A DNA stretch of 64,000 nucleotides from Ochromonas danica. Lineage: Eukaryota > Sar > Chrysophyceae > Chromulinales > Chromulinaceae. A program made the position numbers and the translations under genes. The stretch is taken from assembly GCA_015146655.1 (NCBI GenBank), contig VKHL01000054.1, positions 62,001 through 126,000 on the forward strand. The letters are read 5' to 3'. Positions within the stretch are counted from its first letter, which is position 1. Each line of letters opens with the position of its first letter. Positions 1 to 64,000 of the stretch are shown piece after piece. The notes below the pieces were generated by a model, which saw only the letters and a program-made list of their open reading frames with translations, was not told the origin of the DNA and ran no database searches.

Positions 1-3000
1 TACGATCTCTCTCAGTCTGATAACAGTGGTCCTCTTAAGAAGGAGAGCGAAGACAGCAGACATTCTTCATCCAATAATACAGAAAAAGTTATTTCTTCTG
101 CTCATCCGAAGGCAACAGAACGTAAAGGAGTGATTAGAACAAGTTGGATTATTAGCTTCTTTGCAGGCTGTCTCCCAGCTAGCGAGGCTTCCAAATTGTT
201 AGATTGGGCAGTTTTCAATGGTGAACGCTTTGCTGGATTATACTTTATTGTCTCTTTATTAACACTTCATGCATCATCACTCATTCAGATGACTGCTACA
301 GAGCTTGTACAGTGGTTTGATGATATCTTTGCGAATAAGAAGAATTGGTTCAAGACAGGACATGTAAAGCCTATTTGTGAAGCTGGATCAGCAGCAGCTG
401 CTACTCACCCAGTGGAAGAAGTAGATTGTAGTCAATTGACATGGTCTACCTTCACTAAAGGATGGATACACGCTACAGCTGTGGTAACAGCAGGTACTCC
501 TGAGGCATTCCGCGAAGCCTTATCAAGGACAGAAACGTGGGCTGTCTTCACAGCGGATAGGCAACGACAAGCTCTTTCTGCTCAACTTCTAGCCATGCAG
601 CAAGAAGATGATGATGAAGGGGTAGAAGGCGATCATCATGGTGACTTTGAAGATGTTTTTGGTGGGAAAGATGGCAAAAAGAAGATAACCAAAGCACATG
701 GAGATGAGATAGATGGTGCTGGTAATGAAGGTGATAACAAGACTGACTCTTCAGGTGGTGATGATGAGGAAGACGTTAGTCAAGGAAAGGGTGGTGTTGG
801 TCATGTGGAGAGTCAGCAGCAACCGACTAGTCTTCTCAATACTGCTAGTCAATTGGTTAAAGCGATTGGTATGAAACTACAAGGCAAGTTTGATAATGCA
901 GATAATTCAATCGTTAAGAATGAAGAGGACGAGTTTGTCTTTGCACAAGATTCGAAGAAAGGTCAAGAAACGATTTGTTTGTGGGCAGATCCACAAGAAG
1001 TTTTACCATGTATAACTTCCAATCAACGCCGTCAAATCCAGGCTGTTCCTTCTCTTCCTTTAGATGTACAAAGTGCATTTTGTGCAGCTGTACAAGATTC
1101 TGGACATGTATCTTCACAATCAGACAGTGATCGAGCAGGATGTTGTTTCTTCCTCAGTCGAGGTGTAATAGATGCACCTTTCTTCTTTGGTATTGATTGT
1201 CGATCAGAAGAAGAAAGACAACTTGGTCTATTTCCAAAGGCTTATGCTGTAGATCCAGATATTGTCACCGATGGAGAAGCTCTAAACAATCTTATGGCTA
1301 TGTTAGCTCCTTTAGCCTCAACCACTCACATCTGTCTCATAGGTAAGAGAGGCTCGTAACCTCCTTGTTTGTTGAGATTGAAGAAGATTCTTAACGTATT
1401 GATTGTATTTGGATGGAATGGTTAGGTGCGGGAGAGGAATACTATCGTTGGGAATTCTTACAAAAACGGCAAAAGAAGCGTTTTGGTCGTAAGAATAGTA
1501 TGAAAGATACTAAAGAGCTTCAAGCTCATGTGAAAGAGCGTAGCAATGGTATCAATGCTGTGGCATTGTATCTGATTAAGAAGTCCTTCTCTCGTGTCAG
1601 GTTAGTTCAAGATGATAACTATGATATGTAACTTTGTTTCCTTGTGCACCGTATGTATGCAGATGATAACTAACAGTGTGGTGGTGATATTATTGCGACA
1701 GTATTTTGGATGGAGGATTCATAGCAGCTGCAAGATGTTTAACAAAGTCTGACAGTAAGCTGTTATTAGAAAGTGCTTTGGTGGATATCCAACAACGATC
1801 TCAACTCTATTCCATGCTGGGCTTGCCTCTGCCAACTACCACTACTGCCACTCCAGCTGGACAGACCAGCGCCAATATCAAAAATGCTGTCTCCAATCTC
1901 TTTGCTACATGGACATCATCCAATGCGACAACGACCAACTCTACCCAACAACAAGTTCCATCGACTGCTCTAGCTAGTGGGGGGCCAAGTGTTCCTCCTA
2001 CTACACAAGTATCAACAGGAGCTACCTCTTCCGTCAATCCTTCCTCGGCTACTTCCAGCAGTACAACTAGCAACCAAGCTGAGCCCTCCAAGTTCTTGAG
2101 TGGTTGGGGAAAGTCGTTGAGTGTCTTGGGCTCTCAGTCTCTGGATTCGATTCGTAAGGCAGTCGCCTCTACTTCAACCAGTGGTGCTCAGCCACCCACT
2201 GCCACTGCTTCAACTGATCCACCAGTGAAAACACATTCCAAAGATCCTCACTTTGGTGTGGATGATGAAGAAGATGATGGCATGGGTCCACGACATCGCT
2301 CCGTGGAAGACACGGACAAAATCAATATCTCTCGCACGGATGCTGAACGAGCACAAGCTCTTGCCTTCCATAAAATGGCTGGATTAAAGAAAGGAGATAG
2401 TATTGTCATTTGTCGAGCAGAACTTCCTGGATCTATCCTCTTCCCTGCTCACAAAGTGAAGACGGTTGCTGTTTCTATTGATGCTGACAAAGCTGAGAGA
2501 AAGGCAGAGCTATTGGATGGGAATAATACAGTCCCGAAGGAGAAGGAAGTTGAATTGCCACGTTATTTGGTGGTCTCTAGAGAACGATTTTTGGTATTGG
2601 ATGCTCGAGGCGGTGGAGTGGGTTCACAAGCGATCGTAAAGTCCAATCGACATCTTACTGAGGTTTGAACGTGACTTCTTTGTCTTATGCAATAGTGGAC
2701 TAACACACAGACAATGCTGGTGCTTCTTCTTCTTCTTGTTATTGTTGTTTGGATAGTTGGCCAAGATGACTTTTCGCAAGAAAGATCCAGAGCTTATCAC
2801 CTTGCACTTTCTCTCTGACCAAGGCAAGCTAAAGCCAAGCTTGTATCGCATTAAGAAGCATGGAGACTTTGCCAGAACTCTTCAGGTAAGTTGAGATACT
2901 TGACTAGAAATTACATACCCACAAGGTCAGCTAACCAATTCTTGGATGATAATGATAATGATGGTGGTGGTGATGAGCAGAAGAACATGGAGCGTTTCAA

Positions 3001-3004
3001 ATAG
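1..3004 (+). CDS. TBC1D23: TBC1D23-like TBC/rhodanese protein, 5' partial
   Basis: The reading frame is open from base 1, so the gene starts outside the window. Proposed exons are 1-1342, 1426-1600, 1702-2662, 2757-2885 and 2981-3004, all GT-AG, giving 876 visible residues. The order matches TBC1D23: end of a TBC (Rab-GAP fold) domain near residues 45-110, an acidic linker, a rhodanese-like domain at about 388-517 (FFFGIDCRSEEE, then CLIGAGEE and SILDGGFIAA restored by splicing), a Ser/Thr-rich linker, and the C-terminal domain ending SNRHLTELAKMTFRKKDPEL. In animals TBC1D23 bridges golgin-bound endosomal vesicles to the trans-Golgi and its TBC and rhodanese domains lack catalysis; a similar tethering role here is inference. 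The linker is low complexity, as in many proteins of this window. Confidence 0.82.
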
Positions 3005-3446
3005 CCGTTGATAATACTATGCATTTCTTTTTTGCTTTTGCGATTGGAGTCGCAGGTTTCTTCAATCATTGCCGTAGTACCGTCACTACTAGCCCTTCTC
3101 TTTCTCTTTTTGATGGTTTTGTATGGTGGGATGGGATGACTTCTGCTGACAGGTGGTTGGTATGTGCAATGAAGATGTTGTTTGTTTTTGTTGCCTTTCC
3201 TTCCTTCTCCCACCTTCCCTTTTGATTAATTGAAGAGACTTTGTTGGCATGAAAGTAATACCTGTAAGACAATTTCCAATACACTGCCAGGCATTCAATC
3301 ATTCTTCACTTTCCTTCTATCCTAGATTTACTATCACTCACTCGCACGCACACAACACACTCATATGTATCTACAGTAGACCTGTATATACTGTTTGTTT
3401 ATATGCATTCACACACAATACCCATCACTTTCGGGTTGGGTGGTTC
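3005..3446. other. Intergenic: 3' flank of TBC gene
   Basis: This stretch holds the TBC gene 3' flank up to the left end of the hAT element. It has T-rich and CACA-rich low complexity. The short open frames on both strands overlap one another and show no recognisable protein. Confidence 0.5.
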
Positions 3447-5993
3447 CAGGCCATGGCTTAGGCCATGCGGCCTGGCCTAGGCCATGAGTGAAGCTATGGG
3501 CTAGAAGATAAAGGTGACTTTGCTAACATGTATATTAATTGACATTTAAAGATAAGCATCAATTAGCGCTTAAAGATCTGTTAAGTCCATCACAACAGGT
3601 TCCCCAACTGGAACTGGAACTGGAACTGCAGCATTTGTTGATGATTGAATAACTCGCTTCTTTCCTTCCATGATTTCACGGAAAATCGAGACATCAAACA
3701 ATTTACCCATGCCCAGTTTATCCATAGCTTTCCAATTCACGACCCGATTTGCACTCTTTGACGAACTACTCTTTCTTAACCTATCTTTAACGTTTGGCGG
3801 ATCTTGAGAATCCTTCAAGATGTTTGTTCTATCCATTACACTGACACCACCTTCCGTTTTGAAATCTTCGTCAAAGAAGGAATCTGGCAGATCAGTTTCC
3901 TTGATTTCGTCTTCATCACACTCATCATATTCTACCTGATATTCACCTATGATTGACTTTAAAGGTGGATCAATTGGTTTGTTCATTTCCTTTCTAAGTT
4001 GGAATTGAACGATTCCACGTTTCTTCAATGTTTCGATAGACATCATTTGATTGCTAATCTCTGATTTTATCTGTTTTAAAGCAGAAAATGTTGATTCGGC
4101 AATAGCCGTTGATGATCGAACTTTGAATACTTCCAATACTAGTGGTTGTAAACCTAAAAAGTCATTAAAAGGTGTTGACCAGAAAGGATGTACAGCAAAT
4201 CCTTTCATTTCTGTGAAGATAGAGAAGTCCGATCGTAGATATTTGATAAGTGCTCCTTTACATTGTTCTGCATGAACTGTTGCAGATGTCCAGTTTAAGA
4301 TATTCACTGATGTCCATCCATGTTCAGTAACAAACGTATTGATTTGTTTTAGTACATCAACTTCTTGTTTTAAGTTGAATGACTTTGAAGAACGAGCAAC
4401 AGAGCAATATTTGGGATTTAATAGCAAGGCAAGCGTGAAGATGAAGTCACTAGTGTAATCTAATGCTCGTTGGAAGACAAATTCCAAGATTTTCTCAGCA
4501 AACTCAGTCGTCTCGACCCCTTCCTCACAAATAGCTTTCTTCAAGTAATAATCAATATGCAGAAAGCCAACAAAAATCTCATCAATCGTTGATGAACGTG
4601 TCTCGTTATGAGTCATGACAGTAATGATTGGATTGAGAATAATTGATAAATTATTATTCGAGTTATAGAAGTTATTGTTAGTCATGAGCTCTGAAAGCAT
4701 TCTTTCTTGACCATCAAGTGTAATCTTCTTGTCTTTTAATGACTGTGCGAATAAGGGTTGCTCTGTCAATTTTTGAATTCTAGTACTAAAGCTATTAAGA
4801 CCACGAACTAACAATCCTGCAGTGAACCATCTCCTATAGACATAGGCTATAAGATCATCTTTAATATTAGGATTGTTCTTTTTCTCCACTTTCATTTGAT
4901 AATTCCATCGATAAGAACGATGAATAAAGTTGACAATCGCACTAGAAGCCTTGAAAGTACTGACATATTCAGCAGTATTTACAATGTCACCAGTCAAGGA
5001 ATTGAACTTCTGTAGAGAACATGGAATACAAATTATTCTTCCATCACTATGAGATTTGAGAGTATCTCGTAAAGAAGTCATGATAGTAGGATTATCTGTA
5101 GTAAAGGCAGAAATAGCATCCCAAGTTAAATTAGCATCTTGTAAGATCTGTGAACACTTTTGAAATAATAACAATGTGTCAGCAGCACTACTGTAGTGTT
5201 TAGCATTGTTGGTGTAATGTGTTTCAGAAGGAACATCTAACAGATCGACAAAATATTCTGTTTCATTGTCAGCTAACATGAAAACAAAAATACCATTCTT
5301 CTTCGAAACAACATTATTATTATTATTATGATCATCAGAAGAAGAAGACCATCCACCATGAATCATCAAAGTGAGTCCTGTTCTTCCTGCTAATTCGTCT
5401 AATATTTGATTTCTCATGGTTGTATATATCTCATCAATCTCCATCTTTACTTTCTTATGGTCTGGTAACTCGATCTTATGATTTTCAAAGAAGGAACGGA
5501 AATATGGATTCTCATCAATCAATGCTCTTATTGATACATTCTGCAGGATTGCACCTTTTAATAGCAAATGCAAATCATCTCTTCCTAAAGCTTCAAAAGC
5601 ATTTCTTTTCTTCAACTCACTATTGCCAACTTTTCTTTCACTTCTTTCAAAATGTTGTTTTTGCTCTTTGGATAAGCTTTTACAATTTATAGCATGACTA
5701 GCACAGATTCCTAATTCACCTCTACATACATGACCACAACCACGACACTTTGCCATATATTTATTATTGTTTTGTTTCTTCGTAGTAGATCGAAGAAAAA
5801 CACGACCATATTTCCACCATGGTGCAATATCATCGGTAATAGTCTCTGGATCTTTCCAATCTTCAGAATAGTCCATCATTCTTTCAATTCAATTCAATTC
5901 TAATTTTATTTATTAGGAGAGAGTTGGGTTTGAAAATGAACGAAATGACAACAACTCTGGTCTAGGCCATGTGGCCTTGGCCCAATGGCCCCC
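3447..5993 (-). mobile_element. hAT-family DNA transposon with imperfect GGCC-rich terminal inverted repeats
   Basis: A single long transposase gene is flanked by related inverted sequences at about 3447-3486 and 5960-5993. Both ends contain GGCCAT, AGGCCA and GGCCTAG spaced alike when one end is reverse-complemented. The repeats are imperfect, so the exact termini and the expected 8-bp target duplication could not be fixed by eye. The element is about 2.5 kb. It sits between the TBC gene and the plastid ClpP gene, its right end only about 200 bp before the ClpP start codon. Confidence 0.7.
3570..5879 (-). CDS. hAT transposase, uninterrupted 769 aa
   Basis: The protein starts MMDYSEDWKDPETI and has an N-terminal BED-like zinc-binding region (KCRGCGHVCRG then CASHAINC, residues about 44-68). 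The middle contains FTTDNPTIMTSL and IICIPCSLQKFN, which resemble hAT catalytic-core motifs. The C-terminal region VLEVFKVRSSTAIAESTFSA is the hATC dimerisation signature with the conserved Glu. Length and single-exon structure suit an autonomous hAT transposase, which cuts and pastes its element between terminal repeats. No internal stop interrupts it, so recent activity is possible. The C-terminal tail after residue 640 is acidic and poorly conserved, ending in a PVPVPVG repeat. Confidence 0.82.
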   Translation of the reverse strand: MMDYSEDWKDPETITDDIAPWWKYGRVFLRSTTKKQNNNKYMAKCRGCGHVCRGELGICASHAINCKSLSKEQKQHFERSERKVGNSELKKRNAFEALGRDDLHLLLKGAILQNVSIRALIDENPYFRSFFENHKIELPDHKKVKMEIDEIYTTMRNQILDELAGRTGLTLMIHGGWSSSSDDHNNNNNVVSKKNGIFVFMLADNETEYFVDLLDVPSETHYTNNAKHYSSAADTLLLFQKCSQILQDANLTWDAISAFTTDNPTIMTSLRDTLKSHSDGRIICIPCSLQKFNSLTGDIVNTAEYVSTFKASSAIVNFIHRSYRWNYQMKVEKKNNPNIKDDLIAYVYRRWFTAGLLVRGLNSFSTRIQKLTEQPLFAQSLKDKKITLDGQERMLSELMTNNNFYNSNNNLSIILNPIITVMTHNETRSSTIDEIFVGFLHIDYYLKKAICEEGVETTEFAEKILEFVFQRALDYTSDFIFTLALLLNPKYCSVARSSKSFNLKQEVDVLKQINTFVTEHGWTSVNILNWTSATVHAEQCKGALIKYLRSDFSIFTEMKGFAVHPFWSTPFNDFLGLQPLVLEVFKVRSSTAIAESTFSALKQIKSEISNQMMSIETLKKRGIVQFQLRKEMNKPIDPPLKSIIGEYQVEYDECDEDEIKETDLPDSFFDEDFKTEGGVSVMDRTNILKDSQDPPNVKDRLRKSSSSKSANRVVNWKAMDKLGMGKLFDVSIFREIMEGKKRVIQSSTNAAVPVPVPVGEPVVMDLTDL

Positions 5994-6194
5994 ACCAGTC
6001 TTTGACATGTGGCCGCCTCCTTCTCTGTTGTTGTTGTTTGTGTTTCTATCACAAACGCGTTGTTTTGTCACAGTGGTTTGTTGTTATGGAAGGTGAGTGA
6101 GTGCAAGGCAGCAGTGAGTGATTTGCTTTGCTTTGCTTTGCTTTTGAGTTGCTTTGCTCCATCATTGACTACTTCTCTTGCTAGCTGTGGAACA
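5994..6194 (+). promoter_or_regulatory. ClpP upstream region with an ACGCGT site
   Basis: This is the short interval between the hAT right end and the ClpP start codon. It contains ACGCGT at 6055-6060 within AACGCGTT, a motif that recurs upstream of several other genes here. A CTTTG tandem run lies near 6124-6150. Any promoter function is inference. Confidence 0.4.
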
Positions 6195-7239
6195 ATGTTG
6201 ACATTGACTTTATTTCTTCTAGCTAGTCTATTTCTACATAGTACTACGAATGCATTTTCAATCTCTTCTTCTATTCCACGTATTCCTTCTACTATGACCA
6301 GGTAATAACAACGACACTCACCCTACCCTTAATGTTATTAATATTGTCATTATTATCAATACTAGACCTGGTGCCAGAAGCATGACTATGATGCCAATTG
6401 GTGTTCCTAAGGTTGCTTATAAAATGCCTGGCAGTCGTGGAGGAGAATGGGTTGATATCTATCAACGACTGACAAGAGAGAGAATTATCTTCCTTGGTTC
6501 TGAGATTGATGATGAGTTAGCCAATCAGATCATTGGTGTCTTATTGGTAAGAGATGTCATTCACTCTTTATTTAATTATTATTAATTAATTAATTAATTG
6601 AATTAATTGATGTTTAATGGCCTTATCTATGTTATGTGTTATTGTGTTGTGTTGTAGTATCTTGACAATGAGAACCCTAACCAGCCCATCTATCTTTATA
6701 TTAACTGTCCTGGTGGCAGTGTGATTGCTGGATTGGCTATCTATGACACCATCCAACACATTCGCTCTGAAGTCGTTACCATTAATCTTGGTCTAGCTGC
6801 CTCGATGGCTTCCTTTTTACTCTGTGCTGGTTCACGTGGTCGTCGATATGCTTTACCACATTCACGTGTTATGATTCATCAACCTATGGGTGGAGCACAA
6901 GGACAAGCTGAAGATATTCGTGTAGAAGCATCACAGATTATGAGGATAAGAAATAATATCGTTAAGATGTATTCTATGATGACTGGACAGACAGTTGATC
7001 AAGTAACAAAGGATTTAGATCGTGATAACTTCCTTTCCGCTGAAGAAGCTTTGAAATATGGAATTATCGATGAGATTGTGGAACCTAATGACGAAAAGCT
7101 GAAACTATTGGCTATGCCTCCTCCCAAATTATCTCCTAACTTATTGCCTAATGTTGTGGATGATAATTACGAGTTTGGCAAGATCAATGTACCCAAGGGT
7201 AGAACTGGAAGACCTTCTTCTAATTCTTATCGTCGCTAA
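6195..7239 (+). CDS. clpP: Plastid-targeted ATP-dependent Clp protease proteolytic subunit (ClpP)
   Basis: Exons are 6195-6301, 6366-6546 and 6658-7239, giving 289 aa. The second acceptor could instead be at 6377, which stays in frame. The start at 6195 gives [22 protein letters not shown], a signal peptide with an A|F cleavage site typical of complex red plastids, then a Ser-rich transit segment. The ClpP fold follows. The catalytic triad is visible: Ser in LAASMASF (about 145), His in VMIHQPMGG (about 170) and Asp in [12 protein letters not shown] (about 217). It should form the serine-protease barrel that works with Clp ATPases in the plastid stroma. The triad marks an active ClpP rather than a ClpR-type subunit. 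A 30-residue polar tail extends past the usual end. Confidence 0.9.
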
Positions 7240-7873
7240 AAAACATGTAATAATGCAGTTAGGATATTTGTAATGCTCTAAATAACAAAACTAACTGCTG
7301 GTCTCCATCACATTTTTATGTTATATTATTATTCTTAGTCTATTGTTATTGTTGACAGTCATTAGATACCTTCGAGAGAAAAAGAGTAGGTGTTAGTGCT
7401 ACTAGAAGATAACTAATAGAAGAGGGTGGGGATGTTATTAAGGCACTTCCAAATATACCAACTAGTCTAGCAGATTACTTCCACATTAGAAGTGCCTTAA
7501 TAATACCTCATGCAGATGTACATACAGTATCCAAACTTGTTGCCCTTCCATAAAAATCTATTCATTAAGTCCATCATCATAACCATGAGCTAGATTATAT
7601 TTTCGTGCAGAGATTAAAGATGGAACATCGCCTCAATTGAACTGGTCGATAGGTAGAGTTGAACTCTAATCAAGCTTGGTGTACTTTATTGTTCTATAAT
7701 GCACCCATTGCATTCACATTGCTAAGCTGTTTTCATTATCATTACCACATGTCCTAACAAAAGACAAACCAGGCTCACAGTAAAACTACTAGATGTAACA
7801 ATCACTACAGCCAATTTTGTCTCATCTTCTCTTTGGCTTTGAAGACTATTATTGTTAGAGCAGCTGCTGCTCT
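7240..7873. other. Intergenic between convergent ClpP and kinesin genes
   Basis: These are the 3' flanks of two convergent genes. Apart from the inverted repeat at 7435-7503 I see no gene or RNA signature. Confidence 0.5.
7435..7503. repeat. 15-bp perfect inverted repeat with about 39-nt loop
   Basis: TTATTAAGGCACTTC at 7435-7449 is matched by its exact reverse complement at 7489-7503. The arms could form a hairpin in the ClpP 3' flank, or they could be the ends of a very small non-autonomous element. No flanking duplication is obvious. Confidence 0.6.
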
Positions 7874-10800
7874 CTACTTTCTCAACCCTCCAAGCAAGCG
7901 TGAAAAGGTAGACGGAGTCGACGCTGAACCAGAAGACGAAGAAGGCCCGGGTTGATCGGTAAGAATTGGTGGAGGTGGACCAGGATAAGGAGGAGGCAAT
8001 CCATTATTATTACGTCCACCTGGAGAAGGAGGGAAATTGCCAGTAGGAGGGAAGAAGTAAGAAGATTCGGGATTACCGCCTTCCATCATATTGGCCATAA
8101 CACGAGGAGACTCGTTATAGAAGGAACGGTTCGTTCCTCCTCCACCTCCTCTCAAGGCCTTGGGCTTAACCACCACCTTGATATTGCCCTTGCCTGTTGG
8201 GCTGGTCATATTCGACTCCTCACTCATACGCTTCAACTCTTCCAGACGATGATCGTATTCATTCTTCAGCATTTGAATACTCTCTTTCACTGAAGCAAGT
8301 TCAGCAACATGTCTTTCCGCTTGTTGACGAATATTCGACACAAGAGTGCGAGAGTTGCCTTCCAATTGTTTGATTCGCTCGTCGCGGAGCATTGTCTTCT
8401 TCTTCAACTCACTTGTTTCCAGCTCTAGAGTAGCGAACTTACGCAATAGTTGTCTATGAACAGCAACCAGTTGCTCTAAGCGCTGCTGCAAAGATCGTTG
8501 CTTAGACATTTCTCTCTCCTGGATTGATTCGCCAACATGCTTGCTATCCATGCGAGACAAACTATCGAACTTCATTTGCAATTGAGTCATCTGAAACAAA
8601 GACACCATTTGATGAAAACAAGCACAACAAAGGCAGGAAAAGGAGATGTGGCTCACATTCTCAATGCGTCCTTGCAAGTCTTTCTCCAAGCGACTTCGTT
8701 GATCCTCCAAGTCCTTCACACGCTTCTTATCACTCTTTTGATCAAAGATATACTTCTCTTCCGCAGAGGTGAAGGCACGCTCTTGAGCCTCAGCATAGCT
8801 ATCGAGGACAGCGAAGAGCTCAGCTGAAGTTGGTTCATCTAACTTGTACTTCAAGCAGATCGCTGCGAACTGCTCACTAAAGCTCTCTAATAACTGCTTT
8901 CGCTCAATCTTGGACAAGGAACTGCCAGACTCATCAATACTGTCCCCACCAATACCACCACCATAGGAGCGACGAGCATTCTGAATGCGTCTAATCATGG
9001 CCGCTTCCTCTTCTTCACTCGCTGATGCTGTAGAAATGATGTTCTTGTTATTGTTCGACTTGCCCGAGGCAACATTTGTAGAGTCTCCACCCATCTCAGC
9101 AATTTCATCACGAAGCTGATGATTCTCAGCCTCGAGAGTGTTCAATCTGACCTCCAACTCCATCATATCATATTTAATCTTGCTCACAGCTTCGTCTTGA
9201 CTTGATTTCATGCTTTGTAACTCACCCACAGCCTCAATCTTCTCCTGCAGAAGCTGTTCTGATCGCTCACGAAGACTGTCATTTGATCTCTTGACCTCAT
9301 CCACCATCGTGATCGCCTCTTGGATCAATCTCTCTTTCTCTTTCAATAAGGCAGACATTTGAGTCATCTCACCATCTTTGCGTTGAGAGTCTTGCTTCTC
9401 ATCTTCCAGCTCTTGACTGAGACTGACCACACTTTCTTGTAGCTGTCGCATGGCCCGCGCTTCATTTTCGTACTGAGCAGCATCGATAACGATCTTTCCC
9501 TCTAAGGCAATCTGCTGTTCGTTGATCTGGCCATTGCTGTCAGTCATCGCAGCAATTGGTTGTACAACACCCGTCTCTTGCATATGCTGCAGTTGAGTCG
9601 TGAGAGCAATGATATGTGCAGTTTGAGCATCAATGGCTTTCTCTGCACGAACTAAGAGAGCTTCTAATTCTTCCACAGAACGAGTTTGGTTCACTGTAAC
9701 CTTATTCTCGATACTCTTAGCACGAGTACCAAAGCGTAGTGTGGAAACAGTCTCTGGTGCGTTGAAACTTGAAGGAGAGACAGCCACGATCAATACAGTT
9801 TTGGAGTTACCACCTAAACTGTCTTGTAAGACACGAGTAAGCTTGCTGTCTCGATAGGGAACATGTGTGGATTTGCCATCTGTCAAAGCGTTAATGACTT
9901 GACCAAGACAAGAAAGAGACTTATTGATCATCTTTGCCTCTTCCAACTGCTGTCCTGACGCATTGGTCTTTCTCACCATCTCACTACCAGCAAGATCGAC
10001 CAAAACTAATTTACCACTCTTAGCAGCATTTGTGTTAATATCACGTTGACTGACTGTGATTGTGAAGACGGAATGAGAACGACTCGAGCCCTCATTCATT
10101 CCAGTGGCAGCCACGGCACGATTAGTTGCACCTGTACAATATCAATATCATCATTAACAGATAGGCAGAGTTAATCAGAAAGCAGGTATAAACAGCCAAA
10201 TAGGGCCTTACCAACATGCATGACTTGTAACAACTCTTCAGCTGATGCTACATAAACTTCTGTCACTCCAGCAATATAGACACCTTTAATCTTATCTTCA
10301 CGAACTGCTAAGTTATTCTTCAGATGATGCTCATCCATCAGATCACGAATACGTTCCAAATAGATTTCCACATAGGTTACTTTAAATGTGAACTCAATAT
10401 TCTCATCAGCTTGAGAAACACCTTCAAAGAGAGCATCCACAGCTCTAGGAATAATACCTTTGTCATTCTCATTGGTAATATCACCTTCCATAGTGTGAGT
10501 CTAATAATAGGCAAAGATGATGATGACATGCCAGGCAATAAATGAGCACATGAGACAAACAGCACTTAGAGGATCAGCACAAGCAGCAAAACAGATGACA
10601 ATATAATATATACTGTATAATAACGATGGACTTACTTTACCAGTACCAGTCTGACCATAAGCAAAGATGGTTGCATTATATCCTGCTAGAACATCTTGAA
10701 TTAATGGCACAGCAGTCTCTTCAAAGACTTCAATTTGTGTAGAATCTGGACCAAAGATGCGATCTAAATTGAATTTGTTGGGATTTCCATCTATAGTGAC

Positions 10801-10929
10801 TTCAATATTACTTTCTGTGTGCTTGACACAGGTCACACCCCCCATAGAGATTTCTTTTTGATTAGTAGGTCGAATACGTGCGACGACTTTGACATTTTGT
10901 CTTGTGGGTTTTGAACTCTTTGAAGCCAT
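7874..10929 (-). CDS. Conventional kinesin heavy chain (kinesin-1)
   Basis: Exons on the minus strand are 10929-10636, 10500-10212, 10131-8657 and 8590-7874, giving 924 aa, a normal kinesin-1 length. The motor head (about 1-335) has the P-loop GQTGTGKTHTM, split by intron 1, switch [10 protein letters not shown] and switch [11 protein letters not shown] long coiled-coil stalk follows. The tail segment [20 protein letters not shown] and [11 protein letters not shown] matches the conserved kinesin-1 tail, and [14 protein letters not shown] resembles the autoinhibitory IAK region. It should be a plus-end microtubule motor. The last intron (8591-8656, 66 nt) is a multiple of three without stops, so retention would add 22 residues. 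The gene is divergent from the SANT/Myb gene. Confidence 0.92.
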
Positions 10930-11457
10930 TTATTATTTTCTAATTTCTTTCTCTTTAATCTAAAATAATCGATAGATAGGATAGATAGAATTTTTATTAA
11001 ATAAAGAGTTATAGAGAAAAGAAGAAAGAAAATATATATTTTTTTATCCTCTATTTCTTTTCTACTCTTTTCTTCTCCAAAAGGAAAGAGAGGTCGAAAG
11101 CTTCACACACAGCTGAGCTTGTTTTATCGATCTGATCAGATCGCTTCCCTCTTCTCACTCACTCTGCTCACTAGCTCACTGCTCTCCTTCCCAAAATTGG
11201 GAAGTTAAACTAGCTTAACTTAACGACTACGGCCTTCCATCTTCCATCTGTGAAGAAAGTTCCAACGTCCTTCTCTCCAAAACGAAAACACGAAAACACG
11301 AAAACACGAAAAGGCGAAGAAACAAAAGACTCGAATTTTGAAAATTAACTTAAGAAGAGAATAGAGAGTGTTTGGCACAAGAGCCAAGGGAAGGTAATCG
11401 AATTAGAAACAAGAAGAGAGAAAGAGACAGAGTGTCTTATCAGGACAAGAATTGTCA
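10930..11457. promoter_or_regulatory. Bidirectional promoter region, kinesin / SANT-Myb gene
   Basis: This 528-bp interval separates divergent start codons. It contains TTAACTTAAGAAG at 11345-11357, a related AAGTTAAACTAGCTTAACTTAA cluster around 11203-11223, and an ACACGAAA tandem array at 11281-11314. All three motif types recur before other genes here. A palindrome-like TCGATCTGATCAGATCG lies near 11128-11144. Function is inferred from position. Confidence 0.45.
11281..11314 (+). repeat. Tandem CGAAAACA array in promoter
   Basis: About four copies of the octamer CGAAAACA run head to tail and end in AAAAGGCGAAG. Similar arrays occur at 39126-39167 and 24625-24650, each within 30-200 bp of a gene start. 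Confidence 0.55.
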
Positions 11458-14400
11458 ATGGATAGGATGAAACCTTCTAATAGATTACTTTCAACAAGTA
11501 AGAATTGGTTATTAGAGAAGTTAACAGCAGAGAAGATCATCCAAGAAGGTGATGAGATTGATTCCGATGTCTTAGATGAGAGTGAGAATGAAGAAGAGGA
11601 GGAGGAGCAGGAGGAGGCTAGGGGAGGTATCATCTCATCTCAATGGCTACAAGAAAGCGCTCCTAGTACTGCTCTTCACCCACCACTAGCACAACAACAG
11701 CAGCAGCTGCTGTCTCACCCTCACCTTCCACTGCTGCAGCACTATCAGACTGAGGATGGACGACTGCATTCCATGGAATTCTATGACCACACCATCCCGG
11801 TCTCAGTCCCCAACCTGGCCCCCACCCCGGCTACGGCGACTACTACCACTTGCTATGAGGAAGATGACGATGAACTCGAAAACTATCGCAAGTTTTTACA
11901 ATCGATCTGGGATGAAGACGAAGAAGAAGGAGAAGAAGATGATGAAGACTATGTGCCTGAGCCTGTAGAAGAAGATGCTCAACCTGTTGGCACAGAGGAG
12001 GATGATGACGACCCCACCATTGAGGAGGAAGCTGTCAAAGTCAACAAGAAAGAGTTGCGGGATCTCGTCAGTGAATGTTGGCTGACGATTGCAGGGCAGC
12101 CACTAGACTGCAATGGTGGAGGTGGTAGTGTTAGTGGTAGTGGTTCTGATGCTAATCCTTCCGTAACCACTGCCACCAACACCACCTCTGCTGTAATGAA
12201 TATGGAAACATTACAAAGTATGTACGACCAGCAGATATCAGCAATGGCTATGGGCAGTGCACAAAGACCCTGTGGACGTGGCGATGGATTCAACTTTTCC
12301 AACAGTGTTAATGGTAGTATACCTTGTGCACCACCTGCAGCTAACACAACATCCTCAGCAACACCAGAAACACTATTTCCCTCTCAGATAGGCGAAGGTA
12401 TCCATCAATCCAATTCCACAACAGCTATCTCCCAGACTGTCCTGTCAACCTTAGTAACACAGTTATTCACAGGGAATAAGTTGTCAGATTTGTCTATTGA
12501 TGGCATGCCCGTGGGGGCGATCAGGAAGATAGTGGCCAGACAGCTTGCCATGGCATTACAACTCTTATTACAGATTCTATTACAAGCTGATGATCGATCT
12601 AATTGTTTTGCAAGTGGATATAACTGTCTTGTTCAATTAAGTAATTTCCGAGAAATTGCAGTTCGTAAAGCAGTATTAATGCAACAAAATGTGAAAAATG
12701 TTACCGCATTGAAACATGTCAAGACTGATCATAGTCGAAATCGATTGTTAGAAGTCCATGAGATGCATAGATTAATGCAACAAGGAGGAGAGTTATCAAC
12801 CGTCTACTCTGAGAATCCCATTGGCAATGATGGACCATCCCATCCTCATCATCCTAATAACGAACAAAATACTGTGTTATCATCAGATACTACCCCACAA
12901 CGATTAACACGTTCTCATGTTTTAAGATATAACACTCAATCTCAACGTTCTTCTTCTCTCTTTGATGTTCCTATGCTATCTCGTATTAGTGAAGTCTTCT
13001 CTCTAACAGATCGTGCTAAGAATATCATTAAACAACAATTACAATCTTCTAATACTATGACCACATTACCATCATCCTGTGCACTTCTTCTTAGTGATGG
13101 TAGTGCTAATAATCAATCTATTACCATGACACGATCTACTATATTAATGAAAGCTTGTAGTGATCAAATGGAAAAACTTTATCATTCCTTTGGTATGAGA
13201 TTATGGAAATGTCTTCTTCCTACACCAACTTATCCCATACAAGACTTTAGTCAGATGTCATTAGATCCATTGTCTATTGTTGGACGATCTTATTTCACTC
13301 CAACAGAAGATGATTTACTACTTCGTGGATTAGTTACATTAGGTGAAGATCGATGGAATGATTTGAAAGTTCTCTTTCTTCCTTCTAAAGATGTCCCCAT
13401 CTTACAATTTCGATATACTCAAAAGACTTTAATTACTATGAATATTGAACAAAATGGATTCAAAAGGTTAGTTAGCATAAACATAACATAATATAACATA
13501 GCATAGTATTGTATAGTATAGTGTAAATACAAAGTGTGTCTAACCTATGTAATACTGTACACAAACACACACACATGTATATATATATACTACACATATA
13601 CTGTACCCTGTTGAAAACTAACTGTAATATGGAATGATAATAATAATAATAATGATGATGATAATGTGTGCTGTTGATAGGTTCCAGCAGATAATAGCAG
13701 AAGGGAAAGGTAGTCTTCGTAGTAAAGATGAAGCCTGGTCTTTAATAGATGACTTCTTTCTATTGAAAGGTTTTCAAGTATTTGGACATAAATGGCATCT
13801 TTATTCATTATTCTTTCTTCCTCATCGTAAAGCAGAAGAGATGAAATACAGGTTTGTATTACCATAGCTATTGTTTGTAACTATATCTATTGCTTGTTCC
13901 TTATTGTTGATTGTCATGTGATGAATAGGTGGGGACAATTGCAAAAGACATGGTTACGTGCTTTTCCACAGAATAGTTTACATGGTCAAGCCATTACGAT
14001 TGGACCAGATTTAGCAACTTTCTTAGATCAGTTACAATGTTGTCACACTGTACAAGAAGTTATGGATCTTGTGAAAGGAAGAGAACAACAACCATCATCA
14101 TCAACAACGACAACAAATGGTGCGATGATGATGACGAATAAGTCAAAGAGATTGTTGTCATCTTCTTCTAGCATGGAGAATAGAGTAGATGAGATGGAAG
14201 TAGTTCAAGAAGCTTTCCGTGAATTATCAGATTCAGAAAGTAGATCGTCTACTCCTTCTATTCATCAACAACAAGTGAGAAATACCACTTCTTCTTCCTC
14301 CTCCTCTTCCTCTGAAATGCTACAAAAGGACAAGCAAGATGCATATCGGTCTTTTCTACAAACACGATTAGTTTCTCAAGATTCATCTATTGGTGAAGGA

Positions 14401-15297
14401 GATACTAATCGATTACCATTACCAGTACCTGGTGGTGGTATTTCATCATCTAGTAGTGGAAGATCAGTCTTACCATCATCATCAGCGGCGGCTATGCTAC
14501 CACCCTATGGTACTCATAAACCAGGTGGACAGAATGCCTATATAGGTCGACAAGATCATACGAATATGATGTTACCTTCTCTTCGATCTGAGGCATGGTA
14601 TTCACGAGTGAGTAACAACCTATCATCCAATATTCACGATCTACCTCTCAATTCATCTCTTAATAATCCAATTCATGATAATGGGATGATGAATCATGAT
14701 GACTCGGTGTTTAGTGATGTTACTAGCAAACGTACTGAACCATTTCTTGGAGCAGATCTTCTTTGTTCAATGTTATCCAAAACTGTGAATGATGAGTCTG
14801 CTGTATCTTCAGGAAATATTATGAACTCAACAAGTGTAGAACACGCTTCATCTTCCCTTAAGAAGAGAATCTCCTTGCAACAACCACAACCTTCGTTAGC
14901 CAAGAAGTCAAGACCAGATCATGTGTCTCCTCCCAATAGTTCAGACAACATTAGTTCTCTTCCTGTTAGTTCTACAAGTATTTATCAAGCAGTTCCTTGT
15001 GCTATACCAGTGGAACAATCTGTTGAAAGACTTGCTCTGACTAATGACATGAGAATGGACAACCAATTCCTGTCATCTGATATATCATTAGGATTTACTA
15101 ACTTATCTCGTATGATCAGCTTGTTGAAGGAGGATTCAAATCATCAACCAGCGATTCGTGACTGTCCTTTCGAGCAGAGCAATGCCAGTGACGCGGCTGG
15201 TAGCATTGCTAGCTATGGTAGCGATTCTAATGGATTGTTTGCAAGTGTGATGAGATCATCTTCTATCTCTGGAAAACAACCAAACGACAAATTATGA
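11458..15297 (+). CDS. GON4L-like SANT/Myb-domain nuclear protein
   Basis: Exons are 11458-13466, 13681-13851 and 13929-15297, giving 1182 aa. I chose the ATG at 11458. The N-terminal half is acidic and low complexity, with runs of Asp/Glu that suit a chromatin protein. At about 617-670 lies YFTPTEDDLLLRGLVTLGED and VLFLPSKDVPILQFRY, a SANT/Myb-like unit resembling GON4L and its plant relatives. Exon 2 adds a second tryptophan-bearing unit (KDEAWSLIDDFFLLKGFQVFG) and exon 3 begins WGQLQKTWLRAFP. The last 430 residues are Ser-rich and unrecognised. In animals GON4L is a transcriptional corepressor scaffold; a nuclear regulatory role here is inference. Confidence 0.65.
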
Positions 15298-15542
15298 GTG
15301 AGAATGAGCAAAACGATACAATGATGAGAACATGTAAATAATGTAAACATTCATTATCATCACGGTTACAATCTTTTCACGCTAATAGTCTGTCGTTTAA
15401 ATGGTAATCACATCCTGTGACATAGAGACATTGTGGCATTGCCAACTGCCACAGAATTTGTTCAAAAAGGGGATAGTTGTGTAATAGTAGAAGTGTAGTA
15501 GTAGTGGTAGCAATAGTGGTGGTGCTACTTCATCTGCACACA
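15298..15542. other. Shared 3' flank of convergent genes
   Basis: This is a 245-bp interval between two convergent stop codons. Nothing beyond short TAG/GTA-rich stretches is visible. Confidence 0.5.
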
Positions 15543-16455
15543 TCACAGAAAGTCTATCCAATGAGGATGGTATTTGCTCTTCTTCCATAGTCTCCCTTTG
15601 AATTGGAGCTCTCTTTGAGTTGGTTCATACGGCTGCATTCGAAGGCGCATATTAACTCGATGTAGCTCTTCTGGGAGTAATTTGCCCTTCTTGTTGTTGC
15701 AGCTATGACAAGCACAAGCAACATTGTCCCAAGTTAAAGTCCCACCTTTAGCACGTGGGATAACATGATCGATAGTGAGAAAATCGGGAACAAAGGCATT
15801 TCCGCAATACTATGGTATCCCCAAATGAGATTAGTTTTAAAAAGGTATCAACCATGTTGTTTGTTAGCTCATCAATCATTATTATGTTAGAGAAGAGATG
15901 GAGAATAATGCTGACCTGACAGGTGAAACTATCTCGTAAGAGAAGGTTTCTTCTTGTTAACACAGGAGTCGCATCAGGTTTACGAAAATGCTCTTTCAAG
16001 GCAATGACACTTGGTAATTTAAATGACATTGATACAGAGCGTACGACAATATTGCCATATTCAGACACCACTACTGCTTTCTCATTGAAGACAGCCTTTA
16101 ACGTGTCTTGCCAACTCCATAAGGATAATGGATAACGAGAAAGTGGTGTATAATCAGCGTTCAAGACTAAGGTTTTGGAGGATTCTAACTTCAACCCCAA
16201 GTCAGCCATAAGTTGATCTTCTTCTTGTTGCATGAACTCTGCGGCTAGTGTGGAAACCTGTTGATGAGTTATCTTCTTCTTAGATTTATTAGGTGAGCTT
16301 TTAGGGGAAAGGTTCCGTTCTCGACTTGTCATAGCTGAGAAGAGAGAATAGGAGAATCTTTTCTCAGAATTTCGATAAATTCTTTTGAAAGCTCCAGCTG
16401 TTAACAAAGTGAAAGAAGAAATAATCATCCAACTCCAAAACAATTCTATTTTCAT
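15543..16455 (-). CDS. Plastid-targeted HNH endonuclease, cyanobacterial type
   Basis: Exons on the minus strand are 16455-15916 and 15809-15543, giving 268 aa; splicing restores the CxxC zinc knuckle as SFTCQYCG. The C-terminal HNH core reads FLTIDHVIPRAKGG, then WDNVACACHSCNNKKG, with the catalytic His pair, the Asn and the second CxxC. Such proteins are common in cyanobacteria. The preceding domain (LVLNADYTPLSRYPLSLWSW) is also typical of that bacterial family. The N terminus MKIELFWSWMIISSFTLLTAG with following A|FKR resembles a signal peptide with an A|F site, then a basic Ser-rich transit segment. It probably acts on plastid nucleic acid. The substrate cannot be read from sequence. Confidence 0.82.
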
Positions 16456-16942
16456 ATAATTTAAGATGTCAGTGAAAGAAGAGATGTTTGGTTTAGAGTA
16501 AAACTAGTACTAAATGGGAGGGAATAGAATGACTAGACACTACTGTAGACTATTCGATGATCTTCTCCTATTGTTCTCTCTCTCTCTCTCTCCTCTTGAC
16601 TTTTGTGCTCAGAACAGCAGCAAGTGCACTTCTTACGATGCGTGGGGTAGAGTGAGGAAAACCTCGTGATTTTAGACTTTGAGTGTGATGTTTTTACACT
16701 TTCTTTGAGGCGATCGCTGTTTGTGTATTTGAGTGTGTGTGCACAGTGTACACAGCCTAGTGCTGTGACTGTGATGCGCGGGAAATTCTCCCGTTGAGTT
16801 GCGCATGAAGAAACGAAACGACGTTGATTTGATGCACCCAGATGGCATTTACAGTAAAGCATTGGAGCATTAAAGCTCTGAGCAACTGTAGTACACGATA
16901 TCTTCCGACAGAGAGTAGATTATTAGAAGAACAGAGTAAATT
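16456..16942. promoter_or_regulatory. Divergent promoter region, HNH / coiled-coil gene
   Basis: About 490 bp separate divergent starts. A palindrome-like GCGCGGGAAATTCTCCCG lies near 16776-16793, flanked by TGCGCAT. A short (CT)n run lies near 16577-16593. No open frame looks genuine. Confidence 0.35.
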
Positions 16943-18843
16943 ATGGATGACTCTTCTGTTGAATCAATATCTACAAATAAAATCAATAGAAAACAACAAA
17001 ATGTTCCAAAGAAGAAGAAGAAGAAAGTCCACCTAGTTAAACCACTTCCTCCTCAGACTATGACAAAGAAACATAGCACTAGTAATAGTAGAAAGGTTAT
17101 TGAGAAAGTCCCTGTCGAAGTGTTATTAGAAAGAACTCTCTCTTCTCTCACTGTTCCTCCTACCATCACCTTGCCTGAAGCCAAACTATTCCCTCGTGAG
17201 AGTCTAGGGGAGTTAGATATGGATTCCATCCTTCATGGTGGTAGTCTGGGTGATGAGTCTCAGAGAAGTAGTCTAAGCAGTGGTCGTATCCTTCTCCATC
17301 AGCTTCCTCGTCTCTTGCAGAGCTCTGACTGGTTGACTTCCTCCACCAACGCTTCCATGACAAGTGCTAGTGCTAGTGGAGACTTCTCTTCTGCCACCTC
17401 CTTACACAGTGTAGTCTCTATGAAAGATCTCATTCGACAACTAGAGCATAGCACCATCGCCTCTGTTGAAGGTAGTGGTGGTAGTGCCAGAGGTAGTGCC
17501 AGAGGTGGTAGTCTTGCCGAGTCTCTTCACGATTATGTCACACCATTAAATGAACTATCTCCTATCCATCTCTCTTGGGATCACAAAGCTACTTCAGCAT
17601 ATCCTACACAATCTTCTTCATTAGAACCTCGTATTAATGTTATTGGTATGTTACATTCTATTCCATTAATATTAGCTAAAGCAGATAAACGAATACGTAA
17701 ACAACGACAAGTACAAGAATTAAAAGCACAACAAAATGCAAAACAACGAGAAGAAATGGATAAGTTATTAGAATGGAAGAATAGTCGTATAGAACGACAT
17801 CTTCATACACTAGCAAAAGAAGGATTAACAATCTCATGGTTACGTCTATTATGGCTTTATCGTTATTGTCTTCAATTAAAAGAGAAATATATTAAAGCGA
17901 AATCAACACATCATGCATGGATGACAGTATTACATGCTGCTAATATAATTAATAAATATTATTATCGTTGGTATCATAAACATCTTTTAGGTAAATTACA
18001 ATTACGTGTTATTACAGCCTTTAATCGTGCAAGAAATACTTTTCGTTTATTTTTCCGTATTTTCCGTAAACGTCGTGCTATTAAACGAATGAAAACATTT
18101 CTAATAGAATATAAAAATCATCATAAAATGAATGTTGTTATACATCGTTATCTATCAGCTGTACGACGTGTTCAACGAGGTATACGAGAATTTCTACTTT
18201 GTAAAAGTGCTAAAGTTTCTGCTTTATCAGCTTTATGGGATCGTATGGAACATTATTATATACGAAAGAAATTATTAGAAAGAAAAGAAAAAATGAAATC
18301 TGCTTTATTATCAAAGAAGAGTAGTAAGAATATTCTTGTAGGGAATCATCTTGGTGGTGGTGGAGGAGGAGGAGGAGGAGGAGGAGGAGCAGGGATGACT
18401 AATGGTAGTGGTAATAGTGGTGGAGGTGGTAATGCATCTTCTTCATCGTTATCATTGTCATCTTCTTCTAATAAGCACATGGAATCCAAAGATCATGAGA
18501 AAATGCTCATTGAAATGAAACATCAAGTCAAGAATTGGCAACGAATTGATCAGAAGATGGAGAATATGATTGATAGTTTACGTTCTGCGGGTGTGATAGC
18601 GGAGGAGTCAGAGGATGAAGTCATATCACGACTAGTGGCTCCTGTGCAGTTGAAGTCTGCTTTGCTCAGACAAGTTGTTGAGCGAGTGGTAAGTATTGTA
18701 TAGTAGTAGCATAGCTTTGTATTGTATTGCATAGTATTGTATAGTACTAATGTAGTACTGTATAGTAGTAGCATAGCTTTGTATTATATTGCATAGTATT
18801 GTATAGTTGTATAGTAATAGCATTGTACTAGTATAGTATACTC

Positions 18844-18887
<44 letters not shown>

Positions 18888-18890
18888 CTG

Positions 18891-18931
<41 letters not shown>

Positions 18932-19647
18932 GGGTTATATTATTGTTATTGACTGTTGTTGGTCATATCATATCTATCATATCCTATCCTATCATATGTT
19001 ATTGTTATTGATGTTGTTATTGTGGTTATTGTGATATGTTGTATTAGAGAAGAGAGTTTTATCTGACACAACGAGCAATTGTACGAGAACGAATAAAGAT
19101 GGACGCGGTAAGTCATTCAACATTACCACAACGATTATCATTATTTCCATTATTACCGTTATTGCCATTATTACCATTATTATCATTATTGCCATTATTG
19201 CCATTATTGCCATTATTGCCATTATTGCCATTATTGCCATTATTACCATTATTATCATTATTGCCATTATTGCCATTATTACCATTATTATCATTATTGC
19301 CATTATTGCCATTATTGCCATTATTGCCATCTGGTGGATGTGACTATGTAGACATTCAGTGAAAGACATGCTCTGGATCTACTACAAGGTAGGACAGAGA
19401 ATATTGATCGCATTGTTAACAACAAGTTTGGTCGAAAAGCAATCATTTTCAAATTCCAAGCTTTGAACTTCTATCAGTAAGTCTCAATGAAGACAAACTC
19501 TTCACTTCTTTATTATTAGTCTGGATAGCTAATGGTTGGTTGGTTTGTGTTATTAGACGATTGGATAAGAAGATGGTCTTAGATAAAGTGAAAGAAGCAC
19601 ATAACCAACTCAAGACATTCCACATCCATATTGACCATCATCGTTAA
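16943..19647 (+). CDS. Basic helical protein, possible IQ/calmodulin-binding type, function unknown
   Basis: Exons are 16943-18688, 19048-19107, 19352-19476 and 19557-19647, giving 673 aa. The start MDDSSVESISTNKINRK is followed by a poly-Lys patch. Residues about 230-460 are strongly helical and basic, with repeated aromatic/Arg spacings (YRWYHKHLLGKLQLRVI, FRLFFRIFRKRRAIKRM, VQRGIREFLLCKSAKV) that resemble degenerate IQ motifs. A poly-Gly tract near residue 470 and a Ser-rich patch precede a second helical part (RREFYLTQRAIVRERIKMDA). Many stramenopile flagellar and cytoskeletal proteins look like this, but I do not recognise the family. Introns 1 and 2 are largely tandem repeat. Confidence 0.6.
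18689..19047 (+). repeat. Repeat-filled intron: TAGTA-type minisatellite, (GTT)n and (GATT)n
   Basis: The intron contains two or more copies of a unit of about 60 nt rich in GTAGCATAGCTTTGTATT (18704-18830), then (TTG)n at 18845-18888 and (GATT)n at 18892-18930. Minus-strand open frames across it are repeat artefacts. Confidence 0.75.
19139..19330 (+). repeat. 9-bp tandem array (CCATTATTG/CCATTATTA) filling an intron
   Basis: About 21 copies of a 9-bp unit make up almost 80 percent of the 244-nt intron 19108-19351. The variants ATTGCC and ATTACC/ATTATC alternate in blocks, so there is a higher-order pattern. The unit length is a multiple of three, which explains long open frames on both strands. 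Confidence 0.85.
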
Positions 19648-20515
19648 CAGTTATGATGGCGATGATCTTCATAGTTTGAATTGAATTGATGATGATGAAA
19701 TAGATTCTGTTTTAACGGATAATAGACAATGCATAATAGCAATGAATTGAATATCGTCTAGTCTATTCTATCCTATCCCATTTCAATGATAATAACAGCA
19801 ATACAATACTATACAATACAATGCAAACTAACTAACTAACTAACCGTGATTGCTTTATAGAAGATAGTTGATCTGTTATGATGATGATGACGATGATGAC
19901 GATGATGTTGTCATGATTGTTGTGTCATAGTGTGTTGTGTTAGATAGTAGACTATCTAGTAGTTTAGTGGGGTTAGGTAAGGTTAGGTAAGGTAATTAGT
20001 AATAACTGTTCCTATGTCTATGATGGTATTGTTAAGAGTATTATGTAGAGTGTGTTATCTATTAAACTACACTTTATCACTAATACACTACAGTAGCATT
20101 ACTACTACACCACACACACAATGTTATCATAGGGTACAATAGACACTACAATTGTATATATCAATCAACATCTAACACAAAGTAAAGCAATAACCAACCC
20201 ACAGTACCTTACCTTAACATCGACCATAGAGTGAAAGACGACAAACAAACAAACAAACAAACAAACAAACAAGCAAGCAAGCAAGCAGACAGAAGAAGAG
20301 AGGCGACGAAGGAGAAGAGAGAGAATGAACTCATCCAGAGAGAAATGCGATGCATGGAAGAAGACACGATGGTTTGAACGAGGAAAGGCAAGGCAAGGCA
20401 AGTAATATATACTATAGTACAGTACAGTACAGTAGACTACATGTCATCATAGATCTACTATGAATAGTGTAGACTACATGTCAATCAGTCAATCAGTCAG
20501 TTAGTCCTCCATCAA
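19648..20515. other. Intergenic between convergent genes, microsatellite-rich
   Basis: This 868-bp interval has (GATGATGAC)-type runs near 19878-19906, GGTTAGGTAA repeats at 19968-19993, (AAAC)n then (AAGC)n at 20240-20286, GGCAA repeats near 20385-20402 and (ACAGT)n near 20413-20432. I see no gene. Confidence 0.55.
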
Positions 20516-22145
20516 TTAAGACTCTTGGAGAACAGATGGAGTGGATTGAGATGACATCAAAGGTCTGGGAGAAGATGGCAGCACTTCTTGTTGTAGTTGT
20601 AGTTGTAGTTGTTGCTTGGTTGAGGTGGTGGAGTCACTCTCTTTACTGTCTTTCTTGACACTACCATTACTACCACTTCTTCCTCTTCCTCCTGCATTAT
20701 CTCCTTCTGACTCTTTCCTCTCCTCTTTTGACTCTTCTTTTGAATCTTGTTTTGACTCTCCTTCAGACTCTTTGGTCTCTTCTTTTGTACTAATCTTAGC
20801 AGATCTTGCTGACATTGGACGAGTAGCAACATCAACATTAACATTAACATTCTTGTCAACTTCATCAGAATCTTTCTGTTCCTCTTCCTCTTCTTCTTCT
20901 TCCTTCTTCATCTTCTTAGTGCTATTAGTAGATATTTCTTGGAAAGAGTTTTGAGCACTAAAGAGAGGAGAAGATGTATCACGAGGAAGTTCTAAGACAC
21001 GATCATTCTTCTTCATGTCATCATCTTCTACTTCGTCTTTAGTAGCACTTGCTAGTCCTGCCATATCTCTTAGAGATGGTGACTGCTCATCTTCACCACC
21101 ATTACCATTACCAATCTCATTGTTATTAGTAGTAGCATCAGTGGTAGTGGTATTGTTAGTGTTAGTGGTTGAATCAGCCCATTGAGTGGATCCATCCAAA
21201 GTATTGTACCAGAAATAAGCACCACTATCACGATCAACCAAACAGATCTACAACACAATACAGTACAGTACAATACACAACACAGTAATGTAGATAGAGA
21301 CATTATGAGACAATGTGTATAATGTAATACAACTAGTAGATGATAAGTGATGATGACTTACATAATGTTCCTTGCCATCTGTAAAATACGAATCTATAAG
21401 ATTGAGAATAATATCTGATGCTTCTTTAGGACTAATGAATGTAATCTAAAGTACAAGTGACATCAACCATATGTACTATTAGTTACACTGTATATAGTTA
21501 CGAAGAGTAGTGTAGTGTGTAAGTTGTAACATAACATATACACTGTGTACATGTATATATACAGTATAGTTAAAGTGTAGTGTAGTGTGTAATTTGTAAC
21601 ATTAACATGTACTATTAGTTATTAACTACACAGCGCATATATACTGTATATATAGTTAACAAGTGTAGAGTAGTGTGTAAGCTGTAACATAACATATACA
21701 CTATGTACATGTATATATACAGTATAATTAAAGTGTAGTGTAGTGTGTAAGCTGTAACATAACATATACACTATGTACATGTATATATACAGTATAATTA
21801 AAGTGTAGTGTAGTGTGTAAGCTGTAACATAACATATACACTATGTACATGTATATATACAGTATAATTAAAGTGTAGTGTAGTGTGTAAGCTGTAACAT
21901 AACATATACACTGTGTACATGTATATATACAGTATAGTTAAAGTGTAGTGTAGTGTGTAATTTGTAACATATACATGTACTATTAGTTATTAACTATACA
22001 GTGCATATATACTGTATATATAGTTAACAAGTGTAGTGTAGTGTAGTGTGTAAGCTGTAACATAACATATACACTGTGTACATATATATACAGTATAGTT
22101 AACAAATGTAATATAGTGTATGTAATGTATTACTATAAGTAAATG

Positions 22146-22185
<40 letters not shown>

Positions 22186-24459
22186 CTCTTCTTCTTCCAA
22201 TAGTTTATTTAATGATAATTCAGGAATATTAATAACTTCTAATAATGATAAAATCTCTTTCTCTGTTAGATAACCATTACAATCTAAATCAAAAGCTGTT
22301 AATGTATCCATTAGATATTGTCTAAAGAAGATTGGTATATTCGGATATTGGAAAATAGACCCTTTACGTAATGATTCTTCTGCTAAATCAACACGACTAT
22401 GTCGAAGATTTTGTTTAATAGGTGTTAAGAACTTAGCAGAACATCGTACAGCTTCTGTGACAACATGTCGACTAGCTTGACTACTACCCTCTCCTCCTCC
22501 TCCTCCTACTGCTCCTCCTCCTCCTGCTACCTTCTTCTGTTCAATAAGCTGATCAATAACATGATATACATTACGATCACCTTCTTTCTTATTTTCAATA
22601 CTACCAATCACAGAATCACATAATTCAAATATTACCTCATAATAATAAATACATCCATCCATAGATGACCATTGTGAATATTGACGAACTATTTCTACTT
22701 CTTTTAATGTTAATCCTAACTCTGTTAATGGTAATGATTGTATAACAGACCAAAAGAGATCTTGTGGTAGATTTCCATCACCTTGTTGATCCACTTCTTC
22801 TAAGACATCAATGAGGTATTGATAGACTTTATTTGACTTTTGTTTATATTCTTCTGAATCAAATTGATGATCTGAATCTAAACTATTCATTCTTGCTTCC
22901 ATTTCACGTAATTCGGGTACAGTTTTCAAGTTACTAGGAGTTATTAGATGACTATGTTGTTGTTGATGATATGGGAGGTCATCATAGTCATTGTCACTGT
23001 TGTTATCATTGTTATCATCATCAACGACAGTGACTTTAATAATACTAGGATGAGCACTTAATGAAGAGGAGGATACAGGGGTAGAAGGGGTAGTCATTAG
23101 AGGTTGTTTAGATGTCACACTAGTCATACTATCACCATTACTATTACTATTACTATTACCTCGTAATGAAATCTCACTCTTACTGTTACCATTACTACCT
23201 CCTCCTCCTCCTCCTCCTCCTACAGGACGTACAGCAGATGTAAAAGATTTAGCAAGAATAGATTGATCACCAGGTTCTAATTTAATCTTATGATCAATCA
23301 TATATAATTTCATTTCTTGTGCTTGTTTTTCAATTAAAAAATGTATTTTTGTTTTTAATTCTTGATCTTCTAATATTTCAATTAAAGTTAATCCTTTATT
23401 AAGACGTGATTGTATATAAAGATCTAAAATACGTTCAAATCCTTTATCAGGTGATGGTAATTCAATCCATCCTTTGACAGCACGATGTAAATTACCTGAA
23501 ATACCTTGATTAATTAAATCAGCTAGACTTTTCTTATGTAATGTCTTGGCTGCTTCATCAGCTTGTGCTAAAATATCTTTTTCATATTTAGCAAAAAAGG
23601 TAATAACAGCATTTTTATCAACTAACATCTTTTGACAGATATATTGTGAACATGTTACAATCGCATTAGGTAAAGGTTGTGTCCATAAAACCATTAATTT
23701 CCCACAATTTCCTTTAAATTTCATATTAATAGCACGTTCTAATTTCATTTTATAATTTTCAATATACATTTCATTAATAGCAGCACATTGACTACGTGAT
23801 GCTGTAGCTAAGATATCTAAAATAGGTTCTTCATCAACACCAATTAATCTTGCAGCACCAGCACGATGTATAATCGCAGCTTGTTTAATTGCTAAATTTT
23901 TATCAATTGTTTTGGATTCATCACGATCATAACGTAAAATACGTTCAATAAAATGTCTTAATTGAGAATCAGGTTTTGTTTGTGTAGCAAAGAGATCAGC
24001 AAGACAATAAGATTTCTCTTTCATGAAAATTTGATCTAAATGTTGAATTTCTTCTGTTGTCGAACAACCTAAAATTTCAACTAATAATTCTTCATCATAA
24101 TCAGGTTTAGTTGATGTTAGAATAGCTTCCCATTCAAGATCTTCTTTCGCTTTAGGTAATTGTTTAATAAACTTAGCATAATGATTACCAGCTTCAATGA
24201 GTTCTTCTAAATGACGTAAAGTGGAAGCATGATAGAGGAAGAGACGTTGAAGTTGAAGTTTAGAATGACCTGTGAGACGATCAATAATAGCAGTATGACC
24301 TTTAAACATCTTTGCCATTTCTTTTTCAATTAAATCAGCTTCTGATTCAGCAATTTTTTGTTTTTGTCGTTCACAGACATCAAGTAAAGTTTTAATTTCA
24401 GATGGAATACTAGCAGTACTATTTTCATTATTTTCTAGTAAACTAGCACTTGCACCCAT
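20516..24459 (-). CDS. Annexin-repeat / EF-hand / WW-like fusion with myristoylation signal
   Basis: Exons on the minus strand are 24459-22186, 21445-21362 and 21247-20516, giving 1029 aa. The start MGASASLLEN fits an N-myristoylation signal (Gly2, Ser6). Residues about 50-400 carry annexin-like repeats, clearest at GVDEEPILDILATASRSQCA followed by MKLERAINMKFKGNCGK. After Gly/Ser/Asn-rich spacers, a degenerate EF-hand (EVDQQGDGNLPQDLF) and a canonical loop DLDCNGYLTEKE (about 724-735) appear. Exons 2-3 encode a WW-like module, SGAYFWYNTLDGSTQW, whose first Trp is not apparent. The tail is Glu/Lys/Ser-rich and disordered. The parts suggest calcium-dependent membrane binding plus a protein-interaction end. 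Family membership is seen in sequence; function is inference. Confidence 0.72.
21500..22110 (-). repeat. Minisatellite, about 65-bp unit, inside intron 1 of the annexin-like gene
   Basis: A unit of roughly 65 bp containing GTGTAAGCTGTAACATAACA and TACATGTATATATACAGTAT is repeated about seven times. The four central copies are nearly identical and the outer ones diverge. It occupies most of the 740-nt intron 21446-22185. Confidence 0.85.
22148..22185 (-). repeat. (GTTA)n tetranucleotide run forming a splice donor
   Basis: Nine or so copies of CTAA (GTTA on the coding strand) abut exon 1. The predicted 5' splice site GAG|GTTAGTTAG is the first unit of this array. Confidence 0.7.
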
Positions 24460-24648
24460 TTTTCTTTGAAAATATATAGAAAATGAAATAGAAAGAGAGA
24501 ATAAGATAAATTTGATGAGCAATGTACTATGGATGATGTTACTCTCTGGTACTGTATGATTTTGAAGCAATGGCGTTGTTTGCGTTACTGAAGGTTCCAG
24601 CTTTACGAAACTGCTGCTACTGCTGAACACGGAAACACGGAAACACGG

Positions 24649-24738
<90 letters not shown>

Positions 24739-24920
24739 CTGGCATTATTATTGTGTTGCGCGAGGGTCCTGGTGTGGCACATGGGTGTGGGAGTGAACCA
24801 CCTCGGACCCAACTGCACAGCACAGCACAGCGGCACTGCTGCCTTCGCCTTCTTGTTGTGATTCCCTCCTGTTGATTACATTACATTACTGAATAGTAAA
24901 CTAACCCAGGAAAGAAGAAG
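24460..24920. promoter_or_regulatory. Divergent promoter region, annexin-like / BAR-SH3 genes
   Basis: This interval contains an ACACGGAA tandem run at 24625-24650 that merges into an 87-bp (CA)n microsatellite at 24650-24736. A CAGCACAGCACAG repeat lies near 24817-24832. Frames reading VCVCVC on the minus strand come from the microsatellite. Confidence 0.45.
24650..24736. repeat. (CA)n microsatellite, 87 bp
   Basis: This is an uninterrupted AC dinucleotide run about 190 bp before the annexin-like start codon and 185 bp before the BAR-SH3 start. Confidence 0.95.
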
Positions 24921-26350
24921 ATGTTCAAGTAAGCCTTATTCTTCCTCTTGATATCTCTCCCCTTAGGTTAGCCGTGAACTGACTTAAATTTTCGTGTACT
25001 TAGAGCTTTGAAAGACACTCGACGACGAGTGGTAGAATCAGTTCTAGAAAATGTTGGTGCTAGTGAACGAACGGTGGATGAAGAGTTTGAAATGCACCAT
25101 AAAAAATTCTTATCCATGATGTGTGATATGAATGAATGTAAGTACTCCTCACTCTATTTTGCCTATCCTTACACTCACACGTCATTTATGATAATCTAGG
25201 TGGTGCTGCTAACAGTAGTGCACTCAATCTACAAAAGAGCTATTTTGGAGATGCTACAGAGTTGTCTAATATCATCGCTCGCATCCATGAGGCTTATTGT
25301 GATAATGGTTATTGGACAGGTGTCACACCTCAACTGACTAGTCTACTAGCCGCTGAGAAATACAAAGAAGTGATGAATGAGCTACATAACGTATTTCGCT
25401 CTTCTTCCGCGATTGTAGCCTTAGAGAAGGGAATTGACCCTTTCCGAGAAGCTATAAAACAATTAAGTCCTGCTATTGACAAGAAAGCGAAGGAACGCAA
25501 TACACAACTGATGGATTATGACTCTTATCGTCGTCGTTTGGCTGGTCTTCGTGAGAAAAAAGAAAGCTTAGAAAGTCAAGGTAAAGCAAGCTCGAAAGCA
25601 GGTCAAGAGAATGCCGCTGATATTGCCAAGTTTGAAGGCAAAGAAAACACTGCTAAAGAACTCTATGAGCAAAAGAATGAAGCTTTGAAGAATGATATTA
25701 TGGAAGCTCGTGCTCAACATGATCACCTTATGAATGATCTCTTAGTATCTGTTGTTGTAGCCCAGGCTGAATTGTTCCGTGCAGCTGCGGCGAAGTTGGA
25801 AGAAGTGATTGAATTGCTGCCACAAGATAAGGTGGAAGAGGTCCGCGCTGAGATTTTGAAAGTTGTCGGACAAGGAGGTGTTTTACCTGTCAAGGAAGAG
25901 AAGACCAGTCTCCAGAAGGGAGTGATGATCTTCACTGGCAAGGCAGTGCCTTCGGACTTCAAGAAGCAAGATGGTGACCAGACCACTCCCACTGCTCAGG
26001 CTGTTCCTGTTACTCAGTCGGGCTCATTCTATGGTAAAAGCGATCCTTTTGGAGCAACAGGAGATGCTTTCTCTGTGGATAATAACGGTAATGGATCGTC
26101 TGCCTTCGTGTCGAAATCTTCTGGCACTGCTCCTCCTCCACCACCCCCTCCTGCTGTACTTAATACTCCTAAGAAAGTTACAGTGGTTGCTCTTTATGAC
26201 CTCGAAGCAGAAGCTGACGACGAGCTGAGCTTCAAGGCTGGAGATGTGGTGGAGGTGTTGGAGTCTGGCGATGACGGTTGGTGGAAGGGTCGCTGCAATG
26301 GCCAAGTGGGTCTTTTCCCTGTCAATTATGTAGATGCTACCCCTCGTTAG
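24921..26350 (+). CDS. BAR-SH3 protein (amphiphysin/endophilin/RVS-like)
   Basis: Exons are 24921-24928 (only eight coding bases, ATGTTCAA), 25004-25137 and 25200-26350, giving 430 aa. The N-terminal 240 residues are a helical BAR domain ([20 protein letters not shown], later [20 protein letters not shown] and [18 protein letters not shown]). A linker with a PPPPPPP tract precedes a C-terminal SH3 domain, [20 protein letters not shown] through [20 protein letters not shown]. Such proteins sense or induce membrane curvature and recruit proline-rich partners during endocytosis. The tiny first exon is supported by both the start context and the in-frame join to an Ala-Leu-Lys-Asp stretch. Confidence 0.9.
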
Positions 26351-26490
26351 ACTTCTTGTGATTTTTTCGCGTGACATATCTTCATTTCTGCTGTAGAAAG
26401 AACAAGATTGTACTCTTGGAATAATATTTCTCTTATTAAACAAGTATAACCAAACAAACTCGCAATAACCTCCTCCTCTCTTAGCATTTG

Positions 26491-27615
26491 TCAATCAAGA
26501 ATTGATTTTAACAGTCGCGCGGTCTTCTTATTGACAAACTCAGTGGGTAAGTAGATGGAGAAATCATTTGCTCTTGTTTTCTCAGTGTCGAGTTCTTCAT
26601 CGGATGATGTGTTCTTGACTGGGGCAACAACAGACTGTTTAGTGTTAGTGTTAGAAGAGAGGAGAATCTTTCGCCAAAGATTGCGATTTTCTTTCATTCT
26701 CTCTCCATACTGAACTATACTCTCTTCTATTCGCTGTCTGACCACATCCTGCCAGCATGACGTGGAGTTGCTATGGCAGGTGGTAGAGGAGGAAAGACGA
26801 AGAACAAAAAAGGCAACTTTGGGTGTGAAATGCACAGGTTGACATAAAGTCAAGCCAAAGACCCATTCTAAGAGATGTTGAAAATCATCTAAAGAGGAGA
26901 AGAAGGGAGATGATAGACATCGCTTAGGAAGGATGAGGAAGAGCAACGCTCCTCCATCTCCCTCTCTTCTTGTTGATAATTGTTGACACAGACGTCCAAT
27001 CATCTCCCCTCGTCTCATGGGGTCAGTGACATAGTTGATCACCATACTACAAACAACAACATCATAAGATTGTTCTGGTAGAATCTCAAAGAAGTCTTTC
27101 TCTTCAATCAAAGCATGTTGAGAATGTAAATCAATCGATCGTACATTTAAAAATGATGCTTGTTGTAATTGAGTATTAATAGCACCTATTTCAAGGGTAT
27201 TCCATCTATGTGGTTGTGTAGCCGGAGTAGATGAGGTGGAGGTAGAGATAGTCGAGGTAGAGGTAGTGTTAGTGGAGGTAGAGGTAGTGTTAGTGGAGGT
27301 AGTGGGAGGGAAGGGAAGAAGTTGTCTTATAGTCTGAATGATCCACTTTGACGTACTGAAATGCTTCGTACTCACTACTGAAGCTTCTTGATAACGATTA
27401 ATCCCTCCAAGATTCTTCAGTCTTTCTTCAATATCTTTCAGTTTCTTTTGTTGTTCTTTCAAGGTTAAGGAAGAAGTTTGTTCAATCTGACTACGTTCTT
27501 CTATCAGAGCATGATATTGTGTTGTTACTTTCCTTGCTACACGTCTTGATTTAATAGCTGGACCACCAATAGGTCGAACACCAAGAAACAAGGTCTTCTT
27601 CTTACTTCTTCCCAT
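26491..27615 (-). CDS. Bmt2-type 25S rRNA adenine-N1 methyltransferase / SAMTOR family
   Basis: This is a single exon. An upstream in-frame ATG exists at 27642, but the one at 27615 gives MGRSKKKTLFLG, which suits the basic start of the family, and yields 374 aa. The N-terminal block RRVARKVTTQYHALIEERSQ and LGGINRYQEASVVSTKHF is the Bmt2 signature. The SAM-binding core follows: LEIGAINTQL, VRSIDLHSQH, then SYDVVVCSMVINYVTDPMRR. Yeast Bmt2 makes m1A in 25S rRNA, whereas the animal relative SAMTOR senses S-adenosylmethionine for TORC1. The conserved catalytic core favours rRNA modification. A Thr/Ser repeat (TSTNT units) is inserted near residues 110-140. Confidence 0.8.
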   Translation of the reverse strand: MGRSKKKTLFLGVRPIGGPAIKSRRVARKVTTQYHALIEERSQIEQTSSLTLKEQQKKLKDIEERLKNLGGINRYQEASVVSTKHFSTSKWIIQTIRQLLPFPPTTSTNTTSTSTNTTSTSTISTSTSSTPATQPHRWNTLEIGAINTQLQQASFLNVRSIDLHSQHALIEEKDFFEILPEQSYDVVVCSMVINYVTDPMRRGEMIGRLCQQLSTRREGDGGALLFLILPKRCLSSPFFSSLDDFQHLLEWVFGLTLCQPVHFTPKVAFFVLRLSSSTTCHSNSTSCWQDVVRQRIEESIVQYGERMKENRNLWRKILLSSNTNTKQSVVAPVKNTSSDEELDTEKTRANDFSIYLPTEFVNKKTARLLKSILD

Positions 27616-27664
27616 TTCCAACCAACCAACGATATTGATCAATGATAATCAATGACGGAAACAT

Positions 27665-27678
27665 TTAACTTAAGAAGG
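27665..27678 (+). promoter_or_regulatory. TTAACTTAAGAAGG motif between Bmt2 and SHMT
   Basis: This is one of five near-identical copies of TTAACTTAAKAAG found upstream of genes in this window. It lies 50 bp before the Bmt2 start and 185 bp before the SHMT start. Confidence 0.4.
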
Positions 27679-27862
27679 ATGATTCTAAATCCACAGATTC
27701 CCAGCCATTGTCTGGGGCCAATTCCCAGCCCGGAAGCGGGATGTGCTTGCCCAGTGGTGACAAGCAGGGAAAGGCAAGGCACATGGCAGACATTCAAGGT
27801 GGTGGAGTAGTCTTGTCTTGTGACAGAAATCTTCTGAATTGGAATTGACAACAACAGAAACA

Positions 27863-29443
27863 ATGATGTACAGTCGACTAATCACCTCCAAGTCTATTGC
27901 TAGACTTACTACGAAGGGTATGAACCATTTCCTTCCTTCTGCCTCCTTGGCAACTTCGGCTACCATTCAGGTACCCTCCCCTCCCTCCCCCCCCCCCTTC
28001 CTCCATATTAATGTCAGAAATGAACTGAATGAATGATGATGTATTAATGAATAGTGGGCAAAGGAACTGAACAGCCCTCTCCATGAAACTGATCCTGAGT
28101 TATGGAGTATCATGGAACATGAGAAGGTCCGTCAGAGAGATTCCTTGGTCCTCATTGCCTCAGAGAACTTCACCTCTAAGAGTGTCTTTGATGCCTTGGG
28201 ATCTGTGATGAGTAATAAGTACTCAGAAGGCTATCCAGGTGCAAGATACTATGGTGGTAACGAGAACATCGACAAGGCGGAGTTGTTGTGTCAGGAAAGA
28301 GCACTGAAGGTTTTCAATCTTGATCCTGATCGTTGGGGAGTCAATGTGCAGTCTTTATCAGGCTCTCCTGCTAACTTCCAAGCTTATGCTGCTGTGTTAA
28401 ATCCTCATGATCGTATCATGTCATTGGATCTTCCTCATGGCGGACATTTGAGTCATGGTTACCAGACAGATACCAAGAAGATCTCTGCGGTCTCTGTCTT
28501 TTTCGAGACTTTTCCTTATCGCCTTGACGAGAAAACTGGCCTCATTGATTATGATAAGATGGAGGAGAATGCTAAACTCTATCGCCCCAAGTTGATTGTT
28601 GCGGGTGCTTCCGCCTATTCCCGTCTCATCGATTATGAGCGCATGCGCAAGATTTGCGACCTCAATGGTGCTTATCTCTTGTCAGATATGGCTCATATTA
28701 GTGGTTTGGTTGCAGCAGGTGTGATTCCTTCACCTTTTGACCATTCTGATATTGTCACCACCACCACTCACAAGTCATTGCGTGGCCCTCGTGGTGCCAT
28801 GATCTTCTACCGTAAGGGCGTCCGCTCTGTTAATAAGAAGGGAGAGAACATCATGTATGATCTTGAAAGCAAGATCAACTTCTCTGTCTTCCCTGGATGT
28901 CAGGGTGGTCCTCATAATCACACTATCTCTGCCTTGGCCACTGCCCTTCGCCAAGCACTCACTCCTGAATACAAGGCCTACCAGCATCAAGTCGTCAAGA
29001 ATGCTGCTCGCTTGGCTAGCGCACTGACAGCGAGAGGATATTCCTTGGTCAGCGGTGGCACTGATAACCACCTTCTGCTGGTCGATTTGAAGAAGTCCAA
29101 GCAGCTGGATGGTGCTCGTGTTGAAAGAGTGTTAGAGCTTGTCAACATTGCTGCCAATAAGAACACCGTCCCTGGTGATGTCTCTGCTATGACCCCTGGA
29201 GGCATCCGTATGGGAACACCAGCTTTGACTACCCGCGGATTCACGGAGGAAGATTTCGAGAAAGTGGCCGAGTTCTTTGATCGTTCAGTAAAGATCACTC
29301 AGGATCTTAAGGTCAAGACTGGTCCCAAAATCAAGGACTTCAGAGCTGCTTTAGAGGGTGGTGTTGATAGCTATCCTGAGTTAGTGGCTTTGAAGGAGGA
29401 GGTGACTGCCTTTGCTAGAAAGTTCCCTGGCATTTGCTTCTAA
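27863..29443 (+). CDS. SHMT: Serine hydroxymethyltransferase, probably mitochondrial
   Basis: Exons are 27863-27970 and 28055-29443, giving 498 aa. Exon 1 encodes [19 protein letters not shown], rich in Arg, Lys, Ser and Thr and lacking acids, a mitochondrial-type presequence. It lacks the hydrophobic signal peptide expected for the plastid. The mature enzyme has the complete SHMT fold: [25 protein letters not shown], the PLP-lysine motif [13 protein letters not shown] (Lys about 275) and [11 protein letters not shown]. It interconverts serine plus tetrahydrofolate with glycine plus methylene-tetrahydrofolate, and in the mitochondrion acts with glycine decarboxylase in photorespiration. Confidence 0.96.
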
Positions 29444-29541
29444 ATACTCTCATTAGCTGTCGTGTTGTCAGTAATTGTTTATCGATCAAACATTGAAGGT
29501 TGCTTTGGTTTGTGAATTACAGCTTGAATACGTCGCAAAGA

Positions 29542-30224
29542 TTATTTCTTGCCTTTCTTTGACACGGTCTTGTTCGTTTTCTTGGCAGGAGTTGGGGCTT
29601 TCTTCGAGGAGGCAGTAGATTTGCTGGGGCTTTTCTTTGCAGACTGCGATTTTGCTGGAGTTTGTTTCTTGGGAAGAGATTTTGCAGCAGTGCTGACTTT
29701 GGACGACGAGCTGTTGCTGGGTGCTGCCTTGGCAGTAGAAGAGGCTTTACTAGCAGTCGTTGCTGTTGCTTTGCCAGTAGACACTGCAGGGGAAGATGTT
29801 GAAGAAGACTTCGAAGCAGTATCTGTTGGACTCTTGTTCACTCCCACTGACTTACTAACTGACTGCTTCACTAAGGAGGGGATCTCAGGGGAAGGTGATG
29901 GAACTGTCTTTGCAGGAGGTTCAGGTTCAGCTTTGCTTGGTGTTGATGGCACCTCATCTTCATCTTCTTCATCCACATCTTCATCGTCTTCATCCTCTAC
30001 TTCCCGTTCCTCTTCAACCTTCTTTGCAGGAACAACAACAGGAGGAGTAGGAGTAGGGATTGCTTGTGTAGGAGCAATGGGAGAAGAAGGAACAGAACTA
30101 GTGGGCAATGGTTCAGAAACTGCTTTCTTCTTTGGAAGGGGTTGGAACTTAGCATTTGCACTCTTCAGAGCTGCTTCAATGTCTTCCAATAGCTCATCAT
30201 CTTCATTGAGTTCACCACTCTGTA

Positions 30225-30261
<37 letters not shown>

Positions 30262-31245
30262 AATTACCCCATTCTGAATATGATGACAATGATCGTAAAG
30301 CATCTTACCTCATATAATTTCTCCAGCAGCTTCAATGCCCAGCTTCGATCTTCCTTGGTAGCATCTAAACATTGTTTTGATAGAGCAGTTTCGATCTTGA
30401 CTGACATCTTAATCACAGCATTAACATTATCAAGCACTTCTAATAACTTCTCTGCCTTTTCTGCTGCATGTTCGGGTCCACTATGTTTAGTAAAGATCTT
30501 ATCACTTCTCACCATAATAAAATGAAAAACATGAGTAACATATAAACGAAGTAACTCAGAAGATACTAATTCTTGTGCATTGCTAGCTATAATAGAAGAA
30601 TCTGCTACACTTTCTAAAGAGAAAAAGACATCATCTACCTTCTCATCTACTTCTTGTTTCATTGAACGAATAGCCTTTGCCCATGCTAACTTCGGTTTTT
30701 CATCAGCTTCTTGGAAGACTTTATGTATAGTCAAGATAGCCTTTGTTTTGGAGAAGACATTGACATCTGCAAACTTTCTTGATAATTTAGCTAATAATCC
30801 CACAACTAATTCAGGATTTTCATATTCAGCATTGATAAAGGAAATGACGGTCTCTACATTGGCTAAGGGGATCGCAGCATCGGTAGGTCGTGTCATCTAT
30901 ACACAAAACCACACACACACACACACATTACACATCTTATTGTCTGTTGCATATATAGCTACCATAAGAGAGCGTGTGCATCATGAGAGGAGGACTTACT
31001 TGTAGAGTTAAACCTTCTAATTCAGAACTAAAAGAAATCTTTACTTCACGTAAGACTCGATCAACTAACTTATTATGCAAGAAACCAAAAGGACCTTTCG
31101 CTTGTTTACTTCGTGGTACTGCAGCTCCACCTGTATTGGATGATGACATTGTCTTGCCATGAATTGCATAATACTTTTCATTTAGAAGACATAAGATAGC
31201 AAGTAAGCCAATAAAAGCTATTTGAAGACGACCATTCATTTTCAT
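29542..31245 (-). CDS. ANTH/ENTH-like protein with signal-like N terminus and Lys/Ala/Ser tail
   Basis: Exons on the minus strand are 31245-31000, 30896-30309 and 30219-29542, giving 503 aa. Residues about 45-270 are a helical domain (FLHNKLVDRVLREVKISFSS, LLAKLSRKFADVNVFSKTKA, AILTIHKVFQEADEKPKLAW) resembling ANTH/AP180-type phosphoinositide-binding folds used in endocytosis. The rest is acidic, then a histone H1-like tail rich in Lys, Ala, Ser and Pro. The first 32 residues, MKMNGRLQIAFIGLLAILCL onward, look like a signal peptide, odd for a cytosolic coat adaptor. Starting at the internal Met at 31149 (MSSSNTGGAAVP) would remove it. Which start is used is not decidable here. Confidence 0.6.
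30226..30259. repeat. (CA)n microsatellite in intron 2 of the ANTH-like gene
   Basis: This 34-bp AC run lies just downstream of the splice acceptor edge at 30220-30223. Confidence 0.9.
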
Positions 31246-31714
31246 TAATTATTGTGAGTATTAATTAATGAGAGAATCTTTCTGCTTGTCTTGTCTATTA
31301 TTTTGTTGTTGTTGTTGTTATTGGATGATGAAGACCAAAGCTGTGCTCCTCCTCTGCTGCTGCTGTGTGTGACCTATTCACTGCACCACGCAAAACAACA
31401 ACTTCTCACCTTGCTTTGACACTTGTCATGAGGTCTCAAGACCTGACATGCTCATGCTCATGCTCATGCTCATGCTCATGCTTGGTTGTTGGTTGCCAGT
31501 CATCAATAGAGTCAATAACAAAAGATTTCAAGATTTGAATATGCTGTCCATTGGTTACTTGATATGCTATGTACTCACATTAGTGTGTGATTTACTCTCA
31601 ATGCATTGACATGCCAAGTTTAACTTAAAACAGGTCATTAACTTAATAAGTGATTCCCAGAAGAACGAATTACCAATTTCATAATAACAGCTATTATTAA
31701 TAAATCAATCAATC
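31246..31714. promoter_or_regulatory. Divergent promoter region, ANTH-like / sirtuin genes
   Basis: This 469-bp interval has a GCTCAT hexamer repeated about six times at 31449-31482, a TTTAACTTAA copy near 31619-31628 and the full motif TTAACTTAATAAG at 31638-31650, 65 bp before the sirtuin start. An (AACAAC)-type run lies near 31302-31320. Confidence 0.45.
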
Positions 31715-32719
31715 ATGCTAAATTATAATTGCAGATTACAACCCATGTCTCGTAAAGGTCTCTGTGGTGATCAAGAAATGATTGAAGATGATCATTCTTT
31801 AGATCAAAAAATAGACGAATTATCTACTTTACTCTTAACAAGTCAACATTGTGTTGTTTTCACTGGTGCAGGGATTTCTACTAGTGCAGGAATTGCTGAT
31901 TTTCGTGGTCCAAATGGTATATGGACAAGAGAATTACGTGGTGAATCTTTCACAATTCAAGAGAATTCTGTCAATGTTTTCAATCATGCTAAACCAACAT
32001 TAACACATTTTGCTTTAATGGAATTAACAAAACGTGGGTTAATACATCATATTATTAGTCAAAATGTTGATGGTTTACATTTGAAAAGTGGTTTAGATAT
32101 TGATAAATTAAGTGAATTACATGGTAATATTTTCATGGAAATCTGTGATACATGTCATCGACGTTATCTTAGAGAGAAAGATGTTGGTGGCATGGGATGT
32201 AAACCAACAGGAAAATTATGTGATAATCCAATTTGTCAAGGTCAATTAACAGATTTTGCAATTGATTGGGATACTGAATTACCTTCTACAATCTTCTCTT
32301 TAGCAAGACGAGAACTTCGTCAAGCTGATTTAGTCATTTGTATAGGAACATCTTTAAGAATTCAACCTGCTGGAAATATGCCATTAACAGTATTAAGAAC
32401 TAGTAAAGTACGAGATAAGCCAGGGAAATTAGTTATTATTAATTTACAAAAGACACATTTGGATAAGACAGCTAATTTAAGAATTCATCATTATTGTGAT
32501 GAAGTGATGAAGAGATTATGTCAACGATTAGAGATTGATCTTCAATTATTAGCTAAATATAAAACAATCAAGCAGAAAGAATATCCACCACTTCCATCAC
32601 TATCTTCTTTGACTAAGAAGAAGAAGAAGAAGAGGACTTGGTCCGAACAACAACAACAAGAACAGCAGCAGGAAAATGATCCAAACCACTACCCGCCACA
32701 GAAGGAAGAAGACTCTTGA
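31715..32719 (+). CDS. SIRT6/7-like NAD-dependent protein deacylase
   Basis: This is a single exon of 334 aa. The start MLNYNCRLQPMSRKGLCG parallels the NY-L-KGxCG opening of class IV sirtuins, which supports it. Key motifs are FTGAGISTSAGIADFRGPNG (NAD binding), IISQNVDGLHLKSG, the catalytic His in LSELHGN, four zinc cysteines (EICDTC, then GCKPTGKLCDNPIC) and LVICIGTSLRIQPAGNMP. The family deacylates histone or other lysines using NAD and usually acts in the nucleus. The C terminus carries a poly-Lys patch, KKKKKKRTW, that could be a nuclear localisation signal, followed by a Gln-rich tail. Confidence 0.93.
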   Translation: MLNYNCRLQPMSRKGLCGDQEMIEDDHSLDQKIDELSTLLLTSQHCVVFTGAGISTSAGIADFRGPNGIWTRELRGESFTIQENSVNVFNHAKPTLTHFALMELTKRGLIHHIISQNVDGLHLKSGLDIDKLSELHGNIFMEICDTCHRRYLREKDVGGMGCKPTGKLCDNPICQGQLTDFAIDWDTELPSTIFSLARRELRQADLVICIGTSLRIQPAGNMPLTVLRTSKVRDKPGKLVIINLQKTHLDKTANLRIHHYCDEVMKRLCQRLEIDLQLLAKYKTIKQKEYPPLPSLSSLTKKKKKKRTWSEQQQQEQQQENDPNHYPPQKEEDS

Positions 32720-33372
32720 GCATTTGATTATGATGTGGTCCTGCCCTATGATATGATGATATCAATACTGTGATGCGTTTTGATGCGTCTTGAAAACGGT
32801 TCTGGTGTCTTGGTTGATATCTTGTAATTTGATATCAAGCTGACCATAGAGCATGAGCCTTAACCATAGACCATATTGCAATGTGTGTTAAATGGGAAGA
32901 TTGTGGATGATTTCTCTCGCCAGTCAATGAGATCAGAATGTTCTATTTGATGATTCTACTATGTTGTTTGTAACTGGGCATACTAGACATTCACTGCACA
33001 TGTTATGTCCATCAGTTTGACAACTAGTCAAATAAATCTGTAGATTCCTAAGATGTATGTATCATGTGGTGAATATCCATATCAACGCACGATTCATACT
33101 AATTGAGTTTGCTTTCGAAATCATAGAATAGCATTTCCTTCTTTATTGCCCACCCAGCACATTTACACCTTACTCTTCTACTTAACATCATCTACCTTAC
33201 GAAGTTCAGCAATATCACTGAAGCGTGCATATTTTATTATCATCATCATTACATAACATTGAAGGACGACTTACAGAAGCCGCCAATAGTGGATCTAATA
33301 GTCTGGATAACACACAAGTAGACTGTTGATAATACACACACTCGTAAACCTTTGACTACCGTCACATTTTCT
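32720..33372. other. Intergenic between convergent genes
   Basis: This 653-bp 3'-flank region lies between the sirtuin and the kinase/aminotransferase gene. GATATC occurs several times near 32755-32835. No gene or RNA signature is seen. Confidence 0.5.
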
Positions 33373-36300
33373 TTACCATCCTTGTAAAGCGATGTCCAAA
33401 GCCTCGACAAAGAAGTCTGCATCTTCATGTGAGAAGTAAAGTGGAGGCTTTACCTTGAGGACATTGCTATAATCACCCGTATTGTGATCAATGACACCTA
33501 GTTCAAGCAGACGCTGACAGATCGCATAGGCTTCCTCTGTGGCTGGCTGCAGGCCATCACCACGCACCAATTCGATGCCTTGATAGAGACCATGCCCATG
33601 AATACATCCAATAATCTGGGGATGCTTCTTTTGCAAAGCAAGCAGCTTCTCATGAAGATAATCACCCACCGTGCGCGCATTCTCTTGTAAATTATCTTCC
33701 TGAAGCACATCAAGCACAGCGTCACCAACACGACAGCTAACGGGACCACCTCCAGCTGATGAAAAGAAAGATCCTTGTGCTGCTTGGAAATCAGCTACAA
33801 TGTCTTCACCAGTGATTACAAAGCCCAGAGGATGGCCATTACCCGCAGCCTTAGCCATGGTGATTAAATCTGGTACTACATCGTGTTCTTGGAATCCCCA
33901 AAACACATTACCAAGGCGTCCATAACCGACTTGAACTTCATCGCAAATACACAAACCACCTACTTCACGGACAGCTTCGTAAACCTCCTTAAGGTATCCT
34001 GCAGGAATGTCTACTCCACCAGCATTTCCTGACAGAGGCTCGGCAATAAAGACACTCGGAGGGGTATTTCTCTCAACTAAACTGACAATCTTCTCCTTCG
34101 CAAGTAGGGCATAGCGATGAGCAATCTCTTCTTCAGAGAGCCCCTGACCATGACGATAGAGACCTCGGAAAAGGTTTGGCATAGGAAGGAGGTGAATCCA
34201 GTCAGCACGCGTTTCAAGAGAGCGTGGATTATCATTTAATGTGGTTGAGACTTCATCCGAGGCCGTGGTAATACCATGATAACCCCCTGTGAGGCAGAGA
34301 GTGTGGCGATTTAAGGAAGATGCATATGCTTGACCCGCAGCTCGTGCACGACGTTCCGAAGCAACAGTTCTGGCAATTCGCAATGCCAAATCGGTTGCCT
34401 CACTGCCTGAATTAACCAAGAAGACCTTGTTGAGCTTTCCTTTACTGCGGATCGTCTCAGGAATGGTCTCCAGGATATGCTGGGCATAGCTACCCAAAGC
34501 TTGATAAAGAAAGCGAGAATTGGTATTCAATCTTTGCAGTTGTTCTTGCACCACCTGTTGCATTAAAGGGTGACAATGACCAAGAATGGCAACGTTGTTA
34601 ACTAAGTCCAAATAAGCACGACCTTCTGCCAGGTCATAAAGGAAAGTGCGATAACCACGTTCAATCTGAGGAGGGAGACGATAATAATGTTCCTGGCAAC
34701 GTGCTAGAGAGGTATTGCGCTGTTGTAGGATGACATCACGTACTTCCTCTCCATTTCCCCGAACAAGTTCCAAGCTATGTAGATTCTTGCCAGTTAAAAG
34801 AGCAGAGGCATTGAGAACAAAAGGTCTCCAAATAGGCCAACTTGTAGCTGTATGGAAAAGGGGTGGAATCCCAATAGCTGGCAGTGGGCCAACAGAAGAA
34901 GATCGACGGAATGCTTGCATCAAGACAATTTCTGCCTTCAAAGATGAGGAGGAGATAGGGGCTGAGTGAGTAGTGAGCCAAGGATGTACAATGGAAGATG
35001 GACCAGCCACGCGCAATGTCCATTCATTAAAATGAATATCGACCACCTTATAATCTTCAGAAATAAGCCAAGATTGCAACACGGGGTAGTTCGCCCAATC
35101 TTCTGTGATCAATACCTCCTCGACAGAGAGCAAATCACTCGGAAGAGACAGCGTAGTACCTGCAGGCAAGGCCACTAATGAAAATGAGGTGATCGTTGAG
35201 GGAGAGTCCAACGCGCGTGTCTTCGTAGCAAAGAACCATGAACTACCGCATTCCGTCGCTTTCAACCCCTCAGCACTGCTAAATAACGTATCACGTAGCT
35301 TCTTGAAGCAATCCACAGAGTCCAACCATTCTCCAGGCTGATAGAACAAGGAAAGTGGAGAGACATCCACAAAATCAAGAGAAGGAGCGGGAGCGTTGAG
35401 CATGACCCTTGATGGGCTAGCGATCAAAGGAGGAATGACGACGTGTCGGCCTGCAGCCTGCTTAACTGCCCCGATACCCACCATAAGAGGTATAGCAGTG
35501 ACCAAGAGAGCAGCATTTCGATTGTGTTGTGCTTCTTCTCGAAGATATTCATTACCTGGATCCGCTGCAAGCAATCCCTCCACAGCGAGATAGAGAGACA
35601 GAGTGCGTAAGACAATGAGTGGCCATAATGCCTCCACTTCAGCATCAAGCAATGGAGTCACCGAGACAAAACCTTGCAAGATATGTCTCAGATAGTAGAG
35701 TTGCTCAATGGGTGAGAGAGGTCCGCCATGACGAAGAGGTTTACTGATGAATGGCACAATTGCAATGGCCAATTCACCCACTAACCAACTCTCTGTAACA
35801 TCGCCAAAGTCAATGATACCTTTGGCATAAGGTTGTCCATTTGTTCTTTGCCCTGCCACCACATTATAAGGTGCAAGATCACCATGAACAAGTTGAACAC
35901 GTAGAGAGGGAGCAGAGGATTCCATAGAAGTAGCTACTTGCTTAATAATAGAAAGCCATTTCTCACGTTCTTCTTCACTTGATAAAGTTGGTAGATGCTT
36001 CTGACAAAGATTCACCGCATATCGTAAATCCCATTCTGATTGACGTCTTGGACTGGAAGAAGAAAGAGGATAGTCGTTTAAGACAAGACATAACTTAGCA
36101 ATCATTTCTCCAAAATGGGATAAAGTCTCTCTAGGATAATAGAGAAAGTCATCGAAAAGTTTTCCTGGGAGATAGGTTAAGAGATGTAAAGTATAAGGTT
36201 GACCTTGAATATCAATCTGTTCTACTGTAGTCTTCTCTTGATCATCAATACGTGGAATAGGAACAGGAAAGAGAAGTTCTTGACTGAAAGTTGTCTGTTG

Positions 36301-36609
36301 AAGATACTGTTTCACTTGATGTTGGAAATGAACATCTTCGATTGTCACAGAGGGATTAGTAAATTTGACAACATAGACACGATTAACAACATCTCTATCT
36401 TTGTTCACTTCATCCTCATTATGAATCTGAGTCAGAGGATTGGTATTGACTTGCTGATCAATAGAATCAGATAGAATAGGAGTGGTAGTGGTGTTGGTGA
36501 CAACTGTGACTTTATAGTTGAGATCTTGACAACTACCAAGAGAGGAAATTTTACTACCTTCTAGACCATAGTATTTCTTAACAAGTGAGAGTACTTCTGA
36601 AAGCATCAT
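33373..36609 (-). CDS. Fused APH-type kinase and class III aminotransferase (hydroxylysine/phosphoethanolamine-type)
   Basis: This is a single exon of 1078 aa. Residues about 1-330 are an aminoglycoside-phosphotransferase-like kinase: the Brenner motif LVHGDLAPYNVV (about 240) and the metal site IIDFGDVTES (about 264). Residues about 370-600 form an unassigned middle region; bacterial fusions of this layout carry an M23-like domain there, and VALPAGTTLSLPSD may be its eroded relic. Residues about 640-1078 are a class III PLP aminotransferase: NVAILGHCHP, VFLVNSGSEATDLALR, ICDEVQVGYGRLG and the PLP Lys in TMAKAAGNGHPLG (about 920). The human counterparts, hydroxylysine kinase and AGXT2-like phospholyases, are separate proteins acting consecutively on hydroxylysine or on phosphoethanolamine. 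One polypeptide could do both steps. Confidence 0.85.
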   Translation of the reverse strand: MMLSEVLSLVKKYYGLEGSKISSLGSCQDLNYKVTVVTNTTTTPILSDSIDQQVNTNPLTQIHNEDEVNKDRDVVNRVYVVKFTNPSVTIEDVHFQHQVKQYLQQTTFSQELLFPVPIPRIDDQEKTTVEQIDIQGQPYTLHLLTYLPGKLFDDFLYYPRETLSHFGEMIAKLCLVLNDYPLSSSSPRRQSEWDLRYAVNLCQKHLPTLSSEEEREKWLSIIKQVATSMESSAPSLRVQLVHGDLAPYNVVAGQRTNGQPYAKGIIDFGDVTESWLVGELAIAIVPFISKPLRHGGPLSPIEQLYYLRHILQGFVSVTPLLDAEVEALWPLIVLRTLSLYLAVEGLLAADPGNEYLREEAQHNRNAALLVTAIPLMVGIGAVKQAAGRHVVIPPLIASPSRVMLNAPAPSLDFVDVSPLSLFYQPGEWLDSVDCFKKLRDTLFSSAEGLKATECGSSWFFATKTRALDSPSTITSFSLVALPAGTTLSLPSDLLSVEEVLITEDWANYPVLQSWLISEDYKVVDIHFNEWTLRVAGPSSIVHPWLTTHSAPISSSSLKAEIVLMQAFRRSSSVGPLPAIGIPPLFHTATSWPIWRPFVLNASALLTGKNLHSLELVRGNGEEVRDVILQQRNTSLARCQEHYYRLPPQIERGYRTFLYDLAEGRAYLDLVNNVAILGHCHPLMQQVVQEQLQRLNTNSRFLYQALGSYAQHILETIPETIRSKGKLNKVFLVNSGSEATDLALRIARTVASERRARAAGQAYASSLNRHTLCLTGGYHGITTASDEVSTTLNDNPRSLETRADWIHLLPMPNLFRGLYRHGQGLSEEEIAHRYALLAKEKIVSLVERNTPPSVFIAEPLSGNAGGVDIPAGYLKEVYEAVREVGGLCICDEVQVGYGRLGNVFWGFQEHDVVPDLITMAKAAGNGHPLGFVITGEDIVADFQAAQGSFFSSAGGGPVSCRVGDAVLDVLQEDNLQENARTVGDYLHEKLLALQKKHPQIIGCIHGHGLYQGIELVRGDGLQPATEEAYAICQRLLELGVIDHNTGDYSNVLKVKPPLYFSHEDADFFVEALDIALQGW

Positions 36610-37141
36610 CTTGTTATTTTGGTTATTGTTGTTTTTCTCTGATGAGAGAGATCTTGTGGTTGATTTGATTGCCTTGAGTTGATTCCCAGATTCCCAACAC
36701 CAGCCAGCCAGTTGATCAAACAGCCAGATAGCCAGCTGCCCGCCAGTCTATAGTTTATCAGGGAGAAAGCAAGAGGAAAGGATTTCATAGTCAGCCAGCC
36801 ACTTTACAGTGGAGAGTGCAGATTCCTTGGGTAGGATAGGACCTATATGCATAGTTTACAATCCACACTGTCTGTTGCCATTACTGTAAGAAGACAAAAA
36901 GATAATTGTTGTGTCTGTAATAGAGGCATTAGGAATAATCCTTACAGATGATTCGACGCTAGAAATCAGCACTGGATAGGGCAACATTTCATTAGTTAAG
37001 ACATGGTAGATGATAGTAAAGAAGGGATAACACATGATAGTATTAGACAGGATAGGCTCAGATAGGAAAGAGGGATAGAGCAAGGGGTTGCGATATAGCA
37101 AATACGAAACCAATTCAATGGATAAAACGTCGTTCATCATA
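36610..37141. promoter_or_regulatory. Upstream region of kinase/aminotransferase gene
   Basis: This 532-bp interval between two co-oriented genes has several CAGCCAG units near 36700-36735 and 36793-36800. A 97-residue minus-strand open frame at 36856-37149 runs into the next gene end and resembles nothing known. Confidence 0.4.
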
Positions 37142-38995
37142 TTATTCATCTCGAGTGCTGTACTTGTTCTTCAACCCATCAACAAACATCCATTCCACAG
37201 CGCGTGCAGGAGAGAGTAACTTGCAATAATGAAGACCGGCTGAGCAAGGCACCAGTTTGCCGTCTCCACATGGCTTGACAGGATTAACATTCTTTGTAGC
37301 AAACCATGGACTTTGGATTACGACAGTGTTGGCTTCATTATCAGTGTTGAAACGCAATGGGTCTAACAACCAACAGGTAGGAGCACTGCATGATGGCTTA
37401 ATATCTTCGCCAACCAGCATCTTCTGACCGTAGGTATCAAAGCGCTGCTTTGGCACAGGAGGCAGCTGACTGTAAGCCCATTCAATAGCTGCTTGGTTGA
37501 TCTCCTTACAACGATCACTGCTTTCATCCACATTGAATGAAGTAGACTTCAGTCCAGCAGCCTGCCAAATGGACTGGCGACTCTTCATACGTACTCTAAG
37601 TTCTTCAGCACTGATGGGATTAAAGCCTGTATCCTGAAAATTGAGTTGGAACTGAGTTGCCCATACATCATATTGAGTACCACTGCGATAGAAAGGTTGA
37701 GAGACGGTGGTAATGTTAAGGCGACACTCGGTAGGACGTTTGCACAAAGGTGGATCACCACCGAACAAACCACCAGAGCCAGGGGTAGCTGAAGGGTCAG
37801 GGTTACCAAAGATACGAGGAAGATCCCAGCTTGATTTTAATCCCGCAATATTATGAATAGAGTCAATATTGACTATCTCGAGCCCTTTCACTTTACTCTC
37901 GTTCTCACCTCCCATGATATTCTGTGCGTGGGACGTTACCCATGGTACACCACCAGTGCAAGATGGTGTGCTGGGGCAAGATGCTCCCTCTTGAGTACTT
38001 GGATCGCTGGGCTTGCAATCACAGCCAGGAAGGAACTGAGGGAATGCCTCAATTTGCAATGCATCAACAATGGGTTGGACAGCCTTTGTACTTTCCTCCA
38101 CGCGTTTCTTCAAAGCAACCTTGTACTGTTTCCCACCGAATACTATTCCATGCATGAAGAGAGCTACATCACTTGCGATTGCAGCGTGAGCTTGCTGTTC
38201 AGTAATTTCCGCACGAAGATCATTATCCTTGACATGCGCAGTGGGGGTGCCCGAAGCAAAGAGCATGTGGTTTAGTCCTGGAATAACTGTAACTCCCATG
38301 TAAGTCTTGGCATTTTCAGGGTCAGCAGAGAAGGTGACTTGAGAATAGAGGGCTTCAGCAATACGAGGCAAGCGACAAAGGCCATCAAGATCTCCTCCAA
38401 TCGTCAAGGATGGCACGGGGAATTCCACTTGAGGTCGACCTTCAGGAGTGCTACCAGTCTTGTAGGTATGTGTTAGGAAGGCTCCAAGCATGATGACACC
38501 AGCAGCTGTATCAGCCGCATGCTCAGCCACATACCCAGGAATCATTGCTCCACCCATAGAGTGACCAATATAGAATGCATGCTTGTAGACCGCCCCACGA
38601 TCTTTCAACTGTTTCTGTATACGATTAATGCTTTTCTTCAGAGTGAGTGGAATGACACACAGATCTCTTAGACATTGTGGAATGGCCACCCATAGAGGGA
38701 AAGAGACCGCATTCTGGATACTTTGTGAGACAGTGACATATTGCGAAGTGTTCAACTGAGCACCTGATACGAAAACATAGCATTAGCTGCCAATCAAATC
38801 AAGCAACAAAGATGCACTACACAGTTTTCATCACTCACCTTGGGCAAAGAACAGAACACCAATATCCCCAGTCTTGCCTTCTAAGGGTGGCAAGATAATA
38901 TCTTGTTTACCCCACAGAGCCCGCTCTGTGTCATCCTCCAACGCACCAACAAGACCCCAAAGCAAGTAAAGGGCAAAGGCAAATCTGAACACCAT
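37142..38995 (-). CDS. Secreted alpha/beta hydrolase
   Basis: Exons on the minus strand are 38995-38839 and 38763-37142, giving 592 aa. The ATG at 38995 gives MVFRFAFALYLLWGLVGALE, a clean signal peptide. The hydrolase core shows the nucleophile elbow FYIGHSMGGAM (Ser about 120), an acid candidate in IGGDLDGLCR (about 177) and a His in VIPGLNHMLF (about 217). The C-terminal 300 residues are Cys-rich (CDCKPSDPSTQ, CPSTPSC, CRLN, CWLLDP, CGDGKLVPC) and probably disulphide-bonded, which fits an extracellular or endomembrane-lumen enzyme. The substrate is unknown; lipid or ester hydrolysis is a family-level guess. Confidence 0.75.
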
Positions 38996-39125
38996 GATGA
39001 TCGTTTTTGCTTTCAAGAATATGAGAATTCTGATTCGAAGTGCTTGGAGAAGTTGATATCTTTGCCCTGGCCTACGTCACCATCTTCTCTTTGGGTGAAA
39101 AACTCGAAAAACTTCGGACCCAAAC

Positions 39126-39167
39126 CCGAAACACGGAATGTCGAAATCCAAAACCACGAAAACACGA
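39126..39167. promoter_or_regulatory. Clustered CACGAAAA / CGAAACACGG units upstream of the hydrolase
   Basis: Units CCGAAACACGG and CCACGAAAACACGAAG lie 130-170 bp before the hydrolase start, resembling the arrays at 11281 and 24625. Confidence 0.4.
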
Positions 39168-39254
39168 AGAATGCCAACAATTCAATGATAACTGTTAGAA
39201 AACTTTTAAGTTATTCTTACACAATATACCCATTCATAATATAGATCCATTTCT

Positions 39255-40355
39255 TCAAGTCAAGGTGGTCATAGTATTGCAGTTATCACCAGTATAACCA
39301 GTGAAACAGTTGCAAAGTCCGGTGTTATAATCGCACTTGCCACGTCTGCCACACTCGAAACTGTAATAGTCTGCCGCAAGGACCTCAGAGATATTGGAGT
39401 GCTTTTGGTTATACAGAGTTTGGACATCAATACCAGTGATCTTTGGGGTGCAACCATCGCTGCACTCATAGCTTTCAACAACCAGCAAATTTTGCTTGCC
39501 TTGCACGTTGTTACCAGTAAAGGTAATGTTCAAATTTAAGTAATCAGTAGCATAGTCACGGTTAGCAGCAACAGAGACACCGTCAATAACGCGGTTAGGA
39601 AGCTTCAGAAGAGCAAGCTGGACGTCATGAACGAAGTCATTTAAATCTGAATCATCAAATACAATAGGATAGGTAGTAAATGTCTCATTCAACTTCGACT
39701 TGAAGGTCAAGGCAAAAGTCTGAGTGCGCAGGCCTTGAAGCTGGTTGATGGCTTTGATGCGAATCTGCTGGATCTGGTAGTTGGTGATGATGGAGTTGTC
39801 TTGGATGTCAAGCACATCATTACCATAAGGACACAAGCGCTTAGAGCAATCAACATCACCGTAGGTAGGATCACAAACACAGGTACGGATTTTACGATTG
39901 TCCCATCCATGGTAAGGGAAAGTCTTGGGATCCTCGATGAAGTACTGTTTGCTGTAGTCATTCCAAGTTTCACCGAAGGCCAACTCCTCAATGTACTCAC
40001 AAGTTCCATGTCCAGAGCAGTCATTAGGGCAAGTAGAGCGTTGACAACCCTTGCCTTCGTAGCCATCGAAGCACTGGCATTCACCAGTCTCACGATTGCA
40101 GATACCGCGGTTAGCACACTCCGCATATTTATGGAAGGCGCCAGTGTTATCAGGAGTATCAACCCATGCAAGTTCATAGGGGCAGATACGATCAGAGCAA
40201 TCACCACTGTCATGTGAAAGACCCACACCCCAGTTGTCGTAACACTCACAAACATCGTCTGTGGAACAAGTTCCGTGACCACTACAATTGTTGTCACAAG
40301 CTGCCATAATGCCGGCAAAGCAGAGAGCTAGAACAAGGAGTCTGGCTTGGAACAT
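39255..40355 (-). CDS. Secreted EGF-repeat protein, mastigoneme/SIG-like
   Basis: This is a single exon of 366 aa. MFQARLLVLALCFAGIMA is a signal peptide. Several EGF-like modules follow: CDNNCSGHGTCSTDDVCECY, CANRGICNRETGECQCFDGY, CPNDCSGHGTCEY and a last CGRRGKCDYNTGLCNCFTGY. The recurrent DCSDRICPYELAW and DCSKRLCPYG units between modules are the pattern of heterokont mastigoneme proteins and of diatom SIG proteins. A beta-rich spacer lies at about 190-310. It is therefore probably a flagellar-hair or cell-surface component, and it supports a stramenopile origin. Family placement beyond the motif is inference. Confidence 0.75.
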   Translation of the reverse strand: MFQARLLVLALCFAGIMAACDNNCSGHGTCSTDDVCECYDNWGVGLSHDSGDCSDRICPYELAWVDTPDNTGAFHKYAECANRGICNRETGECQCFDGYEGKGCQRSTCPNDCSGHGTCEYIEELAFGETWNDYSKQYFIEDPKTFPYHGWDNRKIRTCVCDPTYGDVDCSKRLCPYGNDVLDIQDNSIITNYQIQQIRIKAINQLQGLRTQTFALTFKSKLNETFTTYPIVFDDSDLNDFVHDVQLALLKLPNRVIDGVSVAANRDYATDYLNLNITFTGNNVQGKQNLLVVESYECSDGCTPKITGIDVQTLYNQKHSNISEVLAADYYSFECGRRGKCDYNTGLCNCFTGYTGDNCNTMTTLT

Positions 40356-40613
40356 GATTTAATTTTTTTTTCTTCAGGTACTTCTTTCTCGTGTGGAGGG
40401 AAGTAGTCTCTGTTCGATTTTGGACCTGCTGAGGCTCTGCTTGTTGGCGCACAACAAACTCCGCGACGGTTTCGGTTCGGTAAGGCCCCTTTTCCCCTTT
40501 CGTATCTTCAGCAGCTCTGGCCATGAAAAACCACCCTCAGAAAACGCGTTCTGAAGTTAACTTAATAAGGTTGGGATTAGGCAACAATAAATTAGTCTAG
40601 AGAAGATAAAAAG
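40356..40613. promoter_or_regulatory. Divergent promoter, EGF protein / FkbM methyltransferase
   Basis: This interval contains ACGCGT at 40544-40549 and, 8 bp on, GTTAACTTAATAAGG at 40556-40570, about 45 bp before the methyltransferase ATG. Both motifs recur at other gene starts. Confidence 0.5.
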
Positions 40614-42084
40614 ATGTCCAGCATTAAGGTTCATCCTTATGTGGTCTTCTTCATCATTCTAGCAATGGGTTTGATGATCTATCGCAATATCTCATGCTAC
40701 TATGAGACGTTAGCCTTATCAGAGCGCTTGATGTCTGTCAGTCAGCCTCTACCTCTGCCTCAATCCAGCACATCCTCTTCCACTTCTTCACAGACAGAAA
40801 CTGAAACAAAGAATCTTCGTGGAAACACTCATAGTCTTAACTTAGCTCCTCATATGACAGAGTATCCTGAATCTTGTGGCAAGCCTGTGTTATGGGGTAC
40901 AGATCATCAAGGTGGTTGGTATATCTGCCAGGATCAACTGACAGCTAGTAGTAGCACTATGAGTAGTAGTAGTAGTAGCAGTAGGAGCAGTGCAGCATGT
41001 CTCATCTATAGTTATGGACTAGGTCTGCTTTCTATCATCTTCTTCTTGCTTCACCCATCACTTGATATGAATAACAGTCATTCATTCTCTTGGTGGATAC
41101 TTGATATTAGGAGCTGACTGGTCATTTGATAACGCAGCTGAAGCTTTTGGCTGTGAAGTACATGGTTTTGATCCTTCAGGTCCTCTATGGCGACAGGTAC
41201 ACCTTCACTAAAAGCAATACCTCCCTCATCCATATCCATATCAGTTGTTGTCTCATGGTCTACTGGGCTGTGCTGTATTGCTCCTTCTGCAGGGAATGTA
41301 TGGGGGAGGCTTCCAACATATTGACTATGCCCGTGTCTATCCTAGTAAGCACAAAGCCTTTCATAATTGGGGGATTGGAGCTGCTGATATAGCAATCTAT
41401 CCACCTGGTACTGTTCCTCAAGACTGGCCTGGTCTAGGTGATCCACCCTTTTCCTTTAGTAATCCTGAGCCATGGGAGATGCGCTCCGTAGAGAGAACTC
41501 TGACTGATCTTGGCCATTCTAATCGTACCCTCTCAGTTCTCAAGATTGACGTAGAAGGTTGAGAGAGATAATGATGAATAGCATCTAATGTATCTAGACG
41601 ACTAACAACTGTCTGTTGTTGTTATGGCTCATTTGCTATTCAGGTGCAGAGTGGGACTCTCTCCAAGCTTTCTTAGGAAGTTCAAACATTCGCCATCGGA
41701 TAGCACATGGTCACTTTCCACAGTTATTACTTGAGTTTCATTGGGACCCAGAGAGCAGGGCGAGGAATGGTCGCAATGATAAAGTGCTTAAAATGTAAGA
41801 GACACCACCAAAAGTAGTGAGCTTCGCATCTCTAATGTCATCTCATCTCAACATTGAAATGACTTATTGACTAACGGTAGGGTGGCTGAGTTGGGCTATG
41901 TTCCTTGGAAAGTCAATCGACATAAAGGCAGCGACTGTTGTTTAGATGTCAGGTGAGTCTCTACCATCATCATTCCCGTGTTACAGTAGATTGTTATAAC
42001 TTGTCAACATGTTTCATTTATTTCAGCTATGTATGGAAGAAAGGGAATAGAGCTTCCACCAGTCTCTCAGTTAATACACAATAA
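40614..42084 (+). CDS. Membrane-anchored FkbM/METTL24-type methyltransferase
   Basis: Six exons (40614-41022, 41111-41196, 41293-41557, 41644-41794, 41881-41952, 42027-42084) give 346 aa; none of the single open frames shows the whole protein. An N-terminal membrane anchor (VVFFIILAMGLMIY) and Ser-rich stem suggest a type II Golgi-like topology. Then come WGTDHQGGWYIC, YSYGLGADWSFDNAAEAFG, VHGFDPSG, HNWGIGAADIAIYPPG and LSVLKIDVEGAEWDSL, the order of the FkbM/Methyltransf_21 family, ending LGYVPWKVNRH. The acceptor is probably a glycan or small molecule; this is inference. The stop lies only 23 bp from the stop of the convergent next gene. Confidence 0.8.
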
Positions 42085-42107
42085 AATGCATCCTTCTCCT
42101 TCCTTCA

Positions 42108-43262
42108 CTAGGACTGAAAAGAGAATCCAAAGGAGAACGGGGAAGTGTGTAGCGAGGAGTCTGTTGCTGGAGCAGTTGTAGTAGTTGGCACAGCACTAGT
42201 AGACAAGGCAGAAGACGAGGAGGAAGGGGCAGCAGCAGTAGCATGGCTGTCAGCTGTGGTGATAGACTGCAACCAATTTCGATCTCTAACTTTAGGAGGT
42301 CCAATCGCCACCAAGTTTTTGCCTTTTCCAAACTTAGCCTGAATACGTAGATTAGGATCCAGCTCAGGATCATTGGGAGACATGAAGCGTGGAGCATGTG
42401 GATCAACAGGTTTCTTGTGGTGATGATTCGTAGAGATCACATTAGCAGTGAGGATATTCTTCATCTTCTCAGCTTTCTTCTTAGCTCGAATTTCTTTCTT
42501 TTCTTCTTTTACTTGAGCAATAGCTTGTTCAAGAAATAGAACATCATCATCGACATCGACATCTTTGGTAGTTGTACCTTTGTTCTTCTTCTTGCTGTTG
42601 TTCTTCTTGTTGTTCTGGTTGTTGTTGTTATTATTGTTGTTGGATGACTTGCCTGGCTGTGTTGCTGTTATAGCAGCAGGAGATATCTTTGTAGCTGATT
42701 GCCCATCCATCACAGCATTGCCATTACTACCTGAAGCATTGTTTGAAGTTGATGAAGAAGAAGTAGTAGTTGCTTTCTTCTTTTTCTTCTTCTTGGTGTT
42801 ATTACTACCAGAACCTTCATTTTCTCCCTGTGCTGGTGGTAGCAGAGTAGTTGTTATCTCCCCAACACACTGTGAAGCAGGAACTGCAGCATGTATAGCA
42901 TCTGGTACCACCATATCCACTGCTACTGCTGCCTCATCCTCCTCCTCTTCTAAGATGCACGCTTCTGCTACTCGTGTACTAATAGGATCCTCTTCCTCTG
43001 AAGACTCACCATCACCATCATCACCATTCTGTCCTTCACCTATACTAGTCTTGACCTTCTTCTTTCGCTTCTTTTTTCGCTTTTTCTTCTCTGTTGTCTC
43101 TTCAGTGGAGGGATTAGTAATAGTGTTCACTAGAGAGGAAGAAGAAGAGAGAGAAAAGTTGAATTTGAAGGATTCTTGTGGTAATACCTTCTCTTCTTCT
43201 TGTTCTTCTTTATTCAATTCACTAATAGATAGCTTTTTAACTTTTTGAAATATACCTTTCAT
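42108..43262 (-). CDS. Lys/Ser/Asn-rich protein of unknown function
   Basis: This is a single exon. The ATG at 43262 gives MKGIFQKVKKLSISELNK and 384 aa. The protein is mostly low complexity: KKRKKKRKKK near residue 60, acidic runs, poly-Asn and Thr/Ser tracts. The ordered-looking part is HHHKKPVDPHAPRFMSPNDP followed by DPNLRIQAKFGKGKNLVAIG, with an alternating aromatic motif at both ends (SFKFNFSL and SPFSFGFSF). I do not recognise the family. Basic patches suggest a nuclear or RNA-associated role, which is inference. A 227-residue antisense frame here is a shadow of the repeats. Confidence 0.65.
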   Translation of the reverse strand: MKGIFQKVKKLSISELNKEEQEEEKVLPQESFKFNFSLSSSSSLVNTITNPSTEETTEKKKRKKKRKKKVKTSIGEGQNGDDGDGESSEEEDPISTRVAEACILEEEEDEAAVAVDMVVPDAIHAAVPASQCVGEITTTLLPPAQGENEGSGSNNTKKKKKKKATTTSSSSTSNNASGSNGNAVMDGQSATKISPAAITATQPGKSSNNNNNNNNQNNKKNNSKKKNKGTTTKDVDVDDDVLFLEQAIAQVKEEKKEIRAKKKAEKMKNILTANVISTNHHHKKPVDPHAPRFMSPNDPELDPNLRIQAKFGKGKNLVAIGPPKVRDRNWLQSITTADSHATAAAPSSSSSALSTSAVPTTTTAPATDSSLHTSPFSFGFSFQS

Positions 43263-43543
43263 TCCAATAAGCAAAGCATTTGCTATTTTCCACTTTCACT
43301 GATGATTGATGATGATGGATGGTGATGATGGTAAGTTAACTATCCCAGAAGCGCGTTTTTCTCCCATGTTTTTGGTTTCACACCAGATGTTAAGTTAACA
43401 AATTAAGAAGCGCGTTTTTCCTTCTTTGTGTGGTTTCTGGGGAAAGCAACAAATAGACGCAGCAGTGCTCGAGATCAGCAGTGGAGGTATTGTATAGACT
43501 ACAAGTATATCATATCCCAGCAGCCTAAAGACAGCCTGAAAAC
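43263..43543. promoter_or_regulatory. Divergent promoter with two copies of a paired motif
   Basis: Two units occur in tandem: AAGTTAAC at 43333-43340 with GCGCGTTTTT at 43351-43360, and AAGTTAAC at 43392-43399 with GCGCGTTTTT at 43410-43419. Spacing between the two halves is nearly the same in both units. Confidence 0.5.
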
Positions 43544-44261
43544 ATGAGTGAAGAAGAAAGTGTTGAACATGAAGAAACTGTAGCATCTGAGAGTGTAGGA
43601 GACATCAACCAACATGAGCAACAACAACAACAACAACAACAAGAAGAGGAGAAAGAGCAAACCACCACTACCACTACACCTTCACTTTCCTTCTCTCTCA
43701 CCTCGACGGTCAAGAAAGGCATTGATCTATATCATAAATTCAACCTAAGAGATGAAATCGAAGATCTTCGAGTGAATACTAACTCAATCTTGTCCAAAGC
43801 TGATCCTGTCATGCACTTGGCCTCACACTTCTCACGTAACCCTTTCAAACTGAAAGATGACCTTGCTTTAGAAGCCTATCTCTACTCGGATGACTTGAAC
43901 AAGAGACATCCCTACTTGGCCTCTATGTGCAGATCTCATGAGAAGGAGCTCGTTGGCACTGCTGTCACTGTCTCTGCCCTGGCCTTGTGGAGTAAGCTAC
44001 AGTACCCTTTCTACCCCTCCCCCCCCCCCCTCTCCCCTATTCTATCCTATCCCTGGTATCCGTTTCTTAACTAACTGAATCTCTCTCTCTCTCTCTTTCT
44101 CTCTGTCTGACTGTCTGTTTCTCCCTTCAGAGTTGCCTAGAAGGATGTACTTCTTTTCCGTCTTCTCTGCCTTCGCTGTAGCTCAAGGTACTTGCTGCCT
44201 CTTCAACTTCAAGTGGAAGACTCCAGTAGACCCTGCTCGCTTGAAAGAACACCACCACTGA
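43544..44261 (+). CDS. Small two-helix membrane protein, unknown
   Basis: Exons are 43544-43991 and 44131-44261, giving 192 aa; the join yields SALALWKLPRRMYFFSVFSA. The N-terminal half is acidic with a Gln/Glu run and Thr tract. The C-terminal half has two hydrophobic segments (VGTAVTVSALALW and MYFFSVFSAFAVAQGTCCLF) in a hairpin-like arrangement, ending KEHHH. The conserved-looking middle, SRNPFKLKDDLALEAYLYSD, suggests a real small membrane protein. I do not recognise the family. The intron contains C and (CT)n runs. Confidence 0.6.
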
Positions 44262-44585
44262 GTCTAAGTCATACTATGGTAGTCCTCTCTGGACAGTGCA
44301 TTGTGTTTTAAGATGACGTTATACTATTACCACCAGTTAGTCAGTTAGTTCGTTACTGTAGTAGTCTAGTAGTTGTAGTCCACTTGAGAGGAGACCAAAG
44401 CCCAGTTAGCTTGTCAAAGCCTCCTTGGTCACACGATAAGATATCATTCTCATTAGAGAGCAAATAAGGTCATGTTATCAATGCTATCCCATAAGAGATC
44501 AGCACGTCATTCACATGAATAATGATCACAATGTTGAGAACTCATTCAAGCTATTATACTGTAGGTCAATCGTCTCCTCTTAACG
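44262..44585. other. Intergenic between convergent genes
   Basis: This is a 324-bp 3'-flank interval. Nothing distinctive is seen beyond (GTTAGTCA)-like short repeats near 44336-44352. Confidence 0.5.
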
Positions 44586-45587
44586 TCATCCTCCACGACT
44601 ACGTCGAGCTTGGGTCGCTGCACTGGGTGCCCATCGACCATTACCACTAGAGCAACTGTCACCACTTCGACGAACCGTGCCAATATGACTCTTGTATTTC
44701 TCTGGATGAATAATCCGATCCAGTTGCTTCTTTCTCTTACTCTCTTTAGTCTGTCTAGATTGTTGAGAATGCTTTATGATTAGCTTTTGTCGAGATCGTA
44801 GTAAATCATGAGATTGATTGACAAGAGGACGAAGGAAGTCATTCATCAGAGTATCTACTACCACATCTCTCTCTTTGTTTGAAATACCTCTGGTAGAGGT
44901 AGTTGTCTGTATGTAGACTCTGCTACCACTACCACTGCCACTGCCACTAGTATTGAGAAAGAAGCGCACAACTACTTTCATCGCTTTGCTCTTCGATCCT
45001 AAGGAGAGGAAGTGTATCTCTCCTAGAGAATTTTCATCATTCTCATTCTCATTCTCACTACCACTCTCACTGTCATTATTCTCTATAGAGATGAGGAAAG
45101 GATAATGTTTCCATCCAAGAAATGGAAAGAATGGGAATGAGAGTAGGAGGAAGGTTGGATGTCGATAGAGAAGACGAGACACTCTTCCCTTCTTTAGCAT
45201 GGCAGTGGCAGTGTGAGGGAGAGAGAGAATCTGTCTTAGGAACATTTCTCCTTGGATCTCTTCCAGCTCATAGTGATCAAGGACTTTTTCCTTCTTGCTA
45301 GTTTCTTTAGTAGTATAGACTATCTTACTATCATCACCTCTTGCTCTTCTTGTTGTTGTTGTTCTTGTTGTTGTATGACCTTCTGGTTGTTGTTGTTGTT
45401 GTTCTGTTGCCTGTGGTTGCCATTGCTTGGGATAGAAAAGTGAAAAACTACCAGGATTGCCTATTCCACAACGAACAGTCTGTATCCACAAGAATAGAAG
45501 AAGTAGACAATAGGAAGAGAATATCATCACTAGGATTATCTTTCTCTTTACTCTTTCACTTCCTTCTTCTTCTTCATCCAATGACAT
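44586..45587 (-). CDS. Single-span membrane protein, unknown
   Basis: This is a single exon of 333 aa starting MSLDEEEEGSERVKRK. A transmembrane helix follows at about 18-38 (LVMIFSSYCLLLLFLWI). Gln and Thr/Arg runs, a region with hydrophobic patches (FLLLSFPFFPFLGWKHYPFL), Glu/Asn and Ser/Gly repeats, and a basic tail ending ATQARRSRGG are visible. No known domain is recognised. It is divergent from the lumen-type gene, 92 bp away, and shares its promoter motifs. Confidence 0.55.
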   Translation of the reverse strand: MSLDEEEEGSERVKRKIILVMIFSSYCLLLLFLWIQTVRCGIGNPGSFSLFYPKQWQPQATEQQQQQPEGHTTTRTTTTRRARGDDSKIVYTTKETSKKEKVLDHYELEEIQGEMFLRQILSLPHTATAMLKKGRVSRLLYRHPTFLLLSFPFFPFLGWKHYPFLISIENNDSESGSENENENDENSLGEIHFLSLGSKSKAMKVVVRFFLNTSGSGSGSGSRVYIQTTTSTRGISNKERDVVVDTLMNDFLRPLVNQSHDLLRSRQKLIIKHSQQSRQTKESKRKKQLDRIIHPEKYKSHIGTVRRSGDSCSSGNGRWAPSAATQARRSRGG

Positions 45588-45679
45588 GACACGTGTATCT
45601 TATTAAGTTAAACAAACACGTGCTGTTTTTAAAATAACGCGTTTCTCATTCTCTGTGTCAGCATCACTTCGTGACAAAG
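45588..45679. promoter_or_regulatory. Compact divergent promoter with paired motifs
   Basis: The reverse complement of TTAACTTAATAAG lies at 45599-45611 and ACGCGT at 45637-45642, both within a 92-bp interval between divergent start codons. Confidence 0.5.
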
Positions 45680-46144
45680 ATGATGATGAAGATGATGAGT
45701 CATTCTTGTTTATGTGCAATCCTTTTCATCATTTTTATGCATGTAGCACATGCTTGGCGATTTCCTACTGTTAATAACCCTATCCATCATGCTTTAAATC
45801 AAATAAAAACTGGTAAAACTGCTCTAATTGCAGCAAGTGCCCTTCTTGTGGGATTGGAAGGAGGATGCTTGTTGTCTTCTTCTATGGTCATGGCGACTGA
45901 TGCTGTCCCTATTGTTGTTGTGAGTCAACCTGTCAAAGATCAAATACCAACATCTAGTGGTGATTCCGAGACTGCACGAGTTCTTCGTAAGATCTCCCTA
46001 CAGAAGGAGAAAGGTGGCAATGAAGGTGAAGAAAGTTATTTGGATACTTTGAAGAGAGAAAAAGGTAAACAAGATGTCATGCGAAAGAAAAGCAAGTCAG
46101 AGAGATCTAAGGACATGTGTGAGGCTCTAGGAAGAGGTTGTTAA
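45680..46144 (+). CDS. Small plastid protein, probable thylakoid lumen
   Basis: This is a single exon of 154 aa from the ATG at 45680. The signal peptide CLCAILFIIFMHVAHA ends before WRFP, an A|W cleavage typical of complex plastids. A short transit-like part and a second hydrophobic stretch (AALIAASALLVGLEGG-like, about 50-70) ending SSSMVMA|TDA resemble a lumen-targeting domain. The mature part is only about 80 residues, charged, and ends MCEALGRGC with two Cys. The C-terminal motif looks conserved, but I cannot name the family. A role around photosystems is inference. Confidence 0.65.
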   Translation: MMMKMMSHSCLCAILFIIFMHVAHAWRFPTVNNPIHHALNQIKTGKTALIAASALLVGLEGGCLLSSSMVMATDAVPIVVVSQPVKDQIPTSSGDSETARVLRKISLQKEKGGNEGEESYLDTLKREKGKQDVMRKKSKSERSKDMCEALGRGC

Positions 46145-46367
46145 AGAAATGAAATGTTGTTAAAAGTGAATTGAAATGCTCTTTTTTATATTTACTGTTT
46201 AAATAGCGACTTCTAAGGTAGACTAGGTCACTAAGCATAGTCAGAATCTCACCAAGGCAATGACGGCAGTAATAAGTGTGTTTCTGTGCACCCACAGACC
46301 AAAACTTCATTGTCTTCCAACAATGATCACAACACTGGGACTTGCAGCACAGAATATCGGCGGGCAT
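46107..46367 (-). CDS. Possible small Cys-rich zinc-ribbon ORF, uncertain
   Basis: The minus-strand frame starts MPADILCCKSQCCDHCWKTM and continues to HTYYCRHCLGEIL, two CxxC pairs spaced like a zinc ribbon. The following residues are unremarkable and the frame overlaps the 3' end of the plastid gene by about 38 bp. A splice-donor-like GTGAGA follows the last Cys codons, so the 3' end may be spliced. It could equally be chance in the 3' flank of glutamine synthetase. Confidence 0.25.
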   Translation of the reverse strand: MPADILCCKSQCCDHCWKTMKFWSVGAQKHTYYCRHCLGEILTMLSDLVYLRSRYLNSKYKKEHFNSLLTTFHFFNNLFLEPHTCP

Positions 46368-46445
46368 GTCTTAAATAAGGATTATGACACAGCACAAGTG
46401 GTTGGGCAGGGAGGGAGGAGGATTTGTCGATATGTGGCATTAGAT

Positions 46446-48659
46446 TTATTCAACATGCTGATCCAAGAAAAGTAGCTCTTTGTACGTAGCAATAGGCCAC
46501 AAGTTTTCAGGAACAACACCTTCTGCCTCATCCACCACTTCTCGAACCTTGATCATTGTCTCAAGACGCAAGGTATGAGAAAGATCGGCTTGTTGCTTCA
46601 GATCCTCAGCATGGTGAATCTCTTCCATAGCCTTCTTGAGGATCACAACACCTTCCTTCAGAGCTTCCAAAGGACCCACACCAGCCTCCTTCACAGCAGG
46701 AATGATCTGCTGATTCAGCATATCGATGAGGCAGTTGCACTCAACCTCCACAGTGCCAACATAGTGAGTAAGCAACACATTTTGACGAGCTGCGCACTCA
46801 ACGGCAGAGAGGACCTTGAGAGTCTCGAATAATTCGATATTCTTGGGAGCAGTAAATCGGGCAATAGCGTCAACACCACTGTCAATACGCCAAACACCAG
46901 CATCAGTCAATGCCTTCTGGTTAGCTGGGTCATAGCCATTGCCATTGAAGATAACCTTGAAGGAATCCTTGAGTGCTTGCTGAGCAACAGCTCTTGGGCT
47001 TTGGCCAGCTTCGATGGCATCGGAAAACTGCTTGAATGAATATGCCGTGATAGACGACAAAATAGTATTAACAAGGGAAACATTCTGTGACGAACCAACG
47101 GCACGGAACTCAAAGCGGTGGCCACCATAAGGGAAAGGAGAGGTGCGGTTGCGATCTTCAGCCGGGACTTCAACAGGAGGGACTGCCGAGCATCCCAGAT
47201 CAAGCATTCTGACTTGTGGATCATATGGCTTGTCACCACCGTCCCTGTAGCTCTCAAGAAATTTAGTCATGTCTTCACCAAGATACGTGGAGATGATAGC
47301 AGGAGGAGCTTCGCATGCGCCAAGGCGGAAGTCATTGCCTGGAACAGCAATGGCTAAGCGCATAAGATCACCGTGATCGTGGACAGCCTTCACAATAGCG
47401 GCCATGATAACGGGGAAGATTTCACTGCTTCCGGAGTGCTTGGCAAGTTGGCCAACGTTAAACAAGTTGGTTCCATCGTCAGTTCCAATGGACCAGTTGT
47501 TGTGTTTGCCAGAACCATTCACTCCCTGGAAAGGCTTCTCGTGGAATAAAGCAGTGAGACCAAATTGGGCAGCGACTTCGTCGATCACTTGCATCACGAT
47601 CACGTTCTGATCAGTCTGGGTAGTCACAGTGCCGAAGAGAGGGGCAAACTCGTATTGATTGGGAGCAACTTCACGATGGCGAGTGCGAAGAGGAATACCC
47701 ATCTGGAAGCACTGATTTTGAATTTCTTGCATACAAGCTAAGGCAGGAGAGGCCATGGAAGGTGGAGCCATGTAATGATCAGCCATTTCTTGACCACGAG
47801 CAGGCATGCGACCAATAACGGTACGACCAGCGAATTGCAAATCAGGTCTACGGTTATAAGCAGAGCGAGGAATGAGGAAGAGTTCTTGCTCAAGTCCAAT
47901 GTTAGAGACCAGGGACTTGACATTGTAACCAAGATGCTTCAGGAGGCGGACACCTTCACGGGAAAGAGCATCACAGGAACGAAGAAGAGGAGTCTTCTCA
48001 TCAAGAGCATGACCATGATATGACACCAAGCAAGCAGGGATAAAGATGGTATCCCCGCGAAGGAAGATGGGGGAGGTGGTATCGATGGAGAGGTAGCCAC
48101 CCGCCTGATGGGTAGCACGAAGACCACCGTTAAGGTAGGAAGAGCCATCCGTCTCTCCACGCAAAAGATTCTTCGCCTTGAAATCCCAAACAGGAACACC
48201 ATCCTTAGTAAATTCAATCATGTGATTCTTCACTTGAGCAGACTGGCCATGACGGAATCCGTTAGAGCCCAAAGGCTGGAACCAATGACAATAGACCGAG
48301 GCACCATGATCACAAGCCCAATCAAGGACAGCAGCAGCCACCTAAATCAATTATCAAAAAAGGATACAGAGCACAAAAAAAAATTATAAAATTAATTTTT
48401 TTTTGCTGTGCGGGGGAAAATAATTAAATAAAATAAAATAATTACTTACCCTCTCAGCACGACCATCCTTGGCCCAATCAGGAGAAGACAAAGCATCAGG
48501 TGCTAAACCATGCTTTTTTAAATATGGTGCAGCAATTGCACCACGGAAAACATGATCACCAAATCCTTCCAATGATAAAGCAGTAGCAGGACGTGGTTTA
48601 GGATGTAAATATCGTACTTCCTTGTTCACACGAGGACCTTTGCTTAAACGAGACAACAT
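46446..48659 (-). CDS. glnN: Glutamine synthetase type III
   Basis: Exons on the minus strand are 48659-48450 and 48341-46446, giving 701 aa, the expected type III length. Motifs include WFQPLGSNGFRHGQ, LRTRHREVAPNQYEFAPLFG, FQGVNGSGKHNNWSIGTDDG, GNDFRLGACEAPPAIISTYL and FPYGGHRFEFRAVGSSQNVS. The enzyme makes glutamine from glutamate, ammonia and ATP. Type III enzymes occur in bacteria, cyanobacteria, diatoms and other protists. No signal peptide is visible at MLSRLSKGPRVNKEVRY; the basic start could be cytosolic or weakly mitochondrial. The single intron is AT-rich and 108 nt long. Confidence 0.96.
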
Positions 48660-49259
48660 CTTGTATAGAGAAGCTTTAATATAGGTTGATAAGAAAAAAA
48701 GAAGAAATAGAATATGGGGGGGAAGTGTCCTCCTAGAATGGATTTAAGATATGCAAATACGGGATGGCGTCGTCGTCTGTCTTGTCGTGTTGGTGAGGGA
48801 AGCCCACCAAAGCGCAGCAAGGAAGAGCAGGTCTGCCTGCATGGAATAGATAAGAAACACATTACAAGTCGGTTTATTAGAAGAAGAAACAGGATGATGC
48901 ACCTGGATGCTGCGTGCAACTGCAAGACAGGACTGATGACGTTAACAACTCCACCCCGCACTCCCTCCTGACGACATCGTCAGAGTTCCGTTAGCCTCAG
49001 TGGCGGTTAGTGAAATTGCATTCTATGGTTTGTGAAGTTCATCATTGAACTTTTAGCTACGCACTTCCAAAATTGGATATCACCCCCCCATTGGATCTTA
49101 TTGGATCGTCCTCAAAGTCCACGTAACGAATCAACCCCCAGTCTTATGATTATTATTACAATGTCACAAAGAACACTTCAGCATTACGAAATAGTAGTAT
49201 GCAATTAAAAAAACAAATTAATTCGGAAAACACTCAACAATCGCCATAACACTATAACA
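48660..49259. other. Upstream region of glutamine synthetase
   Basis: This 600-bp interval between co-oriented minus-strand genes has runs of G at 48716-48722 and of C at 49084-49090 and a GGATCTTATTGGATC direct repeat near 49093-49108. No gene is supported. Confidence 0.5.
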
Positions 49260-50735
49260 CTACTGCTTGCTTAGATCAATTTCCACAACTGCAAGAGAGT
49301 GGTCGAACTCAGGCATAAAGTCATTGAGCATTGATTGATGTCCATAGGGAGCATTGGCACCACCTTGAGAAACATTTCCATTCATTCCAACAGGCACATT
49401 CATGTTCATATTCATGGGCATGCCACTATTGATATTTGGTATGGAAGGAGGAGGATAGTACTCATACTGATCATTGCTCATAATATTAGGCATAGGAGCC
49501 ATCATTCCCATTGAGTCATAGCTACCATAGCCGAAGTTTCTTGATGATGAGAGGTTATTGGAAGGGGTCGTTTTAGGCACTAGAGCCGTCTTAGATCCAG
49601 CGGATCTTCGAAGAGAATCTTGAAAATCCGAAAACTCCGTAGTGCTTCTATTTTGGGGACAAATTGATGAAAACACGTGCACAACAACAACAGCAATAAC
49701 AATAACAATCATGACAAAAAAGTTTCAATACAAACAAGAAGATCTCACCTTCGCATCAACTCACTAAATGTTGGTTCACGGAAACCCTTAGATCCTATCA
49801 AAGGTATACTCTCATTATACTAAGAACATAACACTCATCTACTTGGTGACACTTACCAGTTAAAGGAGGAACTTCTGGTGACTGCCACTGTGGTTGTTGC
49901 TGCTGACTGGAATGAGTTAAAGTAGGTCCCAAGGGTGGAGGCGGTGGAGGTGGCGACCCATACATCTTTGCATAATGCATATTACGATTGTGTGTCTTGT
50001 GTCCATGAGCAGATTGTGGGTAGATCTTGCCATGACCCTCCACAGGACGTTGTTGTTGAGCAAGTGACATAGCAGCAATTTTCCCTAATTATCAACATCA
50101 TCATTATTCCATGACCATCACCATCCCTCACCTAATAAGACAAACCTATCTAATATATAGTAATATACTATAGAATATCATTACCTCTTAACTTAGTGAC
50201 TAAATCTTCATTCTTGATCTTATATTCAATAAATTGTCTTTCAACATCTTCCTTATCAGAAATTAATTGTTTATTTTCTGTTTTCAATATAGCAATCTCA
50301 TCTTGTAGCTTCTTTAATTCTTTTTCAAGTTCTATTCTAGCTGATAAGTTATTATCTGGACGCTATAGATAGAGTAGTATAGTATAGATGATAAGACAAG
50401 ATAAGATATTCATAGTAGTAGTATAGTAGTAGTGCTAGGGTGAATACCTGAGGTTGTGGTGCAGTAATTGCTAAAGAAGCTGCAATAGCTTTACTTGTTT
50501 TACTACTTGAATTATTCTTTGAAGTGTTACTGGTGACATGACTCAGAGTGTTGGAAATAGTATTGTTATTACCACTCTGGGAGGAGGAAATAGTGTTTGT
50601 TTGATGTGGATTGTTAATATTATTGTTGTTCGCACTATTTCCACCATGTCCTATGGAAATACTATTATTAGAAGATGAAGAAGGCTTTGCTCTTAGACGA
50701 GAGAGAATCTCATGTGGATTGAAAGTATCACTCAT
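49260..50735 (-). CDS. Gene A: coiled-coil, Asn/Ser-rich protein of unknown function
   Basis: Five exons on the minus strand (50735-50448, 50362-50185, 50084-49857, 49794-49749, 49647-49260) give 375 aa. The start MSDTFNPHEILSRLRAKPSS is followed by an Asn/Ser/Thr-rich stretch. Exon 2 is a clear coiled coil (LEKELKKLQDEIAILKTENK, DVERQFIEYKIKNEDLVTKL). Exon 3 has a PPPPPPP tract, exon 4 is only 46 nt, and the joined exons 4-5 read GFREPTFSELMRRSTTEFSD. The C terminus is Met/Asn/Pro-rich. No family is recognised; scaffold-like features are all that can be said. Parts of its exon 1 and intron 1 are copied at 55396-55466. Confidence 0.65.
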
Positions 50736-51266
50736 GATTGATTGGTATCTATCTATCTCTATCTCTTGTTGATGGATCGAAACTGCTCGTTTCCAACCGT
50801 CTGCTCAGACAAGTAGGACTTCTACTACCACAAAACATGACTTTTAAATCCTCAATTATAACTTGGCCGAAAATGGTGGTGGTCTTTGTTTTGTTGGGTT
50901 AAAGGTTAAAGTGGTTAGTCTGAGGTTAAATATTGTATGCAATATTGCTATGAATCTTTTGAAGAAGTACAATCCATAATATGTTAATCACAAAAGCAAT
51001 CACAATCATCAACCATCCTTTCCATTCAAACTTTCGAATTTGTTGATCAAGCTTTGCTCGAATATCTGACATCTCCCACTTCGTTGTTCCTACATTAGAT
51101 ACATATGCATTACCAAGTTGAGGTCATTTATGGTCATTAGCTAGCAATTGATTCTTACCTGAAGGGGAGAAACAACAGCATTCAATATCAACTCCTGCTT
51201 GTTGCTTCAAGTATGAATAACAGATTGTAAAGTAGGTTTTGTTATGGTATAACTTACAATATAGAC
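50384..51266. repeat. Left copy of a duplicated gene A / gene B junction
   Basis: Three blocks match sequence to the right: 50384-50470 with 55396-55466 (gene A intron 1 and exon 1 edge), 50728-51209 with 55475-55945 (spacer plus last exons of gene B), and 51208-51266 with 59180-59238 (inside gene B exon 1, one visible mismatch). From about 50890 to 51209 I find no difference between the copies. Confidence 0.9.
50926..51209 (-). pseudogene. Duplicate 3' tail of gene B (last exon, last intron, part of exon 7)
   Basis: 50926-51089 is an apparently identical copy of gene B exon 8 (55662-55825), encoding WEMSDIRAKLDQQIRKFEWK and the final membrane helix. 51159-51209 copies part of exon 7. The rest of the gene is missing, so this is a fragment rather than a working copy. 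Confidence 0.85.
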
Positions 51267-51272
51267 AATAAC

Positions 51273-53693
51273 TTACAGCCCAAAGCGTTGCGCTAACACA
51301 ACTTTATTATTACCAGCAGTTTGCTTCATTGTATCTGGAATTCGCTGAATGAGATTCTCTTTCACGTCGTCAGGGAATTGTTCAAGCCCAGACACTTTTT
51401 TCACAAATTCCTGGGGATAAGTTGGGACGATATTCTTGATATCGTTTAGATTTGAGCCAATAGCCCGTAATGTCTCTGGATGAGGATGACCATGTGTCTC
51501 TGAATTGCAATTCGTACTAACGACGAGGTAATCACAGCTAATGCGATCAAGAAACTTTTTTGGGTGGTTATTTTCAGAACCATGATGGGGCAAATGAACA
51601 TAGTCGAAATAAAATCGGGAGCTAATTTCTTTACTTGGAGGCCCTTCTTCAAAACTTGTTTTTAACTCTCGCGAGGCATTGATTTTCGTAATCTGAGGCC
51701 TTCCTTTAAAAATAGTTTTGGACCCTGTCAAGGTATTGCTTTTCCTAATCGGAGACGCCCCCACAAAAGATGTTTGAAACTTTTCCAAGGCATTAATAAT
51801 ATCAGATCCATCAGCATCGCCAGAAAACAAGCAGGTTTTCAGGTAATCAGGCCTTTTAACATCTTGCATCATCATAATTGTCACAATACCCCATTTGTTG
51901 ATGGAAGTTAATTTTTTAATCGTAATATCACGAGCTTTATAGTCCTCATCAGCCTTCTTCAGCATTTCAGAAGACTTTATTAGATCCTCTTCAAGAGGCA
52001 ATAAACAAAAGACCGTGATATAAAAGCCATTGCAAGGAAGCTGAATATAATCAAAATTAGAACTGTAAACAGCAGTTTCTTCCCAACCTTTCCGAGTAAC
52101 AATGTTTTGCTCCTTCTGTTTATCTAAAATTCCCTTAGCCAGCTCACCTACTAAATTAGCTTGCGCACGAGTTCGTGTCAGTCTAACAGTTTGATCCTCC
52201 TGAGATGTAGCGACGGAATCAACAATAACATTATAAATGTAAGGATGCTTGGAAATATTCTTTGCTTTCCACTGAAAGAAGGATTGAAGTCCATTCACAT
52301 GGTCGCCATCACCATGGGTAAGAAGAATTAAATCAATTGAATACAAAGATTTCACATGATCCAAAAAGCATGGCGTGAAATTATTGCCACCATCAATAAG
52401 AATATTCATTTCGCCAAATTTTAACAAAGTACAATCACCACATTCAGCTTGCATAGGAATCACAGTAACATCCTCAAAACTCTCAGTTGAAAGCTCATCA
52501 TCCTGGGAATCATCCCACTTCGAAGCCACGTTTTCAGAATAGTCACTTAGATGGTATGGCTGCCTCCCACGAGTTGAGTCTATTGGAAGTAGAGGAAGAA
52601 GACCTTGATCGACAGACAAGCCCGGAAAATATTCTTGTAAATGACCATGAGCGTCAAGAACTCCAATAGAAAGGAATATCAATTCAAAATTATCAAACTT
52701 CAAAAATGAATGGCGAAACCAGTGATTGTTACCGTCTTTAGGACAAATTACTAGTTTCAAAAAACGTTTAAGTAAGTCACTTCGGTATCCAAATTCAATA
52801 TCATCTTTCAGTAAATTAAATTCTTCTTTTGTCAACAACGCCACTCCACCGCACTTTTCCGGTTTAGGTGCAAAAGTTGTCTCATAAAGTTCAATAATAG
52901 AATCAAGAGTTGAATGATTGGATTTGTCTTCTGAGATGAGAGAACACATTAGGAGGGCGTAACAACAATTTAGAATAATTCTGCCAATCTGAACTTTCGC
53001 ATTTTTACAGAGGTGTTTCACCTCTACAATATTAAGCGTTCCATCTTGCAAATACAAGTTTCCGTGGGAACAACCATGTCCACAATAAACAAAGAAATAA
53101 TGCGCGTCGAATGATTTTTCCATCATTGTCTTGAAAGCACTAACTGTTGGAGATACAAGCAACGTATAACGCAACGTGAAGTTTGAAGTGCTTCTGTTCA
53201 CAATTATTGGATAATTGAAATCGCGAAGGTCCTCCCCTTCCATGAATTGAAAGAACTGTAGTCTTTCCATAAACATCTGTTTGACATATTTATCAACATC
53301 ATCAAACCGCAAAACGCTGTCCACAGAACGCAAACATACTAAGGCATCATTAAGAAGATATGGATAGAGCTCCAACTCGGCAGCACCAAGAACAATAAAA
53401 ACTGAATAGACATTATGATGGGAAGAAAAGAATGATTGCTCTTTTGACGGACCAAAAGTGTTAGACTGTATTTGGTTGGAATACCGAGGGAGGAAAGAAG
53501 AGTATAATTGCTCTTTCGACGGACCAAAATTATTAGACGTTATTAATTCCTCTAATTTAACGAGTCGCGAAAGTATGTGGTGATTAATTTGGTTTTGGTC
53601 TGAATTGTCAATATCGAATTCGGTCATCAACACGGCTTGGACTTTTTCATCAGCTGTTCCATCATCTTCAACGACGGGGGAAGGTTCGTACAT
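51273..53693 (-). CDS. Caspase/CHAT-like plus ComEC-type metallo-beta-lactamase fusion protein
   Basis: This is a single exon with no intron. I place the start at 53693 (MYEPSPVVEDDGTADEK, 806 aa), since the 69 residues before it come from AT-rich non-coding-like sequence. Residues about 185-260 resemble a caspase/CHAT protease: YFFVYCGHGCSHGNLYLQDG (His about 204) and GRIILNCCYALLM (Cys about 242). Residues about 435-770 are a metallo-beta-lactamase of the ComEC/Rec2 type: GDCTLLKFGEMNILIDGG, LLTHGDGDHVNG (about 462), CLFSGDADG, VHLPHHGSENNHPKKF (about 702) and ETHGHPHPETLRAI (about 735). Two in-frame tandem duplications lie inside it. The combination recalls bacterial conflict or regulated-death proteins. 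Role and origin are inference. Confidence 0.72.
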   Translation of the reverse strand: MYEPSPVVEDDGTADEKVQAVLMTEFDIDNSDQNQINHHILSRLVKLEELITSNNFGPSKEQLYSSFLPRYSNQIQSNTFGPSKEQSFFSSHHNVYSVFIVLGAAELELYPYLLNDALVCLRSVDSVLRFDDVDKYVKQMFMERLQFFQFMEGEDLRDFNYPIIVNRSTSNFTLRYTLLVSPTVSAFKTMMEKSFDAHYFFVYCGHGCSHGNLYLQDGTLNIVEVKHLCKNAKVQIGRIILNCCYALLMCSLISEDKSNHSTLDSIIELYETTFAPKPEKCGGVALLTKEEFNLLKDDIEFGYRSDLLKRFLKLVICPKDGNNHWFRHSFLKFDNFELIFLSIGVLDAHGHLQEYFPGLSVDQGLLPLLPIDSTRGRQPYHLSDYSENVASKWDDSQDDELSTESFEDVTVIPMQAECGDCTLLKFGEMNILIDGGNNFTPCFLDHVKSLYSIDLILLTHGDGDHVNGLQSFFQWKAKNISKHPYIYNVIVDSVATSQEDQTVRLTRTRAQANLVGELAKGILDKQKEQNIVTRKGWEETAVYSSNFDYIQLPCNGFYITVFCLLPLEEDLIKSSEMLKKADEDYKARDITIKKLTSINKWGIVTIMMMQDVKRPDYLKTCLFSGDADGSDIINALEKFQTSFVGASPIRKSNTLTGSKTIFKGRPQITKINASRELKTSFEEGPPSKEISSRFYFDYVHLPHHGSENNHPKKFLDRISCDYLVVSTNCNSETHGHPHPETLRAIGSNLNDIKNIVPTYPQEFVKKVSGLEQFPDDVKENLIQRIPDTMKQTAGNNKVVLAQRFGL
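51637..51807 (-). repeat. Three 57-bp in-frame tandem repeats within the MBL domain
   Basis: Units 51637-51693, 51694-51750 and 51751-51807 share AGGCMTTC/AAAA...GTTTT...AAGGYATT...CTAATC in register. They encode three 19-residue units (INALEKFQTSFVGASPIRK, SNTLTGSKTIFKGRPQITK, INASRELKTSFEEGPPSKE). Divergence is high, so the expansion is old. Confidence 0.75.
53399..53542 (-). repeat. Two 72-bp in-frame tandem repeats in the N-terminal region
   Basis: The sequence ATTGCTCTTTYGACGGACCA recurs at 53435 and 53507, an offset of 72 bp. Each copy encodes FGPSKEQ with related flanks (SNNFGPSKEQLYSS and SNTFGPSKEQSFFS). Confidence 0.8.
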
Positions 53694-54479
53694 TATTATC
53701 TTATGCAGAGACAAAAAAAACAATTTAGAATATATAAATTCTGATTTAGAATATTTATATATAGAATATATAAACTCTAATATATAATAGAGCCAGAGCA
53801 GATCCAAGTTCAAGTCTGGCCAAATACACAGATTCTGGGTATTTGCGGTTGTTTGGTTTGGCATGGCAGAACAGGGAAAGGAAGGAAGTCCGTTGTTCAT
53901 GGCAATTTTGGCCCTTTTATCATGGGGTCGATGGCAACGTAGAATGTATCAAATTTAGAATTTCTTGAAGCTTCTTGTAGATCACGATCTTGCCGTATCA
54001 AATGGTCATATATAGTAACTACTCTTGAAAAGCAATCTATTGATGTGAATTTCTTCTCGGCGCAAAAGTAACGTAGTACTCGGTAACTTGGGATAGCATA
54101 AACTTGGGATTTGACCCTTCGGATCCCAAGTTACCGAATATGGTCAGTTTTGTAAAGGGTTATAACCTATCAAACGTGAGTTATAACCTGTCAAATGAGG
54201 GCAATTTGGGCCCTTTTTATAACAATCAATATCAGAGAGTTTATTCAAAAGTTTTTTAATTAAAGTATGTATTTTCTTCTCACTATCATACCTTATTAGA
54301 ATGGAGAGGTTCTATTCGCTAGATCTGAAGAAAGATCGTGTTCTATTGCAGTTTTGTTCATTTTTTGGATATGATCAGCCAAATCTTCTGTTATGGTCGT
54401 AATCAATGATGAATAATTATCTATTATCAACGTCTTTATTTGGTTATGCTACTCAATGATCTATTGTCATTTATCACCT
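53694..54479. other. Upstream part of the inserted segment, with repeats
   Basis: No gene is seen. It holds a TATAGAATATATAAA-rich stretch at 53729-53786 just before the fusion gene, a GGCAATTTTGGCCCTTTTAT element at 53901-53920 that recurs as a near copy at 54200-54220, a direct repeat GTTATAACCTRTCAAA near 54159 and 54180, and the inverted repeat listed next. Confidence 0.5.
54080..54137. repeat. 15-bp inverted repeat TCGGTAACTTGGGAT with a third partial copy in the loop
   Basis: 54080-54094 and the reverse complement at 54123-54137 match perfectly. AACTTGGGAT occurs again at 54101-54110 in the loop. It lies about 390 bp upstream of the caspase-MBL start. Confidence 0.7.
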
Positions 54480-54593
54480 TCACCTACATAATGGCAAGTG
54501 ACACGTTCTCCAAAGATGAGTTGCCCTTGGAAGAAGCATTTTCAACAATAGAGTCGTAGTTGGTGAGAGGAAGTAATGAGTGGTATATGACAG

Positions 54594-55057
54594 TTGCCTA
54601 GAGATATTCTTCACAGTGTTTATGGAGAGGTTGAGGTGGAAGGATCTGTGGATATAGCCTGTGTTGAGAAGAGATTTCGAGAAGCTTGGCTGTCCTCCTT
54701 GAATAACCTTAGCATATCAAGAGCTGATGTGGGTGTTTCTAATGCTAAATTCAGAGCATTTTCTGTACGTGGCTGGTGAGTCGCAAGGTATTGTATTTGG
54801 AAGAGTTTCCTGTTAGCGTGAGTGCTTTGGAAGATCTTGTGGGAGGAGGATTGGACATGGAATCCTACTGTCCAGCTCTTCGATCTGTTGCGATAGATAC
54901 AAGAACAACATCTGACCTCTCTAAGGAAGAGCAATTGAAAAACAATCTGTCAGTCTTATTGAGTCATTGTCATAATCAACAAAGATCCCCAAAGTTTTGT
55001 TTTATCTTTCTGTTGAGATTTCACCATTCACTGGACCTTCAAATATCTCATTCTTAG
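54594..55057 (+). pseudogene. Degenerate LRR-like gene fragment
   Basis: Two overlapping frames (54594-54779 and 54776-55057) together look like one protein broken by a frameshift: VEKRFREAWLSSLNNLSISR in the first, then VSVSALEDLVGGGLDMESYC and LSVLLSHCHNQQ in the second. The spacing of Leu, Asn and Cys (CPALRSVAI) is reminiscent of F-box/LRR proteins. No start or end is convincing. I treat it as a host gene remnant. Confidence 0.35.
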
Positions 55058-55060
55058 TAT

Positions 55061-55395
55061 TCGTAGATCACCCATAAAGCCCATATCACACAAAATCGAT
55101 AGTTCGTATCTTTTCATTGCAGCTTTTGAAAATACCTTTCATTTCTATAGATTCAGCGCGGCTTATCTTGCCACTGATGACTTGAAACGGCTTATAGATT
55201 CTTCATTCCAAGTCTGTATAGCATTGATAGATCGAAAGAAAAAAGCTCTTATACACCCAATTAGGGAATTTCTAATATGAAATGACTCCTTCTGATTGCA
55301 AATTTGTGAAGAGTTGATTAAGAAAGAAAGTCCTATTTTACGAGTTTGAAATCGCGAGAAAAAGAGCGCAAATTGCCTTCGCTGCTTCCTATAGC
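55061..55395. other. Right edge of the inserted segment
   Basis: This 335-bp stretch lies between the LRR-like remnant and the right duplicate. No gene is recognised; the minus-strand open frame here runs into the duplicated block. Confidence 0.4.
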
Positions 55396-55945
55396 ATAGA
55401 TGATAAGACAAGATAAGAGTACATGTAATGCTGGGGTGAATACCTGAGGTTGTGGTGCAGTAATTGATGAACAATCACTCATGATTGATTGGTATCTAGT
55501 CTATCTCTGTCTCTTGTTTGTTGATCCCGTTTCTTTAAACCGTCTACTGCTCGGATAAGTAGGACTTCTACTACCACAAAACATGACTTTTAAATCCAAA
55601 ATTATAACTTGGCCCAAAATGTTGTTTTGTTGGGTTAAAGGTTAAAGTGGTTAGTCTGAGGTTAAATATTGTATGCAATATTGCTATGAATCTTTTGAAG
55701 AAGTACAATCCATAATATGTTAATCACAAAAGCAATCACAATCATCAACCATCCTTTCCATTCAAACTTTCGAATTTGTTGATCAAGCTTTGCTCGAATA
55801 TCTGACATCTCCCACTTCGTTGTTCCTACATTAGATACATATGCATTACCAAGTTGAGGTCATTTATGGTCATTAGCTAGCAATTGATTCTTACCTGAAG
55901 GGGAGAAACAACAGCATTCAATATCAACTCCTGCTTGTTGCTTCA
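55396..55945. repeat. Right copy of the duplicated gene A / gene B junction
   Basis: This copy matches 50384-51209 but lacks most of gene A exon 1 (50471-50727) and about 20 bp of the gene A intron. It runs seamlessly into intact gene B. Confidence 0.9.
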
Positions 55946-56542
55946 CTAAGGCACGTAATGTGGTACCTTCCTCATCACAATCACTCACACATTGAAAAAC
56001 AGGTGGCGAGAGATATCTCCACAATATATGAACAAGACCTTTCAATAAGAGAATCCTATACAAAGACATGAGAATAAAGTCTAAGGAATAAAAAGCAAGA
56101 TTGAAAGGGGGAGATGAAAGTACCTGGAAAAGTTAAGAGTGAGATAGACCAAAATAGCTAAAGTAGTTTGTAATAGATAAGAATTCCAAAACCACTCTAC
56201 CATACAGGAACATGAATCATTGACAGAATGAAGTATACTCTCATTTGGACCTTCACATGTTGGAGAGCAGGTAGCTAGGTTAGAACAATTGAATAGTGCA
56301 GATGATGCCTGACCCATTAGTGCATTACTGACAATGGAAGAAGAGGTAGAAGAGTTGACATCATTATAGGAGAGTATCAAAGAATTTGATAATGATAGAT
56401 GTGATGATAGAGTCAAATTGCAACTATTCATCCAGTTGGTGTATTGTAAACTGATCTGACTAGGACACTGTTCATACAAATAGACACACACACACAGACA
56501 CACACACACAGACACACAGACACACACACACACAGACACACA

Positions 56543-56630
<88 letters not shown>

Positions 56631-59600
56631 ATCCTTATGTGAGAAAAACTGTGAGAAAACACCGTAAATGAGATATTACTAACCTCCATAGCTGCAACAT
56701 TCGCACATGTGTTATTTCCACCACTTTCCCAAAGACAATCTGTTATAGTAGAACAACTTTTATGAATCAAACAATCCATTACTTCGAGATTAACACAATC
56801 ATTAATCTTCATCCATGTTGCTCTTGTCGACTATAATGAACAAAGCAGACAGAAGAAAGACACAAACATTATGATGAATCATCTACACTACACTAACTCA
56901 TAATGAGATGGTTTTGCTTACTGTCAAAGAACTATTTGCATCCAATACATTCTGTAGAAAGGTAACATATGATTGCTTAGCATCAATAGAACCACTACTA
57001 CAATAGTTTTCTAGCTTGGTATTATATTTAGCAAGTGAACTTGTAAGATCACTATTACCATCGTTATAAGCATAGTTATAACTTGCAGCATAGAGATTAG
57101 AAGAAAGGAAAGTTGAATTGGTTGTATGTACAACACACATTGCTACATAACCTTGATATTCTGGTATTAATACCGCTAAAACGCACACACACACGTACAC
57201 ACACACGTTATGATTGAATGCACAGTATGGATTGGATTGTATGGACTTACCTATAACTAACCATATTACAAATATAATACAAGCTGTAATAACCAATAGT
57301 TGAACCCAAATAAAAGGTAATGCTCGTAAGAATAGACGAATATAGATAAACCATGGAGAATGTAGATCAGCACTATAATCATGACGATTTCTTAAATCTA
57401 CTTTAGGTAATGCAACTACCCCTCGTGCCCAAAATTTAGCAACTAATCGTATACTTTGTATGATGCGATAGATATAATCAAAGATATAGAGGATATTTTG
57501 GATAGAGAAGAATGAAGAAGTAAGTAAGGAGATATCAACATTATCCATATGAAAACTTGCCCAAGAAAGATGAAAAGAAGATGTAATTGCATTAAGAATG
57601 GTAATTGCACTACTATTGACTGCACTACTTGCAGTAGTTGTATCCACCTAGTAAACAACATACAGTATTACATGATGAAAGAGCATTAACATAACATAAT
57701 AATACACTAACTTAACATAATGCAACACAACATAACGTAACAAAACAATACACCAACAAAACATAACATAATAATGTGCCAACAACCAAACAACTACCAA
57801 GACAGGCAACTAATCAAAACAATCAAACCAAGCCAAACAAGGAAACAAACCACATCGCATAGTTTACATACCTTCACTGTGCTAGTGTTATACAGAGCAT
57901 TCTCTACTGAAGTTAAGAAATCAGTTGATTCATCTTGTTGATCTGATACTTCTGTTGTAATATTGCCACTATATTGAGGTGGATTATAATCATTTGGAGT
58001 CAAATTAATCGACTCTATAGCAGCTTTGATTTCATCTGACCAGGCTTTAAGTTCTTTTGCAACGTCTTGTAAAGCATCAGAGATTTCCATATCAATAGCA
58101 TCTTCTACTTCACTCAAACTATTCCACAAGTCAGTCGCATCTAATACCCATCCATATATCCATATCAAAAATCAATTGAGTTAGTTAAGACAGACATAGT
58201 AATAAGAAATGAAGACTATCTTCTATGAAGTAGTAGTAGATATAACTTACTTGGCATGGTTAGTATCTGGCCAACACCAGGTATAACAGGAATAGGAACA
58301 AACCAATCTGAAGGAGAGAAATCACACCAATCAGGATTAGCTTTACCACATAATGCACTACTAGCTCCAACTACTTTAAGACCTGTAATCAAGTAATTCA
58401 CTAATCCTCGTACACCTTCATAGAATTTCCCCATATTATCTAACGCCTTCTCTACCTGTATAATATAAGCTGCAAACATGGTTTCAAGTTCTGAGAGAGC
58501 GTTAGCTACAACTGTTATTCCTCTATTAGTTACAATAGTAGCATCACCATAGACAGAGGTAAGACTATTCTTCCATGGACAAATTGTATTAGGTTTTAGT
58601 GTTAAACATGCTTCAAGATCATTAATTGCTTTTTGAATGGATTGTAAAGAAGTTGTTAGAGGTATTCCATCCAATTCCAGACTAATGAATTTAGTCTTAT
58701 TATGAAGATACTCTGTATTATAACTTGATAATGCTTGAGCATAGTTAACTAACCGTATAACACGATTATTACTATTACTTGTATAATCTGTTGAAGTAGA
58801 ATAGACTGCATGATTAGTCGTACTACTATCATCTAATAAAGTTGATACAAGACTACGATTTTTCCCTTGACAACTATCAAAATATGACAAACTATAGTAT
58901 CCGTTATTCTTCCCACTACCACCACTACTACTACCACCACTAACACCATTGGTCCAAAGAGATAATAAAGTCATTAATTCTTGTTGATAACTACTATAAT
59001 TAGAAATCAAATTAGAGTATCTATTAGCATAGAGTGTATTCTGTGTGGTTAACAATCTTACACGTTCATTTTCAGTATTTTTCTTTGTTAATAAATCTTG
59101 AGAACAGACTTCCATTTGTTGATCAATACAATCTGAATAATGATTTTTTAATGTATTAATAGTCTTCCATGTATAGGAACAAGTATGAATAACAGATTGT
59201 AAAGTAGGTTTTGTTATGGTGTAACTTACAATATAGACTGTAATTTGTAGTGATGTCATCCATAAGAGAATTATAGCAAAACAACAAAGTATTAATCGAT
59301 TTAACCAAAGATGAGTATGATAGGTAGTAGTTGTTGTAGTGGTAGCATCGAGGATAGTTTCGTTTAATGTGTTTTTATTGTTGTTGTATGAGGATTCATT
59401 ATGATCACTCTTGTTCTCTTTGTTATTGTTATTGCTGCTTTTGTTGTTGTTGCTAGTAGCATCTGCTGTATACTGTCTGTTATTAGTACAGTTGATAGTG
59501 TCATTGTAGTCATAGTCACAGACACAGTGACACCAGCTGACCACCTCACCATTAACTTCACTGCGTTCTTCACTACTACCACCACTACCACTACCACTAC

Positions 59601-59817
59601 CAGTGCTTGCTGTGCTTCCTACACTACTCCCACTGCCAATCTTATTAGTACCGCCAATAGTAGCATTAGCATGCCCACTGATGTTGTTCCCATTAGAGTG
59701 ATGGAGAATAGAGAAAGGTTGAACATGAACAATGGGTCTTGCAATAGGATTACTCCTCATGAAGATCTGCTCACTTGTAGAAGAAATCTTCTTCTTGGTA
59801 AAGAGGTCTGTTGTCAT
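55662..59817 (-). CDS. Gene B: large multi-span membrane protein, unknown
   Basis: Eight exons on the minus strand (59817-58251, 58140-57872, 57647-57251, 57175-56922, 56830-56684, 56467-56124, 56055-55895, 55825-55662) give 1100 aa. An N-terminal Ser/Gly/Asn-rich cytosolic part precedes helix 1 (LILCCFAIILLWMTSLQITV). A long Asn/Cys-bearing ectodomain follows, then helices in WVQLLVITACIIFVIWLVIG, LLQTTLAILVYLTLNFSRIL and a last WLMIVIAFVINILWIVLL. The topology of a few helices separated by large Cys-containing loops recalls prominin/tweety-like proteins, but I do not assign it. Intron 3 (57176-57250) is 75 nt and stop-free, so retention is possible. Intron 5 carries a long CA repeat. Confidence 0.7.
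56483..56628. repeat. (CA)n microsatellite with CAGA interruptions, intron 5 of gene B
   Basis: This AC run of about 146 bp has CAGACACA interruptions confined to its left third. Confidence 0.95.
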
Positions 59818-60509
59818 ACTCTAGCAACTAGTCTATATTCGATGATGACCACGAAGAGATTGATGGACTTTCAATAATGAAAGATAATGACATCATCATT
59901 ATCATCATTCTCTCCTTGTTATGAGAGGTAACGACTATTTGATTGCCCCAGGTCCTCATCTGATAACACAGTGGAAGAAGGGCAAGGTCTGTCATCAAGA
60001 CCACATCCATCATAACATGGACACCAAGGACCAATTGGGAAACGCGCTTTTTACTCGAAATAAAAACGTGTTGAAAAGAGAAGTGAAGATATTGTTGTGT
60101 TGCGCGGAATCGACGCATGGTTACCATTCTACCTTTTTTTTGATATCACAAGATATCCGTGTAAACGTTAACAAAATATTTTATGACTAAACTGGTGTCT
60201 AAAAAAGGATATTGATAATGAAGATATGGACAACCAATAACTGACAGACAGACAGTGTCCAGCCAGTTGCAAGTCCTTAACAAGTTTCTTCTTCTTCAGT
60301 GGATAACCGCAATTTCTGGTTTTGCAAACGAGTCGCCTGTCAAAAGCAAGTAAACAAGTGTAGGACCCACATTGAACGATGTTTTTTTTAACAGATTCAT
60401 TCACTCTCCATTGATCTCTTCCATAGTGAACGATTATCATTTCTTATTATCTCTTTCAGCGCAATGATCAAAACAATACAAAATCAAAAACCAGAAATTA
60501 AGCTATCCA
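59818..60509. promoter_or_regulatory. Gene B promoter and Deg1 3' flank
   Basis: This 692-bp interval contains AACGCGCTTTTT at 60041-60052, about 225 bp before the gene B start, and AACGTTAAC near 60163-60171. No gene is supported. Confidence 0.4.
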
Positions 60510-61873
60510 CTAATTTGCTTGATTACTGCCTAGTCTTACTCGCAATGAGAGTATTTGACCCTTAGCAGCTACATCTTTTCCCGCTGCTTCATTCTCTTCA
60601 CCTCGCAATACCACGGGTAGATTGCTCAAGTCGGCTCCTCGTATCACCTTTACAGTGACAACATCTCCCACTTGATGCTTCTCTACGGCTTGGAAGAGAT
60701 CCGAATCTTTGTCAATAATTTGATTGTCAATCTGTATGATGACATCTCCCAGGCCTAAGACATCTCCTCTCCGATTACGATCAGTTCCGCGAAGCCCCCC
60801 AGCCTTAGCCCCAGTACCATCGGGAACATCCACAACCAAAACTCCACGATTGATTCCTAAGACTTTGGCCTGAGAAGTTTCAAGGTAGGACACGCCTAAT
60901 ACAGGACGACGCACCACTCCATCACGAATTAATGCATCCACTTCATAACGAAGAGTATCAACAGGAATAGCAAAGCCAATGCCAGCGGAAGATCCACTAG
61001 AAGAATAAATCGCCTAAATTCCATCAGCAAGCTGCATTTAACTATATTCTAACGAAATATCTTAGAGCAAGCACTTACCGTATTCATCCCAATTAGCTGG
61101 CCAGCACTATCCAATAGAGGTCCACCAGAGTTGCCTGGATTAATGGCAGCATCTGTTTGGATAACATTATTAATGGGTTTATTTGAAGGAGAGCGCACTT
61201 CTCTACCCAGTCCACTAACCACCCCAGTAGTGAGGGTATGATCCAGTCCAAAAGGATTCCCTATCGCCAAAGCGAATTGTCCAACTTTCAAAGAGGAAGA
61301 GGTACCCTTTTTGATTGGTTTCCAATGAATACCATTATTATCCACAATGAGAACTGCGACATCTTTGTCTGGATCAACTCCAAGCACTTTGGCTGTGAGA
61401 GTTTTGGTTTTGCCCGAACTATCCGTTAAAGTTACTTTCGCGCTTTGAGCGTTGCGAATAACATGATAGTTCGTGACAATATGTCCTTGATCGTCCCATA
61501 CAAAGCCTGATCCAGTACCAGCAGGGACTTCCATAACATTCATGGAGAAGAGGTCGACAGTCTCCACGAAGGTATTGATATAAACAACGGAGGGGGTTGT
61601 CTCCTCAAATGTTTTGATCAGTTGTGTTTCACCACTGAACAAGGAAGGAACTTCTGCCGTCACTGGGGCAGAGAAGAGCAAAGAAGTTGAGAGTGCAATA
61701 GTGGCAGAAACTTTCTTGCAGAAGGTGATTATTGTTGAATCTCTGCAAGAAAAAGAAGAAGGAAGACGATTCTCTATTTTCATTGTCATGATAGATGACT
61801 TGTAGGATCGTAATCCATTGCTTTGATGAGTAGCAATAGAAAGAAAAAGTATTGACAAAAAGAGCTCCCACAT
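60510..61873 (-). CDS. Plastid Deg1/HtrA-type serine protease, probable thylakoid lumen
   Basis: Exons on the minus strand are 61873-61079 and 61013-60510, giving 432 aa from the ATG at 61873; an upstream frame is open but lacks targeting sense. MWELFLSILFLSIATHQSNG is a signal peptide, then a Ser/Arg/Lys transit part, then a second hydrophobic stretch (ATIALSTSLLFSAPVTA|EV) typical of lumen transfer. The trypsin-like triad is present: His in VTNYHVIRNA (about 136), Asp in DPDKDVAVL (about 169), Ser in NPGNSGGPLL (about 247). One PDZ domain follows (LGINRGVLVVDVPDGTGAKA). Deg1 degrades damaged photosystem II proteins in plants; the same role here is inference. Confidence 0.9.
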
Positions 61874-61999
61874 GTTTACTGTTTGTTCCTCAACAAAAAG
61901 GAGAACCAGAACGAAAGAACAGCATGGAATACCATGGAACAGCATGGAACAGCATGGAACAACAATTTTCGTCGATGGGTACCGAAATGTTTTTATCAA

Positions 62000-62384
62000 T
62001 AACTTTTGATGTAATTAATATTACGAAATAATCTTACGTTTGATTCAACATTAAAGTAAGAACGTATTCATCTAAAATAGAATATAAATTTATTCATTTT
62101 TTGACCATTTAAAAATTAGAACATTCCTCCCATGTATAGTATGGCAGTTTCGCAGTAGCGGTCGTGCAGAGTCTGGCAGAGTGGTGTGGCTGTTGGTGTG
62201 TTGATGAGGGAAACAAGTCAGACCATTTCCTTTTTACCTTCACAAACAATTGTAGCTTTAGACTATACGAGCTAGGAGAAAGGAAAAGAAAGTCTTAGTA
62301 TTCTTTCTTTTTATTTCACTTGGAAAAAAAGACTATATCACTATATTTTATCATATAATATAAACAAGTGGTACAAGCTAAAGA
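62000..62384. promoter_or_regulatory. Divergent promoter region, Deg1 / AGBL5-like genes
   Basis: This AT-rich 385-bp interval lies outside coding sequence. GGAACAGCATGGAACA direct repeats lie just inside the Deg1 side, near 61917-61960. No gene is seen. Confidence 0.4.
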
Positions 62385-64000
62385 ATGAATTGTAATCCAT
62401 TACCAGAAATTACATCTTCTGCTATTCCAGCACATAACATCTTTAGATTTGATAATGGTGTTACTTTTTCCTCTAATTTTGATAATGGAAATCTTGCTCG
62501 TGTGGAAAGATTTCCCAATCGTCCATTTGACTTTAAAGTGTGGACAGCACCAGATAATATGGGAACACCACATCAATCTCGACATTGTGCATGGTTTCAT
62601 TTTCTTGTTACAGGAGCACCTATGGGATGTGTAATACGTATTCAAGTTGTCAATGCCAATGGTTCATCTGGTTTATATAAACATGATATGGTAAGTGATA
62701 TTATTAATTCTCATTTGTAATATAGGAAAACCATGCTTAACCACCATTTGAATCATCTTTTCCCTATCTATATACAGAGACCAGTATATCGATCAAATTC
62801 TACAAATCAGAAATGGGTTCGTATTAAAAGTTCGATACGATTTGTGAAAGAAAACGATTTTACACAAGTTTGTTTTGAACATGGTGTAGATATTGAGAAT
62901 GATAAACTTGCCTTTGCTTTCACTTATCCATATTCTTATACACAGCTACAAAATGAATTAGATGCTTTGGATACACATAAAAATGAATTTGATCAACCAG
63001 GCTCTATCTTTTATCAACGAGAATTACTAACACGATCTTGTGATGGTCGTCGTATTGATTTATTAACTATATCTTCAGTTGATGGTATGAGCAAACAAGA
63101 ACGTGAACCATTATTATCTGGCCTCTTTCCTGAAACCAAAGTTTCTACTGCTAGATCACCTATCTTTGCTAATAAAGAAGTAGTTTTCGTATCAGCACGT
63201 GTTCATGCAGGAGAGGTACCAGCTCAACATACTTTTAAAGGTATACTCTCTCTATTAATGGATGAAAATGATCTTGTTGCCAAAGAGTTACGAGCAAGAT
63301 ATGTCTTTAAGTTAATTCCTATGTTAAATCCAGATGGCGTTTTTCGTGGACATTTTCGTATGGATCAATTAGGACAAAATCTCAATCGTTATTATACTAA
63401 ACCAGATGTCATTATGCAACCAGCAATCTATGGTGCGAAAGCATTATTAGATTATTATGCACAAACTTCACAATTAGCAGTTTATTTAGATTTCCATGCT
63501 CATGCTTCAAAACGAGGATGTTTCATTTATGGTAATGTCTTAGAAAGTGTAGAAGATCAAGTACAAAACCAACTATATTGCAAGTTAATCTCAATGAATT
63601 CTCCACACTTTGATTATGAAGGATGTCACTTTTCAAAAGAGCATATGTTTCGTATTGATCCATGTGATCAAGCGAAGGGATTAACAGCAGAAGGAAGTGG
63701 TCGAGTAGCAACCTATCTTGCTTATGGACTTATTCATAGCTATACCATTGAATGCAACTATAATACTTCTCGTGTTGGTAATGAAGTATCTCCTATGGAT
63801 AATGATTATTATGGACCTAATGTCACACCAGCTTCAACTTTTACAACTAACCCTGAAAAGTATACTCCTAATACCTATGCTACTGTTGGTCGTGCTTGTG
63901 TTATTGCACTTCTTGATCTACGTGGACAAAATCCTCATACACGAATTACTAAGTCTAAATTTAAAACATTAGAACGTGTAAGAAATGCAGTTGTAATGGA
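62385..64000 (+). CDS. AGBL5: AGBL5/CCP5-like cytosolic metallocarboxypeptidase, 3' partial
   Basis: Exons are 62385-62690 and 62778 to beyond the window edge; the second exon stays open to base 64000. The visible 509 residues have the N-terminal beta domain of cytosolic carboxypeptidases (ERFPNRPFDFKVWTAPDNMG, WVRIKSSIRF) and the M14 zinc peptidase core: FVSARVHAGEVPAQHTFKG with zinc His and Glu, LIPMLNPDGVFRGHFRMDQL, YLDFHAHASKRGCFIYGN with the third zinc His, and the catalytic Glu in YTIECNYNTS. CCP5 removes branch-point glutamates from polyglutamylated tubulin, which fits an organism with flagella. Confidence 0.92.

Follow-up and report, generated by a model that had tools for sequence, protein, structure and literature searches.

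The 64,000-nucleotide stretch of Ochromonas danica DNA analysed here (contig VKHL01000054.1, positions 62,001 to 126,000; the window) carries on its minus strand one uninterrupted 806-codon frame (51273-53693), which starts with an ATG at 53693, ends at an in-frame TAA (51273-51275), and encodes an 806-aa protein (P0001) with a caspase-like N-terminal half and a metallo-beta-lactamase (MBL) C-terminal half (Table 1). All the motifs initially pointed out at this locus (VYCGHGCSHG, ILNCCYA, LIDGG, THGDGDHVNG, SGDADG, PHHGS, and GHPHPE) are indeed present in this one frame, and they are not there by chance, since the active-site residues are conserved in all eleven members of a diverged family, or in all ten that have letters at the position.

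The description of the gene as intronless in the original prediction fails for the sole available gene model, as the EukProt protein (P0002, 847 aa) is rebuilt exactly, letter for letter, by splicing the long exon to two further small exons across two short 3' introns, and the TAA that closes the unspliced frame falls within the GTAAGT donor of the first. Splicing of the last exon at another acceptor site could yield a hydrophobic C-terminal tail, so far a candidate: the minus-strand stretch 50926-51078 reads in a third frame as MSDIRAKLDQQIRKFEWKGWLMIVIAFVINILWIVLL, and could be a tail anchor or a separate small gene. Equal hydrophobicity is found in 32 of the 643 open stretches of at least 40 aa in the window, making this a weak signal. 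The composition of the gene is similar to that of the window (GC 0.383 and 0.398, respectively). A 145-bp AC dinucleotide repeat lies upstream of the gene (56484-56628).

Table 1. Features of the caspase-MBL gene, in window positions; residue numbers refer to P0001
Feature	Position	Strand	Basis or remark
Exon 1, coding for the caspase-like and MBL halves	51277..53693	-	805 codons plus two bases when spliced; unspliced frame reaches TAA at 51273-51275
Caspase/legumain-like (clan CD) domain, residues 91-361	52611..53423	-	Predicted models
His206 of YCGHG, predicted catalytic	53076..53078	-	Kept in 11/11 members
Cys244 of NCC, predicted catalytic	52962..52964	-	Kept in 11/11 members
MBL domain, residues 405-803	51285..52481	-	Profile matches and structural matches
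HxDxDH metal motif, residues 460-465	52299..52316	-	Alignment, residue conservation
First insert region, residues 494-547, candidate gate	52053..52214	-	pLDDT below 50 at 494-505 and 529-547; putative role
GDADG with Asp626, predicted metal ligand	51807..51821	-	Residue conservation
Very-low-pLDDT insert, residues 645-690, between GDADG and PHHGS	51624..51761	-	Same loop as the long MAP1 insert; putative role
PHHGS, residues 702-706	51576..51590	-	Alignment, residue conservation
GHPHPE, residues 735-740	51474..51491	-	His736 in 7/9 members with letters there
Intron 1, 72 nt, GTAAGT...AG	51205..51276	-	EukProt model
Exon 2, small	51159..51204	-	EukProt model splicing
Intron 2, 69 nt	51090..51158	-	EukProt model
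Exon 3, EukProt reading, ends ...SLINKFESLNGKDG	51009..51089	-	P0002 sequence and splicing
Alternative exon 3, hydrophobic C-terminal tail GWLMIVIAFVINILWIVLL	50926..51078	-	Candidate, from another acceptor site

Of the 21 remaining frames of at least 250 aa in the window, ten were searched against Pfam and seven of these matched a family, including serine hydroxymethyltransferase, glutamine synthetase III, an aminotransferase, and a trypsin-like protein; one minus-strand frame of 1078 aa (33373-36609) contains both an APH-type kinase domain and a class III aminotransferase. The chlorophyll-binding family is matched 47 times in the host genome searched (31.2 Mb, 337 contigs), which also encodes a silicon-transporter-like protein, a radial-spoke protein, and Cluap1/IFT38; together these genes indicate that the host is a plastid-bearing, ciliated eukaryote, by this content probably a stramenopile. 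When compared with this genome, P0001 matches only itself among the matches listed. No Peptidase_C14 match was obtained in it, although a lack of other caspases is not thereby proven, since introns split genes.

Peptidases of clan CD share an alpha/beta fold in which the catalytic His follows one core strand and the catalytic Cys follows the next. The predicted model of P0001 has this arrangement, with a strand at residues 198-204 followed by His206 and a second at 236-242 followed by Cys244, both residues being kept throughout the family (mean pLDDT is 62 for the full model and 67 for the domain model). All 50 listed structural-alignment rows (VIA-align) for the model of the domain alone are clan CD members, as judged by entry titles, while a Foldseek search with the same model is led, in order of E-value, by unrelated G-proteins (TM about 0.2, rmsd about 10-18), with MALT1 at rank 5 (probability 1.00, rmsd 4.3). 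In the predicted model, the domain resembles legumain, caspases, MALT1, GPI8, and CHAT proteases in fold and in the placement of His and Cys, but the N-terminal half of P0001 has no match to Pfam Peptidase_C14 or CHAT at E-values up to 1. Raptor_N matches are weak, in four of the eleven members, the best at 0.029 and under the cut-off. The caspase/CHAT-like domain originally proposed is thus borne out by the predicted clan CD fold, and not by the Pfam C14/CHAT profiles suggested as a check.

Protein searches identified ten further proteins with the same caspase-like plus MBL layout (P0003, P0004, P0005, and P0025-P0031), one of which comes from EukProt (P0029) and another from Paraphysoderma sedebokerense (P0031), a blastoclad, that is, a zoosporic fungus. 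Identity to P0001 is only 21-25% in the 11-row alignment; His206, Asn242, Cys244, Asp434, His460, Asp462, Asp464, and His465 are nevertheless kept in all eleven members, and Asn599, Asp626, His703, and His704 in all ten with letters there. A further protein search added no member. P0003, P0025, P0026, and P0027 are mutually close, and the four contigs that carry them measure 0.33-0.88 Mb. P0027 ends inside the MBL and was excluded from the MBL sets, while P0031, short at its C-terminus, was retained; the ten remaining family MBLs form one branch in our tree (support 97/99, or 100/99 when MAP1S is left out). The presence of a fungal member points to a family of some age, and not to a gene newly gained from bacteria. 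In P0003, alone among the eleven aligned proteins, a hydrophobic, membrane-like stretch (residues ~395-440) lies between the two halves.

The MBL half has an intact set of metal-binding motifs, and its model has pLDDT below 50 at residues 494-505, 529-547, and 645-690. In P0001, 157 residues separate HxDxDH from GD; the range is 119-221 in the ten members measured, as compared with 90-117 in ComEC (five usable of six rows) and 158-221 in gated bacterial nucleases (7/7 rows), so that some family members hardly exceed the ComEC length. From GD to HHG, P0001 has 80 residues, versus 28-29 in ComEC and 24-33 in the gated bacterial rows; of the ten members measured, only P0029 is likewise long in this loop ahead of PHHGS. 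Some of the motif distances for P0003, P0006, P0008, P0013, and L002 are pattern artefacts, and the GD of P0008 and L003 was placed by reading.

Concerning the affinities of the MBL half, the models of the bacterial defence proteins LmuA, RTasMBL, and Avs1a (Lamassu, DRT, and AVAST systems) match all eleven members and are the top-scoring ones for P0001, whereas ComEC_Rec2 matches four of the eleven at E-values up to 0.01. Profile-profile comparison of the family MBL gave 4.6e-40 against a gated-nuclease profile built from 10 of 15 bacterial rows, versus 3.4e-29 against ComEC, for which six rows were used (P0009, P0012, and P0014 were lost for lack of the start pattern, and P0015-P0024 were not supplied). 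Kinship in sequence with Avs1a/LmuA/HamM-type nucleases thus extends to all eleven members, and the proposed connection to bacterial conflict systems is supported for the MBL half. P0001 is nonetheless no Avs1a equivalog, its score of 62.5 bits against NF041809 (NCBIfam) being below the 420-bit cut-off, and the bacterial proteins differ from it in being encoded by separate genes, often beside a trypsin-like protease.

With ComEC, the family shares the HxDxDH...GD...HHGS motif set, but no Pfam match to the ComEC channel or OB domains (PF03772/PF13567) was found in P0001, and the family MBL falls outside the ComEC branch of the tree (100/99). The ComEC-type MBL originally predicted therefore stands as an MBL with intact metal motifs, and not in the narrow ComEC sense. 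ComEC as the nearest relative is disfavoured by the profile scores, the tree by itself leaving a choice between groupings: family and gated rows do not appear as sisters, and the alternative that places the family, ComEC, and MAP1S apart from the bacterial rows has p 0.12. A second tree leaves out L002.

A bacterial parallel for the pairing of the two halves is offered by Canu (CanABC), presented by Tuck et al. (PMC12799240) as a caspase-activated gated MBL nuclease system. According to the same authors, such nucleases are held shut by two disordered inserts that a partner protease cuts (PMC12799240). The caspase-activated kind, published in 2025, is encoded by separate genes next to one another. 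The algal protein resembles Canu in pairing a caspase-fold peptidase with a predicted MBL nuclease that belongs, by sequence, to the same broad group, with low-confidence inserts in the MBL half, a likeness drawn from the description of Canu. It differs in that CanA, CanB, and CanC are separate genes, while here both domains share one frame of a single eukaryotic polypeptide.

Five of the 15 loci matched in a plasmid search were opened. One, on a Sinorhizobium americanum plasmid (L019, 1531-5008), has a caspase, a hypothetical protein, and an MBL in consecutive order and constitutes a Canu-like locus, and another pairs an S8 peptidase with an MBL. Related MBL genes lie immediately upstream of ABC-three-component system genes in L018 (3989-8948) and L021 (3992-8960). 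A further protease-MBL fusion is the 1108-aa protein P0007, with the MBL fused to a subtilase; the same MBL type is thus paired with another protease both in P0007 and in L022.

The main result of our analysis, absent from the original prediction, is a relationship to the MAP1 family (MAP1A/B/S and futsch; PF25281, PF23415). A Foldseek search with the whole P0001 model returned mouse MAP1S as the best PDB match (E-value 3.4e-8, probability 1.00; next match 9.5e-4). The alignment has 757 columns including gaps on a 558-residue chain, more than the MBL alone could supply, yet at an overall rmsd of 16 the model and MAP1S fail to superpose as one body; the column count comes without the residue ranges that it covers. 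In three other structural comparisons, two of them domain-only, the 50 rows listed do not include MAP1S. Searched against the PDB, the 11-row family profile also finds mouse MAP1S first (4.8e-8), just ahead of a ComEC-type chain (6.4e-8), whereas a 4-row profile places ComEC chains ahead and MAP1S third (5.5e-5), and P0001 alone reaches MAP1S at 0.11, behind Apyc1, its best match (0.003). PF25281 (MBL_MAP1B) matches all eleven members, four of them above the cut-off, including P0001 (37.9 bits versus 37.6), and in the host genome this gene alone among the matches listed. PF23415 (MAPB1_N) matches one member of eleven, weakly (E-value 0.21).

Profile-profile comparison places the family MBL at 7.2e-18 from joined MAP1 heavy and light chains, 2.4e-14 from the heavy chain alone, and 3.6e-5 from the light chain alone, the MAP1 profiles combining mouse letters taken from the search output with human sequences entered by hand. 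The mouse letters alone gave 4.7e-14 for the MBL part of the heavy chain, 5.6e-4 for the light chain, and 0.023 for the N-terminal half (hmmsearch, one target each). In comparison, the joined chain scores 3.2e-11 with the gated bacterial profile and 1.4e-6 with ComEC, and the light chain alone is closer to the gated profile (1.3e-7) than to the family. By hhalign, the light chain is recovered at 4.2e-6, with none of 200 shuffles scoring as high. These comparisons make it likely, at the level of sequence, that the MBL half is akin to MAP1, with which it aligns over both the heavy-chain part and the light chain.

The evidence is more mixed for the N-terminal half. The caspase-like domain aligns weakly by hhalign with the MAP1 N-terminus (0.0039, 0/200 shuffles as high), but its profile scores slightly better with the MAP1 light chain (0.0019) than with the heavy chain (0.0072), and the best alignment to the joined chain lies on the light chain. 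As the light chain outscores the true N-terminus, the link is not established by sequence alone, which lowers the odds of N-terminal kinship and those of the more tentative descent of MAP1 considered below. In the weak alignment of this half to MAP1S, the His of GHG is missing and the Cys position is unaligned. On balance, we lean towards kinship of the N-terminal half with MAP1.

MAP1S itself has THAGADS where P0001 has THGDGDH, LFPGRT for LFSGDA, and PGGG for PHHG, and its MBL looks enzymatically dead, as most metal ligands are lost. It also differs in carrying a long insert ahead of PHHGS, whereas the caspase-MBL family retains the metal residues and has at most ~50 aa in that loop. Its placement in the trees is unstable: it groups with the family in the first (90/98) and with S8-associated and other bacterial MBLs in the second (83/91), and none of three other groupings tested was rejected, so that we base no conclusion on it. 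MBL domains in MAP1A/B/S have already been reported, as outlined in PMC11377751, and our searches of the open PMC literature gave no paper that connects MAP1 with gated nucleases or with a domain of caspase type.

Altogether, these data make it highly probable that the gene combines a caspase/legumain-type fold with an MBL of gated-nuclease type. That it encodes a single-chain protease and gated nuclease, the peptidase being fused before an Avs1a/LmuA/Canu-type MBL, with MAP1 as a dead branch, is our preferred reading, to which we give about an even chance. We likewise give about even odds to a Canu-like mechanism; from the Canu precedent, the long HxDxDH-to-GD stretch, and the low-pLDDT inserts, we propose that the fused peptidase opens the fused nuclease. 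On the Canu model, the clan CD peptidase would be activated by oligomerisation or by some trigger and would then cut disordered inserts, either in its own chain or in a neighbouring one; the MBL site opened in this way might cut nucleic acid, probably in a stress, virus, or cell-death response. Cleavage, nuclease activity, and a defence role are what we infer for the algal protein.

Animal MAP1 would then represent an enzymatically dead branch of the caspase-MBL architecture, in which a long insert splits the loop before PHHGS and the heavy and light chains may be two halves of one MBL fold. A more tentative extension, which we consider rather less probable, is that the neuronal and axonemal MAP1 proteins had as their ancestor an ancient eukaryotic effector, caspase and nuclease in a single chain, with kinship to the immune pairs of bacteria, that both active sites were lost, that the heavy/light split is a relic of proteolytic gate opening, and that the algal protein is a surviving active form. 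What is new here is the single-chain eukaryotic form and the way in which it may bridge MAP1 and the caspase-nuclease defence of bacteria. Eukaryotic proteins that unite the two enzymes in a single chain would make the bacterial caspase-MBL pair self-contained, and would be candidates for an antiviral or cell-death effector in algae and fungi. Should the MAP1 link be true, the conserved ends of the heavy and light chains of MAP1 would together make up a single MBL fold, one half each, probably preceded by a dead caspase-like domain, which would give a testable origin to an important class of microtubule proteins.

Alternatively, the protein might be an axonemal or cytoskeletal structural component, the algal counterpart of MAP1S/FAP312 in the central apparatus, its active-site residues being non-catalytic remnants. 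MAP1S is the best structural match to the whole model, the gene is the only listed PF25281 match in a genome that encodes radial-spoke and IFT proteins, and PMC12297659 places MAP1S in the sperm central apparatus and names Chlamydomonas FAP312 as its homologue. However, the peptidase and metal residues are invariant at 21-25% identity, which a dead enzyme would not need and of which MAP1S has lost most of the metal ligands; we thus consider a structural role unlikely, the zoosporic Paraphysoderma being compatible with both readings. It is also improbable that the halves are enzymes with separate targets, namely a housekeeping MBL hydrolase (of RNA, lipid, or cyclic nucleotide) and a caspase-like peptidase with no action on this partner: although structural matches to the MBL fold include phosphorylcholine esterase and RNase J/CPSF73, in addition to the sequence match to Apyc1, and although a fold reveals no substrate, the top sequence models are protease-paired nucleases, and P0007 and L022 pair the same MBL type with another protease. 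Finally, the long uninterrupted frame and the bacterial kinship of the MBL might suggest recent acquisition from bacteria, in line with the originally proposed transfer, or contamination of the assembly; either is very unlikely given the 3' introns of the EukProt model, the GC content close to that of the window, the lack of any plasmid match to P0001 (and a single short phage match), and closest relatives that are ten same-layout proteins, one of them fungal, with their MBLs in one supported branch.

A scan of genome contigs gave one ComEC-like locus and nothing else. A viral origin is also disfavoured within the scope of one scan of viral contigs, which returned a single remote MBL (L002). 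This is a 442-aa frame (4910-6238, plus strand) that lies near a caspase-like frame (1384-2775, minus strand) and a long helicase-like frame, the latter two as judged by eye.
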